From assembly GCF_014192115.1 (NCBI RefSeq), contig NZ_JACHXL010000002.1, positions 372,001 to 436,000 of the forward strand: 64,000 nt of DNA, read 5' to 3'. Both the position numbers and the translations under genes were made by a program. The notes beneath the pieces are model-generated. The model saw only the letters and a list, made by a program, of their open reading frames with translations, did no database searches and was not told the origin of the DNA. The stretch is from Psychrobacter luti (lineage in GTDB: Bacteria > Pseudomonadota > Gammaproteobacteria > Pseudomonadales > Moraxellaceae). Positions 1 to 64,000 of the stretch are shown in pieces; the stretch's first letter is position 1, and every line of letters starts with the position of its first letter.

Positions 1-59
1 TGAGCAGGTGGCTTGAAAGAGTAAAGTCAGCAGTACTTTTTAGCATGTATTAGATTGTG

Positions 60-107
60 TTTTCAAGGCTGTTTTCAAAGCCACTTTCAAAGCCACTTTC
101 AAAGTTA
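60..107. repeat. 12-nt tandem repeat upstream of gspE
   Basis: Four consecutive 12-nt units of the form YTTTCAAAGCCA, the first and last degenerate, end about 45 nt before the gspE start. The two central units differ at one base. No function is evident; it could be a slipped-strand expansion in the leader. Confidence 0.6.
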
Positions 108-152
108 TTTTATAAGTTCTTTTTTAAATTTGTCACTCACTAGGTCGTCTTT

Positions 153-1709
153 ATGCTGCAGCTGCCGTACAGTTTTGCAAAACGTCATCAAATTTTGGCC
201 ATTCTTGCTATTGATCCCAAGTTGCCGCCGACACTGGTGTTGACCAAAGCCACGCCATTGTCCGCAATTAATGAAGCGGTGCGGTTTTTACAACAGCAAG
301 GCGTGCGCGGTGTACCAAATTACGAAAGTATCAGCGCCGATGACTTCGAAAAACGTATGAATGCTGCTTATGCTGGTAATACGGGTGAGTCGCAGCATAT
401 CGCCGCTGGACTTGAAGACCATCCTGACCTTGATAGCTTGGCAGATAGCGTTCCTGAAACGGAAGACTTGATGGACCAACAAGACGATGCGCCGATTATT
501 CGTTTAATTAATGCGTTGTTGTCGGAAGCGATACGTTTAAACGCTTCAGATATTCATATTGAAACCTTTGAGAAGCGCTTAGTCGTACGCTTCCGTGTCG
601 ATGGAGAGCTAAAAGAAATTATTACCCCAAAACGCCAATTAGCGCCGTTACTTGTTTCACGTATCAAAGTAATGGCCAAATTGGATATCGCCGAAAAGCG
701 CGTACCACAAGACGGGCGTATTAGCTTACGATTGGCAGGGCGTGAGGTCGATGTGCGGGTATCAACGCTGCCATCAAGCTTTGGCGAGCGGGTAGTAATG
801 CGCCTGCTCGATAAACAAGCGGGTCGTCTGAATATGACTTATCTTGGACTTTCTGATAATGACTACAGCGAGCTTAAGCGCTTAATCCATCGGCCACATG
901 GCATTATATTGGTCACCGGACCGACGGGTTCAGGGAAAACTACCACTTTATATTCGGCGCTAACTGATTTGAATGACCAAACTCGCAATATCTTAACTGC
1001 GGAAGATCCTATTGAATTTCAGCTCGATGGTATTGGGCAGACGCAAGTCAATAACAAGGTCGATATGACTTTTGCTAAGAGTTTACGCGCCATGCTACGG
1101 CAAGATCCAGACGTGGTGATGGTTGGTGAAATTCGTGATCTAGAGACCGCTGAGATTGCCGTACAAGCGTCGTTAACAGGACATTTGGTGTTATCGACGC
1201 TGCATACCAATACCGCCATTGGGGCGGTCACGCGTTTGCAAGATATGGGCGTAGAGCCATTTTTATTATCGTCATCGCTGATTGGTGTCGTCGCTCAGCG
1301 CTTGGTACGGACGTTATGTACACATTGTCATGGTTGGCAGGCTGCTGATAACGAACAGGCCAAATTATTTACTGAAATTGGTATATCCTCAAATGCTACA
1401 AGTACGGGTACTGAAAAATCAACAGCAAAGGCAATTAACCTGCCGAAACCAGTGGGCTGTGATAAATGTAATAATTCGGGATTTAAAGGTCGGACGGCAA
1501 TCTATGAAGTGGTGCCGATTGACGATACCTTGCGCCGTATGATTCATAGCAATACTGCTGAATACGAGCTAGAAGAATACGCCCGTCAGCAGACACCATC
1601 GATACGTACTGATGGACTGCGCAAAGTCATAGAGGGACGGACGACGTTAGAAGAAGTGCTGAGGGTAACCAAAGAAAGCGCCCTAACTGATGATGCTATG
1701 ATTGTATAA
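153..1709 (+). CDS. gspE: Type II secretion system ATPase GspE
   Basis: Hexameric cytoplasmic ATPase that powers pseudopilus assembly in the type II secretion system. The 518-aa length is normal for the family. Residues 1-130 form the N-terminal N1E/GspL-binding part, followed by the N2 domain and the RecA-like core. The Walker A motif GPTGSGKT is at residues 256-263, followed by an Asp box (EDPIEF), a Walker B region (VGEIRD) and a His box (LHTN). A C-terminal tetracysteine zinc module, CTHC (389-392) and CDKC (436-439), is typical of GspE/PilB and absent from PilT. The ATG at 153 follows a weak AGG-containing site. The other gsp genes of the window, gspF and gspG, lie about 9 kb away, so the system is dispersed as in Acinetobacter. 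A PilB assignment is less likely because the protein is short at the N-terminus. Confidence 0.93.
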   Translation: MLQLPYSFAKRHQILAILAIDPKLPPTLVLTKATPLSAINEAVRFLQQQGVRGVPNYESISADDFEKRMNAAYAGNTGESQHIAAGLEDHPDLDSLADSVPETEDLMDQQDDAPIIRLINALLSEAIRLNASDIHIETFEKRLVVRFRVDGELKEIITPKRQLAPLLVSRIKVMAKLDIAEKRVPQDGRISLRLAGREVDVRVSTLPSSFGERVVMRLLDKQAGRLNMTYLGLSDNDYSELKRLIHRPHGIILVTGPTGSGKTTTLYSALTDLNDQTRNILTAEDPIEFQLDGIGQTQVNNKVDMTFAKSLRAMLRQDPDVVMVGEIRDLETAEIAVQASLTGHLVLSTLHTNTAIGAVTRLQDMGVEPFLLSSSLIGVVAQRLVRTLCTHCHGWQAADNEQAKLFTEIGISSNATSTGTEKSTAKAINLPKPVGCDKCNNSGFKGRTAIYEVVPIDDTLRRMIHSNTAEYELEEYARQQTPSIRTDGLRKVIEGRTTLEEVLRVTKESALTDDAMIV

Positions 1710-1734
1710 AGAAAAACGATTGTATAAAGCAAAA

Positions 1735-1776
1735 CGGTTATTGAGCCAAAAGTCAGGACAATTGGCTCAATAACCG
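1735..1776 (-). terminator. Terminator between gspE and ridA-like gene
   Basis: A perfect 15-bp inverted repeat (1735-1749 and 1762-1776, 12-nt loop) lies between convergent genes. Reading the minus strand it is followed by a T-rich stretch, so it fits best as terminator of the ridA-like gene. It may also stop gspE transcripts. Confidence 0.8.
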
Positions 1777-1818
1777 CGTAATAGAAAAAATCAGTTTGGT
1801 TTATTTGTAATAGCGCTG

Positions 1819-2313
1819 CTATTTCGCGGCGATACATTCAACTTCAACGCTTGCGCCTGCTGCCAATTCTGAGACGCCAAAGGCTGAGCGTACAGGGTAA
1901 GGCTTAGTCAATTCTGCTTTATAGACTTTATTAAAGTCATCAAAGTCATCCATATCGGTCAGCATCGCCATACATTTGACGATATCTGACTTTTGGTAAC
2001 CGTACTTTAATAAGGTTTCATTGATATTATCGAGTGCTTGTTTTGCTTCCGCTTTTACGCCGCCTTTGACCAATTTACCGTCTTTAAAGCCAATCTGTCC
2101 TGACATATAGAGCGTATCGCCGACACGTACCGCTTCTGAAAATGGATAATTGCCACCATCACCGAGAAAGACTGGGCTAGATTTGGTGATGGTTGCATTA
2201 TTAGTCGTTGGCGCTGCATTGGCAGTAACGGCAAAACCCAAGCCTAATGAACAGGCGCTAATCAGCACCGCTTTAGATAGGTTAGTAGTCAATTTATTGA
2301 TATATATAGACAT
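1819..2313 (-). CDS. RidA/YjgF-family protein with signal peptide
   Basis: A 164-aa member of the Rid (YjgF/YER057c/UK114) family. Cytosolic RidA hydrolyses reactive enamine/imine intermediates made by PLP enzymes. Family features are visible: GDTLYMSGQIG near residue 68, the helix with QALDNI, and the C-terminal PVRSAFGV...VEVECIA block containing the conserved Arg that binds the substrate carboxylate. Unlike housekeeping RidA (about 128 aa), it carries an N-terminal extension of about 33 residues. This has a basic start, a hydrophobic core (AVLISACSLGLGFAV) and an ANA-A cleavage site, which predicts export to the periplasm. An AGGAGA ribosome site precedes the ATG. It is a single gene convergent with gspE. 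The physiological substrate is unknown. Confidence 0.88.
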   Translation of the reverse strand: MSIYINKLTTNLSKAVLISACSLGLGFAVTANAAPTTNNATITKSSPVFLGDGGNYPFSEAVRVGDTLYMSGQIGFKDGKLVKGGVKAEAKQALDNINETLLKYGYQKSDIVKCMAMLTDMDDFDDFNKVYKAELTKPYPVRSAFGVSELAAGASVEVECIAAK

Positions 2314-2387
2314 GCTTGTCTCCTTATTATAGTAGTGTTTCTTAAATCCATTTTTTGGTAGCTAATTAATTCTTTAACAAATTAAAA

Positions 2388-3158
2388 TTAATTGCTCTCG
2401 AGTTCTTGCGTAGATGTTAGGCTATTTTCTTCACTTTCAGATTGCTCGGCTTTAGGTTGTTTGTGTTCAGATGGCTCATCTTCAGTTTTTTCATTATCAA
2501 TTTGATTATTCTCTAACTCTTTAGAAGCTTTACCTTGACGGCGCGCTTCTAATTCAGATTTGGGTATCCAAGCCCACGTCATCTCAACCACGATTGGGTC
2601 ACGGTCGCTATCCGACTCACGGTCATGAATCACACAAGGTATCACCATCTCACCCTTTGGAGTATTTAAAATATCCAAGCGCTGCTCATCCGACAATGAC
2701 GCCACGGCGGCAATTTGACCTTTTTTAATCGGACGATAAAAATTTACTGAATAAGATTTAATCAATAATACGCGGTCAGACGGTAGGTTTAAACCCAAAA
2801 TAAACCCTGTTGCCGTTTCAGCAAGTAAAGTGATGGCAACGGCATGGACGGATCCAATATGGTTTTGTACCGCTTTGGTATTATTTAAGCTGACCACCAC
2901 TTGATTGGGATTCACGGTTTCATAATAGATACCCGTTGTGCCCACGTACGGCACCACTTTACCAAAGGCCTTCGATAAAATACTAGCGCGCGCACCCGCA
3001 GGTAAATACTTGGTGACAGATAGCAGCTTGGTAAATTGGTTGCTGATGGGTTTTAAGGTGCTATTTGGTTTTTCGACTGGCAATCTTGTGTTGTCAGCTA
3101 CTTTGACTGCTCTTTTATTGGTCAGCTTGGTAGGGAGTTTTTTTAATAATCCTGACAT
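2388..3158 (-). CDS. DUF4442 domain protein (hotdog, thioesterase-like)
   Basis: About 256 aa. The central part (roughly residues 40-200) resembles DUF4442 hotdog-fold proteins related to acyl-CoA thioesterases: a basic N-terminus, the PYVGTTGIYYETVNP and NHIGSVHAVAITLLAE segments (the helix that normally carries the acidic or Asn catalytic residue), and a YRPIKKG strand. The last 60 residues are a charged Glu/Ser/Gln-rich tail that is probably disordered. The start at 3158 is preferred over the upstream ATG at 3191 because GAGGAA sits 7 nt before it. Substrate and pathway are not known. It is transcribed towards the ridA-like gene with a 75-nt gap, so co-transcription is possible. Confidence 0.75.
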   Translation of the reverse strand: MSGLLKKLPTKLTNKRAVKVADNTRLPVEKPNSTLKPISNQFTKLLSVTKYLPAGARASILSKAFGKVVPYVGTTGIYYETVNPNQVVVSLNNTKAVQNHIGSVHAVAITLLAETATGFILGLNLPSDRVLLIKSYSVNFYRPIKKGQIAAVASLSDEQRLDILNTPKGEMVIPCVIHDRESDSDRDPIVVEMTWAWIPKSELEARRQGKASKELENNQIDNEKTEDEPSEHKQPKAEQSESEENSLTSTQELESN

Positions 3159-3540
3159 ACAACATTCCTCAATTTGGAGTGGTTTAATCATATTAATTAA
3201 CGAAGCTGGTTCATTAGGCTAGCCAACTGGGTTAATTCATGGATGGTTAGAAAATGAGCGCTGAATGAATGAGATAATAAGCTTTATCCTAGCAGCTATT
3301 TTAACGCTGGCGCATTTCTAACTTAGTCAATTTCTAACTATGGTACATTAAGCGCCGTATCGCTACTATTATTAACATGAACTGCTGCGCTTATAAAATA
3401 TGACTAACGTAACGATATCTTAAATATTCGCAATAAATATTATCAGTAACGTTGCTAAAAGTGGTTTTAATAAAAACAACATCACTGAGCGTTAGGTCAT
3501 TTAATGCAAAAGAGCCACGTTATAATAGCTAGACTTTCAT
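3159..3540. other. Intergenic region, divergent DUF4442/mcrB
   Basis: This 382-nt stretch has no credible coding potential. A TATAAT at 3521-3526 could be the -10 element for the mcrBC pair, but no good -35 is seen at the right distance. If used, it would place the transcript start only a few nucleotides before the ATG at 3541, favouring either leaderless translation or the internal ATG at 3604. Confidence 0.4.
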
Positions 3541-5064
3541 ATGACTGAAGTGCTGAAGTATCATTGCCGTAATTTTTTAATACTGGATAAGGCTGTGCCG
3601 GATATGTCTCCTCAAAAACCGACCAATATCATTTATACAGGCGTCGCTGGTACGGGTAAAACCTATCGCTTGCTACAAATCTCGCAGCAATATACCGACT
3701 ATTTGCCAAGGATAAATGACAAGGATTTATTGGGACAGTTGCTGCATGAATTAAGCTGGCGTGATGTCGTTTGCTTAATATTTTTAGATTTTAAATCTAA
3801 AAAACAGGACTTGGTTAAAGTGCCGGAAGTTGTCAGTCATGAGTTTTTTATTAGTAAAGCGGCGCAAAATTCGCGTGATAAAAACTTAAGCAATACTGCT
3901 TGGTCTGTGCTGCAAATGCATACGCCTGCTAGATCACAAACGGTGAGTTATAAAAATCGAGCCAGCCAAGCCTATTTTGATAAAGATAATAGCGGCGCAT
4001 GGTATCTGCTCCCCGAAAGCATGGATTTGTTAAGTGACTTAGCGCAGCAATTAGCCGAGTTTCAGCAGGCGCAGCGTGAGAATAATAGCCAGAATCAAGA
4101 GTTTCGCCAACAGCGCTTTAGTATGATTAGCTTCCATCAGGCTTATGGTTATGAAGAGTTTGTCGAAGGTATCCGCCCTGTGATGACGGTGCCCAATCAT
4201 GTAGCGAATAGCTCGACTCAAATGAGTTATGCCATTCAAGATGGCGCATTTTTAAAGTTGTGCCAACGCGCTGCTAATGACCCTGATCAGCGTTATGCGA
4301 TGCTAATTGATGAGATCAATCGGGCTAACGTTTCACGCGTCTTTGGTGAGCTGTTAAGTTTGGTTGAAACAGACAAACGTGCTGGCATGACAAACGCAAT
4401 GACGGTTAATTTGGCTTATTCAGGGCGTACCTTTAGCGTTCCTGCCAACGTTGATATTTATGCCACGATGAACACCCAAGACCACTCATTAGCGCCGCTT
4501 GATATGGCATTACGTCGGCGTTTCCGCTTTATTGACTGTCCGCCGCAGCCTGAATTGTTACCTATTATTCATATCAATCAAGACTTAGAAGCTGATAATT
4601 CAGAAGCGCTTCATTCAAAAACAGCTAATCCGACAGAAGTGATAGATTTAGCGAAAATTTTAACCGGCTTAAATAATCGCATCGCGCAAACGCTAGGGGC
4701 AGAGGCGCAACTAGGTCATGCATTTTTATGGTCGGTAGATAGTCTCGAGCAATTGCAAACGGCACTTATTGAACAAATCATTCCGCAATTGGCGCAAGCC
4801 GCGGGCGGGCAAGTCACTATTTTGCAATATATCTTCCAAGATGAGCAGCAGCCGATAAGTGCGCAGTTTATACAAGATAGCCAAGCGCTCATCAATAATG
4901 ATGCAAATAATTCGGTTAATCCAAATAGTCCGAATCAGCTGTTTGCAGGACAGCAGTCCTTTCTCGGTCAGTCTATGAGTACGGGCAGTTATAAAATTAA
5001 TACTGATTTACTAGGTAACAGCGCTGAGTTTACAAAGCCGTTTGTCTATCAGCGTTTATATTAA
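3541..5064 (+). CDS. McrB-like AAA+ GTPase/ATPase of a type IV restriction module
   Basis: A 507-aa AAA+ motor of the McrB family. With its McrC partner it would translocate DNA and trigger cleavage. Walker A is GVAGTGKT (residues 34-41), Walker B is LIDEIN (about 255-260) and the McrB signature loop is NTQD (311-314), followed by LAPLDMALRRRFRF with the arginine-finger region. E. coli McrB has about 160 residues of methyl-DNA-binding domain before the motor. Here the P-loop starts almost at the N-terminus, so that domain is missing. Residues 60-200 between Walker A and the QAYGYEEFVEGIRP block form a family-specific insertion, and the last 110 residues are Gln/Asn-rich. The alternative start Met22 (3604) would shorten it further. 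It is followed 15 nt later by mcrC. Confidence 0.88.
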   Translation: MTEVLKYHCRNFLILDKAVPDMSPQKPTNIIYTGVAGTGKTYRLLQISQQYTDYLPRINDKDLLGQLLHELSWRDVVCLIFLDFKSKKQDLVKVPEVVSHEFFISKAAQNSRDKNLSNTAWSVLQMHTPARSQTVSYKNRASQAYFDKDNSGAWYLLPESMDLLSDLAQQLAEFQQAQRENNSQNQEFRQQRFSMISFHQAYGYEEFVEGIRPVMTVPNHVANSSTQMSYAIQDGAFLKLCQRAANDPDQRYAMLIDEINRANVSRVFGELLSLVETDKRAGMTNAMTVNLAYSGRTFSVPANVDIYATMNTQDHSLAPLDMALRRRFRFIDCPPQPELLPIIHINQDLEADNSEALHSKTANPTEVIDLAKILTGLNNRIAQTLGAEAQLGHAFLWSVDSLEQLQTALIEQIIPQLAQAAGGQVTILQYIFQDEQQPISAQFIQDSQALINNDANNSVNPNSPNQLFAGQQSFLGQSMSTGSYKINTDLLGNSAEFTKPFVYQRLY

Positions 5065-5079
5065 CAAGGTTGCTAGCTA

Positions 5080-6672
5080 GTGATGAGTAGAATATTACAG
5101 TCTGAGGGTAAAGCGATAGGTAGCAGTATTAGTAGTGCTAATATTACTAATATTACTAATAACGTCAATGCGGCTGCACTTGATGCTAATATTATTACGG
5201 TGTTTGAACACCAGCGTTTGACGGCGCGTGATTTTGCACACGCAACGGATTTTCATTGGTTAATGGCGCAAGAGTATGCTGTTTTTAGTATTAAACGCCA
5301 GCAGGGACAATGGCAGCTAAAGGTTGGCCATTATATTGGCGTTATCTTATTACCAAGTGGTATGGCGCTTGAGATATTACCCAAGCTGATGGCAAAAATG
5401 TCTAGCAAGCACAATCCGCAGCAACCATACGAGTCATCCAAATCTAGCGCTATTAATCAGACGCGGCAATGGGTACAGGATATGTTGGTTGACTTAACCA
5501 ATAGTAGCCAATCTAAAAGCAAGCTCCCTAATACAAAAAACTTAGGTCAACTTAGTACTCAGTTGGCGGCGCTGCCTACTAAAGTACCACCATTATCAGA
5601 CTGGTTAATTGCGCAGTTTGTACAGCGTTTAGCTCACTATCAACCGACTAAGCACTATCAGGCGCAAGTTCATAACCAAGCAGCGCTACAAGGTCGCTTG
5701 CTGATTAAAGAACAGCTTCGCCATAACAGTATGCAACCGCATAAGTTTGTCTGTGAGAGCAGTGTGCTGAGCCAAGATATGCTGAGTAATCGCTTAATTA
5801 AAAGTGCGCTGGTTTTACTTGTACCGCTATCTCCCACATCAATGTCACTGCCGTCATTACAGCAGTGGCAACAAGTAGCAGTGCTAAGTCGTTATGAGCT
5901 GCAGCGGCTCAAGCCGCTATATCAGCAAGCAAAACACCAGTTAGCGCTACAGCCTTTATCTCAGCAGCAATCACAAGCGGCGCAGCAGTTATTAGATTTG
6001 GCTTATTGGCTATTGCAACAATCTCCCACCCATACTGGAAATGGAATTAATTCGCATGCACTAGCCAACCAAAACGTCTCTCAACCACTTTTATGTTTAT
6101 TGATTGATATGAATCAAGCGTTTGAGCAATGGGCAAGCCTGCGTATCGCGACAATGTTTCAGCAAGCCAATTCGGCGTATAAGCCTTTGTTTCAAACGCA
6201 AAGTGTCTGGCTAAACGATGCAGAAGGGCAGGCGTGTCTGTCTATTCGTCCCGATTTATTGATATATAAAGCAGCTGCTGCTGCTGACAATGATACTCAG
6301 CTAATTCCAAGTCAAACTCAAAATCAAGGTAATATAGAGATTAGTGAGAGGTCAGGTCACTATAGCCACGTGATTGATATGAAATGGAAGCACCTAGCGC
6401 ACGCCTGTGCTATTAGCGCCAATGACGCCTATCAGTTGACCAGTTATGCGCAGGCTTATCGTGCAGAGCAAGTATGGTTGGTTTATCCGGTGCAGGATAA
6501 TAGCAGGCAACCCGTTGAGCTTAGACAGCAAGCTTGTAATAAAGGTGATAGTACAGACTGTCGTAAAACAGCTAACAAGCCATTAAATGCCGCTAGATTA
6601 TGGCTGATACCTTTTAATGTTATTACTGGAGATATAAATGGCGGCTTGCTTCCGGACTTAAATGTAGTATAA
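5080..6672 (+). CDS. McrC-like endonuclease subunit
   Basis: A 530-aa partner of the upstream McrB-like motor, considerably longer than E. coli McrC (about 350 aa). The N-terminal third shows the McrC pattern: a VFEHQRL strand, then YIGVILLPSGMALEILPKL, which normally docks onto the McrB hexamer. The C-terminal PD-(D/E)XK nuclease core is visible as RPDLL (Asp392) and DMKWK (Asp433, Lys435), followed by NDAYQLTSYAQAY, a typical Gln/Tyr helix of this nuclease class. Low-complexity Gln/Ser insertions lie between the domains. The ATG at 5083 may be used instead of 5080. It forms an operon with the motor gene, and the tRNA cluster begins about 250 nt downstream. The target modification cannot be told from sequence. 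Confidence 0.87.
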   Translation: MMSRILQSEGKAIGSSISSANITNITNNVNAAALDANIITVFEHQRLTARDFAHATDFHWLMAQEYAVFSIKRQQGQWQLKVGHYIGVILLPSGMALEILPKLMAKMSSKHNPQQPYESSKSSAINQTRQWVQDMLVDLTNSSQSKSKLPNTKNLGQLSTQLAALPTKVPPLSDWLIAQFVQRLAHYQPTKHYQAQVHNQAALQGRLLIKEQLRHNSMQPHKFVCESSVLSQDMLSNRLIKSALVLLVPLSPTSMSLPSLQQWQQVAVLSRYELQRLKPLYQQAKHQLALQPLSQQQSQAAQQLLDLAYWLLQQSPTHTGNGINSHALANQNVSQPLLCLLIDMNQAFEQWASLRIATMFQQANSAYKPLFQTQSVWLNDAEGQACLSIRPDLLIYKAAAAADNDTQLIPSQTQNQGNIEISERSGHYSHVIDMKWKHLAHACAISANDAYQLTSYAQAYRAEQVWLVYPVQDNSRQPVELRQQACNKGDSTDCRKTANKPLNAARLWLIPFNVITGDINGGLLPDLNVV

Positions 6673-6801
6673 TGAGCGCTGTCGAAAACGACAGTGTCTA
6701 TTATGGTTGATAAAATCAACGTTGCGTCAGCGCTATTTGCATTAAGATTTAACGTTTTTAAAAGAGTTTAACGATTCTTTGAAAATAATAAAAAATAAGT
6801 G

Positions 6802-6830
6802 TTGACACAAACGGCTTTACCCCTTAATAT
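6802..6830 (+). promoter_or_regulatory. Sigma-70 promoter of the tRNA cluster
   Basis: A perfect -35 TTGACA (6802-6807), a 17-nt spacer and -10 TAATAT (6825-6830) are preceded by an A-rich tract (an UP-element-like stretch at 6780-6798) and followed by a G/C-containing discriminator. It lies about 90 nt before tRNA-Pro, as expected for a strong stable-RNA promoter. Confidence 0.8.
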
Positions 6831-6918
6831 GTGCACCTCGATAGCGAGGAACATTAACAAGTTAGCAGTATTACTGATAACGAGTTAGATAACAAACTAT
6901 CGTGATAATAGAGAATTT

Positions 6919-6995
<77 letters not shown>

Positions 6996-7006
6996 TCTAT
7001 TTAAAG

Positions 7007-7026
7007 AGCCTTACAGGCTTTTTTTT
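7007..7026 (+). terminator. Weak hairpin with T-run between tRNA-Pro and tRNA-Arg
   Basis: A short AGCC/GGCT stem is followed by eight or more Ts. The stem is only 4-5 bp, so it may be a partial terminator or a processing site inside the tRNA transcript. Confidence 0.4.
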
Positions 7027-7088
7027 ATGTATAATGGTTTAGTTTCTGCTATGCTAAGCTTGCCAAGATATATAAAAGTCCTCTAAGA

Positions 7089-7165
7089 GCGCCTGTAGCT
7101 CAGTTGGATAGAGCATCTCCCTTCTAAGGAGGTGGCCGCAGGTTCGAATCCTGCCAGGCGCACCA
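7089..7165 (+). tRNA. tRNA-Arg (anticodon UCU)
   Basis: A complete 77-nt cloverleaf. Acceptor stem GCGCCTG pairs with CAGGCGC, the anticodon loop CTTCTAA gives UCU for AGA/AGG codons, the T-arm is GGTTCGAATCC, and CCA is encoded. Confidence 0.97.
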
Positions 7166-7203
7166 TTTAGCCTGTCAATCTTGCCTTTTTTGGCAACAGT
7201 TAT

Positions 7204-7280
7204 GGCGGTTGTAGCTCAGTTGGTAGAGCCCCGGGTTGTGATCTCGGTTGTCGTGGGTTCGAGTCCCATCAGTCGCCCCA
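7204..7280 (+). tRNA. tRNA-His (anticodon GUG)
   Basis: A complete cloverleaf. The anticodon loop contains GTG, the T-arm is GGTTCGAGTCC and CCA is encoded. The genomically encoded G-1 (7204) pairs with C73, the identity feature of bacterial tRNA-His. The acceptor stem contains several G-T wobbles but is intact. Confidence 0.96.
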
Positions 7281-7746
7281 TATTTTATTCTGCATTACCT
7301 TCCTCATTAAATCCAAAAGTATTAAAATAACTCATTTGCCATCATTGGCATTTTTTCGTGCCTGTCTGTTTAATATTAATATGTGCTCTCTAAGTTATTA
7401 TGCTATGTAAACTATACGGCTGCTTTAATTCTTATGAGTTATAAACTTCCTGGGCATTTAATTATCTCAGCGTCTGCTAGCCTTTTTTCGCTTTTTTTCT
7501 TATGATAGATGTGCTCGCCAATTTTCTATTATTTGTTAAACCTTATTAAATTCAGTGGTCACATTAAATTATTTATTCAATATTTTTATTTATTTCTTTG
7601 CTTCGAATTTATAAGAAACTAAAAGCCTATCAAATAAAAATTATAATTGTTACCGAATTACTCTAAAAGATTTTGCAGTGATAAGCGCTTTATTTCTATT
7701 ATTTAAGATTTATTATATTGAGTACCAATTATTGAGGAAGTGATGG
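7281..7746. other. Intergenic region between tRNA-His and araC-type gene
   Basis: 466 nt of AT-rich DNA. It contains the tRNA terminator (7337-7356) and, at its end, the GAGGAAG ribosome site of the AraC-type gene. No ORF or other RNA gene was recognised. Confidence 0.5.
7337..7356 (+). terminator. Terminator of the tRNA cluster
   Basis: A TGCCA/TGGCA stem with a 4-nt loop is immediately followed by six Ts, about 55 nt after tRNA-His. Confidence 0.7.
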
Positions 7747-8688
7747 ATGGACGCACTGAGCGTGTTACTACAAAATGTGCATTTATTCGAAACGAAATAT
7801 TATCGTTTAAATGGTGTTGGTAATTGGTCTTATTCAATCACAAGACAAGATACGATTTTATTTTATTTGGTGATGTCGGGTGGTTTTGCTATCGATGTCG
7901 GCAATGGTCCGCGAGAAGTGCGTGCCGGTGACATGATTATGGTTCCAAGTGCGCATAAGCATGTCAGTTACGCGCTAAATCATCATGGTGATAATGCTGC
8001 ACCGTTAGATGAGTCATTGGCAAATTGTCAAAAGCATACACTGGATCTTCAAGGTGAGTTTGACGGTGAGCCCAATTCGTCGTTGATTCTGATTGAATGT
8101 AAGTACGATAAGGCGATGATTCGGCCTTTATTGTCCGTGCTACCAGCGATATTGCCTGAAATTGGCGAAGAAGCTGATGGTCGGTTTGAAGTTATTGATG
8201 TTGAGATTAGGCTGCTGACGTTAGAGACTGAACACGAGCGTATGGGCAAAGCTGCGGTCATCAATCATTGGGCAAGTATTATGATGATTGAGTGTCTGCG
8301 CATATATATTGAAAGTCTGCCTGAAGCGACTGACAATTGGCTCATGGCCATGAAAGATCCCTTTTTGACCAAAGCGCTGGTAGCAATGCATGAATCGCCA
8401 AGTAAAAACTGGACGATTCATAAGCTTGCTGAGGTGGCAGGAATGTCACGCTCAAGCTTTGCACAGCGTTTCAAGGAAGTGGTCGGCATACCACCATTAA
8501 CCTACTTGATGGATTATCGTTTGCGCTTAGCCGCCCGATATTTGCGTTTGCAGCAAAATAGTATTAGCCGTATCAGTGAATTGGTCGGTTACGCTTCAGA
8601 CTCGACCTTTAGCCAAGCCTTTAAGCGTGTTTATGGTGTCTCGCCAAAAGCCTATCGTCAGCAGTATCAACAACAAATGCTCGCTTAG
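7747..8688 (+). CDS. AraC-family transcriptional regulator with cupin sensor domain
   Basis: A 313-aa regulator. Residues 1-190 form a cupin-like sensor domain of the AraC_binding_6 type (FYLVMSGGFAIDV, then the GDMIMVPSAHKH turn). Residues of about 205-313 are the double helix-turn-helix AraC/XylS domain: KLAEVAGMSRSSFAQRFK is the first HTH and ISELVGYASDSTFSQAFKRVYGVSPKAYR the second, with the family signature. This class often controls stress or catabolic genes and responds to small hydrophobic or redox signals. The ATG at 7747 has GAGGAAG 8-14 nt upstream. It is a single gene with its own terminator. The neighbours (tRNAs, an unknown gene, gspF) do not reveal the target or inducer. Confidence 0.9.
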   Translation: MDALSVLLQNVHLFETKYYRLNGVGNWSYSITRQDTILFYLVMSGGFAIDVGNGPREVRAGDMIMVPSAHKHVSYALNHHGDNAAPLDESLANCQKHTLDLQGEFDGEPNSSLILIECKYDKAMIRPLLSVLPAILPEIGEEADGRFEVIDVEIRLLTLETEHERMGKAAVINHWASIMMIECLRIYIESLPEATDNWLMAMKDPFLTKALVAMHESPSKNWTIHKLAEVAGMSRSSFAQRFKEVVGIPPLTYLMDYRLRLAARYLRLQQNSISRISELVGYASDSTFSQAFKRVYGVSPKAYRQQYQQQMLA

Positions 8689-8715
8689 TCAGATTTTAAC
8701 TCCTATACATCTTTT

Positions 8716-8756
8716 AAAAGCGCTCAGGCTATTTATTTTCCTGAGCGCTTTTTTTA
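8716..8756 (+). terminator. Terminator of the AraC-type gene
   Basis: A 13-bp stem (AAAAGCGCTCAGG with its complement) and an 11-nt loop are followed by a T-run, 28 nt after the stop codon. Confidence 0.9.
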
Positions 8757-9017
8757 TTCAATATTCATTATTGATAGAATTTTTCGCTGCTTGAAACATC
8801 CTTTATCACTGATTTTGATGCTCAGTATTTCGGCGATGGACAGCTGACAATGTACTGAGGTTCAGGTACTATAGAATAATTAATTGCCCAAGACTAAATG
8901 TGCTGATACGTTGATTTTTTAGCAGGTTATATCTCAATCTCATGGTATGACAGCCATGTTATGCTGATAGCTAATATGACTTGGGTAATGTTGTTTTTTT
9001 GCAGCTGATGGTATTTT
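8757..9017. other. Intergenic region upstream of unknown gene
   Basis: About 260 nt remain after the terminator. The region is AT-rich with no ORF and no clear promoter. There is no strong ribosome site before the ATG at 9018. Confidence 0.4.
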
Positions 9018-10169
9018 ATGACTGAACCGACCGCTAAACCAAACGTAACCTTAAATGACACTCAAGGCGCTGCCATGCCTACTACAAATACAGACGACGT
9101 TAATCAAAAAAAGGTTAAAGGTAAGGTAAAAAACAATCAGCGAACGGTAAAAAATAAGCAAAAAGGTCAGGTGACGGCTACGCTTGATAAAGCGGCATTG
9201 TTGGCATTATTTACTTTGCCAAATGCTGAGCATAACTTTGATGAATTATCAGTCGAAAATCTAGCATCTGAAAAATCGGCATCTAAACAATTACCGCTTG
9301 AACAAGCTGGGGTGAATAGTGGCAACCAAATACCTGCTAGCCAAATATCTGCCCATCAAACTCTAAATACTACTAACAGCGATACCAATGTCGCCGTTCA
9401 ACGTGTGGCACTCTATCGCGCTCAGCATGAGCGCACGCGCCAGCTCTATATGGCGTCTGCCGCGACCCGTCCTACTTATCTTGTACAAACGCTAAAAACA
9501 CAGTTTGCAGAATATCAGCAATATTTACTGGCGCAGCAGCTGGATAAACGTGGTCTTATGGATACCGATGGGCTAGAGCGGCTATGGCAGCAGCTGCATG
9601 TGGTCGATGATATTATCGAAGATATTGTCCGTCATATGCCCGCGCAGCAGCCCGCCGGTTGGCAGTTAACAACGCAGGATGGACATAATCCCCTGCGCTT
9701 TGCTACCGTTGGTAAGCTTAAGCATGACAAGCCTATTTTGGATCAAGGCAGTTTGAACAGCTACGTCCTCGGGCACTTTGGCGTTAGTAGCTTTACTTAT
9801 GATCGTGGTTATTATATCGGTCATGTGGTTGGTTACTTATTTAGCTGCTATTTTTGCGCCCATCTGTCTATCAATTATGGTGTTACCGCGTTGGGTCAGC
9901 AGGTCGTGAGCGACTATGAATACGCCAGTCTAGAGACGCCGCATATGGTGCGGCTGCTACAAGGTTTGGATGGTTATTGCAAAAAACGTATTTATCAATT
10001 GGCGGTTATTTGTGCAAGGTTAAGCGTCTTTGCCAGTGACAAGCGTATCGAGCGAATGCTGATAGCTGAGGTCAATGATTTTGATAAAAAGCTGCAACAA
10101 CAGCATTTAGATGTTTTACTATTACAAGGCTTGATGCCGGATAGCAGTGATTCTACGCCGCTTTTCTAA
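9018..10169 (+). CDS. Unrecognised helical protein upstream of gspF
   Basis: 383 aa, not assigned to a family. Residues 1-55 are Lys/Thr/Asn-rich and probably disordered, followed by a Gln/Ser/Asn-rich linker to about residue 130. From there to the end the protein is mostly helical with Arg/Gln/Tyr-rich amphipathic segments, such as AQHERTRQLY and the helix around FAEYQQYLLAQQL. A Trp/Asp segment reads LWQQLHVVDDIIEDIV. Residues 240-290 hold an aromatic stretch, YDRGYYIGHVVGYLFSCYFCAHL, that could be a buried helix rather than a membrane span. No signal peptide is seen. It lies 77 nt before gspF on the same strand, so co-transcription with gspF is possible, but a secretion role is only inference from position. 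Confidence 0.7.
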   Translation: MTEPTAKPNVTLNDTQGAAMPTTNTDDVNQKKVKGKVKNNQRTVKNKQKGQVTATLDKAALLALFTLPNAEHNFDELSVENLASEKSASKQLPLEQAGVNSGNQIPASQISAHQTLNTTNSDTNVAVQRVALYRAQHERTRQLYMASAATRPTYLVQTLKTQFAEYQQYLLAQQLDKRGLMDTDGLERLWQQLHVVDDIIEDIVRHMPAQQPAGWQLTTQDGHNPLRFATVGKLKHDKPILDQGSLNSYVLGHFGVSSFTYDRGYYIGHVVGYLFSCYFCAHLSINYGVTALGQQVVSDYEYASLETPHMVRLLQGLDGYCKKRIYQLAVICARLSVFASDKRIERMLIAEVNDFDKKLQQQHLDVLLLQGLMPDSSDSTPLF

Positions 10170-10246
10170 ATAATTAATTCTCCAAGATTTATTTTAAAAA
10201 TTCGATTTATCCCCCTTTTACTGACCACCTTAGGATATTCGCTGCT

Positions 10247-11449
10247 ATGCCCGCTTATCATTATAAAGCGTTAGACGATCATGGCAGTGTCCAAAAAGGC
10301 TTACTTGAAGGGGATTCTGCGCGCCAAGTTCGCCAGCAGCTGCGTGATAAACAATGGACGCCCGTTGAAGTCACGGCTGTCAATGATAGACAAAGTCAAA
10401 GCAAGAACCGGTATAAAAAACCTTCTGCTTATGAATTGGCATTGCTGACGCGTCAGTTATCAGTCTTACTTGCCGCCGGTATTCCTTTAGAGGAAACGCT
10501 TGCTGCGGTCGCCAAACAATCGCCAAAAACCCACATAAAATCTCTTATGCTTGCGGTGCGCTCGCATGTGTTAGAAGGTTTAAGCCTCGCGCGTGCTCTG
10601 CAACAAGCCGCCAGTTTTCCGCCGTTGTATATTGCTACCATTGCGGCAGGTGAGAAGTCTGGCCACTTAGATCTAATTCTCAATCAATTAGCAGATTACA
10701 CCGAAAACCGTTTTGCCCTACAGAAGAAAATCCAAGGGGCAATGGTCTATCCGATTGTGCTGATGGTGATGGCAGTCGGGGTGATTATGGGCTTGATGAG
10801 CTTTGTAGTACCCAAGATTGTTAAAGTGTTTGAGCAATCGGAACAAGCGCTACCGCTGATTACCCAAATTGTCCTGAGCTTATCCAATATTATTACCCAG
10901 TGGTGGTGGCTAATGCTACTGGTATTGGCAGGGGCAGCGTTTTTATTTTATCGTTTTGCCCAAACCCAAGCGGGCAAATTAGCGATAGACAGTATTGTGC
11001 TCAGGCTACCGATATTGGCGCGCTTATCAAAAGGACTTAACGCCGCACGTTTTGCCAGTACGCTTGCGATATTGGTGCGCTCGGGTGTGCCGCTAATTGA
11101 AGCGTTACATATTGGCGCGGCGGTGACGACCAATTTACACATTCAAAAAACCATTATTACGGCAGCCGATAGGGTGACGGAGGGTTCAAGTTTATCGAGT
11201 CAATTAGACAAGTCCACTTACTTTCCGCCGATGATGGTACAAATGATTAAAAGTGGTGAAAACTCAGGCGAGCTTGAAAACATGCTCAGCCGCGCGGCTA
11301 ACATGCAAGAAGCGGAAGCCACCAACTTTATCAGTACTTTGCTATCGTTGCTTGAGCCGTTAATGCTAGTGCTCATGGGTGTGGTGGTGATGATTATTGT
11401 GATGGCGGTGATGCTACCGATTGTGAATATGAATGACTTAGCAGGTTAG
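10247..11449 (+). CDS. gspF: Type II secretion inner membrane protein GspF
   Basis: The 400-aa polytopic platform protein of the type II secretion system, which sits in the inner membrane below the pseudopilus and contacts GspE. It begins MPAYHYKALDDHG, the characteristic GspF start, followed by two homologous T2SSF domains. The first (about residues 65-190) contains LTRQLSVLLAAGIPLEE; the second (about 265-390) contains FASTLAILVRSGVPLIEAL. Three membrane spans are visible near 170-190, 220-240 and 370-395. Both halves carry the GEKSG/GENSG motif. The length is as in the family. It precedes gspG by about 0.5 kb. Confidence 0.95.
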   Translation: MPAYHYKALDDHGSVQKGLLEGDSARQVRQQLRDKQWTPVEVTAVNDRQSQSKNRYKKPSAYELALLTRQLSVLLAAGIPLEETLAAVAKQSPKTHIKSLMLAVRSHVLEGLSLARALQQAASFPPLYIATIAAGEKSGHLDLILNQLADYTENRFALQKKIQGAMVYPIVLMVMAVGVIMGLMSFVVPKIVKVFEQSEQALPLITQIVLSLSNIITQWWWLMLLVLAGAAFLFYRFAQTQAGKLAIDSIVLRLPILARLSKGLNAARFASTLAILVRSGVPLIEALHIGAAVTTNLHIQKTIITAADRVTEGSSLSSQLDKSTYFPPMMVQMIKSGENSGELENMLSRAANMQEAEATNFISTLLSLLEPLMLVLMGVVVMIIVMAVMLPIVNMNDLAG

Positions 11450-12007
11450 TAAACACCATTTTTTATATTTTTAAGTCACTTCAATGCACTTATTCTACTT
11501 TTATCCGACTTAAACTCTCCTTTTATTTACCTTACTAAATCCTGTGCTAGCTTTCTTAAGCTTTGCTTACTGTTGTACATCGTTGAGGACATGGGGTATA
11601 TACTTCAGTCGGCTTAGGGATTGGGTTATAGTAGGTAGCATCAATCTGCTTTGACTTTCACTTTGTATTCTAAAGGTTTTACATTATTTATTATCCGCTT
11701 ATGTGAAGTTTGCTGCTTTTGTCAGGTTTATATTGGCAAAATCAGTAACCGTGAGGATAATCTAATCGCAGCGCTGGATAAAAATAAAATCATGGTCTAT
11801 AGTGATAATCGATTCAATATTCATTAAGACCACGCTAATATTACCTGAGCGCTCCTGACCACTTATATAACTGTGACGATAAAAGCGATGATTATGACTA
11901 AAAAAAACCAAGTAAATATAATGCCGCAGACTGTTATTGATAATGTTCGAACACCTGTAGCTATCATGAATGACGATAGCAAAACCACAGTGCGTAGCCA
12001 TCAGCCA
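11450..12007. other. Intergenic region between gspF and gspG
   Basis: This gap is unusually long for neighbouring gsp genes. It is AT-rich in the first half. An in-frame extension of gspG reaches back to about 11873, but its residues do not look like a prepilin leader. No terminator or convincing promoter was found. Confidence 0.4.
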
Positions 12008-12427
12008 ATGCGTAATAGCCAGTCTGGATTTACCCTCATTGAGATTATGGTGGTGATTGTAATTTTGGCTATCCTTGCAGGTTTGGTGGTGCCAAAAGTG
12101 GTCGGGCAAAGTGATAAAGCTCGCGTTAAAACCACTGAAACGGCGCTTGCTACTGTCTCCAATGCTCTTGATATGTACAAGGTTGATAATTCACGTTATC
12201 CAACCACTGCCCAAGGTCTAGAAGCACTGACAACCCCGCCTGCCGATGCCAAAAATTATCCTGATGGTGGTTATATCAAAGGTGGCTATCCGACCGATGG
12301 TTGGGAAAATGAGATGCAGTATGTAGCGCCGGGTAGTGGAGGCCGTCCTTATGATCTATTTTCGTTAGGTGCAGACGGGCAGCAGGGCGGCGAAGGGCAA
12401 GATGCGGATATTTATGCTCAGCTATAA
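12008..12427 (+). CDS. gspG: Type II secretion major pseudopilin GspG
   Basis: The major pseudopilin that polymerises into the T2SS piston after cleavage by the prepilin peptidase. From Met at 12008 the protein is 139 aa with a 7-residue leader ending in Gly before FTLIEIMVV (Glu5 present), then the long hydrophobic helix. The GspG signature is clear: ALDMYKVDNSRYPTTAQGLEALT, the calcium-loop region YPTDGW, and the end SLGADGQQGGEGQDADI. The reading frame stays open upstream to 11873 with several ATGs (11894, 11921, 11966), and no start has a strong ribosome site. I chose 12008 because the leader length is typical. A strong terminator follows. Confidence 0.9.
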   Translation: MRNSQSGFTLIEIMVVIVILAILAGLVVPKVVGQSDKARVKTTETALATVSNALDMYKVDNSRYPTTAQGLEALTTPPADAKNYPDGGYIKGGYPTDGWENEMQYVAPGSGGRPYDLFSLGADGQQGGEGQDADIYAQL

Positions 12428-12515
12428 GGCTAGCCTGAAGAATCATTAGAAATGAGAATTCAGTTATTTGCTAATAATTAAATTTTTATTGCTTAAGACC
12501 GTATTAATACTCTCT

Positions 12516-12556
12516 AAATATCAACCAATAAGGCTTTATTGGTTGATATTTTTTAT
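12516..12556 (+). terminator. Terminator of gspG
   Basis: A perfect 16-bp inverted repeat (12516-12531 and 12536-12551) with loop GGCT is followed by a T-run. Confidence 0.92.
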
Positions 12557-12717
12557 TAAAACTTAAAATAAGTATCAGTACAGATTATAAGCAGCAATAT
12601 CATTACTGTATGCTCTGGTATTCATACTATCGCCAAAACAGTCAGGATTTAATCAGCGCTTATGGCAAGTGGTCATGAAAAGCCATCATTAAAGTCCGTC
12701 ATCAGAGGTAATTATCT

Positions 12718-13287
12718 ATGTCTATAAAAACAGCTACTTTAACAGCAACTGTTATAAATAAACGCGTTTCTCGAAAATCTCATTTGCTGGCACTTGCTCT
12801 TATGAGCAGCTCATTGATGACAGGATTATCAATGACGCCGTTGAGCGCGCAAGCAGCAGGTCTAGGTGAGCTGTTTGGCAATAATAATACGGCGCAATCG
12901 AAATTTTTGCCGGTTGATAAAGCCTTTCAAGTGGGCAGTGTAACCAAAGCGACCTCTAAAGGTACGCAGTTATCGATTACTTTTGATATCACGCCTGGGC
13001 ATTATGTTTATAAAAACAAGCTCACTGTCAGTTTTCCTAAGGGTATCAGTGCCACGCCATTTAGCTTCAGTCAGTCGCCAGTATCTATTGATGATCCAAC
13101 CTTTGGTAAAGTGCCTGTCTTTACGCAAAAAAATATGGTCGCAACCACCACGTTGACCACCAATAATGGCAAAGGCGCCAAAAATGTACCAGTTATTATT
13201 GGCTGGCAAGGCTGCTCCAAAGCGGGGCTATGCTATCCGCCAGAAAAAATAAAAACCACGGTAAATATTGGTACGGTGCGTAAATAA
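12718..13287 (+). CDS. Free-standing DsbD alpha-domain protein
   Basis: A 189-aa exported protein consisting only of the N-terminal (alpha) domain of DsbD. A signal sequence covers about residues 20-47 and ends AQA-A. It is followed by the mature start GLGELFG and the immunoglobulin-like fold that in DsbD passes electrons to DsbC and other periplasmic clients. The redox pair is Cys166 and Cys172 in GCSKAGLCYPPE, matching the DsbD-alpha active site. It aligns closely with residues 50-200 of the DsbD encoded 87 nt downstream, so it is a partial tandem duplicate. It lacks the membrane domain and the C-terminal thioredoxin domain, so it would need another protein (probably the neighbouring DsbD) to be reduced. 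Confidence 0.9.
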   Translation: MSIKTATLTATVINKRVSRKSHLLALALMSSSLMTGLSMTPLSAQAAGLGELFGNNNTAQSKFLPVDKAFQVGSVTKATSKGTQLSITFDITPGHYVYKNKLTVSFPKGISATPFSFSQSPVSIDDPTFGKVPVFTQKNMVATTTLTTNNGKGAKNVPVIIGWQGCSKAGLCYPPEKIKTTVNIGTVRK

Positions 13288-13374
13288 ATAATCCCGTAAG
13301 TAGATAGCGCTTCAATTCAAGCATAGCAAGTATAGGTAATACATAGCATATTAGTCATCAATAGGTAGCGTTTC

Positions 13375-15591
13375 ATGTCCATTAAGACAGCAGAAAAAAC
13401 TTCGTCGCAAGTAACGATTCGTGCTTCCAAAAAGTCGTATCTATTAGCATTTACTATCGCCAGTGGCTCGTTATTTACCGGGTTTTTACCGACGGGACTG
13501 ACTGCGCTAGTCGCTACTGGAGTGAGCGCGACCTCCATGTCTACGCAAGCGGCAGGACTGGGTGATTTATTCGGTAATAAAAGCGCTGCCCAACCGAAGT
13601 TTTTGTCAGTTGATCAGGCTTTTCAGGTCAGCCCTAGTAGCAAACCTGCCAATAATGGCACCCGCTTAGCGATTAATTTTGACATTACGCCTGAGCATTA
13701 TGTTTATAAAGACAAAATTAAACTGACCCTACCAGCGGGTGTTACTGCTGCACCTTTTACCTTTAGCCAAAAGCCAATTTCAATCGATGATCCAACCTTC
13801 GGGCGCGTACCGGTATTTGATCAAACCAATATGGTTGCCACTACCATTTTGACCAATAGTAATAGCAAGAGCTTGGATAATGCTGCTGTGACGATTGGTT
13901 GGCAAGGCTGTGCCAAAGCAGGGCTGTGCTATCCACCTGAAAAAATCAACACCACGGTTAATATTGCTGCCGCGCCGCAACAGACTGCAGCAAATAGCGC
14001 TAGCACTTCCGCTACAAATTCTGCATCTAAGACTTCTGTAACTAATGAAAGCGTTGCAGACAGTGCTCAGTTATCTACAAGTGTAACTGATTCTAATAAT
14101 GCCGCTGCAGCGCAAACCTTATCAGATGATGAGGTAATTGATTATGCCTTGTTAGATGATGAGGCTTTGGATGCAGAGCTTGATGACGCCAATACCATTT
14201 CTGGGGCAGATGAAGATATTATAGGTGGTAATATCACAAGTGAGGCAGCAAGCATTGGTACTTCGACCAATGATAGTTTTGCAACAGACAGAAATACAGT
14301 AACTGGCAATAATGCGGTTGATAGCGATCCTTTTGGTTTGGCTTCTCATCCGTGGTTAGCATTAGTATTATTATTTTTGGCAGGGTTAGGCTTGGCATTG
14401 ACACCATGCGTGTTACCGATGCTGCCGATTGTTGCCAATATTGTTGCTCGCGAAGATAACCCAACGGTGAAACGCGGTGTGATTTTAACCAGCAGTTATG
14501 CTATTGGTGTCGCAACGGCTTATGGTATTTTGGGTGCGGTCATCGCCGTGTTTGGCGAGTCATTAGGTATTATCGGTTGGCTGCAAAACCCTATTATCTT
14601 GATTAGCTTTGCCATTGTCTTTGTCCTACTGGCGTTATATATGCTAGGTGTGTTTAGCATCCGTTTACCGAGTTTTATTAGTAGTAAAATGCAAGGCTTA
14701 AGCCAAGCGGGGGATAGTAAACTTGGTAGTACGGGCGGCAGTTTAATCGCCGGTTTTTTATCCGCGCTCGTGGTATCGCCGTGTGTTTCTGCGCCATTAT
14801 TTGGTGCGCTACTTGCGGTATCGACGATTGGTAGCCCGCTTCTTGGGTTTGCCGCTTTATTTATGCTAGGCTTTGGTTTATCAGCGCCACTTATTTTAAT
14901 CGGTGCGACCCAAGGTAAAATCATGCCCAAAGCTGGCGAGTGGATGAACTGGGTTAAGCAAGGCTTTGCTTTATTACTCTTTGCCGTTGCACTGTTATTG
15001 ATTGAGCGCGTCTTTATCTCTCCTGTGATGCTTATGGTGTGGGCACTATGGTTTATGGTCGTTGCGATGTGGGCGTGGAGCTGGTTGGGTAAAGGTCGTA
15101 TGCTAACCCAAGCGCTAGGATTGATTGCTGGTATTTGGGCGGCCTGTTTAATCATTGGTGCCGCATTAGGTAATGACGATAGCCTATATCCGCTGGCATC
15201 CTTGAGTGCCGCGCCGATGATGCAAACGACGGAAGGTCAGCCAATGGTTAATAATGCGACAGATGAACATATCACCACCCTTGCAGAGCTCGATACGATT
15301 ATCGCCGCCAACCCCAAAGTCATTGTTGATTTGACCGCTGATTGGTGTGTTGAATGCCGGATCATGGATAAGAATTTATTTCATAATCGTCCAATGCAGA
15401 TGCAAGATTGGCAGTTGGTGCGACTGGATATCACAGAAACCACAGCCGACTCAAAAGCAATCTTAGCGCGTTATAAATTATTTGGTCCGCCAGCCTTGCT
15501 ATATTATCAAGACGGTCAATTGACCAATCAGCAAGTTGGTGAAATTGGGCGCTCAGAGTTTGAGCAAACCTTAACGGCACTAAACCAATAA
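13375..15591 (+). CDS. dsbD: Thiol:disulfide interchange protein DsbD
   Basis: A 738-aa inner membrane reductase that carries electrons from cytosolic thioredoxin to the periplasm. Order of domains: signal peptide (to about residue 55); alpha domain with Cys179 and Cys185; a long Ser/Thr/Asp-rich linker (about 200-325); the eight-helix beta domain with its two conserved cysteines in LTPCVLP and VSPCVSAP; and the periplasmic gamma thioredoxin domain with Cys658-Val-Glu-Cys661. The linker makes it longer than E. coli DsbD (about 565 aa). Likely clients include the DsbC at 42.9 kb and apocytochromes c such as those at 54-55.5 kb. It probably shares a transcript with the preceding alpha-domain gene. 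Confidence 0.96.
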   Translation: MSIKTAEKTSSQVTIRASKKSYLLAFTIASGSLFTGFLPTGLTALVATGVSATSMSTQAAGLGDLFGNKSAAQPKFLSVDQAFQVSPSSKPANNGTRLAINFDITPEHYVYKDKIKLTLPAGVTAAPFTFSQKPISIDDPTFGRVPVFDQTNMVATTILTNSNSKSLDNAAVTIGWQGCAKAGLCYPPEKINTTVNIAAAPQQTAANSASTSATNSASKTSVTNESVADSAQLSTSVTDSNNAAAAQTLSDDEVIDYALLDDEALDAELDDANTISGADEDIIGGNITSEAASIGTSTNDSFATDRNTVTGNNAVDSDPFGLASHPWLALVLLFLAGLGLALTPCVLPMLPIVANIVAREDNPTVKRGVILTSSYAIGVATAYGILGAVIAVFGESLGIIGWLQNPIILISFAIVFVLLALYMLGVFSIRLPSFISSKMQGLSQAGDSKLGSTGGSLIAGFLSALVVSPCVSAPLFGALLAVSTIGSPLLGFAALFMLGFGLSAPLILIGATQGKIMPKAGEWMNWVKQGFALLLFAVALLLIERVFISPVMLMVWALWFMVVAMWAWSWLGKGRMLTQALGLIAGIWAACLIIGAALGNDDSLYPLASLSAAPMMQTTEGQPMVNNATDEHITTLAELDTIIAANPKVIVDLTADWCVECRIMDKNLFHNRPMQMQDWQLVRLDITETTADSKAILARYKLFGPPALLYYQDGQLTNQQVGEIGRSEFEQTLTALNQ

Positions 15592-15626
15592 CGCCATTTA
15601 GATAAATATCTCTTTATTCTTAATAG

Positions 15627-15668
15627 AAAAAAGCCAACGTCCTTTAATACTAGGGCGTTGGCTTTTTT
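15627..15668 (+). terminator. Terminator of dsbD
   Basis: A 16-bp stem (15627-15642 with 15653-15668, one G-T pair) ends in six Ts, 35 nt after the stop codon. Confidence 0.93.
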
Positions 15669-15969
15669 GCTTTTATTAAATAACATGTTTAATTTGTGCA
15701 CTAAAGTCTTGCTTTCGCGGCACTTATCATTGTTTGTCTTATTATTCATACTGGTATTATGCAGCGATAACGCTAGTATAGTGCACATATTTTCATTACA
15801 ATAAAGCAACATTGCTAAAGGAGCCTTACCATACGTAATGGCTGCCTTTTATGTCCCAATTCATTGATTTTCTGTTAGTTCTTATTCTATTTTAGCGTTA
15901 ATGCTAATGGTTACATTAATTATCTCATATACTCTGCTGGCGATGATGTCAGTTAGATAAAGGACACTT
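15669..15969. other. Intergenic region upstream of pldA
   Basis: 301 nt, AT-rich, without a credible gene. AAAGGACA just before the ATG at 15970 is the ribosome site of pldA. Confidence 0.45.
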
Positions 15970-17421
15970 ATGCTTTCCCATATTACTCCGCAGCGCACCT
16001 CTTTGTCGTTTATCCAAGCACGAAAGAATACCAACACTCAACTACCTAAGCGCTATTTAACGATAGCAGTCGGTATGGCGCTTACTTGTTTTACGCTGCA
16101 AGGCCACGCTGCAAATGGCGGTGAAATTTATGAGGATTTGCCTGTAGAGGATATCGCATCTGAGGCTGAAGCGGATAAGTCCTCAAAAAGTGTCAATAAG
16201 CGCGTCGTAAGTCCAAATGTAGCCGCGCAAAGCGATAAAGTCATAAGTAAAGATTTCGTCGCCGAGCAAGCACGATTGTTTTATGAATGTAGCCAAGTTC
16301 AGACCAGTGCTGCCCGTTTGGCCTGTTTTGATAAAGTGGCAGAAGAAGGCAAAAAGCCAAGCTATACCACCAATAAACAGCCAGTAGATTTGGCAAAAAC
16401 GTTTCAAAGCACCCTTTCCGGTAATCCACAAGTTGTCCTTGTGGAAGAAAATAGCACCGTCATGACGATTGCTAATGGGACAGCCAATGGTGCCGCAGAC
16501 AGTCAGCTAGCGGATACAGAAGGCTTAGACACCGTTGGAATGACGCAAAGGGAAGCTGAGGTCTTAGAAAGCGTAGGGGTCACACAAATGGACATCGAAA
16601 AATTCACTCCGCTAAGCTTATCTTATGATTTGGATAAAAACAGTGAGCGCGGAAAGTGGACTGCTAGACCGTACCGACCGACCTATATACTACCGATATT
16701 TTATACTTTCGATCCCAATTTAGGCCCAAATACACCGTCTCAACCTGCAGAGCCTTTAACGTCTAACGACACGCGCAATGCTGAGCTAAAGTTCCAGCTG
16801 TCTTTAAAGACCAAAGTAATGGAAGATTTGTTCGATACCAGTGCCGATTTGTGGTTCGGTTATACCCAAGAGTCGCACTGGCAAGTGTATAACGAAGACA
16901 ACTCGCGACCATTTCGCGCGACCGACTATCAGCCTGAGATATTTTTAACTCAGCCAGTGTCAGCCGACCTGCCTTTTGGTGGCCGTTTACGCATGTTGGG
17001 TGCGGGGGCAATTCATCACTCTAATGGGCAAGACGATCCATTATCACGCTCGTGGAACCGTGCGTATCTCATGGCAGGAGCAGAGTGGGGCAAGCTGTCG
17101 GTCGTACCGCGTCTATGGGCTCGCGTTAATAACGAGAGCTCTAGCAGTGAAGACAATCCAGATATCGAGGATTACATGGGCTATGGTGATATCAAATTCT
17201 TATATGACTTGCCTGCGCAACAGAGTATAAGCGGTACCTTACGCTATAACCCAAGCACCAATAAAGGCGCCGCGCAAATCGATTATGTCTATCCATTAAG
17301 CAAAAACGTCAATGCCTATGTACAGCTATTCCAAGGTTATGGCGAATCCATTATTGATTATAATCATGAAAATACCTCTATTGGTTTTGGTATCATGCTT
17401 AACGATTGGAAAGGTTTCTAA
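15970..17421 (+). CDS. pldA: Outer membrane phospholipase A
   Basis: A calcium-dependent outer membrane phospholipase A1 that hydrolyses phospholipids mislocalised to the outer leaflet. The 483-aa protein has a signal sequence (hydrophobic stretch to about residue 46, GHAA) and a long N-terminal periplasmic extension (about 50-225) not found in E. coli PldA (289 aa). This extension includes a Cys-containing piece, FYECSQVQTSAARLACFD, typical of Moraxellaceae homologues. The 12-strand barrel starts near residue 230. Catalytic residues are visible in IHHSNG (His349 and Ser351), followed by the family motif SRSWNRAYL and the DYMGYGD segment. The chain ends in Trp-Lys-Gly-Phe, with a C-terminal Phe as in Bam substrates. 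Activity is normally controlled by dimerisation. Confidence 0.94.
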   Translation: MLSHITPQRTSLSFIQARKNTNTQLPKRYLTIAVGMALTCFTLQGHAANGGEIYEDLPVEDIASEAEADKSSKSVNKRVVSPNVAAQSDKVISKDFVAEQARLFYECSQVQTSAARLACFDKVAEEGKKPSYTTNKQPVDLAKTFQSTLSGNPQVVLVEENSTVMTIANGTANGAADSQLADTEGLDTVGMTQREAEVLESVGVTQMDIEKFTPLSLSYDLDKNSERGKWTARPYRPTYILPIFYTFDPNLGPNTPSQPAEPLTSNDTRNAELKFQLSLKTKVMEDLFDTSADLWFGYTQESHWQVYNEDNSRPFRATDYQPEIFLTQPVSADLPFGGRLRMLGAGAIHHSNGQDDPLSRSWNRAYLMAGAEWGKLSVVPRLWARVNNESSSSEDNPDIEDYMGYGDIKFLYDLPAQQSISGTLRYNPSTNKGAAQIDYVYPLSKNVNAYVQLFQGYGESIIDYNHENTSIGFGIMLNDWKGF

Positions 17422-17448
17422 TATAAGCGCGTCTATAGGCATTGTCCG

Positions 17449-18252
17449 ATGCGCCATTTAGCGCCTTATCAAAGCGGACTATGGCTGGCAGAGTATGGAG
17501 ACATACGCTGCCAGTTATGCCGTATTTATCGTAGTATTCCGCAATCACAACTCGTACCAACTCATCCCTCACCAAGTCCGCCAAATAATTATTCATTCTT
17601 TACTAAACTGCGCCAGCAAGTTAATAACCGTTCTAATAGCGGCTTGCTCTGCTCGCATTGTCATCACAGTATTGCGTGGCTACCCAAACCTTTTGAAGTC
17701 GATATCGCTATAGGCACTAGTCTGTCTATTCAAGCAGCGACCTATTACGATTATCCAATACGGCAAGCGATTCGTGCTTTCAAGCATCATGAAGATATGA
17801 CCAAGTTGCCGTTATTGCTACATATATTGCGTCAACTACCTAGGCCACATGGCTGTCATCAGGATAATAGTGTCATAGTTGCGATGCCAACGACGGATCA
17901 ACGCTTAGTTAAACGAGGTTTTAACCCCGTCAGTATTTTAGCCGCGCAACTGTCTAAGCATTGGCACATTCCACTTTGGCAAGGAGTAGAACGTATCGAT
18001 GATACTATTAGTCAACAAGGGCTGACACGTGCCGAACGCTTAGGTAATTTAAACAATGCCTTTGCGTTAATCGAAAACCCTCCGGTTAAACGCTTATTAT
18101 TATTTGATGATGTCGCGACCACAGGGTCTAGCCTGCAAGCATTAGGTCATGCTCTAAGCGGTGAATATACAGACTTGTCAGTTATTAATTCTAAAAACTC
18201 TAATCCATATCACCTATCAGCCTATGCGTTAGCGCACGGCAGTCAATCGTAA
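17449..18252 (+). CDS. comF: ComF-family phosphoribosyltransferase-like protein
   Basis: A 267-aa double-zinc-ribbon plus phosphoribosyltransferase-fold protein of the ComF/GntX family, which assists DNA uptake in competent bacteria, probably at the cytoplasmic side. The N-terminal ribbon has CQLC and CSHC cysteine pairs (residues about 22-25 and 66-69). The C-terminal domain has the PRPP-binding loop LLLFDDVATTGSSL and the family motif LVKRGFNPVSILA. The unusual GLTRAERLGNLNNAF segment matches the R-x-x-N-x-x-x-A-F block typical of ComF. It starts 27 nt after pldA and probably shares its transcript. The type IV pilus operon downstream fits a competence role but is a separate unit. Confidence 0.9.
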   Translation: MRHLAPYQSGLWLAEYGDIRCQLCRIYRSIPQSQLVPTHPSPSPPNNYSFFTKLRQQVNNRSNSGLLCSHCHHSIAWLPKPFEVDIAIGTSLSIQAATYYDYPIRQAIRAFKHHEDMTKLPLLLHILRQLPRPHGCHQDNSVIVAMPTTDQRLVKRGFNPVSILAAQLSKHWHIPLWQGVERIDDTISQQGLTRAERLGNLNNAFALIENPPVKRLLLFDDVATTGSSLQALGHALSGEYTDLSVINSKNSNPYHLSAYALAHGSQS

Positions 18253-18615
18253 AATCCATTCCTATCAAAAATTGCTTTCATTGATTTATAATAACTATTA
18301 TGTTGCTAATATGTTACCTTAACGTTATATTATTGACAAATTTTACCTACATATTTCGATTTTTTATCGTTTAAATAAAACATCATAAGCATGACTAACG
18401 TTTTAAATGATTGAATCAATAAATATAGTGAAAAAAAGTATCGTTACTGTATAACGACTGTTTCTATTGGAACAAAAATTGCATGTTTTTTAATGAATAT
18501 AGTTAAAAAAATAATAAGCTGAGAATAGAATTTAGAAGGGCTAGGTACGGTAATTATTACTATGACAGACCTAGCATTTATCAAAGATAGTGACAGCTAT
18601 AGATAGGGATTTGAT
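18253..18615. other. Intergenic region upstream of minor-pilin operon
   Basis: 363 nt, strongly AT-rich. It contains a nested inverted repeat at 18540-18575 (described in the findings) and a TTGACA at about 18333 without a well-placed -10. It must hold the promoter of the pilus operon, but I cannot fix its position. Confidence 0.4.
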
Positions 18616-19116
18616 GTGAACGCATCTAGAAATAAGGCAGCACAAAAATTACGAATGACCAGCTCAGGGTTTACGCTGATTGAGCTGATGGTAACGATTG
18701 CCGTGCTTGCTATTATTGTCGGTATTGCAGCCCCTAATGTCAGTGCTCAATTAGCACAAAATCAAGTGAAATCCACCTCCACTGTCGTCCAGACTTCGAT
18801 AGCAAGAGCAAAGTCCGAAAGCGCTATAAGTCGGAATACTATTGTTTGGGAATATGATGACACTAATGATTTAATTACACTAGTCAATAACGGCAATACA
18901 CTTGCCAGCTATAACTTAAGTAGTAATAGCTCACTAACATTTAACCCTGCTACAGTCACTACTTTATCTATTAGCAAAGAAGGCAATATAACAACACCAA
19001 CGGGTGGCGCTGTTAATCTAGCGATCGATATAAGAGATACGAGAGCAGGTGCTACGACCCAAAGAGTTCGAGTAAATACAAAGAGAGCGTTTGAATGTTC
19101 AGGGACAAATTGCTAA
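18616..19116 (+). CDS. fimU: Minor pilin, FimT/FimU (GspH) type
   Basis: A 166-aa prepilin of the GspH/FimT family, which with PilV, PilW, PilX and PilE forms the tip or priming complex of type IV pili. GTG start at 18616 after a weak AGGGAT site. The leader is long (about 18 residues, ending SSG) before [15 protein letters not shown] with Glu5. The GspH-type body contains two cysteines at the extreme C-terminus (ECSGTNC), expected to form a disulfide. It is the first gene of a compact operon, and its stop codon overlaps the pilV start by one base. In Acinetobacter the equivalent is called fimU; fimT is an alternative name. Confidence 0.88.
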   Translation: MNASRNKAAQKLRMTSSGFTLIELMVTIAVLAIIVGIAAPNVSAQLAQNQVKSTSTVVQTSIARAKSESAISRNTIVWEYDDTNDLITLVNNGNTLASYNLSSNSSLTFNPATVTTLSISKEGNITTPTGGAVNLAIDIRDTRAGATTQRVRVNTKRAFECSGTNC

Positions 19117-19685
19117 TGAATACACAGCAAAAAGGTTTTGGTTTAATAGAAGTGATGGTGTCGCTACTCATCCTAGCTGTTGCTATGCTTGGCTTTACAG
19201 CAATGCAAGGTCAAGCCATAAAAGCTACTGATGAATCCCTTGAACGTACGCAATCTCTTGTCATGATGCGTAATATGGGTGAGAAGATTAGACTAAACCC
19301 AACCGCAATTACCGCCTATCAGACAGCAATCAATACGCCTACTGCGAGTGCACCCGCTATTAGCTGCGGCCTTTATGGTTCTGATACCACAGCATGTACC
19401 CCAGCTCAGCTGGCAGCAGCAGAAGCTTATATTTATACGCAAGATATGGGCAATCATGGATTCACAGTAAATCTACATGCTTGTCCTAGTACTGGTGGTC
19501 AGGACGCTACAAATGTTATGTATTCATGGTGTCTCATCAGTGCTTGGGGCGGTACTACCCCAACTATAGGTAGTGATGGTGATGTTGATTGTTTGACGCC
19601 TCAAGTTACTAATGCAGATACTACGATTACACTAGGTGGGGCTTATCATCCAAGAGCCACTTGCATGTTTATGGAGATAACTTAA
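19116..19685 (+). CDS. pilV: Minor pilin PilV
   Basis: 189 aa. Short leader MNTQQKG, then FGLIEVMVSLLILAVAMLGF, the diagnostic PilV N-terminus, with Glu5 retained. The body contains the TDESLERTQSLVMMRNMGEKIRLNP helix typical of PilV and several cysteines (SCGLYG, ACTP, HACP, WCLIS, ATC) expected to form disulfides. The ATG at 19116 shares its A with the previous TAA stop, which favours it over the upstream in-frame ATG at 19095. It is part of the minor-pilin subcomplex that primes pilus assembly and carries PilY1. Confidence 0.9.
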   Translation: MNTQQKGFGLIEVMVSLLILAVAMLGFTAMQGQAIKATDESLERTQSLVMMRNMGEKIRLNPTAITAYQTAINTPTASAPAISCGLYGSDTTACTPAQLAAAEAYIYTQDMGNHGFTVNLHACPSTGGQDATNVMYSWCLISAWGGTTPTIGSDGDVDCLTPQVTNADTTITLGGAYHPRATCMFMEIT

Positions 19686-20737
19686 TGAATAATTTAAATT
19701 ACTCCTCTCTTATTAACAAATCTCAAAATGGTTTTACCCTCATTGAGTTGATGATAGCTTTGGTACTAGGGCTCTTGATCTCTGCTGCAGCATTGCAAAT
19801 TTTTTATACGACTAGTGTAAATAATAATCGTCAGAAAGCAGGCTCTCAGATTCAAAATAATACGGTATTTGGAATAGATGATTTCAGTCAACATCTGCGT
19901 AGAGCCAACTATGGCGCAAACTCAAATACAACGAGTGCCTACTATCTCAATCATTTAACACCACAGGGTGGAATTGTTTTAACTAGACCAACTAGTACAA
20001 CGAAAACGACGGGTACGCCGCCTAATAGTACTACTGTAACAACATGGACTGGGTCTAATCTAAATGGTCTTAAAAACGGTAGTAGTGCTCTACCGACGAC
20101 TATATTATCTGCTAATGCTCCAACTAACAGCGCTAGTAATTTAACGACGAATACTAAAAGCGATCAACTCACTATTCAATATCAAGCATATCAAGACAAT
20201 ATGTTCACTTGTAATGGCGAAGAAATCGCTAAAGACGATTATGTAGTAGAGCGTTATTTTGTCCGCAATGATACTACGGTAACGCCGAACAGTCTCGGTC
20301 TTGCATGTGCTTCGTTGACATATACCTATGATGAAGCGCTTGCAACAACAGCGGGTATCGATGTCTCAGCGGATTTAGCGGATTTTACTGGGAATGGCAC
20401 TATTGTCATACCAAACGTAGATTATTTCAGAGTACTGCTAGGGACTACAGCTCAAGACGACTTTGCATCTGACCCTACGAGTTTAGCTCTTGTCTATCAG
20501 CCTTTGCCTAGTGACCCAACGACGCTAGCAGGTCGGCGTATAGTAAGTGTTCAAGTAGGATTACTGATTCGTTCGGATACGCCAACGGTGTCTAAGCAAG
20601 AAAACAGTAGTTTGCGTTTTAATGTACTCGACAGACGTGATCAGCAGTTGAATCCAGTTGCTAATAGCGGTAGCAAGTACCTCAGAAACGTATATGAAAC
20701 CACTACTCTCATTCGGAATGCACGAGGTAAGCCATGA
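19685..20737 (+). CDS. pilW: Minor pilin PilW
   Basis: 350 aa, the large minor pilin PilW. The leader MNNLNYSSLINKSQNG precedes [24 protein letters not shown] with Glu5. A Thr/Asn/Ser-rich beta-sheet body follows, then a C-terminal block (LLIRSDTP...VYETTTLIRN) matching the PilW family. The ATG at 19685 overlaps the pilV stop (TAATG), and the pilX start overlaps the end by 4 nt (ATGA). This tight translational coupling suggests a fixed stoichiometry. Confidence 0.9.
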   Translation: MNNLNYSSLINKSQNGFTLIELMIALVLGLLISAAALQIFYTTSVNNNRQKAGSQIQNNTVFGIDDFSQHLRRANYGANSNTTSAYYLNHLTPQGGIVLTRPTSTTKTTGTPPNSTTVTTWTGSNLNGLKNGSSALPTTILSANAPTNSASNLTTNTKSDQLTIQYQAYQDNMFTCNGEEIAKDDYVVERYFVRNDTTVTPNSLGLACASLTYTYDEALATTAGIDVSADLADFTGNGTIVIPNVDYFRVLLGTTAQDDFASDPTSLALVYQPLPSDPTTLAGRRIVSVQVGLLIRSDTPTVSKQENSSLRFNVLDRRDQQLNPVANSGSKYLRNVYETTTLIRNARGKP

Positions 20738-21543
20738 TTCATACTTCTAACAGCACATCTATCAGGGGTTCAGAATCAGGCGCAGTATTGATTGTCGTCT
20801 TACTAGTACTCATCTTAATAACCTTGATGGGCGCTATAGCGATACAACGTAGTAGCACAGATCTAAAGCTTGCTACGGCTTCTCAAGTCAATAAATTGAC
20901 GTTTCAATCTACTGACGCGGCATTCAATAAGCTAGAAAAAGAAGACCGTTCTATAGGTCAAGGTAAAAGTGTAGATAATGTCCGAGGCTATGTCACCAGA
21001 CCAGGCAAACAGTATGTTGGTAGAGAGGTTGTCTTCTGTGTGCGCCCTAAGACCAATAGGTTCTTCAATGCAACCAAGCTCACTGAAAAAACCATAGATG
21101 GCACAGGATATATCTCTGGTAAAAACGATGGCTTTTGCAATGTTGGTGACTCAGCAGACTATGTGGGTGAAAGCCGTACCGTCACCCAAATCACGTTTGC
21201 AAAGAGCGATGTCAAAGAAGCCGAGCCATATAGCCAAGAAGGGGATCTGACTTGGACTGATGATCAGATATCAGCCACAGGGCAGTCGCCTTTTGAATGC
21301 GCTGATTTTGAAGTATATGCCACTTCATTACTTCCGGCCTTCTCTAATGCATCGAACAACGATGTTAATACGTGTTTGACTCGCGTAAATACTGATATCT
21401 TAAAGGCGGAATGTGAAGCTGATGCGTCGAAAACCAAAGCAGAATGCAGTATTGATGCTTGCCTTGAGAATCTCAATGTGCCTTTTAATACCCAAATGCA
21501 AGCGTATAAGTCTAAACCCATCGGTGTGCGTTGTTTAAGCTGA
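20734..21543 (+). CDS. pilX: Minor pilin PilX
   Basis: 269 aa. The class III-type N-terminus has the hydrophobic helix GAVLIVVLLVLILITLMGAIAIQ after SESG and, as is known for PilX/GspK-type tip subunits, lacks Glu5 (Val here). The following STDLKLATASQVNKLTFQSTDAAF segment is the PilX_N pattern. The C-terminal half is Cys-rich (CADFEVYA, TCLTRV, CEADASKTKAECSIDACLEN), which predicts several disulfides. The gene overlaps pilW by 4 nt and precedes pilY1 by 22 nt. Confidence 0.87.
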   Translation: MIHTSNSTSIRGSESGAVLIVVLLVLILITLMGAIAIQRSSTDLKLATASQVNKLTFQSTDAAFNKLEKEDRSIGQGKSVDNVRGYVTRPGKQYVGREVVFCVRPKTNRFFNATKLTEKTIDGTGYISGKNDGFCNVGDSADYVGESRTVTQITFAKSDVKEAEPYSQEGDLTWTDDQISATGQSPFECADFEVYATSLLPAFSNASNNDVNTCLTRVNTDILKAECEADASKTKAECSIDACLENLNVPFNTQMQAYKSKPIGVRCLS

Positions 21544-21565
21544 CCTATATACAAAGGTGAATATT

Positions 21566-24500
21566 ATGAAAAACAATATGAAAGCAGATACGGATAATAA
21601 ATTCCCTTCATGGCAGTTTAAAGCACTAACGGTTGCTGTGGTAACAGGTATGCTGGGTAGTGCTGCATACGCCAGTCTTGAGCGCCATGGAGACCTGGAA
21701 ATATATAAAGGTCCACAAGAAGCGCTGCCAGTCATCACTCTGATGCTAGATGTTTCAGGCAGTATGGATGATATCGATTTATATGGTAATACACTATGTA
21801 CTAGAAATATCCAGACGCAAAGAGCGACCTCTGATTATCCATTTGAACGTAAATATTGTAATTACAGTGGTGCTAGGAAGTATCGCCGTATTGATAACCT
21901 CAAGATGGGCGTCTATGATTTGGTTAAAGACCCTGAGCTGCAAGGTATTGTTAAGCTGGGTATTGGTACCTATCCTCGTGAATATAATAATAAAGATAAC
22001 GGTCATATCGATATACCCGCTAAAAAGCTAGATGCAACCCATAAGGCAGATATCGATACTTTTATAGCAACATTAAAACCACTTGGATGGACGCCTGCTT
22101 CGCAAGCCTATGCCGAGGCTGGCGCTTATATGATGGGTACAACCACTAATAAACTGATTAAAAATGAATATACGTTAGAAAAAGAAACTTTTCGTAATAA
22201 TCTGTCATATGATACTGGTTACGGACGCGAAGATGCTAAGTGTATAGGTTGGGAACCTATTAATATAAATTCAATCAGTTCCAGTAATAACCTTATACAA
22301 TGTAATAACTGGCAAAACCTAGGGAGGTCTTTACGTAATAGCGATTTAAATAATGATGTTGTATATAAAGAAGGTTGGGAAAGGCATAATTATTATGGAA
22401 GTCGTAACCATTATATTTCTTATTATAAAAATAGTGTAGAGGCTAATGATCCTTTAATTACCAGTAACAACATTAGCCCCTATCCAATTAAGGAGCAATA
22501 TTTTACCAATAATATTTATAGTGGTTTCCCTTATTCGGCAAGAAACACTAAAACAGACGACGAAAAATACTATGCATCGCCACTACCGCCAAGTGACAAG
22601 ACTTGTGCGGGTAATGGGATTTACTTTCTAACAGATGGTGAACCTAACCAATCGAGTGCAACTATTGCCACAACGGTTATGGACAACGCCTTAACGCCTC
22701 CAGGATCCACATCAGGACCATTATCAGTGACTTGTACTAGTGACTATAATGATAACTCTGGTTGGTCGTGCATGTCTGTTTTTGCTGATAAGCTATTGAA
22801 TACTGCCAATCCAAGTGGCATTGCAATTAAGACAGCGACGGTTGGTTTTGGTGGTGCTTATAGTAGCTTACGAAATGCTACAACAGCAGTAGATTGCAAT
22901 GCCGCTTCTGATGATAATGTCAAAAAGCTATGTAACCTTGGTATCAAAGGTCAAGGTGGTTTTTATTATGCTGAGAGTGCAGAAGATATTGTCAACAGTG
23001 TTAAATCTTTGACGGGTAGGCTAACGACTGATATCCCTCCTATATCTACAGGTAGTATGGCAGTACCACTAGATGACCTTAATGTCTCAACCTCGCGTAA
23101 GTTTGCTTATCTGCCTATACTTGATCCAGACCCATTATCGCCAAAAAAACTATGGCGTGGTAATCTGAAAAAATATAATGTTAAAAACGGCACTTTGGTC
23201 GATAAGGATAATAAGGCAGTATTCACTGGTAAGGATGGCGTATTTGCCTTGAATACTTCTGACTTGTATAACACGATTATTAATACTAATCGTGCAGATA
23301 CTAGGCGACCTGATATGGGTAAACCCCAAGTTGGAGGTACCTATCAGCATATCTTCGAAAACAGTAATAGCCGCAAGCTCTACGTTAATCAAGGCGGGAC
23401 GCTTAAAAACATCTATACAGATGCGATAGCAGCAACTGCAAAGCCAGTAGGCTTCAATGTACTGACGAGCTACACCAATCCTCAGAAGCAGCAACTCTTA
23501 AACTTTTTAGGGTTTCCAGTTGCCAATTCACTGAATGTGAATGATTCTACTGTAGTTGGCGTCGCTTTTGATCGCAACAAGAAGCAATTGGGCGGTGTAT
23601 TGCATTCATTGCCACAACTTCTCTCCAAAAAAGCAGAGCTAAAAGCGGATGGTTCGATTGACAATACCAAACGCGAGGACTATGTACTATACGGCTCACT
23701 TGATGGTGCTCTTCATCTTATAAAAGATTCCAATTATGGAAGCAATACTGCAGGCGAAGAAGTCTTTACCTTTATACCCAAGCATGTCTTAGAACAACAA
23801 GGCGCAAGTTTCGTTGATCCCGATAGAGTCTCAACAACCCATCCTATATTCGGTGTCGATGGACCTTGGACCGTATTCAATAATTATAAATATACGGACA
23901 CTGAAATAACTGCGCTACAGTCTCTCGCATTTGGTGGATTACGAATGGGTGGGTCGATGTATTATGGGCTCAACCTAACAGATATTAGTAGCCCGAAGAT
24001 GATCTATTCAGTAGGCTCGACTTATGCGATAGATGGTAGTACCAATGCTAAAGGCGTCAAAAATGATATTGTCGCCGATGCGACTACGAATACCAACCAA
24101 CAAAAAGCCTACGCGAGAATGGGGCTTAGCTTTGCAAAGCCAGGAGTCGGCTATGTAATGAAAGGTGGTAAACGTGTTATGGTCAACTTCCTAGCAGGTG
24201 GTTATGATCGCTGCTATGAAGATCCGAAATTTCAATTAGGCACAGCTATTACTACCAATACCGTTCCAGGTTGTAATGGTAAGACTAATGCGCAAGGCAA
24301 TAGTCTGTATATGGTGCAAGTCGGTCAAGAACAAGTCGATAGCACCTCAGCGACCAACCCTGACGCGAGTAATGAGAGCAGCTTTGACGCTATCGGTAAG
24401 GGCGATCTACTGTGGTGGACCAGTAGCGATAATAATGGCGCTGGCAATGCCAACTTCACTAAAGTAACCGATATGAATCACAGTATTGTGACCGAAGTAC

Positions 24501-25588
24501 GAGTGCTTGATCGTAACTATGATGGTCTGACGGATCAGGTAGTCTTCGCTGACTTAGGTGGTCGTGTATGGCGCGTAGATATTAACAGCGCTGAAGATGC
24601 TAACGATTTCAAGGTCGAGCGAGTCGCTAAGATACTTGACTTATCGGCTAGTGGTACTAACGCTGCCTCTGCTGGCACTGACGCATTGCCGAGAATATAT
24701 GAGAAGCCATTAGTTACATTTACTAGAGTTGGTGAAAACCCTGGAATCGTAGGGTTAGTAACGGTAGGTACAGGTGATAGAAGCTCTCCTGTGAGAGCAC
24801 AGCGTGAAGTAGCTGATCGCATCTATACCTTTGTCGATCGCGATATCGCAAGATCAGATTTATTCTGTTATGACGTTCAAGATACGCCAGATAATGAGTG
24901 TGCTGGTGTGACCACGACTTTGAAACAAGCAAGCGCCATTACACCTGCGAACTTGGTCCCTCTAACTACCGATACTTCTGGTGAGTTCAGTAATGATGCT
25001 ACGATCAAAACGCAAATGGATACCTATAGTAAACTGGGCTGGTATATGCCATTGACAGTGTGGTCAGAAACCAATGGCACAGGTACACAAACCGTTACAA
25101 GTAACAATAGAGGTCTCAAAATGTTCAATCAGCCTGATGCCATAGCAGGGCTGTTGTTCACGACGGTTTATAATCCTAATGTTGGTGATACATCGGGTAC
25201 ATGTTCTGCTGGGGTGACGGGTCGTACTCAAAGAGAGCAGTTATGCTTACCTTATGGAGTATGTCTAAGTAAAGCAGTCGATGCCAATGGCAATCTTACT
25301 GTCGATGCCGATGGTAAGCCCACTGGTGATTGGACCGTAAGAAAAACGCGTTATTTATCCAATGCTGGTATCGGTATCGTAGATAATATTATCTCAGATG
25401 GTAACTTTGATGGGGACACCAAAAACAGCGTCGTGGTTCTTGAGAACTTCTGTCCAGGTGGGGATTGTAGTACTGGTAAAGTAGAACTTAAGGTCAATCC
25501 GCTCACAGAAGGAGTCAACTGTTCTGGTACCAACTGTAAAGTTGTCACAGACTCTCAGATAGATCCTATGCAGTGGAAGGAGAGATAA
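21566..25588 (+). CDS. pilY1: Pilus tip adhesin / assembly factor PilY1
   Basis: A 1340-aa secreted tip protein that aids pilus extension, adhesion and mechanosensing. The ATG at 21566 has AAAGGTG 6 nt upstream, better than the in-frame GTG at 21557. A signal peptide ends near YAS (residue about 32). A von Willebrand A domain follows with the MIDAS motif DVSGS (residues 62-66). The C-terminal half is the PilY1 beta-propeller (from about residue 650: REDYVLYGSLDGALHLI, then FGGLRMGG). It has a calcium loop DRNYDGLTD (Asp982-Asp990) just before the conserved VVFADLGGRVWRVDI. A second possible Ca loop, DGNFDGD, is near the end. It is encoded between pilX and two pilE-like genes, the usual order. 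Confidence 0.93.
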   Translation: MKNNMKADTDNKFPSWQFKALTVAVVTGMLGSAAYASLERHGDLEIYKGPQEALPVITLMLDVSGSMDDIDLYGNTLCTRNIQTQRATSDYPFERKYCNYSGARKYRRIDNLKMGVYDLVKDPELQGIVKLGIGTYPREYNNKDNGHIDIPAKKLDATHKADIDTFIATLKPLGWTPASQAYAEAGAYMMGTTTNKLIKNEYTLEKETFRNNLSYDTGYGREDAKCIGWEPININSISSSNNLIQCNNWQNLGRSLRNSDLNNDVVYKEGWERHNYYGSRNHYISYYKNSVEANDPLITSNNISPYPIKEQYFTNNIYSGFPYSARNTKTDDEKYYASPLPPSDKTCAGNGIYFLTDGEPNQSSATIATTVMDNALTPPGSTSGPLSVTCTSDYNDNSGWSCMSVFADKLLNTANPSGIAIKTATVGFGGAYSSLRNATTAVDCNAASDDNVKKLCNLGIKGQGGFYYAESAEDIVNSVKSLTGRLTTDIPPISTGSMAVPLDDLNVSTSRKFAYLPILDPDPLSPKKLWRGNLKKYNVKNGTLVDKDNKAVFTGKDGVFALNTSDLYNTIINTNRADTRRPDMGKPQVGGTYQHIFENSNSRKLYVNQGGTLKNIYTDAIAATAKPVGFNVLTSYTNPQKQQLLNFLGFPVANSLNVNDSTVVGVAFDRNKKQLGGVLHSLPQLLSKKAELKADGSIDNTKREDYVLYGSLDGALHLIKDSNYGSNTAGEEVFTFIPKHVLEQQGASFVDPDRVSTTHPIFGVDGPWTVFNNYKYTDTEITALQSLAFGGLRMGGSMYYGLNLTDISSPKMIYSVGSTYAIDGSTNAKGVKNDIVADATTNTNQQKAYARMGLSFAKPGVGYVMKGGKRVMVNFLAGGYDRCYEDPKFQLGTAITTNTVPGCNGKTNAQGNSLYMVQVGQEQVDSTSATNPDASNESSFDAIGKGDLLWWTSSDNNGAGNANFTKVTDMNHSIVTEVRVLDRNYDGLTDQVVFADLGGRVWRVDINSAEDANDFKVERVAKILDLSASGTNAASAGTDALPRIYEKPLVTFTRVGENPGIVGLVTVGTGDRSSPVRAQREVADRIYTFVDRDIARSDLFCYDVQDTPDNECAGVTTTLKQASAITPANLVPLTTDTSGEFSNDATIKTQMDTYSKLGWYMPLTVWSETNGTGTQTVTSNNRGLKMFNQPDAIAGLLFTTVYNPNVGDTSGTCSAGVTGRTQREQLCLPYGVCLSKAVDANGNLTVDADGKPTGDWTVRKTRYLSNAGIGIVDNIISDGNFDGDTKNSVVVLENFCPGGDCSTGKVELKVNPLTEGVNCSGTNCKVVTDSQIDPMQWKER

Positions 25589-26107
25589 GTGAGCCGCCAT
25601 AGTGAGCATGGTTTTACCCTGATCGAATTAATGGTAGTCGTAATGATACTGGGTATCCTTTCTGCTATCGCCATACCTTCATATAGGCAATACGTGCAAA
25701 AAAACGCACGTAGTGAGGCTGAGTCAAGTATGTTAGGTATGAGCGTAGAGCTTGAGCAGTGGCGGGCGAAAACCCTAACCTATGGTGGCTTTACACCACG
25801 TCAGGGTTGGTCTACCACTGCTAATACGATCTATGTCCCTAGTGGCAGCACTGTCGCCAATCACAATTATGCGATACAGATTATGAATGTGAACTCAGTC
25901 GGCACACCTACCGCGACTTCACTATCCACAGCGCAGCCGGCGAATAGTTGGGTCATGGTTGCCACGCCACGTGCGGGGAGCTTGGTGGCAAACAGTCCTA
26001 TGCTGGCATTCACTAGCCAAGGTATTAAATGCGCCTCAAAAGTCAGCAATATTATGCTACTTGCGGTAACAGTACAGAACTGCGGAGCAGGGAGCAAGTC
26101 ATGGTAA
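25589..26107 (+). CDS. pilE: Minor pilin, PilE type (first copy)
   Basis: 172 aa. GTG start directly after the pilY1 stop, with GGAGAG a few bases upstream. Leader MSRHSEHG is followed by [30 protein letters not shown], the PilE/ComF-type minor pilin start with Glu5. The body has the [22 protein letters not shown] helix-loop of this group and two cysteines near the C-terminus (KCASK, QNCGAG). It overlaps the next pilin gene by 7 nt. In P. aeruginosa and Acinetobacter the equivalent closes the minor-pilin operon. Confidence 0.88.
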
Positions 26108-26562
26108 AGCGCCCAATACAAGGCTTCAGTCTCATTGAGCTTTTGATAGTCGTCGCTATAATAGGTATTATTGCTGCTATTGCTATCCCAAGCTATCAAG
26201 AATACGTGATCAAGACCAAGCGCGTCGATATGATGGCAGAGATGCAGCAGATTGCTTCTAAGATAGAGGCGAATAAGATTACTTATAAGCGCTATGACCG
26301 TATTCCGCTTAATGAGATTTTTACCAACACGGTAACGGGTAGCAGTACAACCTTCCCTAGTACAGGTACAGCGCTTTATAATGTCACTATTATGCCCGTC
26401 AGCGGTAGTAGGTTGAATGGTAGGAACTGGACACTCACAGCTACTCCTATATCAGGTCGTCAGATGGCGAATGATGGGGCACTAACCCTTAACCCGCAAG
26501 GTAATAAATGTCGCGGTAGCGGTCCTGGTAAGGTATGTGGGTTTGGCGATGAGTGGAATTAG
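26101..26562 (+). CDS. Minor pilin, PilE type (second copy)
   Basis: 153 aa. Leader MVKRPIQG, then [48 protein letters not shown], a type IV minor pilin resembling PilE/ComE-like proteins, with Glu5 present. The last 20 residues carry a Cys pair ([11 protein letters not shown]). The ATG at 26101 lies inside the last codons of the previous gene (ATGGTAA overlap) and follows GGGAGCAAGTC, so the two are translationally coupled. An upstream in-frame start at 26029 would destroy the prepilin leader. Confidence 0.87.
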
Positions 26563-26892
26563 CAAAATGTTTAGATAATACCGACAAAAATTGTCAGTTA
26601 TAATTACTAATGAACAATAAATGTCACTCGCTGAATAAATTTCGGTAAGTTAGTGGTAACAATATCTGTCATATTAAAAAATTTATTGCTGAGAAGAAGT
26701 AATAATTCAATGGTTTTTAATAGTTTCATACAATGAATAACTTCTTAAAGAAATTTTTTCTATAAGCTAAAGTGAGCTCAATAACGTTGGCACGTTATAT
26801 GCAACAATTATATTAAGAGAAAAAAGCTTATATCCCTAAAGATGAAACGCGCTAAAAGCAGATTATCTTTATATACCCTAAAAGGAGTTCAT
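26563..26892. other. Intergenic region upstream of pilA
   Basis: 330 nt, AT-rich, carrying the sigma-54 promoter at 26787-26803 and an 80-nt leader. No clear terminator for the minor-pilin operon is present. A small GACAA/TTGTC hairpin (26583-26595) lacks a T-run. Confidence 0.5.
26787..26803 (+). promoter_or_regulatory. Sigma-54 (-24/-12) promoter of pilA
   Basis: TTGGCACGTTATATGCA matches the RpoN consensus TTGGCACG-N4-TTGCA at all but one conserved position. GG (26789-26790) and GC (26801-26802) are exactly 10 nt apart. The predicted start is about 26814, giving a leader of about 80 nt. In Pseudomonas pilA is transcribed by RpoN under PilS/PilR, so the same control is inferred. Confidence 0.85.
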
Positions 26893-27312
26893 ATGAACAC
26901 TGCTCAAAAAGGTTTTACTTTAATCGAACTAATGATTGTTGTTGCTATTATCGGTATCCTAGCTGCGATCGCTATTCCTGCGTATCAGAATTATACCAAG
27001 CGTGCTGCTAATAATGCTTGTTTAGCAGAAGCAAAATCAGTTGTAGGTCAATTTGTAGTTAATCTGCAAGATCCAGCAACAACCGGTACTGCGATTACTT
27101 TGGCTAGTGACTATGCCAATCGTTCAGCTTGCGTTGGTGCTGCACCTGGTACAGCCGCAGCTGGAGCTCGCACCTCAACTTTCGCCACTACTGCTTTAAC
27201 AATTACTACTGGAGATGTTACTTTTTCACCTAAAGCACCAGGTGATAAGTTCATTCAGTGTAATATCGCTAAAGGTGGTAGCTGTGTAGTAACTGACAAA
27301 ACTATTAGTTAA
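26893..27312 (+). CDS. pilA: Type IV major pilin PilA
   Basis: A 139-aa prepilin; AAAGGAG lies 6 nt before the ATG at 26893. Leader MNTAQKG, then [31 protein letters not shown], the canonical type IVa major pilin N-terminus with Glu5. It has four cysteines: NAC and SAC in the first part, and QC and SC near the end. The last pair should close the C-terminal disulfide loop. The chain ends DKTIS, with a C-terminal serine that is the acceptor for TfpO-type glycosylation in P. aeruginosa group I pilins. A sigma-54 promoter precedes it and a strong terminator follows, so it is a highly expressed monocistronic gene. Confidence 0.92.
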
Positions 27313-27340
27313 CAACTTGTTATAGAACTATATAAATATT

Positions 27341-27370
27341 AAAAAGCCAAACCTAATGTTTGGCTTTTTT
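27341..27370 (+). terminator. Terminator of pilA
   Basis: A 12-bp stem (AAAAAGCCAAAC with its complement) and a 5-nt loop end in a T-run, 28 nt after the stop codon. Confidence 0.93.
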
Positions 27371-27551
27371 GTGTGAGTGTATTTATTGTTTCAATTGATA
27401 GAATGATAGTTTACAGGAAAATTTTTAATCACATTCAAATAACTATTAAGAGGTTTTATCATGCATATATTTCAAAGTTGATTAAAGTAATTAGCTCGTT
27501 TTCCTATGATCAAAAACATCATATGATGGTTTGTGTTTACAATATTAGTAG

Positions 27552-27568
27552 TGGCATAGTGCATGCAG
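27552..27568 (+). promoter_or_regulatory. Possible sigma-54 promoter of the second pilin gene
   Basis: TGGCATAGTGCATGCAG has GG (27553-27554) and GC (27565-27566) 10 nt apart, with TGGCA and TGCA preserved. The predicted start near 27578 leaves a very short leader. It is weaker than the pilA site, and a GG-N10-GC match can occur by chance. Confidence 0.45.
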
Positions 27569-27601
27569 TATTCGCTTATTACTTACTATTAAGTGACTAT
27601 C

Positions 27602-27979
27602 ATGTCCAAAACCTTTAAGCGTCGTTTTAATTATCAAGCCGGCTTTACATTAATAGAGCTGATGATAGTGGTTGCTATTATTGGGTTGTTGGCAGCTATT
27701 GCTATACCAAGCTACACTGTATTCACCGCTAGAGCTAAAGATAATGCTTGTTTGGGTGAAGCCAAAGCTTATAGCAATCAGGTCTTCTTAGCGCTTAATG
27801 ACCAAGAGGCGGATTCTGTACCTGATGCACCAGCATTAGATAGTTGTTTGACAATGACAGATGCGACAGGTTGGACATTGGCCACACAACAAATTATCAT
27901 CGCTACTTCTAAATCATCACCTGCTAGTCGCATTTTATGTGATATTCCTAACGGTAATCCTTGTAAGCTTTTACCTTAG
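27602..27979 (+). CDS. Second type IV pilin, PilA paralogue
   Basis: About 125 aa. Leader [14 protein letters not shown], then [48 protein letters not shown]. The first 55 mature residues are very close to PilA, including the NACL-EAK helix, and all four cysteines are kept (NAC, DSC, LC, PC). It is shorter than PilA and ends GNPCKLLP, with no terminal Ser. The start could also be GTG at 27593; neither has a strong ribosome site. The glycosyltransferase gene converges on it with only 13 nt between stop codons. It is probably an alternative or accessory pilin derived by duplication. Confidence 0.88.
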
Positions 27980-27992
27980 ATTGTTAATTTTT

Positions 27993-29864
27993 TCACTTTT
28001 TTGAACCATCAGTATATGGATAAGAGCAGATAGACTTTTGAGTAGACTTCAACTGAGTGTTTTTACATTCTGCATAAACTCTTTCAAATACTTCATCACA
28101 GCGATCAGTCATCGATAGAACGATACTTGTGCTAGATATGACATTGCTGTAGTAGTGCTTTAGTTGATTATAGTACTGCCATTGACGGTTATCCCATTTA
28201 CCATCAGCATTACAATGCGTGGCTAAATAATAAATACCCAAGTTCTTTTGTGGTAAATAATGCGCAAAATTATTTAAGGGTTGCTGAAAGCTTGTAGGTA
28301 TTTTATCTGGAGACAAACCTACCAGATAAGAGCTGGCAAGGTAATCACTATAAGCGCTTAGTAACGGCTGCTTCTGACCGATAGCTAAAATACTTTGAGC
28401 AGTGGCTACGCGCTCTTCCTCGTTTTTGTCAGAAGTATAAGTGTATTGCTCCATTTGCCAATAGTAATAATATAACTGGATAGCGAGCAAGCCATAGGCT
28501 ATGGAAATAGCTATGAGACTAGTTTTTAAGATAGAAGATTTAGAGAGATACGTGCGTGAAGGACTGACAGTGAGCGTACTCATTAAAACCGCTAACAAAA
28601 CTACAAACACAAGGAAGAAGTGTAGATACCATAAAGGGAACTCAACTAAGCTGTGAACACCAGTGACGATTAGCATCGACAAAACAAATACTGTCTCAAC
28701 TTGCCATTTAGTATTAAAGAGCGGCTTGAGCACATATCCAAACCCACTTAATATGATAAACATCCCTACGATGCCAGTCTCGGCTAATAGATTAAGGATT
28801 AAATTATGCGAATGTGAAAACAAGCTGTTACCATAAGGATTAGCAGCGAATTGAGGTTCTGATGACATAACAAAACCTTCATAACCATAACTTCCCCATC
28901 CGCTGCCAAACCAAGGGTTTTCTAAAAATATCAACCATGCTTTATGCCATTCAGTGATTCTAGAGTTATATTCTGGGTTATTAGTAAAGCGTTCAATACT
29001 GCTGATATTGACGGCCAAATTATCTTGTAGAATGCTTATGATTGGTAGTGTAATGGCTTGAAAGCCAAATACCAAGACGATAGTAAACGCAAGTATCTTG
29101 ACTATCGATTTTGGAAGTTGTTTTTGGCAAATTCTAGTGATAACCAACAGTGTCAATATTGCTAACATATAGATGATAAGCGTTTTAGAGTTCACAGCGC
29201 CTAGAATAGCAGCCTGAATAACAACTACTGACCAGCCAATGATAGGGATCAACTTTTTTTGATGGACAAGGTAAGCGCTGGCCAATATTCCCCAAGACAG
29301 ATAATGAGCTAAAAGATTGCGCTGACCTATATTGCCTGAATAAGCTTCACCAGGGGCGATATGGTTTATCCAACCCATAGTCCCCTCTTGATGCAATGTT
29401 TGTAAGATGATAACTCCATCTTGCAGTATAGCGCCGATCATTAAACCATAACAGATCACCACCAGTACTTTCTTATAGCCTTGTTCATGACATAAGCTGT
29501 TAATAATTACAGCAACCAATCCACTGAGCAGTAACGATCCGATATACAACCACTGTATTGAGGGATAAGGAGGAGTGTTTATAAAAATATCGATGCTAAG
29601 ATAGCTAGCAATAGCAATAAGATAGATGGTCAACTTATTGCAAACTACAAAGCGCTTCAGGCTAAAACAAGCAAATAACAAGAACATAGCCACACTGATA
29701 AAACCAGTTAGCTCTAAATAAAAAGCGGCTTGTGGTATAGCTCGAGTAAATAAGAAAAACGGCAATATCAATGTTAATACTAAGAAGATATTAGCAATAT
29801 CTAAAAAGGTAATGCGTTTTAGTTTTTCAAAAGTAAAAGTACGCTCTTTAGATAAGACAAGCAT
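27993..29864 (-). CDS. PglL/TfpO-type protein O-oligosaccharyltransferase
   Basis: A 623-aa inner membrane protein with about 11-13 hydrophobic spans. It belongs to the O-antigen ligase/PglL superfamily, which transfers undecaprenyl-linked glycans to pilin or other periplasmic proteins. The PglL_A segment reads GNIGQRNLLAHYLSWG (about residues 178-193). The large periplasmic loop contains the FGSGWGSYG region and the Wzy_C motif SHSHNLILNLLAETGIVG. The C-terminal 170 residues, with TPR-like helices, match the Wzy_C_2/DUF3366 region of Neisseria-type PglL. It lies directly next to two pilin genes, one ending in Ser, so pilin is the likely acceptor. An O-antigen ligase (WaaL) role is less likely given the PglL_A block. 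Confidence 0.87.
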   Translation of the reverse strand: MLVLSKERTFTFEKLKRITFLDIANIFLVLTLILPFFLFTRAIPQAAFYLELTGFISVAMFLLFACFSLKRFVVCNKLTIYLIAIASYLSIDIFINTPPYPSIQWLYIGSLLLSGLVAVIINSLCHEQGYKKVLVVICYGLMIGAILQDGVIILQTLHQEGTMGWINHIAPGEAYSGNIGQRNLLAHYLSWGILASAYLVHQKKLIPIIGWSVVVIQAAILGAVNSKTLIIYMLAILTLLVITRICQKQLPKSIVKILAFTIVLVFGFQAITLPIISILQDNLAVNISSIERFTNNPEYNSRITEWHKAWLIFLENPWFGSGWGSYGYEGFVMSSEPQFAANPYGNSLFSHSHNLILNLLAETGIVGMFIILSGFGYVLKPLFNTKWQVETVFVLSMLIVTGVHSLVEFPLWYLHFFLVFVVLLAVLMSTLTVSPSRTYLSKSSILKTSLIAISIAYGLLAIQLYYYYWQMEQYTYTSDKNEEERVATAQSILAIGQKQPLLSAYSDYLASSYLVGLSPDKIPTSFQQPLNNFAHYLPQKNLGIYYLATHCNADGKWDNRQWQYYNQLKHYYSNVISSTSIVLSMTDRCDEVFERVYAECKNTQLKSTQKSICSYPYTDGSKK

Positions 29865-29995
29865 TGATTTGAATCTCTATGTTTAGTAATAAATACTCTA
29901 TGTGTATTATAGTGTTGTTTATGCTAATAAGAATTTTTCTCAGGCTGCTCATCTTTTTAAGTATTTCAAGCATACAGTCAGCACTATAGTAATAG

Positions 29996-30029
29996 AAAAA
30001 AGGCTGATACATTTGCATCAGCCTTTTTT
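29996..30029 (-). terminator. Terminator of fdxA
   Basis: A 13-bp stem AAAAAAGGCTGAT with its complement and an 8-nt loop. T-runs on both strands make it potentially bidirectional; it lies 29 nt after fdxA. Confidence 0.9.
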
Positions 30030-30057
30030 ATTCCAAATAATCTTTGTAGGTATCGAG

Positions 30058-30381
30058 CTACTTCTCCAAATACTGAATCTTACCTTCCACACCATCCCAC
30101 TTTTCAGCTTCTGGCAATTGACCTTTCATCTCGGTAATATTCGGCCATTTTTGTGCCAGCTCTTCGTTTAGCTGAGTGAATATCTCTTGCCCTTTTGGTA
30201 CTTCATCTTCTGAGAAGATGGCATTGGCAGGACATTCAGGCTCGCATAGCGCACAGTCGATACACTCATCAGGGTCGATGACGAGGAAGTTCGGTCCTTC
30301 ATAAAAGCAGTCTACAGGACAGACTTCCACACAGTCGGTGTATTTGCAAAGAATGCAGTTCTCTGTAACGACAAAAGTCAT
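30058..30381 (-). CDS. fdxA: Seven-iron ferredoxin FdxA
   Basis: A 107-aa bacterial ferredoxin of the Azotobacter FdI type, carrying one [3Fe-4S] and one [4Fe-4S] cluster for low-potential electron transfer in the cytosol. The N-terminal motif [18 protein letters not shown] and the second motif [17 protein letters not shown] give the expected cysteine spacing. The C-terminal extension ([17 protein letters not shown]) is typical. It lies 100 nt downstream of mutS on the same strand. A fdxA-mutS pairing is common in Pseudomonas and Acinetobacter. Confidence 0.96.
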
Positions 30382-30481
30382 AGTACTGTCTACCTGTTAT
30401 TGGTCTAGCTTAAATGGCTAACTAGAATAGTTGAAAAATAAGGCATATTTTAGCGCTTTTACGACTAATTGACAATTCCCT

Positions 30482-33400
30482 TTAATGACTAATGATTTCC
30501 TTTAGATGGTAAAGTAAGTCATGCGCTTGCTTTGGCGTTAGGTTGTCAGGATTAATCGCGCTTAGCTCATCTTGTAAGCTAAATAACTGATTTTGTTTTG
30601 GATTATCATTTGCATGTTGGGTTTGATTAATGTTGCTGGCGCTTATGCTTTCTACTTTACTCTCATGATTCTGCTGCTGTTTATCGTTTAACGACTTAGT
30701 TAATTCATTTTTATCATCAATGACTTTTTCGTTTTCCGCTTTTAGGTTGTCTGTTAAATAACGCTTAGCGTCATTTAATACCTGCATAGGAATCCCCGCC
30801 ATTTTTGCGACATGCAGTCCAAAGCTAGAGCTTGCCGCACCTTCTTTGATTTGATGTAGTAGTAGCAATTGACCGTCGACTTCGCTAGCAGCGACATGCA
30901 CATTACGTATAGATTTGTCATTGCTTCCATAACTTTGCGCCAATTTTGTCAGCTCAAAATAATGGGTGGCAAATAATGTCAGGCAGCCAATCTCGAGCAG
31001 TCGATTAACGCAAGCATGGGCGATTGCCAAGCCATCAGTAGTAGCAGTACCGCGCCCGACTTCATCCATAAGCACCAGCGATTTATTGGTCGCTTGATTG
31101 AGAATATTAGCCGTCTCAATCATTTCTACCATAAAAGTGGATTTACCGCCAGCCAAGTCATCCGCTGAGCCGATACGAGTAAAGATACGGTCGATATCAC
31201 CGATATGAGCACTTGATGCAGGAACAAAGCTGCCACAATGCGCAAGTAAAACAATGAGTGCTGTTTGGCGCATATAGGTAGATTTGCCACCCATATTAGG
31301 ACCAGTAATCATTAACAGTCTTTCAGGGTTTGCATCGCTGCCTAATGCACAATCATTGGCAACGAAATGGCTAGTATGTTTCGCAGTGCTGCTATTAAAA
31401 GTGTTGTCGATATTGGCTGGATTTAACGCCGCTTCGACAACCACATGGCGACCTTGTTTAATATCAATACTGGTTTGGCTATTATTATTCAAGCCATTCT
31501 TTGAGCTACTGCTTTCTAAGCTACTATTGTCTTTTGAGTCATTACTCATCACTGGACGCTGCCAATTATAAGTAGTTGCAAGCTGCGCCCAATTGCTAAG
31601 TACATCTATCTGCGCGATAGCAGCGCTAAGCTGTTGCAGCTCAGCTAAATGGCTACCTAATCGTATCAATAGTTCATTATACAGCTGCTTTTCACGAGTC
31701 AATGCTAAGCTTTGCGCGCTTAGATACTCAGTTTCGACTTCTTTTAATTCATCAGTGATAAAGCGTTCGCTACTCTTTAGCGTTTGCCGACGGATAAAGT
31801 GAGCTGGCGCGTTTTTCGCCTGCATTTTAGGCAATTCGAAATAAAAGCCACTGACTTTATTAAAGCCGATTTTTAGGCTGGGCAATTGACTCTCTTGACG
31901 CGCACGCTCTACCATCTCATCTAAGGTTGCTTGGATATTGTCATGCAGATGGGAAAGACGATCAAACTCAGCATCGTAACCTGCTGCAAGCATACCGCCG
32001 TCACGAATATGCGCCGGTGGCTCTACGATAATAGCGCGCTCAATTAGCTCGGCGACGGACTGTACGGCAGGTAGCTGCGCAGGCAATTGCTGCGTCAGCA
32101 TTGGCAGCAATCCTGCCTGCTCATGGCTAATACCTGCATTTATCAGTAGAGTATTAAGCTGGGTGCTACTAGCAATACCATCAGCCAATTTACGCAAGTC
32201 ACGCGGCTTGGCACTCATCAGCCCGATACGGCTACTAATACGTTCAATATCACCGATAGCATTTAAGGTTTCACGTAAACTGCTGACCAATAAATTATTT
32301 TCTAAATTTTCATTAACCTGCTTATTTTCGTCAGATTGATTATCTGTCTGTAGAAGACTGGTGATTGCATCTAAACGCAAATTAATACGCGCATGCTGAC
32401 GCAAGGGACGTTTCATTTGCTGAATGAGTAAGCGGCGTCCCATTGGCGTTTGACAATGATTAAGCACCGATATCAGTGACGTTCCATTACTGCTGACGGG
32501 CGTAAATAGCTCAAGGTTTTGCTGACTATTGGCATCAATGATTAAATAATCATCATTATATTCAACGATAAGCTGGTTAACTTGTGGTACATGGCGCTGC
32601 TGGGTTTGCCGTGCATAATGAATAAGGGCGGCGCAGCTAGATTGGGCAAGTGGTGCGTGACTAATACCAAGTCCATCAAGGCGTTGGACGTCAAACTGCT
32701 GGCAAAGCGTCTCGCTGGCATGCTCACGATGAAAGTCATTGGCGGCGACTTCGATGATAGGGCAGTCAAGGTTTTGCCGTAGCCACAGCAGCCAGTCTGT
32801 ATCGGTACTGCCAATGTTATTACCCAGCGCTTCGCTAATAATACATTCACTCGGCGCAAAGCGTGCCAGCACCGTCAGCATTTGAGTTTGCAAACCTTCA
32901 ATATCATCATGGCTGTTATTCGAGCTGGCGCTAAGCGTTTGCGTCGTTAGCGTTCCAGCGGCTAAATCCATTTGGCTAATGGCAGCTTGTAGTGGTTGTT
33001 TACTGTTCGATTTAGGAATTTCGATATCAATGGCGACCACAGTCGGCGTATGATTGGGCGCAATTAAGGCATCATCGGTAATTGTTCCGGCAGTCAGGGT
33101 TTTAACCACTTCACGGCGCATGATAGTGCCAGCAGCAGATTTACTTTTATCCTTTTTCTGCTTATCGCCCATTTTCGGTGTATTGGACGGGCTGCTAGTG
33201 CCAGTAGCTGACTCGTCAATTTGCTCACAAACAACCACTGTCTGCCCAGCCGCAATCAGCCGTGCCATATAGCTATCAGCAGCATGAAACGGTACACCTG
33301 CCATGGCTATTGTGTTGCCGGCCTTATCTGTACCACGGCGAGTGAGCGTGATATCGAGTATCTGCGCCGCGCGCTTGGCATCATCAAAAAATAACTCATA

Positions 33401-33562
33401 AAAATCACCCATCCGGTACAGCAGTAGCGCTTGTGGATAATTGGCTTTCATGGTTAGATATTGCACCATCATCGGCGTATGGTCTGCCAAGTGATAAACG
33501 GCATCGCCTATGACTAACGGTTCAGCTAAATGAGGATTTTGAGCGGACGGCTTAACGGTCAT
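30482..33562 (-). CDS. mutS: DNA mismatch repair protein MutS
   Basis: A 1026-aa mismatch-recognition ATPase. The mismatch-binding domain begins with [32 protein letters not shown], including the GDFYE signature with the following Phe region. Connector, lever and clamp domains follow. The C-terminal ATPase has Walker [10 protein letters not shown], Walker [12 protein letters not shown] and the ATHYFELT switch. It is about 170 residues longer than E. coli MutS (853 aa) because of three hydrophilic insertions: near residues 117-145 (Ser/Lys-rich), around 415 (Asn/Glu-rich) and about 669-702 (Ser/Asn-rich), just before the ATPase domain. The sequence around each insertion is intact, so activity is expected. 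fdxA lies downstream; secA is divergent. Confidence 0.97.
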
Positions 33563-33962
33563 GCAGGGTCTCTTATGATGCTTAAATGGGTTTACGTGGG
33601 GTGAAATGCTGGTTTTTATAAGAATAAATAACGGCTGAAGGTTAGTAAATTATCCCGTTAAAGGGAGTAGGGAAAAGCTTGAAAGATTAACACTATAAGC
33701 GCTATTTTAACACGTCCTACTAGGTTTTTACGTCGGCAAATATCTACTCATTGCCCTTGTATCCATCGGCGTCATAACCATATATAATGACGTCACACTT
33801 AATTGGGCGATACTTCATTAGGCGACACGTCATTAGTCAGTACTTCATTAAGTGGTACGTTGGTCGGGTGATGACTATGATAGCTATGATGACAAGGCGG
33901 CAGCATATGAAGCCTTGGCTAATGCGCACTAATTATCGAATATTTCCATAGGTCAAAAAATT
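33563..33962. other. Divergent intergenic region mutS/secA
   Basis: 400 nt. TATAAT at 33783-33788, embedded in a CGTCAT...ATGACG dyad, may be the -10 of secA. Two imperfect 30-nt direct repeats beginning TACTTCATTA follow at 33811 and 33841. No gene is seen. Confidence 0.45.
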
Positions 33963-36740
33963 ATGTTATCAAAGATTATAGGCAGTGTCGTTGGCACTAA
34001 AAATGACCGCGAATTAAAGCGCATGCGCAAAGTGGTCAGCAAAATCAACGCACATGAGGCTACGATACAAGCCCTGTCTGATGAGCAATTACAACAAAAA
34101 ACCGAAGAGTTTAAAGCAAGACACCAAAAAGGTGAAAGCTTAGATGCATTATTACCAGAAGCGTTTGCGGTCTGCCGTGAGGCATCGCTACGCGTCAACG
34201 GCATGCGTCACTATGATGTGCAGCTAATCGGTGGTATCACCCTGCACGAAGGCAAAATCGCTGAGATGAAAACCGGTGAAGGTAAAACCCTAATGGGTAC
34301 CTTGGCCATGTATCTTAACGCTATCAGTGGCAAAGGCGTCCATCTAGTGACGGTCAACGATTATTTGGCGGCACGTGATGCGGAATTAAACCGTCCATTA
34401 TTCAGCTTTTTGGGTATGACGGTTGGCGTTATTTATTCGCAGCAGCCGCCGCAAGAAAAGATTGACGCTTATCAAGCAGATATCACTTACGGTACCAACA
34501 ACGAATACGGTTTTGATTATCTACGCGATAATATGGTTTTTAGCTTAGCTGAGAAAAAACAGCGTCCGCTAAACTTCTGTATTATTGATGAAATTGACTC
34601 GATCTTAATTGATGAGGCCCGTACGCCGCTGATTATCTCGGGTCAAGCCGAAGATTCATCACGTATGTATGCGTTGATTAATACCATTATTCCGGTGCTT
34701 ATCCGTTCAAAAGACGAAGAAGCCAATAAGAATAATGAAGAAGAAGATTTTTGGATTGATGAGAAAAACCGTCAAATCGAGATTAGCGAAAAAGGCTATG
34801 AAAAAATTGAGCGCTTCTTAATTGAAGTGGGTGAGCTTGGCGAAAACGAAAGTTTATATAGCCCCAGCCGTTTGCCATTATTGGCTCACGTCCAAGCAGC
34901 GATTCGTGCTCACCATGTCTTTGTCAAAAACGTCCATTACATCGTTGATGATGGTGAAGTGGTTATCGTTGATGAAAATACCGGTCGTACCATGCCCGGT
35001 CGCCGTTGGTCAGAAGGTTTGCATCAAGCAGTCGAAGCCAAAGAAAACGTCGAGATTCAAGCGGAGAACCAAACGCTTGCGACCACGACTTTCCAGAACT
35101 TTTTCCGTCTTTATGACAAGTTGTCGGGTATGACAGGTACCGCTGATACTGAAGCGGCAGAATTTAAATCGACTTATGATTTAGATGTTATCGTGATTCC
35201 AACGCACGAACCGATTGCTCGTATCGATATGGATGACCAGATTTTCTTAACCAAGCTAGGTAAATACAAAGGCATCATCCGCGAGATTAAAGAGATTCAA
35301 GCCAAAGGCGCACCAGTCTTAGTTGGTACGGCGACAATTGAAGCCAGTGAAGAGTTGTCCTATTTGCTAGACCAAGAAGGCGTTAAGCATAACGTCCTAA
35401 ACGCTAAGCAACATGAGCGTGAAGCAGAAATCATCGCGCAGGCGGGTAGTCCAAAATCCGTCACCATTGCCACCAACATGGCAGGTCGTGGTACCGATAT
35501 CATCTTGGGTGGTAACTGGCAGTCGTTTATTGAGAACATTGATGAAGTCAGCCCAGAAGAAATGGCGCGTTTAAAAGCACAATGGCAAGTCAAGCATGAT
35601 CAAGTCGTTGCCGCTGGTGGTCTGCATATTATCGGCTCTGAGCGACATGAATCACGCCGTATCGATAACCAGCTGCGTGGTCGTGCCGGTCGTCAAGGTG
35701 ACCCTGGGATGTCGCGCTTCTTCTTATCGCTTGAAGATGACTTGATGCGTATTTTTGCCGGTGACCGCGTTGTTAATATGATGCGCGCCATGGGTCTTAA
35801 AGAGGACGAAGCCATTGAGCATAAAATGGTTTCTAAATCGATTGAAAACGCTCAAGGTAAAGTAGAAAGTCGCGATTTTGATGCGCGTAAAAATCTTCTA
35901 AAATATGATGATGTGGCCAATGAGCAGCGTAAAGTCATTTATGGACAACGTGACGACTTACTGGCTGAGATGGACTTATTAGAAGCTATCGAAGTCATGC
36001 ATCATGAAGTCTATAACGCCATGATTAACCAGTTTATTCCGCCGGGTTCTATTGATGACCAGTGGAATATTGACGGTCTAGAGGACGAGCTTGAGGAAGA
36101 ATTCAAGATTGCAATGCCAATTAACGATTGGCTCGATGAAGACCGCCGCCTAGATGAAGAAGGCTTACGTGCCAAAATTATCCAAACGGCTTTAGATCGT
36201 TATCACAGTCGCCGTGAGCAAATGGGCGAAAAAGATGCTGCTCAGCTTGAGCGTCACTTTATGCTCCAGAGTTTAGATAAGCACTGGAAAGAGCATTTGA
36301 CGCAAATGGATCAGCTGCGTAAGGGTATTCATTTGCGCGGTTATGCACAAAAAAATCCTGAGCAAGAATATAAGCGTGAATCATTTGAGCTATTCCAAAT
36401 GATGCTTGGCGCAATTAAATCTGAGACCGTACAAGATTTATCACGCGTGCATATCCCGACCAAAGAAGAATTAGCAGCATTAGAAGCTCAGCAGCGTGAA
36501 AATGCGGCGCATATGCAAATGCAGTTTGAGCACAGTGATATTGATAATATGGATGGCGGTGTAGAAAGAGCCGCCGCGCAAAGTCGCAATGTCGTTGGCG
36601 GTGCAGCAGTAGACGCTATGGTAGGTAGTGGCAGTGATGCGAATGAGCCAGACCCATACGCTGGTATGAATATCAGTCGTAACGCCCCGTGTCCTTGTGG
36701 TTCAGGACTAAAATATAAGCAATGCCATGGTAAAATCTAA
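33963..36740 (+). CDS. secA: Preprotein translocase ATPase SecA
   Basis: The 925-aa motor of Sec-dependent export. It begins [23 protein letters not shown], the normal SecA N-terminus. Walker A MKTGEGKT is at residues 102-109, Walker B region [16 protein letters not shown], helicase motifs [13 protein letters not shown] and [20 protein letters not shown]. The preprotein crosslinking domain lies between. The C-terminus carries the zinc motif [13 protein letters not shown], which binds SecB and lipids. The length is slightly above that of E. coli (901 aa). It is monocistronic with its own terminator. No secM leader is seen upstream. Confidence 0.98.
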
Positions 36741-36772
36741 ACATTGATAATCGAACATTGTTAAGTTATGAT

Positions 36773-36808
36773 AAAAAGTCCCTATCTAAAATAAATAGGG
36801 ACTTTTTT
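36773..36808 (+). terminator. Terminator of secA
   Basis: A 13-bp perfect stem (AAAAAGTCCCTAT with its complement) and a 9-nt loop are followed by Ts, 33 nt after the stop. Confidence 0.93.
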
Positions 36809-36974
36809 ATAGATATAGCCTTGGTATTAGTATTCATATCGAATCATTGATATGAGTATGAAAATTACGACGATAAAAATATCAGTGTCTGTATAGCGAT
36901 TAATGACAAATTCAACATGGGCGTGAATTTACGGGCGCGCTATAGTGTTTAACATCTTTATTTGGGAGAGTGTG

Positions 36975-37526
36975 ATGAATATAGAATTATTAAAAAAATT
37001 GCGTACCTCTATCGTCCTAAGCGGTTTAATGGTTGGTGCCATGACGCTTAGCGCTTGTCAACAACAGCAAGAGACAGAGCCAAGCCTAGAAGACAGTATT
37101 AGTGAAGAGCAGTCTGTGCCTATGTCTGCTGAGCCTGCCGAGCCAAGTGATGTGGTGGTAGATGCGCCAGCCAGTGAGGTAGAAGATGATACGATTGCTT
37201 CAGTTAATACTGGCGTCAATCAAATAAGTTATTCATGTTCACCTGCGCTCGCCGTTGAAGCGACGTATAAAGATACTGATAATCAGGTCATTCTTGCGAC
37301 TGCTCAAGGTACAGCAACCTTAACGAAAACCAACGATGCGACTAACCCTGAGGTGTTTGAGGTAAAAACTGCCCTCGATGGTGATGAGGGCTTTGTACAG
37401 TGGCGCGTGGCTCATACAGAGCGTGAAACAGGTGTGATGCGTACGGCGGGTGCAGATGCAAATAACGTCAGCACTTATGAGTGTAAGAAAGCTGAAGATG
37501 CTGAAACTGTAGAAGAAGCAGTATAA
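36975..37526 (+). CDS. Small lipoprotein, possibly MliC-like
   Basis: About 183 aa. The ATG at 36975 has GGGAGAG upstream and is preferred over 36945. A lipoprotein signal peptide ends in the lipobox LSAC (Cys at about residue 29), followed by QQQQ, which favours outer membrane sorting. A Glu/Ser/Pro/Val-rich acidic linker covers about residues 35-75. The C-terminal 100 residues form a compact domain, from ISYSCSPALAVEATY to STYECKK, with one cysteine at each end. The pattern of strands, the Trp and two distal cysteines recalls MliC/PliC lysozyme inhibitors, but the family SxSGxxY motif is not clear, so this is tentative. Confidence 0.72.
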   Translation: MNIELLKKLRTSIVLSGLMVGAMTLSACQQQQETEPSLEDSISEEQSVPMSAEPAEPSDVVVDAPASEVEDDTIASVNTGVNQISYSCSPALAVEATYKDTDNQVILATAQGTATLTKTNDATNPEVFEVKTALDGDEGFVQWRVAHTERETGVMRTAGADANNVSTYECKKAEDAETVEEAV

Positions 37527-37583
37527 AAGTAAATTTATAACATTAGGTTTTCTTTGATTAAATTTAGATAAAACCTCAAAAGA

Positions 37584-37608
37584 AGCAACGCTGACGTTGC
37601 TTTTTTTG
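37584..37608 (+). terminator. Terminator of the lipoprotein gene
   Basis: An 8-bp stem AAGCAACG/CGTTGCTT with a 4-nt loop ends in seven Ts. Confidence 0.88.
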
Positions 37609-37653
37609 GTCTGGATTTTGAAGCTTAGAATAAATGCTCGATTTTATATAAAT

Positions 37654-38433
37654 CTATTCTTTATATGAAGTATTACGTTCACGGTCATGCGCTAAAAAAC
37701 CTTCCTCGGTAACATCTAGCTCTTCATGCCTAACTTCTACTTGAATGCTGTCGGTATGCGTATGGGTGGTTTTATTAATCTCAACTTCTTGAATCACATG
37801 GGTGTCTTTGGTAATCGTCGCTACTTGACGCGATAAAACAATCTCAATCGGCTCATCGCCCATCTCAATCTGTTGACCATTAATCGTTACCACAGCTCTG
37901 CTATCTAACGATGGCTCGACGTGACGTAAAATGTCTTTATCATCGTATTGACCTGATAATAAATCCTGACTTTCTGCATCATAATAATCAGTGCGCACAG
38001 TAATATATTCTTCTATCAACTCAATAGGGACGTCAATGGTTTTGGTGCGCGTGTGCTTAGTGACAGTTACCTTGCCGACATCCAAGCGTTCTTTATTAAT
38101 GACAGGGCGTTCTTCTAATAGCTCTAGAGAACCACCCTTTCTCGTGTCTTTTAGATTATTCGACAGATTATTCGCTGAATTATTGAATAAGCCTTCTTGC
38201 TCACTGCCCATTAGCGCTTGTTGCTGATTAGGCTTAGAAGTAGGGGAGGAAGTAGATAAGTCAGATGCAGCTAAATCAGGTGCGGGTAATTTGTTCTCGC
38301 CACTGTGGTTGGCTATTCTATCTAAAGAAGAGGCATTCGTTGTCGCTAAGTGGGCATCTTGGTTAATAGACTGTTGCTCAGTCTGTTGGCTTTTGTTTTG
38401 CTGCTGTTTTATGTCATTATTGTCGGCGTTCAT
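37654..38433 (-). CDS. DUF2382 (YsnF/AvaK-type) protein
   Basis: About 259 aa; AAGGA lies 8 nt before the ATG at 38433, so the more upstream in-frame Met codons are unlikely. Residues 1-110 are Gln/Asn/Ser-rich and disordered. The C-terminal part is a DUF2382 domain: LELLEERPVINKERLDVGKVTVTKHTRTKTIDVPIELIEE, then repeated beta-strand units with alternating Glu and Lys/Arg. Members (YsnF of Bacillus) are linked to general stress, but the biochemical role is unknown. The next gene upstream also contains DUF2382 and is on the same strand about 170 nt away, so the two are probably functionally linked. Confidence 0.83.
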   Translation of the reverse strand: MNADNNDIKQQQNKSQQTEQQSINQDAHLATTNASSLDRIANHSGENKLPAPDLAASDLSTSSPTSKPNQQQALMGSEQEGLFNNSANNLSNNLKDTRKGGSLELLEERPVINKERLDVGKVTVTKHTRTKTIDVPIELIEEYITVRTDYYDAESQDLLSGQYDDKDILRHVEPSLDSRAVVTINGQQIEMGDEPIEIVLSRQVATITKDTHVIQEVEINKTTHTHTDSIQVEVRHEELDVTEEGFLAHDRERNTSYKE

Positions 38434-38608
38434 GGTCATATTCCTTATGGACAGATATAATAAATAGATATAAAAAAAGACCAGAAGCAAGCTCTGGTCT
38501 TATTCACTGAGCATATTACTCAGCTGCTAATTACGGTCACATAGTATGTATTCATCTTATGAAGAATTGCTTATCAAAGATGGTGGAACCATGCGAAAGA
38601 ATTGCTTA

Positions 38609-39457
38609 TTACATACCACGAGCGCGGCGTACATCTTCAGCAGTGATATCATCGCGGTCAAAAATATTACCTTCGCGGTCAACCACGTTACCATCACCAT
38701 CTATATCTAACTCTTCACGTTGAATGGTTTCAGCAATCGTTTCAGTATGACGCTCAGTTGTCTTACCGACATTTACCTCTTCAGAGACATAAGTTTCTTT
38801 ATTAACGCGTGCACGTTCTGCTTCTAGCTCAAGTTCAATCGTTTGGTTGCCATCTATATCACCGATACGGCGGTCTGTTGGGCGGTCTACATTGGTACGC
38901 TGGATATTAGCATGCTCTTCTTCTAGCTCAACATCGACATTACGCTCCTCGGTCACTACATGCTTACCGACTTTTACCAAACCTGCTACGATGCGGTCTT
39001 TATTAACTGTTAAGCGCTCTTCTAATAGCTCTAGCGTGTTTGGAGCATTATAGGCATGGTCTGCAATCTCCATACGCTCAGCTTCTGGAATACTATCAGC
39101 TACAAATGATTGACGATCTTTTTCATATTGTTCTTTATAGCTGTATTGATAGTCGTGATCGTATACTTCCATCGCTTCGACTTGCGCTTGCGTTAGGCTA
39201 TCGAAAAAGACATCATCACCAACAATACGTGCTAAACCTGCTGGCACCAATACTTCTTTTGAGCTAAACCAACCACCTGCATCAACAATCAAATAACGAA
39301 TGCGACCCGTAGTATCTTCTACTAAAGCGCCTTCAATTTTACCGATTTTCTCTTCATTAACGCCGTACGCTGTTTTGCCTGTTGGATCATAATAGTCATC
39401 ACCGATAAGGTCGCGGTGAGTAGCTTGAATATCTCTTAAACGAATTAGTTGGCTCAT
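38609..39457 (-). CDS. PRC-barrel plus DUF2382 protein
   Basis: 282 aa. Residues 1-100 form a PRC barrel (KIGKIEGALVEDTTGRIRYLIVDAGGWFSSKEVLVPAGLARI). A helical linker follows, then a DUF2382 domain from about residue 142 (LELLEERLTVNKDRIVAGLVKVGKHVVTEERNVDVELEEEHANI). The protein ends with the acidic segment DREGNIFDRDDITAEDVRRARGM. PRC-barrel plus DUF2382 architecture is found in stress-induced cytosolic proteins of many bacteria (YsnF/AvaK type); the molecular function is not known. AAGGAAGA precedes the ATG. The downstream DUF2382-only protein looks like a partner or duplicate. Confidence 0.88.
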   Translation of the reverse strand: MSQLIRLRDIQATHRDLIGDDYYDPTGKTAYGVNEEKIGKIEGALVEDTTGRIRYLIVDAGGWFSSKEVLVPAGLARIVGDDVFFDSLTQAQVEAMEVYDHDYQYSYKEQYEKDRQSFVADSIPEAERMEIADHAYNAPNTLELLEERLTVNKDRIVAGLVKVGKHVVTEERNVDVELEEEHANIQRTNVDRPTDRRIGDIDGNQTIELELEAERARVNKETYVSEEVNVGKTTERHTETIAETIQREELDIDGDGNVVDREGNIFDRDDITAEDVRRARGM

Positions 39458-39962
39458 TATTATCTTCCTTTTATATGAGTAAATTTTATTTAAATAAATT
39501 AGTAATTATTTTTTAAAATAAAATGCGATAAAAAATCGCACTACTAAGAAACTGGTAAGTTGTTGTCTTAGACCAAGAAGGCTCTAGTGAAAAGCTGAAT
39601 TATCAATTTAATTAACAACTGTAGTAAATAGCCTTTCCTTCAACTTGTTAATATCGTAGCAGTACGATTTTTAATGAGATATATGAGCAAGGTAGCAAAG
39701 TGTGAGCTTGAGGTAATTACGTGTAATAGGCTGTAAAACTCACTATCACTATATAAATTTAAGTTAAGGCTTTCTTACAGCAATAAACAAATTTTCGTGA
39801 TTTGTAAATTCCAACCATAAAAAAACCGCATAGCAAAAAGCCATACGGTTTTTAAATAATAAGAAAATCAGTTAACGCTTAAAATTACTAACTCAATATT
39901 AAGGCTTTATGCCTTTTTAAGGAGCCAACACTTAAGCAGTCAAAAGTTTAAGCGAACTAAAA
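39458..39962. other. Intergenic region between thiolase and PRC-barrel gene
   Basis: 505 nt. It contains the thiolase terminator (39819-39853) and, nearer the PRC gene, a TGCGAT/ATCGCA hairpin (39524-39540) followed on the minus strand by a T-rich stretch. The rest is AT-rich and without ORFs; the promoter of the PRC/DUF2382 pair must lie here. Confidence 0.5.
39819..39853 (-). terminator. Terminator of the thiolase gene
   Basis: A stem of about 14 bp reading on the minus strand (two G-U pairs) and a 5-nt loop end in a run of Ts. It lies about 110 nt after the thiolase stop codon. Confidence 0.8.
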
Positions 39963-41144
39963 TTAAGCCAGTTCAATCGCCACAGCAACTGCTTCACCGC
40001 CACCAATACATAAGGTTGCGACGCCCTTTTTGCCGCCCGTACGTTTTAGCGAGTTGATAAGCGTGACTAAGATACGCGCACCTGAACAGCCTACCGGATG
40101 GCCAAGGGCACAAGCACCGCCTTCGACGTTGACTTTAGCGTGCTCGATATTTAGCTCATCCATCGCAGCCATAGTTACCATCGCAAACGCTTCGTTGATT
40201 TCCCATAGGTCAACATCAGCAACTGACCAGCCCGCTTTGGCCAATACTTTCTCGATCGCGCCAACTGGAGCAATGGTAAACTCGCTTGGATGACGTGAAT
40301 TAGAAGCAGCAGCGATGATACGTGCTTGATAATCTAAGCCTTCTTCTTTTGCTTGTGACTCTTTCATCATTACGACAGCTGCAGCGCCGTCTGAGATTGA
40401 GCTGGCATTTGCTGCGGTAATCGTACCGTCTTTGGCGAAAGCTGGGCGTAGAGTAGGAATACGTTCAGCATTGGCAAGGGCAGGCTGCTCATCAGTATCG
40501 ACGGTTTGCTCACCTTTACGGGTCTTGAAAGTTACTGACGTGATTTCATCTTTAAAATGGTCGTCTTTAATCGCTGTCAATGCACGGTTAAGCGATTCAA
40601 TGGCAAAATCATCCATTTGTTCACGAGTATAGCCTTTTTCATTGGCCATTTCTTGGGCAAATTGCCCCATAAGCTTACCGGTTTCGGCATCTTCTAGACC
40701 GTCTAGGAACATATGGTCTTTGACTTCTTTATGCCCCATGCGATAGCCGCCGCGAGACCCTGGCATGATATAAGGCGCATTAGTCATTGATTCCATACCA
40801 CCTGCAACTGCCACGTTAAAGCTGCCCGCTTTAATACCATCGTGCGCTTGCATGACCGCTTTTAGACCTGAACCACAAAGTTTATTAATGGTAACGGCGC
40901 CAGTAGCATCGTTTAGACCCGCTTTACGCATGGCTTGACGGGCAGGGCCTTGACCAAGACCAGCGGTCAAGATACAGCCCATAATGACTTCATCAATATT
41001 ATCAACACTCACACCTGAACGCTCAACAGCGGCTTTAATAGCAGCAGCGCCCAATTCTGTGGCGCTCATATCTTTAAGTGCGCCTTGAAAGCCGCCCATC
41101 GGAGTACGTGCGCCGTTTAAAATTACAATTGCATCATTTGACAT
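39963..41144 (-). CDS. Acetyl-CoA C-acetyltransferase (thiolase)
   Basis: A 393-aa biosynthetic-type thiolase that condenses two acetyl-CoA to acetoacetyl-CoA, or the reverse. The nucleophile is the Cys in NKLCGSGLKAV (about residue 89), the His is in GHPVGCSGARI (about 349) and the second Cys is in TLCIGGGEAVAV (about 379). The C-S-G variant of the usual A-S-G in the His motif occurs in some acetoacetyl-CoA thiolases. Family signatures AGGMESMTNAPY and EINEAFA are complete. It lies 139 nt after hom on the same strand, but no related pathway gene (phaB, atoDA, hbd) is adjacent. atoB or phaA would be reasonable names; substrate range is not certain. Confidence 0.94.
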   Translation of the reverse strand: MSNDAIVILNGARTPMGGFQGALKDMSATELGAAAIKAAVERSGVSVDNIDEVIMGCILTAGLGQGPARQAMRKAGLNDATGAVTINKLCGSGLKAVMQAHDGIKAGSFNVAVAGGMESMTNAPYIMPGSRGGYRMGHKEVKDHMFLDGLEDAETGKLMGQFAQEMANEKGYTREQMDDFAIESLNRALTAIKDDHFKDEITSVTFKTRKGEQTVDTDEQPALANAERIPTLRPAFAKDGTITAANASSISDGAAAVVMMKESQAKEEGLDYQARIIAAASNSRHPSEFTIAPVGAIEKVLAKAGWSVADVDLWEINEAFAMVTMAAMDELNIEHAKVNVEGGACALGHPVGCSGARILVTLINSLKRTGGKKGVATLCIGGGEAVAVAIELA

Positions 41145-41283
41145 TGTTATTCTTCCCTTTTAGGTGTTTGAAACGAAAGTACTATTTTTCATAGTTAAAG
41201 CAAAACATTTAAGCTAAAGCCATCCGCTTATGGATTAATAGCGGTCTGGCTAAATGAGGCATCTATCTTAATCGCTGGATAAA

Positions 41284-42624
41284 TTATGCCAGCTCATCTA
41301 AGCGGATACGTACTACTTTATCAGTAGTGGTATCGAGCTTTTCGATTTTTTCAATGGCAATATTCATCTGACTTTCAACCACAGGCAGCGTCAAAATAAT
41401 TACTGGCACTTGACCAAGTTTATGGGCAGGTTTTTGTAAAATGGCATCGATATTGATACCCGCATCACTCAAAATTCGCGTGATATCAGCCAATACCCCA
41501 GGATTATCATGCGCATGTACACGCAGATAATAACCAGTAATCATTTGCTCAGCGCGCAAGATAGGCGTGTCTGATAATTGCTCTGGGATAAAGGCGAGAT
41601 GTGGAACATGGTGACCATTCGTGCTTTCATTATTGCTATCTATACTACCAAGAACACGAACCAAATCCATCACATCGGCCATCACCGCAGAAGCGGTTGC
41701 GCCTGCACCTGCACCATCACCGCAATATAGCGTTTGCCCAAGCGGATGAGAATTGACCAACACCGCGTTTTTTACGCCATTGACGTTGGCAAGTAAAGCA
41801 TTTTGCGGGATAAGCGTTGGGTGTACACGCAACTCAATACCAGCGTCACCTGAACCATCGCTTTCACGGCGTACAGCGAAGCCTAAATGCTTGATACGAT
41901 AGCCAAGCTCTTCTGCATAGTTGACGTCTTGCAGTGTAATGCCAGTAATACCTTCACAGTAAACTTTATCAAACTGTAATGGAATACCAAAGGCAATAGA
42001 GGCAAGTAGGGCAAGCTTATGGGCGGCATCAATGCCTTCGACATCAAAAGTTGGATCGGCTTCAGCATAACCAAGCTCTTGCGCCTCGGTCAATACATCG
42101 GCAAACGGGCGACCTTTATCACGCATTTCGGTCATGATAAAGTTGCCAGTACCATTAATGATACCCGCTAACCACTCAATTCTATTGGCGGCAAGTGCTT
42201 CACGCATGACTTTAATAATCGGGATACCGCCTGCCACTGCTGCTTCATAAGCAACATGGACGTTATGGGCTTCCGCAAAGGCAAAAATCTCATTGCCGTG
42301 TTCAGCGAGCAACGCTTTATTGGCTGTGACCACATGTTTGCCGTTTTTGATGGCATGCATAATCACGTCTTTAGCCAGCGTCGTACCGCCAATTAATTCG
42401 ATGACAATATCGACATTGTCACTAGCAGCGGCTGCCATCAAGTCACTGTTTTGAATAATGTTGGGGTCGATATCATCGCGCTGACGACGAGTACCGACTT
42501 CGGTAATCACAATATCGCGGCCGCTACGGCGTTTTAACTCATCTAAATTATCATTGATTAGATTGACCACGCCCGTTCCGACGGTGCCGAGACCAAGTAT
42601 CGCTAGTTTGATGGATTTGCTCAC
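41284..42624 (-). CDS. hom: Homoserine dehydrogenase
   Basis: A 446-aa monofunctional homoserine dehydrogenase that reduces aspartate semialdehyde to homoserine for threonine and methionine synthesis. Rossmann motif LGLGTVGTGVV is at residues 11-21. The catalytic domain contains GIINGTGNFIMTEM and the GYAEADPTFDVEGIDAAHKLALLA signature with the catalytic acidic and Lys residues. A C-terminal ACT domain (YYLRVHAHDNPGVLADITRIL, about 345-430) suggests feedback control by threonine. It lies downstream of dsbC on the same strand, a gene order shared with related bacteria. thrC is not in the window. Confidence 0.97.
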   Translation of the reverse strand: MSKSIKLAILGLGTVGTGVVNLINDNLDELKRRSGRDIVITEVGTRRQRDDIDPNIIQNSDLMAAAASDNVDIVIELIGGTTLAKDVIMHAIKNGKHVVTANKALLAEHGNEIFAFAEAHNVHVAYEAAVAGGIPIIKVMREALAANRIEWLAGIINGTGNFIMTEMRDKGRPFADVLTEAQELGYAEADPTFDVEGIDAAHKLALLASIAFGIPLQFDKVYCEGITGITLQDVNYAEELGYRIKHLGFAVRRESDGSGDAGIELRVHPTLIPQNALLANVNGVKNAVLVNSHPLGQTLYCGDGAGAGATASAVMADVMDLVRVLGSIDSNNESTNGHHVPHLAFIPEQLSDTPILRAEQMITGYYLRVHAHDNPGVLADITRILSDAGINIDAILQKPAHKLGQVPVIILTLPVVESQMNIAIEKIEKLDTTTDKVVRIRLDELA

Positions 42625-42849
42625 AGTATCCTCAAGAGATTATAGAGTTGGATAAAAATGCTTCTATACAGACTCTTACATAAAAACGCTGATATAAAAG
42701 GGTTGATATAAAGAGTGCTGATATAAGGAAAAACGGTATAAAAATATACGACTAATATCGCCAGGCGCTTTATCGTATCATACCGACAAGCGCTTGTGGC
42801 GTCTACCCAAACTCACTGTCGCCAAAGTCAATAATAGCAGGGTAGGTGA

Positions 42850-43710
42850 TTAGCTGGCATCAATCGCCGTTTGTGCCAATTGTGCGGCTGGTAAATAACC
42901 ACCAATTTGTTGTCCAGACTCGGTAAAGATAGCGGGTGTACCGCGCACACCCAATGCCATACCCAGCTCGATTTGTGATTTTACTGGGCTATTACAGCTA
43001 GGGGCTTGGACGTTAGCGCCCATTTTTGCCTGATCCATCGCAGCATTGCGGTCTTCGCTACACCAAATGGCTTCCATCTTTGGAATACTGCCCTCACTGC
43101 GAGGCCATGCCAAATAACGTACTTCAATACCACGCGCATTGATGTCATCTATCTCTTCATGGAGCTTGGTGCAATAAGGACAATCTGCATCGGTAAAGGA
43201 GTACACGACAGATTTGGTCACCCCTTTAGCAGGATAAATAATCATATCTTTTTTGTCGACCGCTTTTAGCGCTTCTTGCGCGGTTTTGGCAACCAAAGCA
43301 CCACTGATATCAACCGGTGCTTCTGCACCAACGGCAATGATTTGCCCTTGGATAATGTGTTTACCAGATTTATCAGTAAAGAAAGACGGTAAGCCCGACG
43401 CCGTCACCCAGTAAATATCTTTCATATCTGTTGGTACGGCTGAAAGAATATTTTCTTCAATGCCTGAAGCTTTTAGGTTTGCTTGTAAGGCTTTTACCAC
43501 TGCTGAATCGCTATCGGCTGCCAATTGCGCGGTACTGACTTTGGCTTCTGCACTATTTACAATGCTTGTGTTGCTGGTTGCATCAGCCGCATTATTAGAG
43601 CAGCCTGCCGCAACCACGACTAGCAACGCACCCATCATCATACGAGATAAAGGCTTGCGAGAAAAGGTATCGCGGGTGGGGGTGGTTTTAGAAAAAGAAG
43701 GTAAAAACAT
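42850..43710 (-). CDS. dsbC: Thiol:disulfide isomerase DsbC, predicted lipoprotein
   Basis: A 286-aa periplasmic disulfide isomerase/reductase that corrects mispaired disulfides and is recharged by DsbD. The N-terminal dimerisation domain (about 55-130) is followed by the thioredoxin domain with CPYC in SFTDADCPYCTKLHEEI (about residue 176) and the cis-Pro motif RGTPAIF. An additional Cys pair (IWCSEDRNA and APSCNSP) matches E. coli DsbC. Unusually, the signal sequence ends in a lipobox-like VAAGCSNN (Cys37) rather than a signal peptidase I site, so it may be membrane anchored. It is transcribed towards hom; the DsbD of this genome is at 13.4 kb. Confidence 0.92.
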   Translation of the reverse strand: MFLPSFSKTTPTRDTFSRKPLSRMMMGALLVVVAAGCSNNAADATSNTSIVNSAEAKVSTAQLAADSDSAVVKALQANLKASGIEENILSAVPTDMKDIYWVTASGLPSFFTDKSGKHIIQGQIIAVGAEAPVDISGALVAKTAQEALKAVDKKDMIIYPAKGVTKSVVYSFTDADCPYCTKLHEEIDDINARGIEVRYLAWPRSEGSIPKMEAIWCSEDRNAAMDQAKMGANVQAPSCNSPVKSQIELGMALGVRGTPAIFTESGQQIGGYLPAAQLAQTAIDAS

Positions 43711-44155
43711 AGGGTGTTTCCTTTAGGCGGTCGTGCCTAAGCAAGATATAGATATAAAAAAGAGGGCAGTAAAAAGTGTGTAAATGCTTACCCTATATTC
43801 ACTAGATTTTGTTATCAGGGCGATATATTACAATGGTGATATATAATTTATTGATAATAAAAGATAAGTGGTAATAGCTGCCATATTAGCATATTTTTAT
43901 AAATAACCACTAAAGGCAAGTTATTAGGATTGTCAAATCTACAATTTATAGATAAATGTTACAACAGTAGAAATAAAATACATTTGTACTATTTCATCTC
44001 GGCTTATGTCTAGGTAGGCTACTGTTTATAACCGTTTCTCATAACCATTTTTTATAATTGTTTTGGATAGATGTTTTTAATAGCAGTATTTTACGACCGT
44101 TTTAATAGGTCATATATCAAATTATCCGTTACCAAAATTTTTCTAAGGAGCTCAT
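43711..44155. other. Divergent intergenic region dsbC/yedI
   Basis: 445 nt, AT-rich, no ORF or hairpin of note. A strong ribosome site (AAGGAGCT) precedes yedI at its right end. Confidence 0.4.
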
Positions 44156-45079
44156 ATGGCAGGTGCCAGTTTATTAACCTTACTTGATGATATCAGTGTG
44201 ATATTAGATGACGTGTCGGTCATGACTAAGGTCGCCGCCAAAAAAACCGCGGGGGTGTTGGGTGATGATTTGGCATTGAATGCTGAGCAAGTCTCAGGCG
44301 TCAAAGCAAATCGTGAGCTTCCCGTCGTTTGGGCGGTCGCCAAAGGCTCTTTTATTAATAAGCTCATTTTGGTGCCAGCGGCGATTCTTATCAGTGCTAT
44401 TTACCCACCATTAATTACATTCTTATTAATGTGTGGTGGTTTATTTTTGGTTTATGAAGGTGCTGAAAAAGTCATTCACCGCTTTTGGCCGCATGCCTTG
44501 CCAGACGATGAAGAGCAAGAAGCTCGTCGGCAAGCCAATGCTGATGAAACGGTCGATTTGGTAGCCTTTGAAAAAGAAAAAATCAAAGGGGCAATACGTA
44601 CCGACTTTATTTTATCGGCAGAAATTATCGTGATTGCGCTTGGCGCGACGGCAACGGCTACCTTGTTACAACGCAGTTTGGTGCTGTCTATTTTAGCCAT
44701 TAGTATTACCGTCGGTATATATGGTTTGGTTGCTGGTATTGTCAAGATTGATGATGTTGGTTTGCATATGATGGAAAAAGACGGCAAGTTTACTCAAAAA
44801 GTTGGTAAGATTTTGTTTGCTGCAGCGCCTAAATTGATGAAGTTTTTATCGATCGCTGGTACTTTGGCGATGTTTTTAGTCGGTGGTGGTATCTTGGTAC
44901 ATGGTATTAGTTTTTTACACCATGAAGTTGAAGATATTGCCCATTTGACTGGTATTTTTGAGAGCTTTACCACGGCATTATTAAATGGTGTCATTGGCTT
45001 TATTATTGGAGCTGCTATCGTTGCTTTATTTACGGTGATTAACAAAATACGCAATAAAGATGCAACTTCTGCACATTAA
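44156..45079 (+). CDS. yedI: DUF808 inner membrane protein YedI
   Basis: 307 aa, closely matching the DUF808/YedI family throughout: start SLLTLLDDISVILDDVSVMTKVAAKKTAGVLGDDLALNAEQV, then ANRELPVVWAVAKGSFINKLILVP. About six membrane spans follow. A charged cytoplasmic loop (PDDEEQEARRQANADETVDLVAFEKEKIKGAI) is a family hallmark. The function is unknown in all species; a transport or membrane-maintenance role is only guessed. Its strong ribosome site suggests good expression. It is monocistronic and convergent with rne. Confidence 0.93.
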   Translation: MAGASLLTLLDDISVILDDVSVMTKVAAKKTAGVLGDDLALNAEQVSGVKANRELPVVWAVAKGSFINKLILVPAAILISAIYPPLITFLLMCGGLFLVYEGAEKVIHRFWPHALPDDEEQEARRQANADETVDLVAFEKEKIKGAIRTDFILSAEIIVIALGATATATLLQRSLVLSILAISITVGIYGLVAGIVKIDDVGLHMMEKDGKFTQKVGKILFAAAPKLMKFLSIAGTLAMFLVGGGILVHGISFLHHEVEDIAHLTGIFESFTTALLNGVIGFIIGAAIVALFTVINKIRNKDATSAH

Positions 45080-45195
45080 CCTTATTCTCAAAAACGCTGG
45101 TTATTAAAGGCTCTAATTGTTAAAAAAGTCGTATTTATAACAGGCGCTGTTGATAAAAACCGCTATTGATAAACAACTACGCTAAACAAGATAGA

Positions 45196-45232
45196 AAAAA
45201 GCCCCAAAGTTGCTAACAACTTTGGGGCTTTT
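45196..45232. terminator. Bidirectional terminator between yedI and rne
   Basis: A 16-17-bp perfect stem (AAAAAGCCCCAAAGTTG and its complement) and loop CTAA, with T-runs on both strands, lies between convergent genes. Confidence 0.93.
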
Positions 45233-45264
45233 ACATTTTATAGAAGACTATTTACAAAAGGCGA

Positions 45265-48200
45265 TTAGCTTTCGCTATCAGTATCATCAGATTCTGGTTT
45301 TTCCGCCTGCGTTGGCTTCTTATGCTCAGTTTTCGGCTTACGCGTACGTGCCTTAGGTACTTTTGGCGTGGTTAAGTTAAACATGCCTTTTTGTGGCAAC
45401 AACTGCTCAGCCACATTTTCAATCATGTTTTTATAACTAGCGATGGTTGTTTTTGACTTCGCTGCCTGAATTTCTTCTTTTGTCGCTGGCTCTGATGCTT
45501 GTTCAGTTGGCTCAGTAGCTTGGTCGTTTTCACTTTGCTCGATATCAGAAACAGTGGTTTCAGCCTCAGCATCTTTAGTCTCAGAATCTACTGTCTTAAC
45601 GCCTTCCGCCTCCAAAGCCTCAGATTGCGCCACGTTTTCTTCCTTTAGTACTTGCTCAAACTTTAATAGTTGTTCACTATCAGCGCTGATCTCATCTGTC
45701 TGACCCTGATTTGCAAGAGCGTTCGCTTCTACGTTATGAGCATCTACATGAGCATTGACGTCGCTGTCGACAGTCAAAGTGTCATTTGTAGGCGCTTCTT
45801 GAGTTGTCACCACAGCTGCTTCCTGATAGTCAGGATGCTGACCGCGTGGGTCATTGCTTGCGCGCTTGCTAATGGCGCGGGGCTCAACGGCTGTCTTACC
45901 TTGTGCTGCGGCAAACTGACTGACCGCTTGCGTCATCGTCTCAAAGCGGGCGAGATAATCTGCTGCTAAAGGCTGATAACCATAGTTACTAAAGTTAAAG
46001 CCTTGATTGGCAGTTTCGCCAGTCACTACTTTAGGCTCATTACTGCTATCGACTTTGACCTCGTCAGTAGTAGCTGTTTGAGCTTGCTTTACATGCAAGG
46101 CAATGGCTGCATTAAAGCAGTTGATAACACCCTCTGCTGCTAAGCGTGCTTGCGCTTCTGGTAGCATCGCACGGATAAATTCACCAACCGTACCACGGAT
46201 AGCTGGCATATTTACAGCGGTTGGCTTGTTTTGCTGATTTGCCTGAGGTATTTCAGCTACTGATGTTTTGGTTGTCGGTGTTTGAGCCTGCTGACGACGT
46301 ACCAGACGTGGGTCATTGCTGGCTTGACCGAACTTATTAGCCGTCACATAGCGCTTAGCAAACAAGGCGTCATGGTTAAGCTCAAACGCTGGTTGCTTGC
46401 TATTGCTGGCATCATCGCCAGCCTTGAACTCAGCATCAGTAGCAACATCAGAAGCAGTTTCCTGAGTTTTTTCTGTAGCTGCTTCATTTTTAGCAGTGGT
46501 ATCTACTGGCTTTTGACTTTCCACTGGCTTTTTGCTATCAGCTGGACGGTCATTTTGAACATCACTGCTGATAGACGTTACTTGCTCATCTGCACCTACT
46601 TCTTTAGCATCAACTTTTTTAGCGGCGACTTTAGTATCGTCTACAGACTTAGTATCAGACATTTGCACCTTAGCTTCAGTAGCGCTAGGTTGTGCTTGGT
46701 CTACTTTTGGCTCTGCTATTTTTGCTTCTTCTACCTTATTGTCGTCACTGTGATTAGCTTCAGCGGTATCAACTTGCTTACTGCTTTTTTCACTGCTATC
46801 AACCGATTTACGGCTATTTTTAGCAGCTTGACTGTCAGTCTTTTGCTCAACAGTTTCTTGATTATCCGCATTTTTCGGAGTGCTGTCTTCTTGACGTATT
46901 TTCTGCTTATCAGCGTCATTGCTAGCTTTTTCAACGCTTTGGTTTTCAGGTGCTTGGCGAGCTGCTGCTACAGATTTACTGTCATCTAAGGATAAATGTA
47001 CAACTTCTGGCGCCTTAAGTTCGATCGCTGCTTCATTGACCTGTAAAATAACTTCGTTAGGGTCTTGGTTGCGGCGCGAGCTAGATTGGCTTTTACCATT
47101 GCCATCTTTAGCATTTTGCTGTGCATTATCAGCGTTTAACGTCGCACCACGCTCAAGCTTGCCGCGTGATTGACGTTGGCTATTTGATTTACGCTTAGCA
47201 CGAGTCTGCTCGTCTGCAGCATTGGCATTTTTGTCATCAGCATCGGTGCGCTCATGACGTTCATTGCTTTTGCTATTTTCGTTGCTCCCATTACCATTGC
47301 GATCGTTGTCTTGACGATTATTACGATTACGGTCGTTAGGGCGTCTGTTATCCTGCTGACGTTTATCTTGGCTGTTCGATTCTTTATTATCAGCGCTACT
47401 TATGCTGCTGTCTGTCGTCTCACTAGCGACGTTATCATTCGTTTCATCTGATGGCTCTTTTCTTTGGCGCGTCTTAGAAGGGCGTGATTTACGTGGCTTA
47501 CGTCTTCTTCTTTCTTCAGCATCGTTATTGTCATCAGCTGTGTTGTTAGCGGCCTGCTGACGATTGACGTTAACGTTTGACTGCTGATTATTAGCTTGCT
47601 GAGCATTGTCTTGCGGCGCAGCTGTAGCTTGATGGTTATCAGTAAGCACACTGTTATCAACTTGTCCAAACGAGCCTAAGCTTTGTGCACCCGTATTGAC
47701 CAGTGCTTCAATGGCTTCAGCTGCATCACGACTACTGACGCTATGGGTGGTTTGTGCTTGCGGTGCTTGCGCAAATAAATTAGACAACCAAGCAACGGCT
47801 TTCGGTTGGGCAGCAGCAACAGGTGTGGTTTGGGTCGCTACTGGCGCAGCTGTAGCCACAACAGCCGGTGCACTTTGCGTCGGCGTTTGTATCTGTGTTT
47901 GTGGCTGTGGCGCCCGTGCTGATGAAACATTGCTGGCATTGCTACGATGGTCATTGCTATGACTGGTCGTATTCTGCTGCTGGCTAGGCGCACTTTGCTG
48001 ATTATTGGCGCTCGTAGTCGCTTGACTGCTGTTAGCGTTATTATTACTGCTGTTATCGGCTATTTGACGTGGCTGGCGCGTAGGCTGCTGCTCAGGACGC
48101 TCTTTTTCAGCGGTTTGCCAGTCAACTTCATAACCCAAATCGCTATGTTCTTGGGCTGTATCCGTAATACGCTCATAACTTGAAGGTGCAAAGCCGTCAC

Positions 48201-49653
48201 GGTTAAAGTGCAGCTTAAAGTTTGGTGATTCTAAATGCGCGTGCGGCAAAATGGTAATACGCGTACCACTGTCTTGTTCCAAGTAAACCAAGGCATCGCG
48301 CTTTTCATTCAATAAAAACGCCGCAATGTCAGTTGGGACTTCTGCCTGTACTTCGCCTTGACGTTCTTTAAGAGCGATTTGCTCAATTTGACGCATAATA
48401 GATAGTGATAGCGAACGCAAGTCACGGATCATGCCATTACCATGGCAGCGAGGGCAGATATAGCCAGTCGACTCTTCTAGTGATGGACGCAGACGCTGAC
48501 GGCTCATCTCCATCAAACCAAATTTAGAGATATCACCGAATTGGACACGTGCACGATCGTATTTGGTCGCATCGACTAGACGTTTTTCAACTTCTTTTTG
48601 ATGCTTATTGTCATTCATATCAATGAAATCAATGACAATCAAGCCGCCCATATCACGCAGACGCAATTGACGAGCAATCTCATCGGCGGCTTCTAGATTG
48701 GTATGATAAGCCGTTTCAGCAACGTCTGAGCCTTTAGTCGACTTAGCTGAGTTAATATCGATAGACACCAAGGCTTCAGTTTGGTCAATAACGATTGAGC
48801 CACCTGATGGCAGGCGAACTTCACGCTGATAAGCAGTTTCGATTTGTTTTTCGATATTAAAGCGTGAAAACATTGGCTCATAATCGGTATATTTGCGCAG
48901 TTTCTCAGCTTGTTTTGGCATCACTGCATCGATAAAGCCTGCCGCTTCGATATAAGCGTTTTCGTTATCAATCCAAATCTCAGCGATATCGTCACGTAGA
49001 TAATCACGTACGGCACGGGTGACGACGCCAGCTTCTTGATGCACCAAGCGCGGTGAAGGATATTTTTGATTTTGTTCTTGGATGGCTTGCCAAATGTTGA
49101 GCAAGTGATTTAAATCGTGTTGCAAATCTTCTTGGGTTTTGCCAATACCGGCGGTACGAATAATGACGCTCATGCCTTTTGGTAAATCTAAACTGCCAAG
49201 CATACGTTTCATATCTTCGCGCAATTTACCTGAGATTTGGCGTGAAATACCACCGCCGCGAGGGTTGTTTGGCATTAGTACCAAATAGCGCCCAGCTAAT
49301 GACACATAAGTTGATAGGGCAGCGCCTTTATTACCGCGCTCTTCTTTTTCAACTTGGACGATGAGCTCGTCACCTTCTTTAATCAGTTTTTTGATGTTTT
49401 CATCGCGTGGATTACCGCTTAAGTATTCAGCAGAAATTTCACGAATCGGTAAGAAGCCTTGACGCTGTGAGCCATATTCGACAAACACCGCTTCAAGCGA
49501 TGGCTCGACACGGGTCACATGACCTTTATAGATGTTAGATTTTTTTTGTTCACGGGTACGATTTTCTAAATCGAAATCGTAAAGATGGTTGCCTTTACAA
49601 AGGGCAACACGAATTTCTTCGTTTTGAGTAGCGTTGATCAAAATGCGTTTCAT
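45265..49653 (-). CDS. rne: Ribonuclease E
   Basis: A 1462-aa endoribonuclease and degradosome scaffold. The N-terminal catalytic half (about 1-520) begins MKRILINATQNEEIRVAL and has the S1 domain. The 5'-sensor and DNase I-like region carry the metal ligands in VSIDINSAKS and VIDFIDMNDN. The Zn-link is CPRC at residues 400-403. The remaining 940 residues are low-complexity: Gln/Asn/Ala-rich, an Arg-rich RNA-binding stretch (RRRRKPRKSRPSKTRQRK, about 715-735), long Glu/Lys/Asp/Ala runs, and a conserved-looking block about 1150-1180 (IRGTVGEFIRAMLPEAQARLAAEGVINCFNAA). E. coli RNase E is 1061 aa, so the scaffold is about 400 residues longer. The basic tip KARTRKPKTEHKK is near the end. Confidence 0.96.
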   Translation of the reverse strand: MKRILINATQNEEIRVALCKGNHLYDFDLENRTREQKKSNIYKGHVTRVEPSLEAVFVEYGSQRQGFLPIREISAEYLSGNPRDENIKKLIKEGDELIVQVEKEERGNKGAALSTYVSLAGRYLVLMPNNPRGGGISRQISGKLREDMKRMLGSLDLPKGMSVIIRTAGIGKTQEDLQHDLNHLLNIWQAIQEQNQKYPSPRLVHQEAGVVTRAVRDYLRDDIAEIWIDNENAYIEAAGFIDAVMPKQAEKLRKYTDYEPMFSRFNIEKQIETAYQREVRLPSGGSIVIDQTEALVSIDINSAKSTKGSDVAETAYHTNLEAADEIARQLRLRDMGGLIVIDFIDMNDNKHQKEVEKRLVDATKYDRARVQFGDISKFGLMEMSRQRLRPSLEESTGYICPRCHGNGMIRDLRSLSLSIMRQIEQIALKERQGEVQAEVPTDIAAFLLNEKRDALVYLEQDSGTRITILPHAHLESPNFKLHFNRDGFAPSSYERITDTAQEHSDLGYEVDWQTAEKERPEQQPTRQPRQIADNSSNNNANSSQATTSANNQQSAPSQQQNTTSHSNDHRSNASNVSSARAPQPQTQIQTPTQSAPAVVATAAPVATQTTPVAAAQPKAVAWLSNLFAQAPQAQTTHSVSSRDAAEAIEALVNTGAQSLGSFGQVDNSVLTDNHQATAAPQDNAQQANNQQSNVNVNRQQAANNTADDNNDAEERRRRKPRKSRPSKTRQRKEPSDETNDNVASETTDSSISSADNKESNSQDKRQQDNRRPNDRNRNNRQDNDRNGNGSNENSKSNERHERTDADDKNANAADEQTRAKRKSNSQRQSRGKLERGATLNADNAQQNAKDGNGKSQSSSRRNQDPNEVILQVNEAAIELKAPEVVHLSLDDSKSVAAARQAPENQSVEKASNDADKQKIRQEDSTPKNADNQETVEQKTDSQAAKNSRKSVDSSEKSSKQVDTAEANHSDDNKVEEAKIAEPKVDQAQPSATEAKVQMSDTKSVDDTKVAAKKVDAKEVGADEQVTSISSDVQNDRPADSKKPVESQKPVDTTAKNEAATEKTQETASDVATDAEFKAGDDASNSKQPAFELNHDALFAKRYVTANKFGQASNDPRLVRRQQAQTPTTKTSVAEIPQANQQNKPTAVNMPAIRGTVGEFIRAMLPEAQARLAAEGVINCFNAAIALHVKQAQTATTDEVKVDSSNEPKVVTGETANQGFNFSNYGYQPLAADYLARFETMTQAVSQFAAAQGKTAVEPRAISKRASNDPRGQHPDYQEAAVVTTQEAPTNDTLTVDSDVNAHVDAHNVEANALANQGQTDEISADSEQLLKFEQVLKEENVAQSEALEAEGVKTVDSETKDAEAETTVSDIEQSENDQATEPTEQASEPATKEEIQAAKSKTTIASYKNMIENVAEQLLPQKGMFNLTTPKVPKARTRKPKTEHKKPTQAEKPESDDTDSES

Positions 49654-50905
49654 ATTGGTATCCTATGAGTACGCAGAACAACGACGAGACAGGCTTTAGG
49701 GCAGGGTAGCAAGTGGGGCTAATAATACAATTAGCTGAGTAGACGTTAATGAGCGGTAGAACGTAAAGCAGGAATGGGATAAGCGCGTGGGCTTTTCGCA
49801 ATCGCTTTTCGACCTAAATTTATTAGCTATAAAATACGCTAATGTCGGTAACATTCACATAGATAAGATAGGGTGTAAGGCTACTATCTATAGAGTTATT
49901 ATGAATAGGCTTGTTCTAATGATTAATGCATGAGCAAGTTAGTGGTCTTTTATGACAGTTGTCTTATCCAGTTTGGTGGTCAGCACACGTTGTAAGGGTG
50001 GCGGTGGATAGTGACTGGGAGTCAAGAGGTCACAGGTACTAAAAAAGCATCGTGCTGTCACAGTAATCAATCAAGGTCTAGCAATAATATCGCTGTTAAC
50101 TAAGGACTATTAAATAAGTGTCATCGTATAAAATAATGCCGTGCAGCGGTTATCCTTTTAGGTGAAGCAATTGGTCATTCTTTATTTATCGTTCTTTTGG
50201 GTATAACGTCAATAATATCTGGGGTATCTCAAAGCTAGGTGGCGCTGCTGTCGTCATCAGCGGGGCGTACTTGGCAAACAGAATAAATGACCGGCTTATC
50301 GGCACGGTGTCTCTTGTCTATTCTACTTATCGTCCTCTGTTTGACCACCAATACTCAGGCAGCTATCGACAATCAATTAATGATGCTCGATTCTGGCTCT
50401 AAACGACCCATACTTGCTCATCTGCGCGCCTAAAGGACTGTAGGATAAATAGTCATGTATGAACATAAATAGTTATCAAAGCAAGTCGTGGTTATGCGGT
50501 AGTGAGTAAATGTTATGTTGTTATCGTTTGATAAAATTGTTGTTACGCAATCTATCAAAGCGATGTTGTCTAATGTCACAATATTCTGTAATGATAAACA
50601 CTCTTATACTGATAATTTATCTGATACTAATAAATACAGTTTGGTACTAATAAATGTCAGCGTTGTTCTTACAATTTATGGGGCATTATAGGATATATCA
50701 AGGAATATAACACCCTTAAAATCGGATGAAACACACAAGCTTGGCAGGTTTTATAAGCTGGCAGCGCTTTACTAATCAGTACTGACCAGTAATAAAATGG
50801 CGCTGCACTGTCTGTAACAACAATGAATTATTGTCGCAGCCTCTGCTTAATTGGCGCTCAACATGCTAAACTATAGCAAATCTTTATGTAAATACCTAAC
50901 TAAAA
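49654..50905. other. Long non-coding region between rne and rluC
   Basis: 1252 nt with no ORF of credible codon use. Near rne it contains a GCTAAT/ATTAGC hairpin (49718-49735) in the presumed 5' leader. Near rluC there is a GCAGCGC/GCGCTGC pair (50761-50806). In gammaproteobacteria this divergent gap holds the long autoregulated rne leader and both promoters, which may explain the length. No known RNA family was recognised. Confidence 0.55.
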
Positions 50906-51931
50906 ATGACGAATGCCAAAATGACAAACGACGAAACTATCCACGAAGCTCCGGCTATCTTTAATAGCAAAACGCGCCCGCAAAGCGCCGATGACGAAAT
51001 TAGTAACTTTGAAAAGGTGAATTACCTTGAAGTCACTCGCCATCAGCATGACCAGCGCTTGGACAACTTTTTGCTCAATCGTCTAAAAGGCTTGCCTAAA
51101 CCGCATATCTATAAAATGATTCGCTCGGACGAAGTGCGCGTCAATAATAAACGCTGTAAAGCGCATGACAGATTGCAGCGTGAAGACGTCGTGCGTATCG
51201 CACCTGTCCAGCTAGCCACCCGTGATAAACCTATTATCAGTACCGAATTTGCCAAGAGTTTATTGGCACGTGTGGTCTACGAAGATGAAGGCTTAATTGT
51301 ATTGAATAAACCTTCTGGTATCGCCGTTCATGGCGGTAGTGGTCTAGATTTTGGCGTTATTGAAGCCATGCGTGAAGTGACGGGTAAAAAGTACTTAGAG
51401 CTGATTCATCGTATCGATAAAGATACCTCAGGTCTGCTGATGATTTCTAAAAAACGCTCATCGTTAAAAGCCTTGCAGCAGCATCTGGTCGACAAAACCA
51501 TCCAAAAACACTATCTATGTATCGCCAAAGGTCAGCCTGCACTGAACGAGCAGCGTATCGATGCGCCATTATTGCGCTATACGCTGGCTAGTGGTGAGCG
51601 CCGCGTAAAAGTAGATGCACAAGATGCGCAAGCTAAAGAAAGCCAGACAGATATTATCGTTCATGGTCGTTTTATGCTGGCCAATCAGCCAGTCAGTTTG
51701 CTTGAAGCTAAGCCACTGACCGGTCGTACTCATCAAATTCGTGTACACTTAGCGCATATCGGTCATGCTATCTTAGGTGATGATAAATACAATGTGCATG
51801 ACAAGTCTGGCGTACATCGTCTATGCTTACATGCGTGGCGTTTAGATATTCCCGGTTATGAGACCATTACCGCGCCATTACCAGATGAGATGGTAGCTTG
51901 GTTACCAGCAGACATTAAACTACCTGAATAA
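50906..51931 (+). CDS. rluC: 23S rRNA pseudouridine synthase RluC
   Basis: 341 aa; in E. coli RluC makes pseudouridines 955, 2504 and 2580 of 23S rRNA. An N-terminal tail of about 45 residues is followed by an S4 RNA-binding domain (RLDNFLLNRLKGLPKPHIYKMIRSDEVRVNNKR) and the RluA-type catalytic domain with the aspartate in HRIDKDTSGLLMISKK. Later motifs GRTHQIRVHLAHIGHAILGDDKY and LHAWRL are complete. The start could also be Met6 (50921); neither has a clear ribosome site. The divergent rne/rluC order is widespread in gammaproteobacteria and supports RluC rather than RluD or RluA. Confidence 0.95.
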   Translation: MTNAKMTNDETIHEAPAIFNSKTRPQSADDEISNFEKVNYLEVTRHQHDQRLDNFLLNRLKGLPKPHIYKMIRSDEVRVNNKRCKAHDRLQREDVVRIAPVQLATRDKPIISTEFAKSLLARVVYEDEGLIVLNKPSGIAVHGGSGLDFGVIEAMREVTGKKYLELIHRIDKDTSGLLMISKKRSSLKALQQHLVDKTIQKHYLCIAKGQPALNEQRIDAPLLRYTLASGERRVKVDAQDAQAKESQTDIIVHGRFMLANQPVSLLEAKPLTGRTHQIRVHLAHIGHAILGDDKYNVHDKSGVHRLCLHAWRLDIPGYETITAPLPDEMVAWLPADIKLPE

Positions 51932-52085
51932 GCTTAAAGGACTGATATTCAATTCTCAGTTTATATATTAATATTCAGTATGAAGCATAAACGTCACAGT
52001 CACTTATAAGGGCATGTCTTAGCCAAATAAGTGACCGTGACGTTTTCACATCCGGCATTCACGATGAATCGTTAAGGGTTAGTCC

Positions 52086-52799
52086 ATGACAGTAGTATCA
52101 CTCGCTAATAAATTCGCCGCAGCCAATACTCCTGAGTTAGCAGCCGAGCATCACTTAGCCAATAAAACGCTGATTATTTTTGATTGGGATGGCACCTTGA
52201 TGGATTCGATTGGCTTAATCGTTGAGGCGATGCATGTCGCAGGCGAGGCGCATGGCTTTACCACCACCGATCAGGCAATCAAAGACATCATTGGGCTGAG
52301 CTTAATGCGTGGTATTGAGATTTTATACCCGCAAGCAACCGCTGCGCAGAAACTGGCGATTCAGCAAAGTTATGCGGACTACTATATTCCAAACAGCCAT
52401 CGTACGCCGTTTTTTGCACCAATAGAAAATATGCTGCAAACGTTACAACAGCAAGATAAGCAGCTTGCTGTCGCCACTGGCAAGAAAAGAAAGGGATTAG
52501 ATCGGGTATTAGAGGGTTCTGATAGTCATCACTATTTTGCCATCACGCGCTGTGCTGATGAGTCAGGCTCAAAACCTGACCCGCAAATGCTGAGTGATAT
52601 TTTAGCCCATACTAAGCAGCCTATCTCGCAGGCGGTATTTATCGGCGATAGTATTTATGATATCCAAATGGCCAACCGTTTGGGCATGACCAGTATTGCG
52701 GTCAATTATGGTGCGGCGTCGAGTAGCGAGCTTGCTGCCCAGCAGCCAACTTATCAAGTCGATACCCCGCAAGCCTTAGCTGAGCTACTGTGTGCTTAA
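52086..52799 (+). CDS. HAD-superfamily hydrolase, phosphoglycolate phosphatase-like
   Basis: 237 aa. HAD subfamily IA hydrolase with motif I FDWDGTLMDS (nucleophile and acid Asp), a C1 cap of helices (VEAMHVAGEAHGF...LSLMRGIEILYP), motif II VATGKK, motif III SKPDP and motif IV IGDSIYDIQMANRLGM. Homologues next to rluC in Pseudomonas and Acinetobacter are annotated as phosphoglycolate phosphatase or HAD hydrolase; the true substrate is not settled. It follows rluC by about 150 nt and ends at a bidirectional terminator. Confidence 0.9.
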   Translation: MTVVSLANKFAAANTPELAAEHHLANKTLIIFDWDGTLMDSIGLIVEAMHVAGEAHGFTTTDQAIKDIIGLSLMRGIEILYPQATAAQKLAIQQSYADYYIPNSHRTPFFAPIENMLQTLQQQDKQLAVATGKKRKGLDRVLEGSDSHHYFAITRCADESGSKPDPQMLSDILAHTKQPISQAVFIGDSIYDIQMANRLGMTSIAVNYGAASSSELAAQQPTYQVDTPQALAELLCA

Positions 52800-52840
52800 A
52801 TAAACATTCGTTTAAATGGTAAAAGATGGTTATAAAAATC

Positions 52841-52877
52841 AAAAAGGGTTTATCGTTATTAGCGATAAACCCTTTTT
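52841..52877. terminator. Bidirectional terminator between HAD gene and engB
   Basis: A 15-bp perfect stem (AAAAAGGGTTTATCG with its complement) and 7-nt loop, with A/T runs on both sides, lies between convergent genes. Confidence 0.92.
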
Positions 52878-52928
52878 AACTAAAGACTGTAATTGGTTAA
52901 AAACTGTGACTGGCAAAAACTATGAGGT

Positions 52929-53714
52929 TTACTCGTCGTCTTTCTCAGCACTGTCTTTTTCAACACTGCCTGTTTGGGCAGCGTCCTTTGCAATCGCGTC
53001 TTCTAGCTCAGCACCTTCTAGTAAGGCAAAAGAGGACTCAATAATTTTATTTGCATCTAGCTGATACTCATACCAATTGCCCATGATACCTGCCAGCTCA
53101 TCAAGACCTTCCTTTCTTAACGCTGAAAATAGCTGAATCGTACAGTTTAAGCCCAATTGCTTTAGTCTTTTACGGGTATTCAGTAGCGCGTTTTTGGAAG
53201 CACCATACTTAAGTTTATCTGCTTTAGTCAGCAAGATATGCACTGGCAGATCACCATCTTTTGCCCAATGCAGCATTTGCTCATCAAAGAACTTCAGCGG
53301 ATGACGAATATCTGACATCAGCACTAAACCTGCAAGGCTTGAGCGCGATACGAGATATTCCTCTAATTCAACCTGCCATTCTTTTTTCATCTCAAGCGGT
53401 ACGGCCGCATAACCATAACCTGGTAAATCAACCAAACGTCTATCGGTATCGCCAATACTAAAAAAGTTAATCATCTGCGTACGACCAGGCGTCTTAGACG
53501 AGCGTGCTAACTGACGCTGATTGGTCAATGCATTAATAGCGGACGATTTACCAGCGTTTGAACGTCCAGCAAAAGCAATCTCTAGCCCAACATCAGGCGG
53601 ACAAAGGCGAAAAGTCGGCGCAGACATCAGAAATTCAGTTTGCTGAATGCGTTGACGGGCTTTGGTATTAAAATCCGCGTGTTCAGCGGCGACATCTTTG
53701 AACGGGGTACTCAT
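52929..53714 (-). CDS. engB: Ribosome biogenesis GTPase EngB/YsxC (YihA)
   Basis: A 261-aa P-loop GTPase needed for 50S assembly. G1 is GRSNAGKSS, followed by [17 protein letters not shown] (G2), [11 protein letters not shown] (G3), [10 protein letters not shown] (G4) and [12 protein letters not shown] (G5), all in TrmE-Era-EngA-YihA-Septin order. It is about 50 residues longer than the E. coli protein (210 aa) because of an acidic C-terminal tail ([12 protein letters not shown]...[10 protein letters not shown]). It is divergent from a cytochrome c gene, as engB is in Pseudomonas. Confidence 0.96.
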
Positions 53715-54122
53715 AAGTGACTCATTAATCTTGAAAAATTGGATACGGTAATAAAAGTTTTTAAATTAAGCAGTGCTTACAGCAGCGTATTGAATAGATG
53801 CGCTGCAAAAATAAGACTTTAATCATATAAGGGTTTTAGGATACCGCCTATTCTATACTATTACGGCGCTTAGTTATTGAAATAACGGCCATTACCCTTA
53901 TATTAATTACAACCTATTGGCGACATGGTCTTAAAATGGCTTTCAAGTAAATTGGTGCCTAGAGCAGCCTTTTGCTTTCTTAGCAGCCGTTAACAAAGCT
54001 AAACTATATTTATATATATTAATGTGACATATATTGTTACAATCTTTAGTAAGACAGATTGAATGAAAGACGTTTAATAAAATTATTGATTAAGCGAATG
54101 AAAAAACGATGTGAGGTGTCCC
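53715..54122. other. Divergent intergenic region engB/cytochrome c5
   Basis: 408 nt, very AT-rich (TATATTTATATATATTAATG around 54005-54025). Promoters for both genes are expected here but none stands out. Confidence 0.4.
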
Positions 54123-54458
54123 ATGTTCTCAATCACCACAACAGTTGCTAAAAGCTATCGCTTATTAGTTAGTACGGCAACCGCGCTCATAATTGGTACG
54201 GCGATGCTAAGTACTGCCAGTGCGGCTGATATTGCAACGTCCTATAATAACTCATGTGCCGCTTGTCACGATAGTGGTGCGCTCAATGCCATTAAAAAAG
54301 GCGACAGTGCTAAATGGCAACAGCTTATCAAACAAAAAGGTATGCCAGCGCTGATTAAATCGGTGAAAAGTGGCATGATTCAAATGCCTGCTGGTGGATT
54401 GTGCACAGACTGCAGCGATGATGACTACCGTAAACTTATTGAATATATGAGTAAATAA
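54123..54458 (+). CDS. Cytochrome c5-like monohaem protein
   Basis: 111 aa; GTGAGGTG precedes the ATG at 54123, which is better than GTG at 54111. A signal peptide ends near ASA-ADI. The haem-binding motif is CAACH (SCAACHDSG). A Met ligand is likely in IQMPAGG. The second cysteine pair, CTDC, two residues after it is the hallmark of cytochrome c5, forming a disulfide. The C-terminal helix is DDDYRKLIEYMSK. It is a periplasmic electron carrier. A cytochrome c4 gene follows about 360 nt downstream. Confidence 0.9.
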   Translation: MFSITTTVAKSYRLLVSTATALIIGTAMLSTASAADIATSYNNSCAACHDSGALNAIKKGDSAKWQQLIKQKGMPALIKSVKSGMIQMPAGGLCTDCSDDDYRKLIEYMSK

Positions 54459-54816
54459 CGCTCAACTTGTGCCTAGGTCATGCCTAAGTTATAAAGCTAT
54501 TAATTACTGTTGATAAAAAAGATATGAGGCGCAAGGTTGCTAAACCTTTTGCGCTTTTTTGTTTTTATTAAACAGGTGATTAGGATATGAGTAGAAAAAA
54601 AGTGCAATGCTACGATTAAGTAGGCAAATAGTAAAAAGTCTTGCTATAATAATCCAAAATAAACCCTGATATTAGTAAGTACTTTCGGGCTGCTTGTGAT
54701 AAAGACCGCAGAATATATGGCTTAGCTGGCTAAATGATGGCTCTGTATATCTTGCGTTTTTAAATAATACAATCATGCTAGATAATGCTTACGCCGAGTT
54801 AGTAGGATTTGTATCA
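54459..54816. other. Intergenic region between the cytochrome genes
   Basis: 358 nt. It holds the c5 terminator (54529-54560) and then the leader of the c4 gene, with TAGGAT as weak ribosome site. Nothing else was recognised. Confidence 0.45.
54529..54560 (+). terminator. Terminator of the cytochrome c5 gene
   Basis: A GCGCAAGGTT stem with its complement (two extra bases bulged on the 3' arm) and a loop of four are followed by a T-run. Confidence 0.85.
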
Positions 54817-55485
54817 ATGAAAAAGTTAATCGCTGCCGCCAGCTTATGTGTTGCAAGTTTCAGCGTACAAGCTGCTATCACTGTTCCTGAATATGATCTT
54901 AACGCTGGTAAACAAGTCGCCGAAACTGTTTGTGCTGCTTGTCATGGTGTTAATGGTGTGAGTCCTATACCAGCCCAGCCAAATCTTGGCGGTCAAAACG
55001 TGAAGTACTTATACAAACAATTGGTTGATTTTAAATCAGGCTATCGTAAAAACGGTATCATGCAATCACAAGTTGCCAATTTATCTCAGCAAGATTTGGC
55101 CAACGTGGCAGGATATTATGCGAGCCAAAAACCTTGGGGTGTGGCATTTGGTAATCCTGCAACCACACAAGAAGCGACTAAGCTATTTTTAGGCGGTGAT
55201 AAGACACGCGGTGTCATCGGTTGTGCAGGCTGCCATGGTCCAGATGCAGCAGGTAACGCTTGGGCTGCATTTCCACGTTTAGGTGGACAGCATGCTGAAT
55301 ATATCTCTACTCAATTAAAGCTTTTCCGTGCGGCTGGTCGTGTGGATGATGTTGACAGCGATGAGCAAAAACGTGTCAACGATGCCGCAAAAGAAGGCGA
55401 GGTGGGTATGATGCAAACCGTTGCTTCAAAACTGTCTGATCGCGATATTCGCATCTTGTCAGATTATGTGAGTGCTATCCACTAA
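54817..55485 (+). CDS. Dihaem cytochrome c4
   Basis: A 222-aa periplasmic dihaem cytochrome c4 made of two homologous domains. Start chosen at MKKLIAAASLCVASF (54817), a clean signal peptide cleaved around VQA-A; an upstream in-frame ATG at 54775 lacks a signal. Haem motifs are CAACHG (domain 1) and CAGCHG (domain 2), with Met ligands in IMQSQV and GMMQTV. The repeated LGGQ-x-x-Y pattern (LGGQNVKYLYKQL, LGGQHAEYISTQL) is characteristic. Cytochrome c4 passes electrons to terminal oxidases. Next to engB and cytochrome c5, as in Pseudomonas. Confidence 0.94.
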   Translation: MKKLIAAASLCVASFSVQAAITVPEYDLNAGKQVAETVCAACHGVNGVSPIPAQPNLGGQNVKYLYKQLVDFKSGYRKNGIMQSQVANLSQQDLANVAGYYASQKPWGVAFGNPATTQEATKLFLGGDKTRGVIGCAGCHGPDAAGNAWAAFPRLGGQHAEYISTQLKLFRAAGRVDDVDSDEQKRVNDAAKEGEVGMMQTVASKLSDRDIRILSDYVSAIH

Positions 55486-55551
55486 TTTGTCGCATGTTTA
55501 AATGAAATACTAACTTATGTACTTTCATGCAGCTGTTATGCTTTAGCTATT

Positions 55552-55575
55552 AAACCCCGATTTCGGGGTTTTTTT
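55552..55575 (+). terminator. Terminator of the cytochrome c4 gene
   Basis: A 9-bp stem AAACCCCGA/TCGGGGTTT with a 2-3-nt loop is followed by Ts. Confidence 0.9.
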
Positions 55576-55728
55576 ATAACTGTTAGTCCTTATATAATTT
55601 GCATAATCTTTTATAAAGCTTATATCAAATAAGTCGCCTATATATAAAGCTAATAGAAACAATATAGACGCTTATTAAAGATTTATATCATTAAATGTTA
55701 TTCACTTTGAATCGCTTGGATTTAAATT

Positions 55729-56871
55729 ATGATGATTCGCTATGCTTCTTACTTTATCGCCGCGCTGCTACCGCTATTATTGTTCCGTTGGTTTGCACCC
55801 GCATCCATTGGTGAAATCGACTTCTGGTTGCTTTGGCTGTTAGCGATGGTACTGGTCTCATTACCCGTCGTTTATGCTGAGATTGCCTTGGCCTATCGTA
55901 GTGCCGAGGCGCCTTTAGCGGGTATGCAAAAGCTCACTCGCGAGGCAGACGCCAGTTCCTTATGGCGCGGTTTTGGTTGGCTCGCAGCATTGGTCTCTAT
56001 TATTATTGCAGCCCTGGTCGTATCTGGTGCGAGTACTGGTATTTTAACCGCTCTAACGGAATTAAATAGCGCGCCTGATGTACCAAGCTTCGCTATTGCC
56101 GTAGGTTTAATGGTTATTGCTGTCCTGTTAAGTTTACTGAGCGTTGCACCTTTGCCGATTGGCTTAGGTTTAATGCTGATAGGGTTATTGCTGGGAGTGG
56201 CAAACGGTTTACCAAACGTTGCTTTTGCGATGACCGATATTAGTTTAAGTGAGTGGGCACGTGCCGTTGCCTTAGCATTGGTCAGTGTGGGTGCAGGTAC
56301 TGGCTTATATTGGTTTGGTCAACATTTAGTCAGTAAGCAAGCCGTTACCGCGGTAGGGGTGGATAATCATAACGCCCAAAAACCTTCTCGTCATCATGCT
56401 ACGCAAGAATATCGCGCAACCAAGCTTGTGCTACCAATCTGGATATTACAGCTCGTAGTTGGTGTCATCGCACTATTTATCAGCGGTATGGCATTACCAC
56501 CGATTGGCCAGTTACTGTATTGGGTCGGGGTGCTGTTTGTGGCCAGCTACTTACTACATTATAGTACGCAGCAATTGGCGCATAAATTTGGCTTGCTAGT
56601 CAGTGTACTATTAACCTTTGTAGTAGCGCTTTTATTAGTGATTGCGATACCAACCAATTGGCTGGTTGGCATTTTGGTGATTATCAGTAGTGTCGCTGTG
56701 TTATTACTGTCGGTTTTTGCCGGTTGGCAGATGAAAATCAGCCATTTGCGTAAGTCTTTAAACTTTGGCAATGAAGCTTTTTATAACTTATGGCGGGTTG
56801 CGATACGCTTGATTGTGCCTCTAGCGTTGCTGTTAGCGCTAATCGGTTGGGTGATGCAGTGGTTAAGCTAA
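55729..56871 (+). CDS. Multi-spanning membrane protein of unclear family
   Basis: 380 aa with about 9-10 hydrophobic segments spread over the whole length: residues 5-20, 32-55, 83-108, 122-145, 148-170, 178-196, 223-245, 250-275, 280-300, 303-325 and 355-378. A basic, His-containing loop (about 205-225) separates two halves. The LPVVYAEIALAYRS segment followed by a Gly/Ser-rich helix faintly recalls the start of sodium:neurotransmitter symporter (SNF) proteins, but the fit is weak and the protein is shorter. The stop codon overlaps the rnfH start by one base, so the two are translationally coupled. No substrate can be proposed. Confidence 0.75.
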   Translation: MMIRYASYFIAALLPLLLFRWFAPASIGEIDFWLLWLLAMVLVSLPVVYAEIALAYRSAEAPLAGMQKLTREADASSLWRGFGWLAALVSIIIAALVVSGASTGILTALTELNSAPDVPSFAIAVGLMVIAVLLSLLSVAPLPIGLGLMLIGLLLGVANGLPNVAFAMTDISLSEWARAVALALVSVGAGTGLYWFGQHLVSKQAVTAVGVDNHNAQKPSRHHATQEYRATKLVLPIWILQLVVGVIALFISGMALPPIGQLLYWVGVLFVASYLLHYSTQQLAHKFGLLVSVLLTFVVALLLVIAIPTNWLVGILVIISSVAVLLLSVFAGWQMKISHLRKSLNFGNEAFYNLWRVAIRLIVPLALLLALIGWVMQWLS

Positions 56872-57257
56872 TGAATGCTGTTAATAACCATGCAGCTGAT
56901 AACAGTGAGGCTAACGTCAATATGTCTCAGGCTGAGCAGAGCAATTTGATGACGGTATATCTGGCGTATGCAGAAGAGGCAGAGCGTCAGCATTACCTAA
57001 CCGTCCAAGTCAGTCAAGGTACTACTTTGTATGAGGCATTGGCGCAAGTGGGTTGGCTGACACAGTTTGAAGAGCTGGCAAAGTGGTGCGAACAAGTGGC
57101 TGATATGACGACGCCAACGGCTAAGCGTTGGCGTGTCGGGGTATATGCGCAAAAACAGCCGCTAAATTATACATTGCAGCCCTTTGATCGGATAGAGGTA
57201 TATCGCAGCTTAAGCGCTGATCCTATGTCTCAGCGCAAAAACAAATCTCGAGGTTAA
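56871..57257 (+). CDS. rnfH: RnfH-family ubiquitin-like protein
   Basis: About 128 aa, UPF0125/RnfH family (beta-grasp fold). The core VYLAYAEEAERQHYLTVQVSQGTTLYEALAQVGWL corresponds to the family start, where homologues begin with V-x-V-A-Y-A. The later block is VGVYAQKQPLNYTLQPFDRIEVYRSLSADP, followed by a basic tail. The function is unresolved; despite the name it is often far from rnf genes, as here, and usually sits beside bamE. The first 28 residues are an extra Asn-rich tail. The ATG overlaps the upstream stop (TAATG). It is convergent with bamE. Confidence 0.88.
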   Translation: MNAVNNHAADNSEANVNMSQAEQSNLMTVYLAYAEEAERQHYLTVQVSQGTTLYEALAQVGWLTQFEELAKWCEQVADMTTPTAKRWRVGVYAQKQPLNYTLQPFDRIEVYRSLSADPMSQRKNKSRG

Positions 57258-57307
57258 CCGTTAGTCGCTATGATTTGTTAGCTATTAGTCATAATTTGCG
57301 AACAGAT

Positions 57308-57712
57308 TTACGACGCCGGTAGGCTGTCGATACCTTCGATACGAGTTACTATACCATTATCATCAAAATAAACAATTAAGTGCTGGCTGGCATTTTTAAC
57401 ATCGGCGATACCTTTGCGGCGACCTTCTGTCCCTGCTTTATAATCGTAAATATAATCCCAGCGTTTAGGCTCTAATGTATCTTTAATTGCTGGGCTGCCA
57501 AGAATATAAAGTACTTGATTTTGATTCATACCCACTTGTAGTTTTTGTGCTTGGGTTTGGGTAATAGCAGTACCTTGTGGCAAATCAATCTTATACACAC
57601 TCAGTAATGAGCAGCCAGACATAGCGACAGCGGCACTAAGCATACTGGTAATGGCAATTTTGCGTACTGCGCTTGCAGAGCTTAACGAACGAAAATTCAA
57701 TGTCTTTATCAT
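57308..57712 (-). CDS. bamE: Outer membrane assembly lipoprotein BamE
   Basis: About 134 aa from the Met at 57712; the frame is open further upstream to 57841. Small lipoprotein of the beta-barrel assembly machinery. A signal peptide ends in the lipobox AMSGC, giving a lipidated Cys at residue 34. The SmpA/OmlA domain follows: YKIDLPQGTAITQTQAQKLQVGMNQNQVLYILGSP, then WDYIYDYKAG and LIVYFDDNGIVTRIEG, all matching BamE. No start has a good ribosome site, so the N-terminus is uncertain. It is divergent from fur, a conserved arrangement in Pseudomonas and Acinetobacter. Confidence 0.93.
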   Translation of the reverse strand: MIKTLNFRSLSSASAVRKIAITSMLSAAVAMSGCSLLSVYKIDLPQGTAITQTQAQKLQVGMNQNQVLYILGSPAIKDTLEPKRWDYIYDYKAGTEGRRKGIADVKNASQHLIVYFDDNGIVTRIEGIDSLPAS

Positions 57713-57950
57713 GGTAAGATGACTCATAAAAAATGGGTTAGGCGCAGCTAAGAACCGATAATGCTGGTCTTGCAGGCAATCTTGGACAAATGATACGTCA
57801 TTTACTTGCAATTGCCTACCACTTACGACATTATTTACCAAACGCTATCTTGCAGTATTTATTATTTATATTTTAAATTCATAGACTTGGCGTCAGATTT
57901 TTATAAAAAAATGCTCTAGAAATTCGCCTAAGAGTGGCTAGGTCTTTATA

Positions 57951-57973
57951 GCTGATATTTTTTTATCAGCTAT
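57951..57973. promoter_or_regulatory. Palindrome in the bamE/fur divergent region
   Basis: ATAGCTGATA, a T-rich spacer, and TATCAGCTAT form a nearly perfect dyad about 80 nt before the fur start. It may be an operator or a hairpin in a leader; it does not match the classical Fur box. Confidence 0.45.
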
Positions 57974-58051
57974 TATTACTCATGATTAATGATTTTTTAA
58001 CTCGTGTTTTTGAATTTATTTGCTAAGACTTTCATAGTCAGAAGGGATATT

Positions 58052-58486
58052 ATGGCTTCTTTTACCAATCAAGATTTACGTAAAGCGGGTTTGAAAGTAA
58101 CGTTACCGCGTATCAAAATTTTAGAGCTGCTTGAAAGCGCAGAGCTGCATCATATGAGTGCAGAAGAGGTGTATAAGGCGCTGATTGAGCAAGGTGAGGA
58201 TGTGGGTCTCGCAACCGTTTATCGCGTGCTGACGCAGTTTGAGCAAGCGGGTATCGTTGAACGTCATAACTTTGAAAACAATCTATCAGTATTTGAGATT
58301 ACCCAAGAAGAGCATCACGACCATCTGGTTTGCGATGTCTGCGGTAAGATTATCGAATTCCATAATGCAATCATCGAAGAAGAGCAGACCAAAGTAGCGG
58401 CAGAGCATGGCTTTAAGTTATCAGGTCATTCCTTAGTGCTCTACGGTATTTGCGACAATCAGGCTTGTAAAGATAACGCAAAATAA
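58052..58486 (+). CDS. fur: Ferric uptake regulator Fur
   Basis: A 144-aa iron-responsive repressor. Start at MASFTNQDLRKAGLKVTLPRIKIL with GAAGGG 6 nt upstream. The N-terminal winged helix includes MSAEEVYKALIEQGEDVGLATVYRVLTQFE. The metal-binding dimerisation domain has HHDHLVCDVCGKIIEF, with the His-rich site and first Cys pair, and CDNQACKDN at the end, which is consistent with a structural zinc site. Length and motifs are those of gammaproteobacterial Fur. It ends at a terminator shared with convergent pilU. Confidence 0.97.
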   Translation: MASFTNQDLRKAGLKVTLPRIKILELLESAELHHMSAEEVYKALIEQGEDVGLATVYRVLTQFEQAGIVERHNFENNLSVFEITQEEHHDHLVCDVCGKIIEFHNAIIEEEQTKVAAEHGFKLSGHSLVLYGICDNQACKDNAK

Positions 58487-58527
58487 GCGTTTCAAAAAAT
58501 ATCTTATACGTATAATTCTAAAGCCAT

Positions 58528-58562
58528 AAAAAGAGCCCTCACATTTGATGAGGGCTCTTTTT
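58528..58562. terminator. Bidirectional terminator between fur and pilU
   Basis: A 14-bp stem AAAAAGAGCCCTCA with its complement, with T-runs on both strands, lies between the convergent genes. Confidence 0.93.
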
Positions 58563-58591
58563 ATTGAAAATATTAACTAAATTATCTTAAG

Positions 58592-59713
58592 CTAAGTAAT
58601 ATCTAACGATAAACTATCCGCGCCTTCATCTAAATTGGCAGTGCCGTTTTTATTGCTCAGTTTGATTTTTAAGCGCAAATCATTAGGGGAGTCAGCGTGG
58701 AGAATGGCTTCTTTATAGGTGATTTCGCCCTGTTCATACAAGTCAAACAGCGCTTGGTCAAAGGTTTGCATACCACTCTCCCGTGAGCGCGTCATCACAT
58801 CTTTGATTTCATGAACTTCGCCTTTACGGATATAGTCACTAATCAGCTGTGAGTTTAATAAAATCTCAATAGCAGCGCGGCGTCCTTTACCATCAGGCGT
58901 TGGAATCAGCTGCTGGGCGATAATGGCTTGTAAATTTAATGATAAGTCCATAAACAACTGATTATGACGACTGGTTTCAAAAAAGTGAATAATACGGTCA
59001 ATCGCTTGGTTGGCGTTATTGGCATGTAAGGTGGCGAAAACCAGATGTCCTGTCTCAGCATATTGAATCGCATAACTCATGACCTCGCGGTTACGAATCT
59101 CGCCAATCAAAATAACATCAGGGGCTTGGCGTAAGGTGTTTTTTAGACCAGCTTCAAAAGAGTGGGTATCGATACCGACTTCACGCTGAGTGATAATACA
59201 ACCGCGATGCTTATGCACAAACTCGATAGGATCTTCGATGGTAATAATATGACCATGTGAGTTCTGGTTACGGTGCCCAATCATTGCCGCAAGGGTAGTT
59301 GATTTACCCGTACCTGTTGCACCAACCAACAAGATGATACCGCGCTTTTTCATGGCCAGCTCTTTTAATGCTGGTGGCAGGCGCAGCTCTTCAACCGTCG
59401 GAATTTTATTTTCAATTTTCCGTAAAATCATTCCTGCCATGTCGCGCTGTATGAAGGCGCTAACCCGAAAACGCGCTTGCTGAGCTTGGTCTGTAATCGC
59501 AAACTGACACTCATTGGTTTCGTCGAACTCTTTTTGTTGGCTTGGCGTCATCACCCCTTTGACTAATCTCAAGGTTTGCTCAGCCGTTAACGGCGTTTTG
59601 CCCACGGGTAGAATTTTGCCATTAATTTTCATGGATGGCGCAACGTCAGCGGTAATAAAAAGGTCAGAGCCATTTTTATTGATCATTAACTGTAAAAGTT
59701 TATCAATGTCCAT
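58592..59713 (-). CDS. pilU: Type IV pilus retraction ATPase PilU
   Basis: A 373-aa PilT-like ATPase that assists pilus retraction under load. It starts MDIDKLLQLMINKNGSDLFITADVAPSMKING, the PAS-like N-terminal domain. Walker A is GATGTGKSTT, Asp box TIEDPIEFVHKH, Walker B region VILIGEIRNREVM and His box FATLHANNANQAIDRI. The PilU-type C-terminal extension (KLSNKNGTANLDEG...) exceeds PilT by about 25 residues. The GAT variation of the P-loop and the tail separate it from PilT. It lies 186 nt downstream of pilT, so the two probably form an operon. Confidence 0.95.
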   Translation of the reverse strand: MDIDKLLQLMINKNGSDLFITADVAPSMKINGKILPVGKTPLTAEQTLRLVKGVMTPSQQKEFDETNECQFAITDQAQQARFRVSAFIQRDMAGMILRKIENKIPTVEELRLPPALKELAMKKRGIILLVGATGTGKSTTLAAMIGHRNQNSHGHIITIEDPIEFVHKHRGCIITQREVGIDTHSFEAGLKNTLRQAPDVILIGEIRNREVMSYAIQYAETGHLVFATLHANNANQAIDRIIHFFETSRHNQLFMDLSLNLQAIIAQQLIPTPDGKGRRAAIEILLNSQLISDYIRKGEVHEIKDVMTRSRESGMQTFDQALFDLYEQGEITYKEAILHADSPNDLRLKIKLSNKNGTANLDEGADSLSLDIT

Positions 59714-59899
59714 AACGTACCTACACTTGGAATATATAGATTAAAAGGTGCTTCAATAAACTTTTAAAGACTGCCAATAACGACCATTAAAAATGAATAA
59801 AGCCGATTAAAAATCTATGATTGTCAATTTGTAATGTTATTAAAACTTAGTGTTATCAAAACCTAGGGCTATAAGGGTTTAGTCTTCTAAAAACCAGTA

Positions 59900-60955
59900 C
59901 TAAATAAACGCCTCAGGCTGCTTGGCATAAGGACGTGCAACATCTTTGCTAATAGTACCTTTTGAGACAAGGTTCTTAAGTGTTTGGTCAAGGGTAATCA
60001 TGCCGTCGCCTGCACCCGTCTGAATAGAGGAGTACATTTGGGCGATTTTATTCTCACGTATCAAGTTACGAATTGCGGGCGTGCCTAGCATAATTTCATG
60101 CGCTGCAATTCGTCCACCAGTTTGACGACGCAAAAGAGTTTGCGAGATGACGGCCTGCAATGATTCTGAAAGCATCGCTCGAATCATGTCTTTTTCAGCA
60201 GCAGGGAAGACGTCAATCACACGGTCAATGGTTTTTGCCGCTGAGCTGGTGTGCAAAGTACCAAAGACTAAGTGTCCCGTTTCAGCGGCGGTCAACGCTA
60301 AGCGAATAGTCTCAAGGTCACGAAGCTCACCAACGAGGATAACGTCTGGATCTTCACGTAGGGCAGAGCGTAGAGCTGGTTCGAAACCTAAGGTATCGCG
60401 GTGTACTTCACGTTGGTTAATCAAGCTCTTCTTAGACTCGTGGACAAACTCAATCGGGTCTTCAATGGTTAAGATATGCTCTTTACGAGTTTCATTGATA
60501 TAATCAATCATGGCCGCCAGCGTGGTAGACTTCCCTGAACCCGTCGGACCTGTAACCAATACTACGCCACGTTTAAAGTCGGACACACGTTTGAACACCT
60601 CGCCCATACCCAAGTCTTCCATGGTAAGAACTTTAGAAGGAATGGTACGAAAGACCGCGCCTGCACCGCGGTTTTGGTTAAAAGCGTTAACACGAAAGCG
60701 CGCTAGATTTGGAATCTCAAAAGAGAAATCGGTCTCAAAGAATTCTTCAAAGTCGGCACGCTGCTTATCATTCATAATGTCATAAATAAGCTGATGCACC
60801 ACCTGATGGCTCATCTCTGGCATATTGATACGGGTCATCTCACCATCGACACGAATCATCGCTGGCATACCGGCTGAAATATGTAAATCTGAGGCTTTAT
60901 GCTTGACTGTAAAGCGCAGCAAGTCTTCGATGCTTAAGTTATTCTTTTCAGCCAT
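59900..60955 (-). CDS. pilT: Type IV pilus retraction ATPase PilT
   Basis: The 351-aa hexameric motor that depolymerises type IV pili for twitching, DNA uptake and surface sensing. Motifs: N-terminal SDLHISAGMPAMIRVDG, Walker A GPTGSGKSTT, Asp box TIEDPIEFVHES, Walker B VILVGELRDLETIRLAL, His box FGTLHTSSAAKTIDRVIDVFP, and the C-terminal AIRNLIRENK retraction motif (AIRNLIRE is the conserved element required for retraction). AGGAA lies 9-10 nt before the ATG. Located with pilU, away from the pilin genes at 18-28 kb. Confidence 0.98.
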   Translation of the reverse strand: MAEKNNLSIEDLLRFTVKHKASDLHISAGMPAMIRVDGEMTRINMPEMSHQVVHQLIYDIMNDKQRADFEEFFETDFSFEIPNLARFRVNAFNQNRGAGAVFRTIPSKVLTMEDLGMGEVFKRVSDFKRGVVLVTGPTGSGKSTTLAAMIDYINETRKEHILTIEDPIEFVHESKKSLINQREVHRDTLGFEPALRSALREDPDVILVGELRDLETIRLALTAAETGHLVFGTLHTSSAAKTIDRVIDVFPAAEKDMIRAMLSESLQAVISQTLLRRQTGGRIAAHEIMLGTPAIRNLIRENKIAQMYSSIQTGAGDGMITLDQTLKNLVSKGTISKDVARPYAKQPEAFI

Positions 60956-61315
60956 AATCGGATATTCCTATCAATAAATAAGGGTGAGCCAAAAAGCGTA
61001 TAGAATATATAACGCATACTTATTCTATAACGCCATCTAAGCCAATAATCTTAAAAATATGTTGATATTCGCTGTCTTTGTTACCATTACTACTGTCTTT
61101 AGTAGTAAATGTTAGACCATGTAACAATATCATAACAAGACTGTGGCTATTTAACCATCTACTATATAAATAAAATGCAAAAATAGTTCAGTTCTTCATT
61201 GTTTATTAATATGAGTTTATCATTTCGCTATTAACAAAGTATTTATCAAAAGTTAAAACGACCTATAAAAACAATTATCTAAGACAATAGCATCTTTTAT
61301 CCCTGTGAGCCTTTT
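60956..61315. other. Divergent intergenic region pilT/yggS
   Basis: 360 nt, AT-rich, no ORF or clear hairpin. Promoters for pilTU and the yggS-type gene must lie here. Confidence 0.4.
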
Positions 61316-62095
61316 ATGAATGACATCTCTAAGCAAGCCCATAAAAACCATATTACTACCGAAATGATTTCACTTGACATGCAAAATGATGAAAGTGAGG
61401 TAAATAATATAAGTTTAATTGAAAGTTGGCAGCAGGTTAATAAACAGGTGGCGCAGGCGTGTGCACAAGCGACAAGGCAGAATAATGAAGTCACTTTACT
61501 GGCGGTATCCAAAACCAAGCCTGCTGAGATGGTTGCGACATTAGCGCGGCAAGGGCAGCGTAATTTTGGTGAAAATTATCTGCAAGAAGCGCTTGAAAAA
61601 ATACAAGTTTTGCGAGAACAGCCAGAATGTGAACCTATAATTTGGCATTATATTGGCAGCATTCAGCGTAATAAAACGCGTGATATTGCTGAGCATTTTG
61701 ATTGGGTTCAAACACTAGAGCGTGAGATTATTGCCAAGCGCCTCAATGAACAACGCCCAACTGAACTGCCGCCCCTTAATGTATTGATACAAGTTAATAT
61801 CGATATTGAAGACAGCAAATCAGGATGTTTGCCAGCTGAATTGCCCGCATTAATATCTGCCATTAAACATTACGAGCGTTTGCAATTGCGTGGTTTGATG
61901 ATTATTCCGGCAAAAGCCAATACCGATGCCTTTGCTCGAACTAAGCAATTATTTGAAGATATCAAGGTTGAGCATCCAGAGTTGCCGCAGTGGGATACGC
62001 TGAGCATGGGTATGAGTGAGGATATGAGCGCAGCCATTGCCAATGGCTCGACCATGGTACGCGTCGGTACGGCAATATTTGGAGCGCGTGCCTGA
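61316..62095 (+). CDS. yggS: PLP homeostasis protein, YggS/PLPBP family
   Basis: A 259-aa single-domain PLP-binding protein that maintains vitamin B6 and amino acid balance but has no known catalytic activity. PLP lysine is in VSKTKP (about residue 65). Other family motifs: NFGENYLQEALEK, WHYIGSIQRNKTRDI, VNIDIEDSKSGC, LRGLMIIP and SMGMSEDMSAAIANGSTMVRVGTAIFG. The first 35 residues are an Asn/Glu/Ile-rich extension absent from E. coli YggS; a later start is possible, but none has a good ribosome site. Next to pilT, a neighbourhood widely conserved in Pseudomonas. Confidence 0.94.
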   Translation: MNDISKQAHKNHITTEMISLDMQNDESEVNNISLIESWQQVNKQVAQACAQATRQNNEVTLLAVSKTKPAEMVATLARQGQRNFGENYLQEALEKIQVLREQPECEPIIWHYIGSIQRNKTRDIAEHFDWVQTLEREIIAKRLNEQRPTELPPLNVLIQVNIDIEDSKSGCLPAELPALISAIKHYERLQLRGLMIIPAKANTDAFARTKQLFEDIKVEHPELPQWDTLSMGMSEDMSAAIANGSTMVRVGTAIFGARA

Positions 62096-62119
62096 TTTTT
62101 GTTATTGTCATTAAACCAA

Positions 62120-62166
62120 TTAAGCTCATATTAAGATGCTAAAGCTTACATTGGCATTGAGCTTAA
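62120..62166. terminator. Weak dyad between yggS and paeA
   Basis: TTAAGCTCA (62120-62128) and TGAGCTTAA (62158-62166) form a 9-bp stem with a long 29-nt loop between convergent genes. There is no T-run, so a terminator role is doubtful. Confidence 0.3.
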
Positions 62167-62176
62167 AGTATGGTAA

Positions 62177-63454
62177 TTATTTAACTGCTTCCTCAATTTT
62201 GGTGACGAGTAGCTGCGTAATTTTAAGATTGTCAGTAGCGATAATCTCAAAACGATAATTGGCATATTCAATGGTATCGGTTTTTTTAGGAATTTTGCGT
62301 AGCATATACATCATAAAGCCGCTGATGGTCTCATAGTTCTGACTGCGTGGTAAATTGACGATATCTAGCGCCCGAATGACGTCTTCAATAGGCGTCATAC
62401 CATCGATGAGCCAAGAATTATCCGTACGCTGTACGATAGGTTGCTCTTCGACTGTCACTAGTTCACCCATGACAATACTCATCACATCGCGTAGGGTAAT
62501 GACGCCAACCACCAAGCCATATTCATTGACGATAACGGCAAAGTCAGCACCTGTCGATTTAAACATCTCTAACACTTCAAACAAAGACAAAGTATCGGGT
62601 ACAAATAACGCTGGTTTTAATAGCGCTTTGTCAATGAGGCTAACTTCTTGCTGGTTAAGTACCAAGGCTAAAAAGCTGCGCGACTCTACATAACCGATAA
62701 TTTGTTCTAAATCGTCTTCCTCACAGACCAAAAACTTATTATGCGGCTGCGCGATCATCACCTCGACCACTTCTTCGGTACTGGTTTTGCTATCGAAATA
62801 AACGATATGCTCACGCGGATTCATCACTGAGGTGACGGTACGCTCTTGCATCTCAAAGATGTTTTCGATCAAATGGTGCTCTTGTTTTTTGAGCACACCC
62901 GCTTCAGCGCCAGCGTCCATTACGGCATAGATATCTTCTGGAGTAATGTCGTCTTGGCGAATGGTTGAGATGTCAAAAAGCTCAAAGATAAGGTTTGCGG
63001 CGCCATCAAAGACCCAAATAACCGGCTTAAAAATAAAGGTCAACGCCATCATAGGGCGTACCAGTCGCACAGCAAAGATTTCAGCATTAGACATCGCCAA
63101 ACGCCTAGGCATCAAATCAGCAAGTAGGGAAAATAAACTGGTAATAAGCACGAATGAGATGATAGATGCCGCCGCTTCATGCTTGATCAACAGCTGCAAA
63201 TAAGGGCTAATGGCTGACTCACCAACCGCACCGGCTGAAATGGCAACGGCGTTCAGAACAACTTGCACCACAGTAATAAATCCACCAGGATTTTCTTGCA
63301 TATGCAGGACATCAAGAGCGCGGACTTCGCCTTCTTTTGCCATGATTTGGAGCTTAATCTTGCGACCAGCAGCGATGGCAATCTCGGCGGCAGAGACAAA
63401 AGCACTCAAGGTAAGTAATAAAAGAAGGAAGATAGTAGCAGTGATCAAACTCAT
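62177..63454 (-). CDS. paeA: CNNM/CorC-type transporter, PaeA (YtfL) orthologue
   Basis: A 425-aa inner membrane protein. The N-terminal DUF21 domain has four hydrophobic segments (residues 1-24, about 55-80, 92-115 and 125-155). It is followed by two CBS repeats (about 205-330) with TVTSVMNPREHIVYFD and VPDTLSLFEVLEMFKSTGADFAVIVNEYGLVVGVITLRDVM, and then a CorC_HlyC domain. The wording RQDDITPEDIYAVMDAGAEAGVLKKQEHHLIENIFEMQ and GFMMYMLRKIPKKTD closely matches E. coli YtfL, now called PaeA and linked to cadaverine/putrescine export. Orthology is inferred from remembered sequence similarity; other CNNM proteins transport Mg or Co. Confidence 0.88.
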   Translation of the reverse strand: MSLITATIFLLLLLTLSAFVSAAEIAIAAGRKIKLQIMAKEGEVRALDVLHMQENPGGFITVVQVVLNAVAISAGAVGESAISPYLQLLIKHEAAASIISFVLITSLFSLLADLMPRRLAMSNAEIFAVRLVRPMMALTFIFKPVIWVFDGAANLIFELFDISTIRQDDITPEDIYAVMDAGAEAGVLKKQEHHLIENIFEMQERTVTSVMNPREHIVYFDSKTSTEEVVEVMIAQPHNKFLVCEEDDLEQIIGYVESRSFLALVLNQQEVSLIDKALLKPALFVPDTLSLFEVLEMFKSTGADFAVIVNEYGLVVGVITLRDVMSIVMGELVTVEEQPIVQRTDNSWLIDGMTPIEDVIRALDIVNLPRSQNYETISGFMMYMLRKIPKKTDTIEYANYRFEIIATDNLKITQLLVTKIEEAVK

Positions 63455-63588
63455 GACGGACTCGGATAAAAATAGATAGGGTAGTTAGATTAAAAACAGT
63501 AGTTAGAATAGTGAGGAGTAAAAAATATGTATAAAAATTTGGGGCAAGTAGTAGATAATGAAAATTATTTATCAATAAAAACTAAAAA

Positions 63589-63608
63589 AGCTGGGTAAGC
63601 ACCCAGCT
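63589..63608 (-). terminator. Terminator of nadE
   Basis: An 8-bp stem AGCTGGGT/ACCCAGCT and 4-nt loop are followed on the minus strand by a T-run, about 145 nt downstream of the nadE stop. Confidence 0.85.
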
Positions 63609-63753
63609 AATTATAAAACACTTGAATAATATTATATAAAACTATATAAAAACTTAAATCTATCTAACCTTCTAGTTTGTCATTTAAATAAACATTAATC
63701 TAAAAAATAACAGCATATCTAAAAGGTTGTAATGATAAATCAGTAGTTAAAGC

Positions 63754-64000
63754 CTAGCCTTTGATTGACCATTTATTCACCAGTGGGAAACGACGCTCAC
63801 GACCAAAGGCTTTATGGCTAATCTTAGTGCCAATCGGTGCTTGCGAGCGTTTGTATTCGCTGTTATCAACCATTTTAATAACCTTGGCAACCAAGTCAGC
63901 ATCAAAGCCTTTATCGACAATATCTTGATAACCCATATCTTCATCGATATACGACATTAAGATACCATCTAGGACATCATAGTCAGGCAGGCTATCTTGG
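63754..64000 (-). CDS. nadE: NAD+ synthetase NadE, C-terminal end (partial)
   Basis: The 3' end of a gene that continues beyond the window; 81 codons are visible. The reading frame gives DSLPDYDVLDGILMSYIDEDMGYQDIV, then VAKVIKMVDNSEYKRSQAPIGTKISHKAFGRERRFPLVNKW. This matches the C-terminus of glutamine-dependent NAD+ synthetases, which amidate nicotinate adenine dinucleotide. The internal ATG at 63957 is not the start. Whether the N-terminal amidase domain is present cannot be seen. Confidence 0.92.
   Translation of the reverse strand, partial: QDSLPDYDVLDGILMSYIDEDMGYQDIVDKGFDADLVAKVIKMVDNSEYKRSQAPIGTKISHKAFGRERRFPLVNKWSIKG

Follow-up and report, generated by a model that had tools for sequence, protein, structure and literature searches.

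The window analysed here, a stretch of 64,000 nucleotides from Psychrobacter luti, carries close to its start two adjacent genes that encode an McrB-like motor and an McrC-like endonuclease subunit, with the following features.

3541..5064, + strand: McrB-like AAA+ motor, 507 aa, without an N-terminal reader (Pfam and PDB matches)
3640..3663, + strand: Walker A motif (P-loop) GVAGTGKT, McrB residues 34-41; columns 34, 37, 39, 40 and 41 invariant in 103/103 genus sequences
3712..4020, + strand: inserted domain, approximately McrB residues 58-160, predicted winged helix (AlphaFold2 model and structural alignment)
4309..4323, + strand: Walker B motif DEINR, McrB residues 257-261; D257, E258, N260 and R261 invariant in 103/103
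4468..4482, + strand: NxxD-type McrB signature MNTQD, McrB residues 310-314; N311 and D314 invariant in 103/103
5080..6672, + strand: McrC-like endonuclease subunit, 530 aa, GTG start (PF10117, E 5.5e-35)
6253..6255, + strand: McrC Asp392 of the PD-(D/E)XK site; Asp in 104/104
6376..6384, + strand: McrC Asp433-x-Lys435 of the PD-(D/E)XK site; position 433 Asp in 103 and Glu in one (G087), Lys435 in 104/104

The motor matches AAA_5 in Pfam and the solved McrB motors among PDB sequences (best E 5.6e-38), and it has the Walker A, Walker B and NxxD motifs that define the McrB family of AAA+ proteins; N303 and R325-R327 are also invariant in the 103 genus McrBs. Neither protein reaches the cut-off of its NCBIfam equivalog (McrB 120.3 bits against 637, McrC 33.3 bits against 338), and a PADLOC scan gave generic REase_II matches only for McrB and no match for McrC. 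McrC has no match among PDB sequences at E 1, and no EVE domain was matched in the Psychrobacter McrB.

In K-12 McrB about 200 residues lie ahead of the P-loop and hold the DNA-binding domain. Only 33 residues precede it in the P. luti protein, and between 11 and 75 (median 24) do so across the 103 genus McrBs, such that the N-terminal modified-DNA-binding domain (the reader) of McrBC type IV systems is absent from Psychrobacter McrB. No such domain has been overlooked, since the open frame is 511 aa long and adds at most four codons to the protein, and the gap between the McrB start and the divergent upstream gene is 349 bp. Coordinates and frame therefore agree with the first-pass annotation, which placed the P-loop at residue 34 and saw no space for an N-terminal reader. 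Its description of the locus as a variant McrBC system is likewise supported, by the absence of the reader together with intact motor and nuclease sites, and because the reader is lacking we classify the pair as a readerless variant, distinct from standard McrBC.

The inserted domain and the McrC partner

The distance from the P-loop to the FHQ motif, which is 31 residues in K-12 McrB of E. coli, is 164 residues in the P. luti protein, therefore the insertion in the motor is real. An AlphaFold2 model built from an alignment of 35 sequences rendered the AAA+ core poorly (mean pLDDT 50.8), whilst residues 61-170 came out as a confidently modelled domain (block means 69-88). Structural matches to the model were mostly winged-helix chains, over residues 51-189 or parts of them, with moderate values (best winged-helix Z 8.8, 5.9 A over 110 residues; BigR Z 7.6, 2.3 A over 77), and the insertion is predicted from these to fold as a winged helix. 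Across ten proteins that range from Psychrobacter to Enterococcus, seven alignment columns in the domain do not vary; R140 and K148 are among its conserved residues. Searches of the inserted domain against PDB sequences and Pfam found nothing above chance level; with ten inserted domains and a limit of E 10, no HARE-HTH (PF05066) match came up in Pfam, and a genome scan for PF05066 found none in the window's own genome and one in 199 family genomes (G295).

On the strength of the model, the insertion is the best candidate for a DNA-contacting part of the module. It had been put forward at first pass as a possible source of target recognition, and whilst the predicted winged helix is in keeping with this, it is not a private replacement for the missing reader, because relatives with long N-terminal regions also have it. 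Five such relatives were found, three plasmid-borne (E. coli 691 aa, Acaryochloris 670 aa, Enterococcus 1146 aa) and two in Moraxellaceae genomes (836 and 843 aa). The sole recognised N-terminal domain among the five is an MrcB_N in the Enterococcus protein (E 6e-47); when the N-terminal regions of the E. coli, Acaryochloris and 843-aa proteins were scanned on their own, no Pfam family passed its cut-off, and we infer that these regions are readers. The E. coli protein, from pBone7_3 (CP054241.1) and one of the plasmid relatives with better coverage, is similar to the Psychrobacter McrB in its insertion, its McrC partner and its sequence (39.6% identity over residues 27-444) but differs in having about 245 residues ahead of the P-loop. 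Four further relatives, with alignments that begin ahead of the P-loop, have open frames of 757-885 aa. On another E. coli plasmid (CP088711.1, locus L143) an McrB relative is annotated as short separate pieces, and is probably a decaying copy.

The McrC partner has the PD-(D/E)XK site expected of an McrBC nuclease, and the core residues proposed at first pass (Asp392, Asp433 and Lys435) are confirmed by the genus alignment; the McrBC-type nuclease is complete and apparently active. The only McrC with Glu for Asp433 is that of G087 (locus L191), whose McrB, at 576 aa, exceeds in length all others of the genus set. The codon after the GTG start of the P. luti gene is ATG. At 530 aa this McrC was described as unusually long, which holds against K-12 McrC (348 aa) but less so against nearer relatives, since the McrCs of genus g4 (a Moraxellaceae genus discussed below) and of relatives outside the compact clade are 427-457 aa long, and the N-terminal segment that K-12 McrC lacks is present in them. 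Within Psychrobacter conservation is highest at residues 38-103, 129-140, 172-248, 306-395 and 428-472 (mean identity 0.61-0.75), residues 141-171 and 249-305 (near 0.47) and 506-530 (0.52) are intermediate, and the N-terminal tail, 104-128, 396-427 and 473-505 are least conserved (0.16-0.25). Because the surplus falls mainly in the poorly conserved segments, the extra length would seem to be mostly variable linker. The proposal that recognition comes from extra segments of McrC is disfavoured by the same values, as most of these segments are the least conserved parts of the protein, although residues 141-171 may hold a small conserved recognition element. The McrC structure model (mean pLDDT 37.6) was too poor for a structural search.

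Distribution, setting and descent

The genus sample consisted of 105 genomes, one per species, 97 of them of high quality. McrB was matched in 104 of the 105 at E 1e-20 and McrC in 104 at E 1e-10, with both genes matched in all 97 high-quality genomes; the one exception among the 105, G081, is a genome of 77% completeness. The first-pass annotation had proposed that the locus be compared among Psychrobacter genomes, and held that universal conservation as a housekeeping gene pair would count against its reading; the universality half of this is what was found. An McrB ORF of at least 400 aa is present in 103 of the 104 genomes with a match, the exception being G075 where McrB is broken and the genome is 85% complete, and an McrC ORF of at least 400 aa is present in 104/104.

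The position of the pair is also fixed. A divergent DUF4442 gene lies upstream of McrB in 104/104 genus loci, and a tRNA-Pro lies no more than 1.5 kb downstream of the pair in 102 of them; as for the two remaining loci, G012 has the three tRNAs just past 1.5 kb and the G073 locus is on a 6.2-kb contig. In P. luti the tRNA-Pro, -Arg and -His genes are at 6919-7280 of the window. The locus is flanked on both sides, within positions 1-12000 of the window, by gspE, gspF and another type II secretion-like gene. A conserved 383-aa gene at 9018-10169, with no Pfam family above cut-off, sits between gspF and an AraC-type regulator in the majority of the retrieved genus loci long enough to cover this region.

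The third-position GC content is host-like (McrB 0.415, McrC 0.395, neighbours 0.396-0.491). Between close loci McrB has a median dN/dS of 0.137 and McrC one of 0.193 (six loci). Six neighbours, compared over five or six loci, lie at 0.023-0.124, the slowest-evolving of them being gspE and gspF (0.035 and 0.023), and these ratios indicate that both genes of the pair are under purifying selection and evolve faster than the six neighbours. Pairwise distances across 46 loci correlate with those of the linked gspE and gspF, with r of 0.896 and 0.908 for the pair, 0.835 for the DUF4442 gene and 0.807 for the gene at 9018; this fits vertical descent, in a test where the reference genes are all linked to the pair.

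Restriction genes are usually patchy between species, and the second McrB-like matches and the two methyltransferase families, taken as controls in the same genomes, are in line with this. A second McrB-like match elsewhere in the genome was found in 23 of the 105 genus genomes; HSDR_N was matched in 80 of the 97 high-quality genomes, the C5-methyltransferase family PF00145 in 41 and MethyltransfD12 (PF02086) in 21, these three controls being families and not single orthologues, with some matches, including some of those to PF00145, short fragments. None of the three families was matched in the window's own genome. HSDR_N is itself common, with up to five matches in a genome, and the pair contrasts with the controls both in frequency and in occupying one fixed site where their copies are scattered.

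Beyond the genus, a search of the family matched McrB in 146 of 322 genomes at 1e-20. Matches better than 1e-70 outside Psychrobacter came from two Moraxellaceae genera, labelled g8 and g4, and from one genome each of g12 and g2; among the matches listed, the rest were to part of the motor. At the level of the order 14 of 391 genomes matched at 1e-40, of which 12 belong to Psychrobacter and the remaining two match in long open frames, and at the level of the class nine genomes matched, six to the motor core alone, one of them (G896) in a 498-aa frame. No relative was found in viral contigs scanned with both the McrB and McrC alignments at the sensitivity used, and phage records gave partial matches only, 0/19 covering 80% of a g4 McrB.

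The compact form of McrB was seen in three Moraxellaceae genera only, namely Psychrobacter, g8 (5/6 genomes; G292 has none) and g4 (4/4 genomes, one cut short). A quick tree places Psychrobacter and g8 in one well-supported group (support 100) that excludes g4 and the other relatives, and the simplest reading of the sequences is that the N-terminal region was lost within the Moraxellaceae, once or twice. Against a missed N-terminal domain at g4 loci, the McrB start lies 14 and 39 bp past the preceding gene in two cases and the ORFs overlap in a third. The g4 copy that is cut short (L124, G281) has a stop that reduces McrB to a 324-aa ORF beside a full-length McrC ORF. One g8 copy (L119, G289) reads GVAGSSKT at the P-loop position, where other compact McrBs have GVAGTGKT or nearly so, and may be altered.

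The settings of the pair differ between the three genera. In 4/4 g4 loci it follows genes that we take, from their sequence, to be lepB, rnc, era, recO, pdxJ and miaE, and in 4/5 g8 loci it shares a setting different from those of g4 and Psychrobacter. Among ORFs of at least 90 aa at 13 loci, McrB and McrC are the only families common to the neighbourhoods of all three genera. A third gene in cis was sought in the same set and no other family recurs, hence the suggestion that an additional partner supplies recognition finds no support in cis.

What the pair may do

We favour, with moderate confidence, the reading that this is an McrBC-type nuclease that has lost its reader and become a vertically inherited core pair of Psychrobacter, common also in two other Moraxellaceae genera. 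McrB would assemble into a GTP-loaded AAA+ ring, on which McrC would dock, stimulate GTP hydrolysis and cut through its PD-(D/E)XK domain. DNA would be engaged by McrC and by the predicted winged helix that follows the Walker A helix, with no dedicated reader of modified bases. The pair would be a surveillance nuclease on constant watch, choosing its DNA by some feature other than broad 5mC, its role most likely still one of innate defence, with genome maintenance as the alternative. Counting against this reading are the missing or damaged copies (G292, G281 and G075), the unusual P-loop of L119 and the faster evolution of both genes relative to their neighbours, together with the poor AAA+ core of the model and the moderate winged-helix values. 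Broad 5mC restriction is unlikely because C5-methyltransferase matches coexist with an intact pair, all 45 PF00145-positive genomes having long McrB and McrC ORFs. Narrow methylation contexts could be tolerated; Dcm coexists with McrBC in K-12.

K-12 EcoKMcrBC is similar in its adjacent genes, in an AAA+ motor with Walker A, Walker B and NxxD motifs and in an McrC with a PD-(D/E)XK site, but its motor has no insertion. CoCoNuT systems also have an McrB-like GTPase of variant architecture, but they are described as carrying an NxD motif and long coiled-coil regions (PMC11090510), whereas N311-x-x-D314 is found in 103/103 Psychrobacter McrBs. In the titles and abstract openings of the literature searched no description was found of this locus, or of an intact McrBC that lacks a reader and is fixed throughout a genus; inserted domains in McrB GTPases as such are already known.

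A possible but more doubtful explanation is domestication. The McrBC would have lost its reader within the Moraxellaceae and been domesticated as a core genome-maintenance nuclease, in separate settings in the three genera, with a set task on the chromosome, for instance DNA repair or the removal of aberrant DNA, in place of phage defence, and the winged helix and McrC would recognise DNA structure or ends. The presence of the pair in every high-quality genome at a conserved position, the absence of a dedicated reader, and the fixed places of the g4 pair after housekeeping genes and of most g8 pairs in a setting of their own, all point this way. There is moreover a precedent in PcdA, described as an McrB-family protein that is retained by one bacterial lineage, Staphylococcus, and co-opted for cell division (PMC10602043). 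By that description PcdA has two EVE domains, degraded Walker motifs and no linked McrC, whereas the Psychrobacter McrB has intact Walker motifs and an McrC beside it, and is therefore not PcdA-like. Weighing against domestication are the dN/dS values of the pair, which exceed those of all six neighbours, and the retention of the nuclease site. Furthermore, since copies are missing or damaged in G292, G281 and G075, the pair is not strictly essential.

It would seem improbable that the pair is an ordinary modification-dependent restriction system in which the inserted winged helix reads a modified base or McrC reads 5mC. Winged helices read 6mA in DpnI and its relatives, and the winged-helix prediction for the insertion lends this some weight. 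In other type IV enzymes winged helices are described as sensing 6mA, and combinations of an N-terminal domain, a winged helix and an McrB-like NTPase with an McrC-like nuclease have been noted, uncharacterised (PMC11037411). The likeness is one of description, as those proteins have an N-terminal domain and the Psychrobacter McrB has none, its predicted winged helix lying within the AAA+ motor. In addition, a census of McrBC systems reports insertions in the GTPase domains as frequent and considers them likely specificity domains (PMC11090510). Against this, the insertion is shared with the five relatives that have long N-terminal regions, one of them with MrcB_N, and methyltransferases of both families coexist with the pair, although narrow sequence contexts would escape this last argument. 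As for a recently acquired accessory defence island beside a tRNA cluster, as first annotated, the pair does adjoin three tRNA genes, but its presence in 97/97 high-quality genomes (104/105 overall), fixed synteny in place of the patchy presence and variable sites of a mobile island, host-like base composition and lack of relatives in the viral contigs at the sensitivity used contradict this and make it very improbable.

To return to the favoured reading of a readerless core nuclease, the locus raises the question of how an McrBC machine picks its DNA without a reader of modified bases, and whether a restriction machine can turn into a core function of the cell. Because the pair is intact and in the same place in nearly every species examined, there are hints of a constant job in the cell, and why it has been retained throughout the genus is the interesting question for the biology of Psychrobacter.
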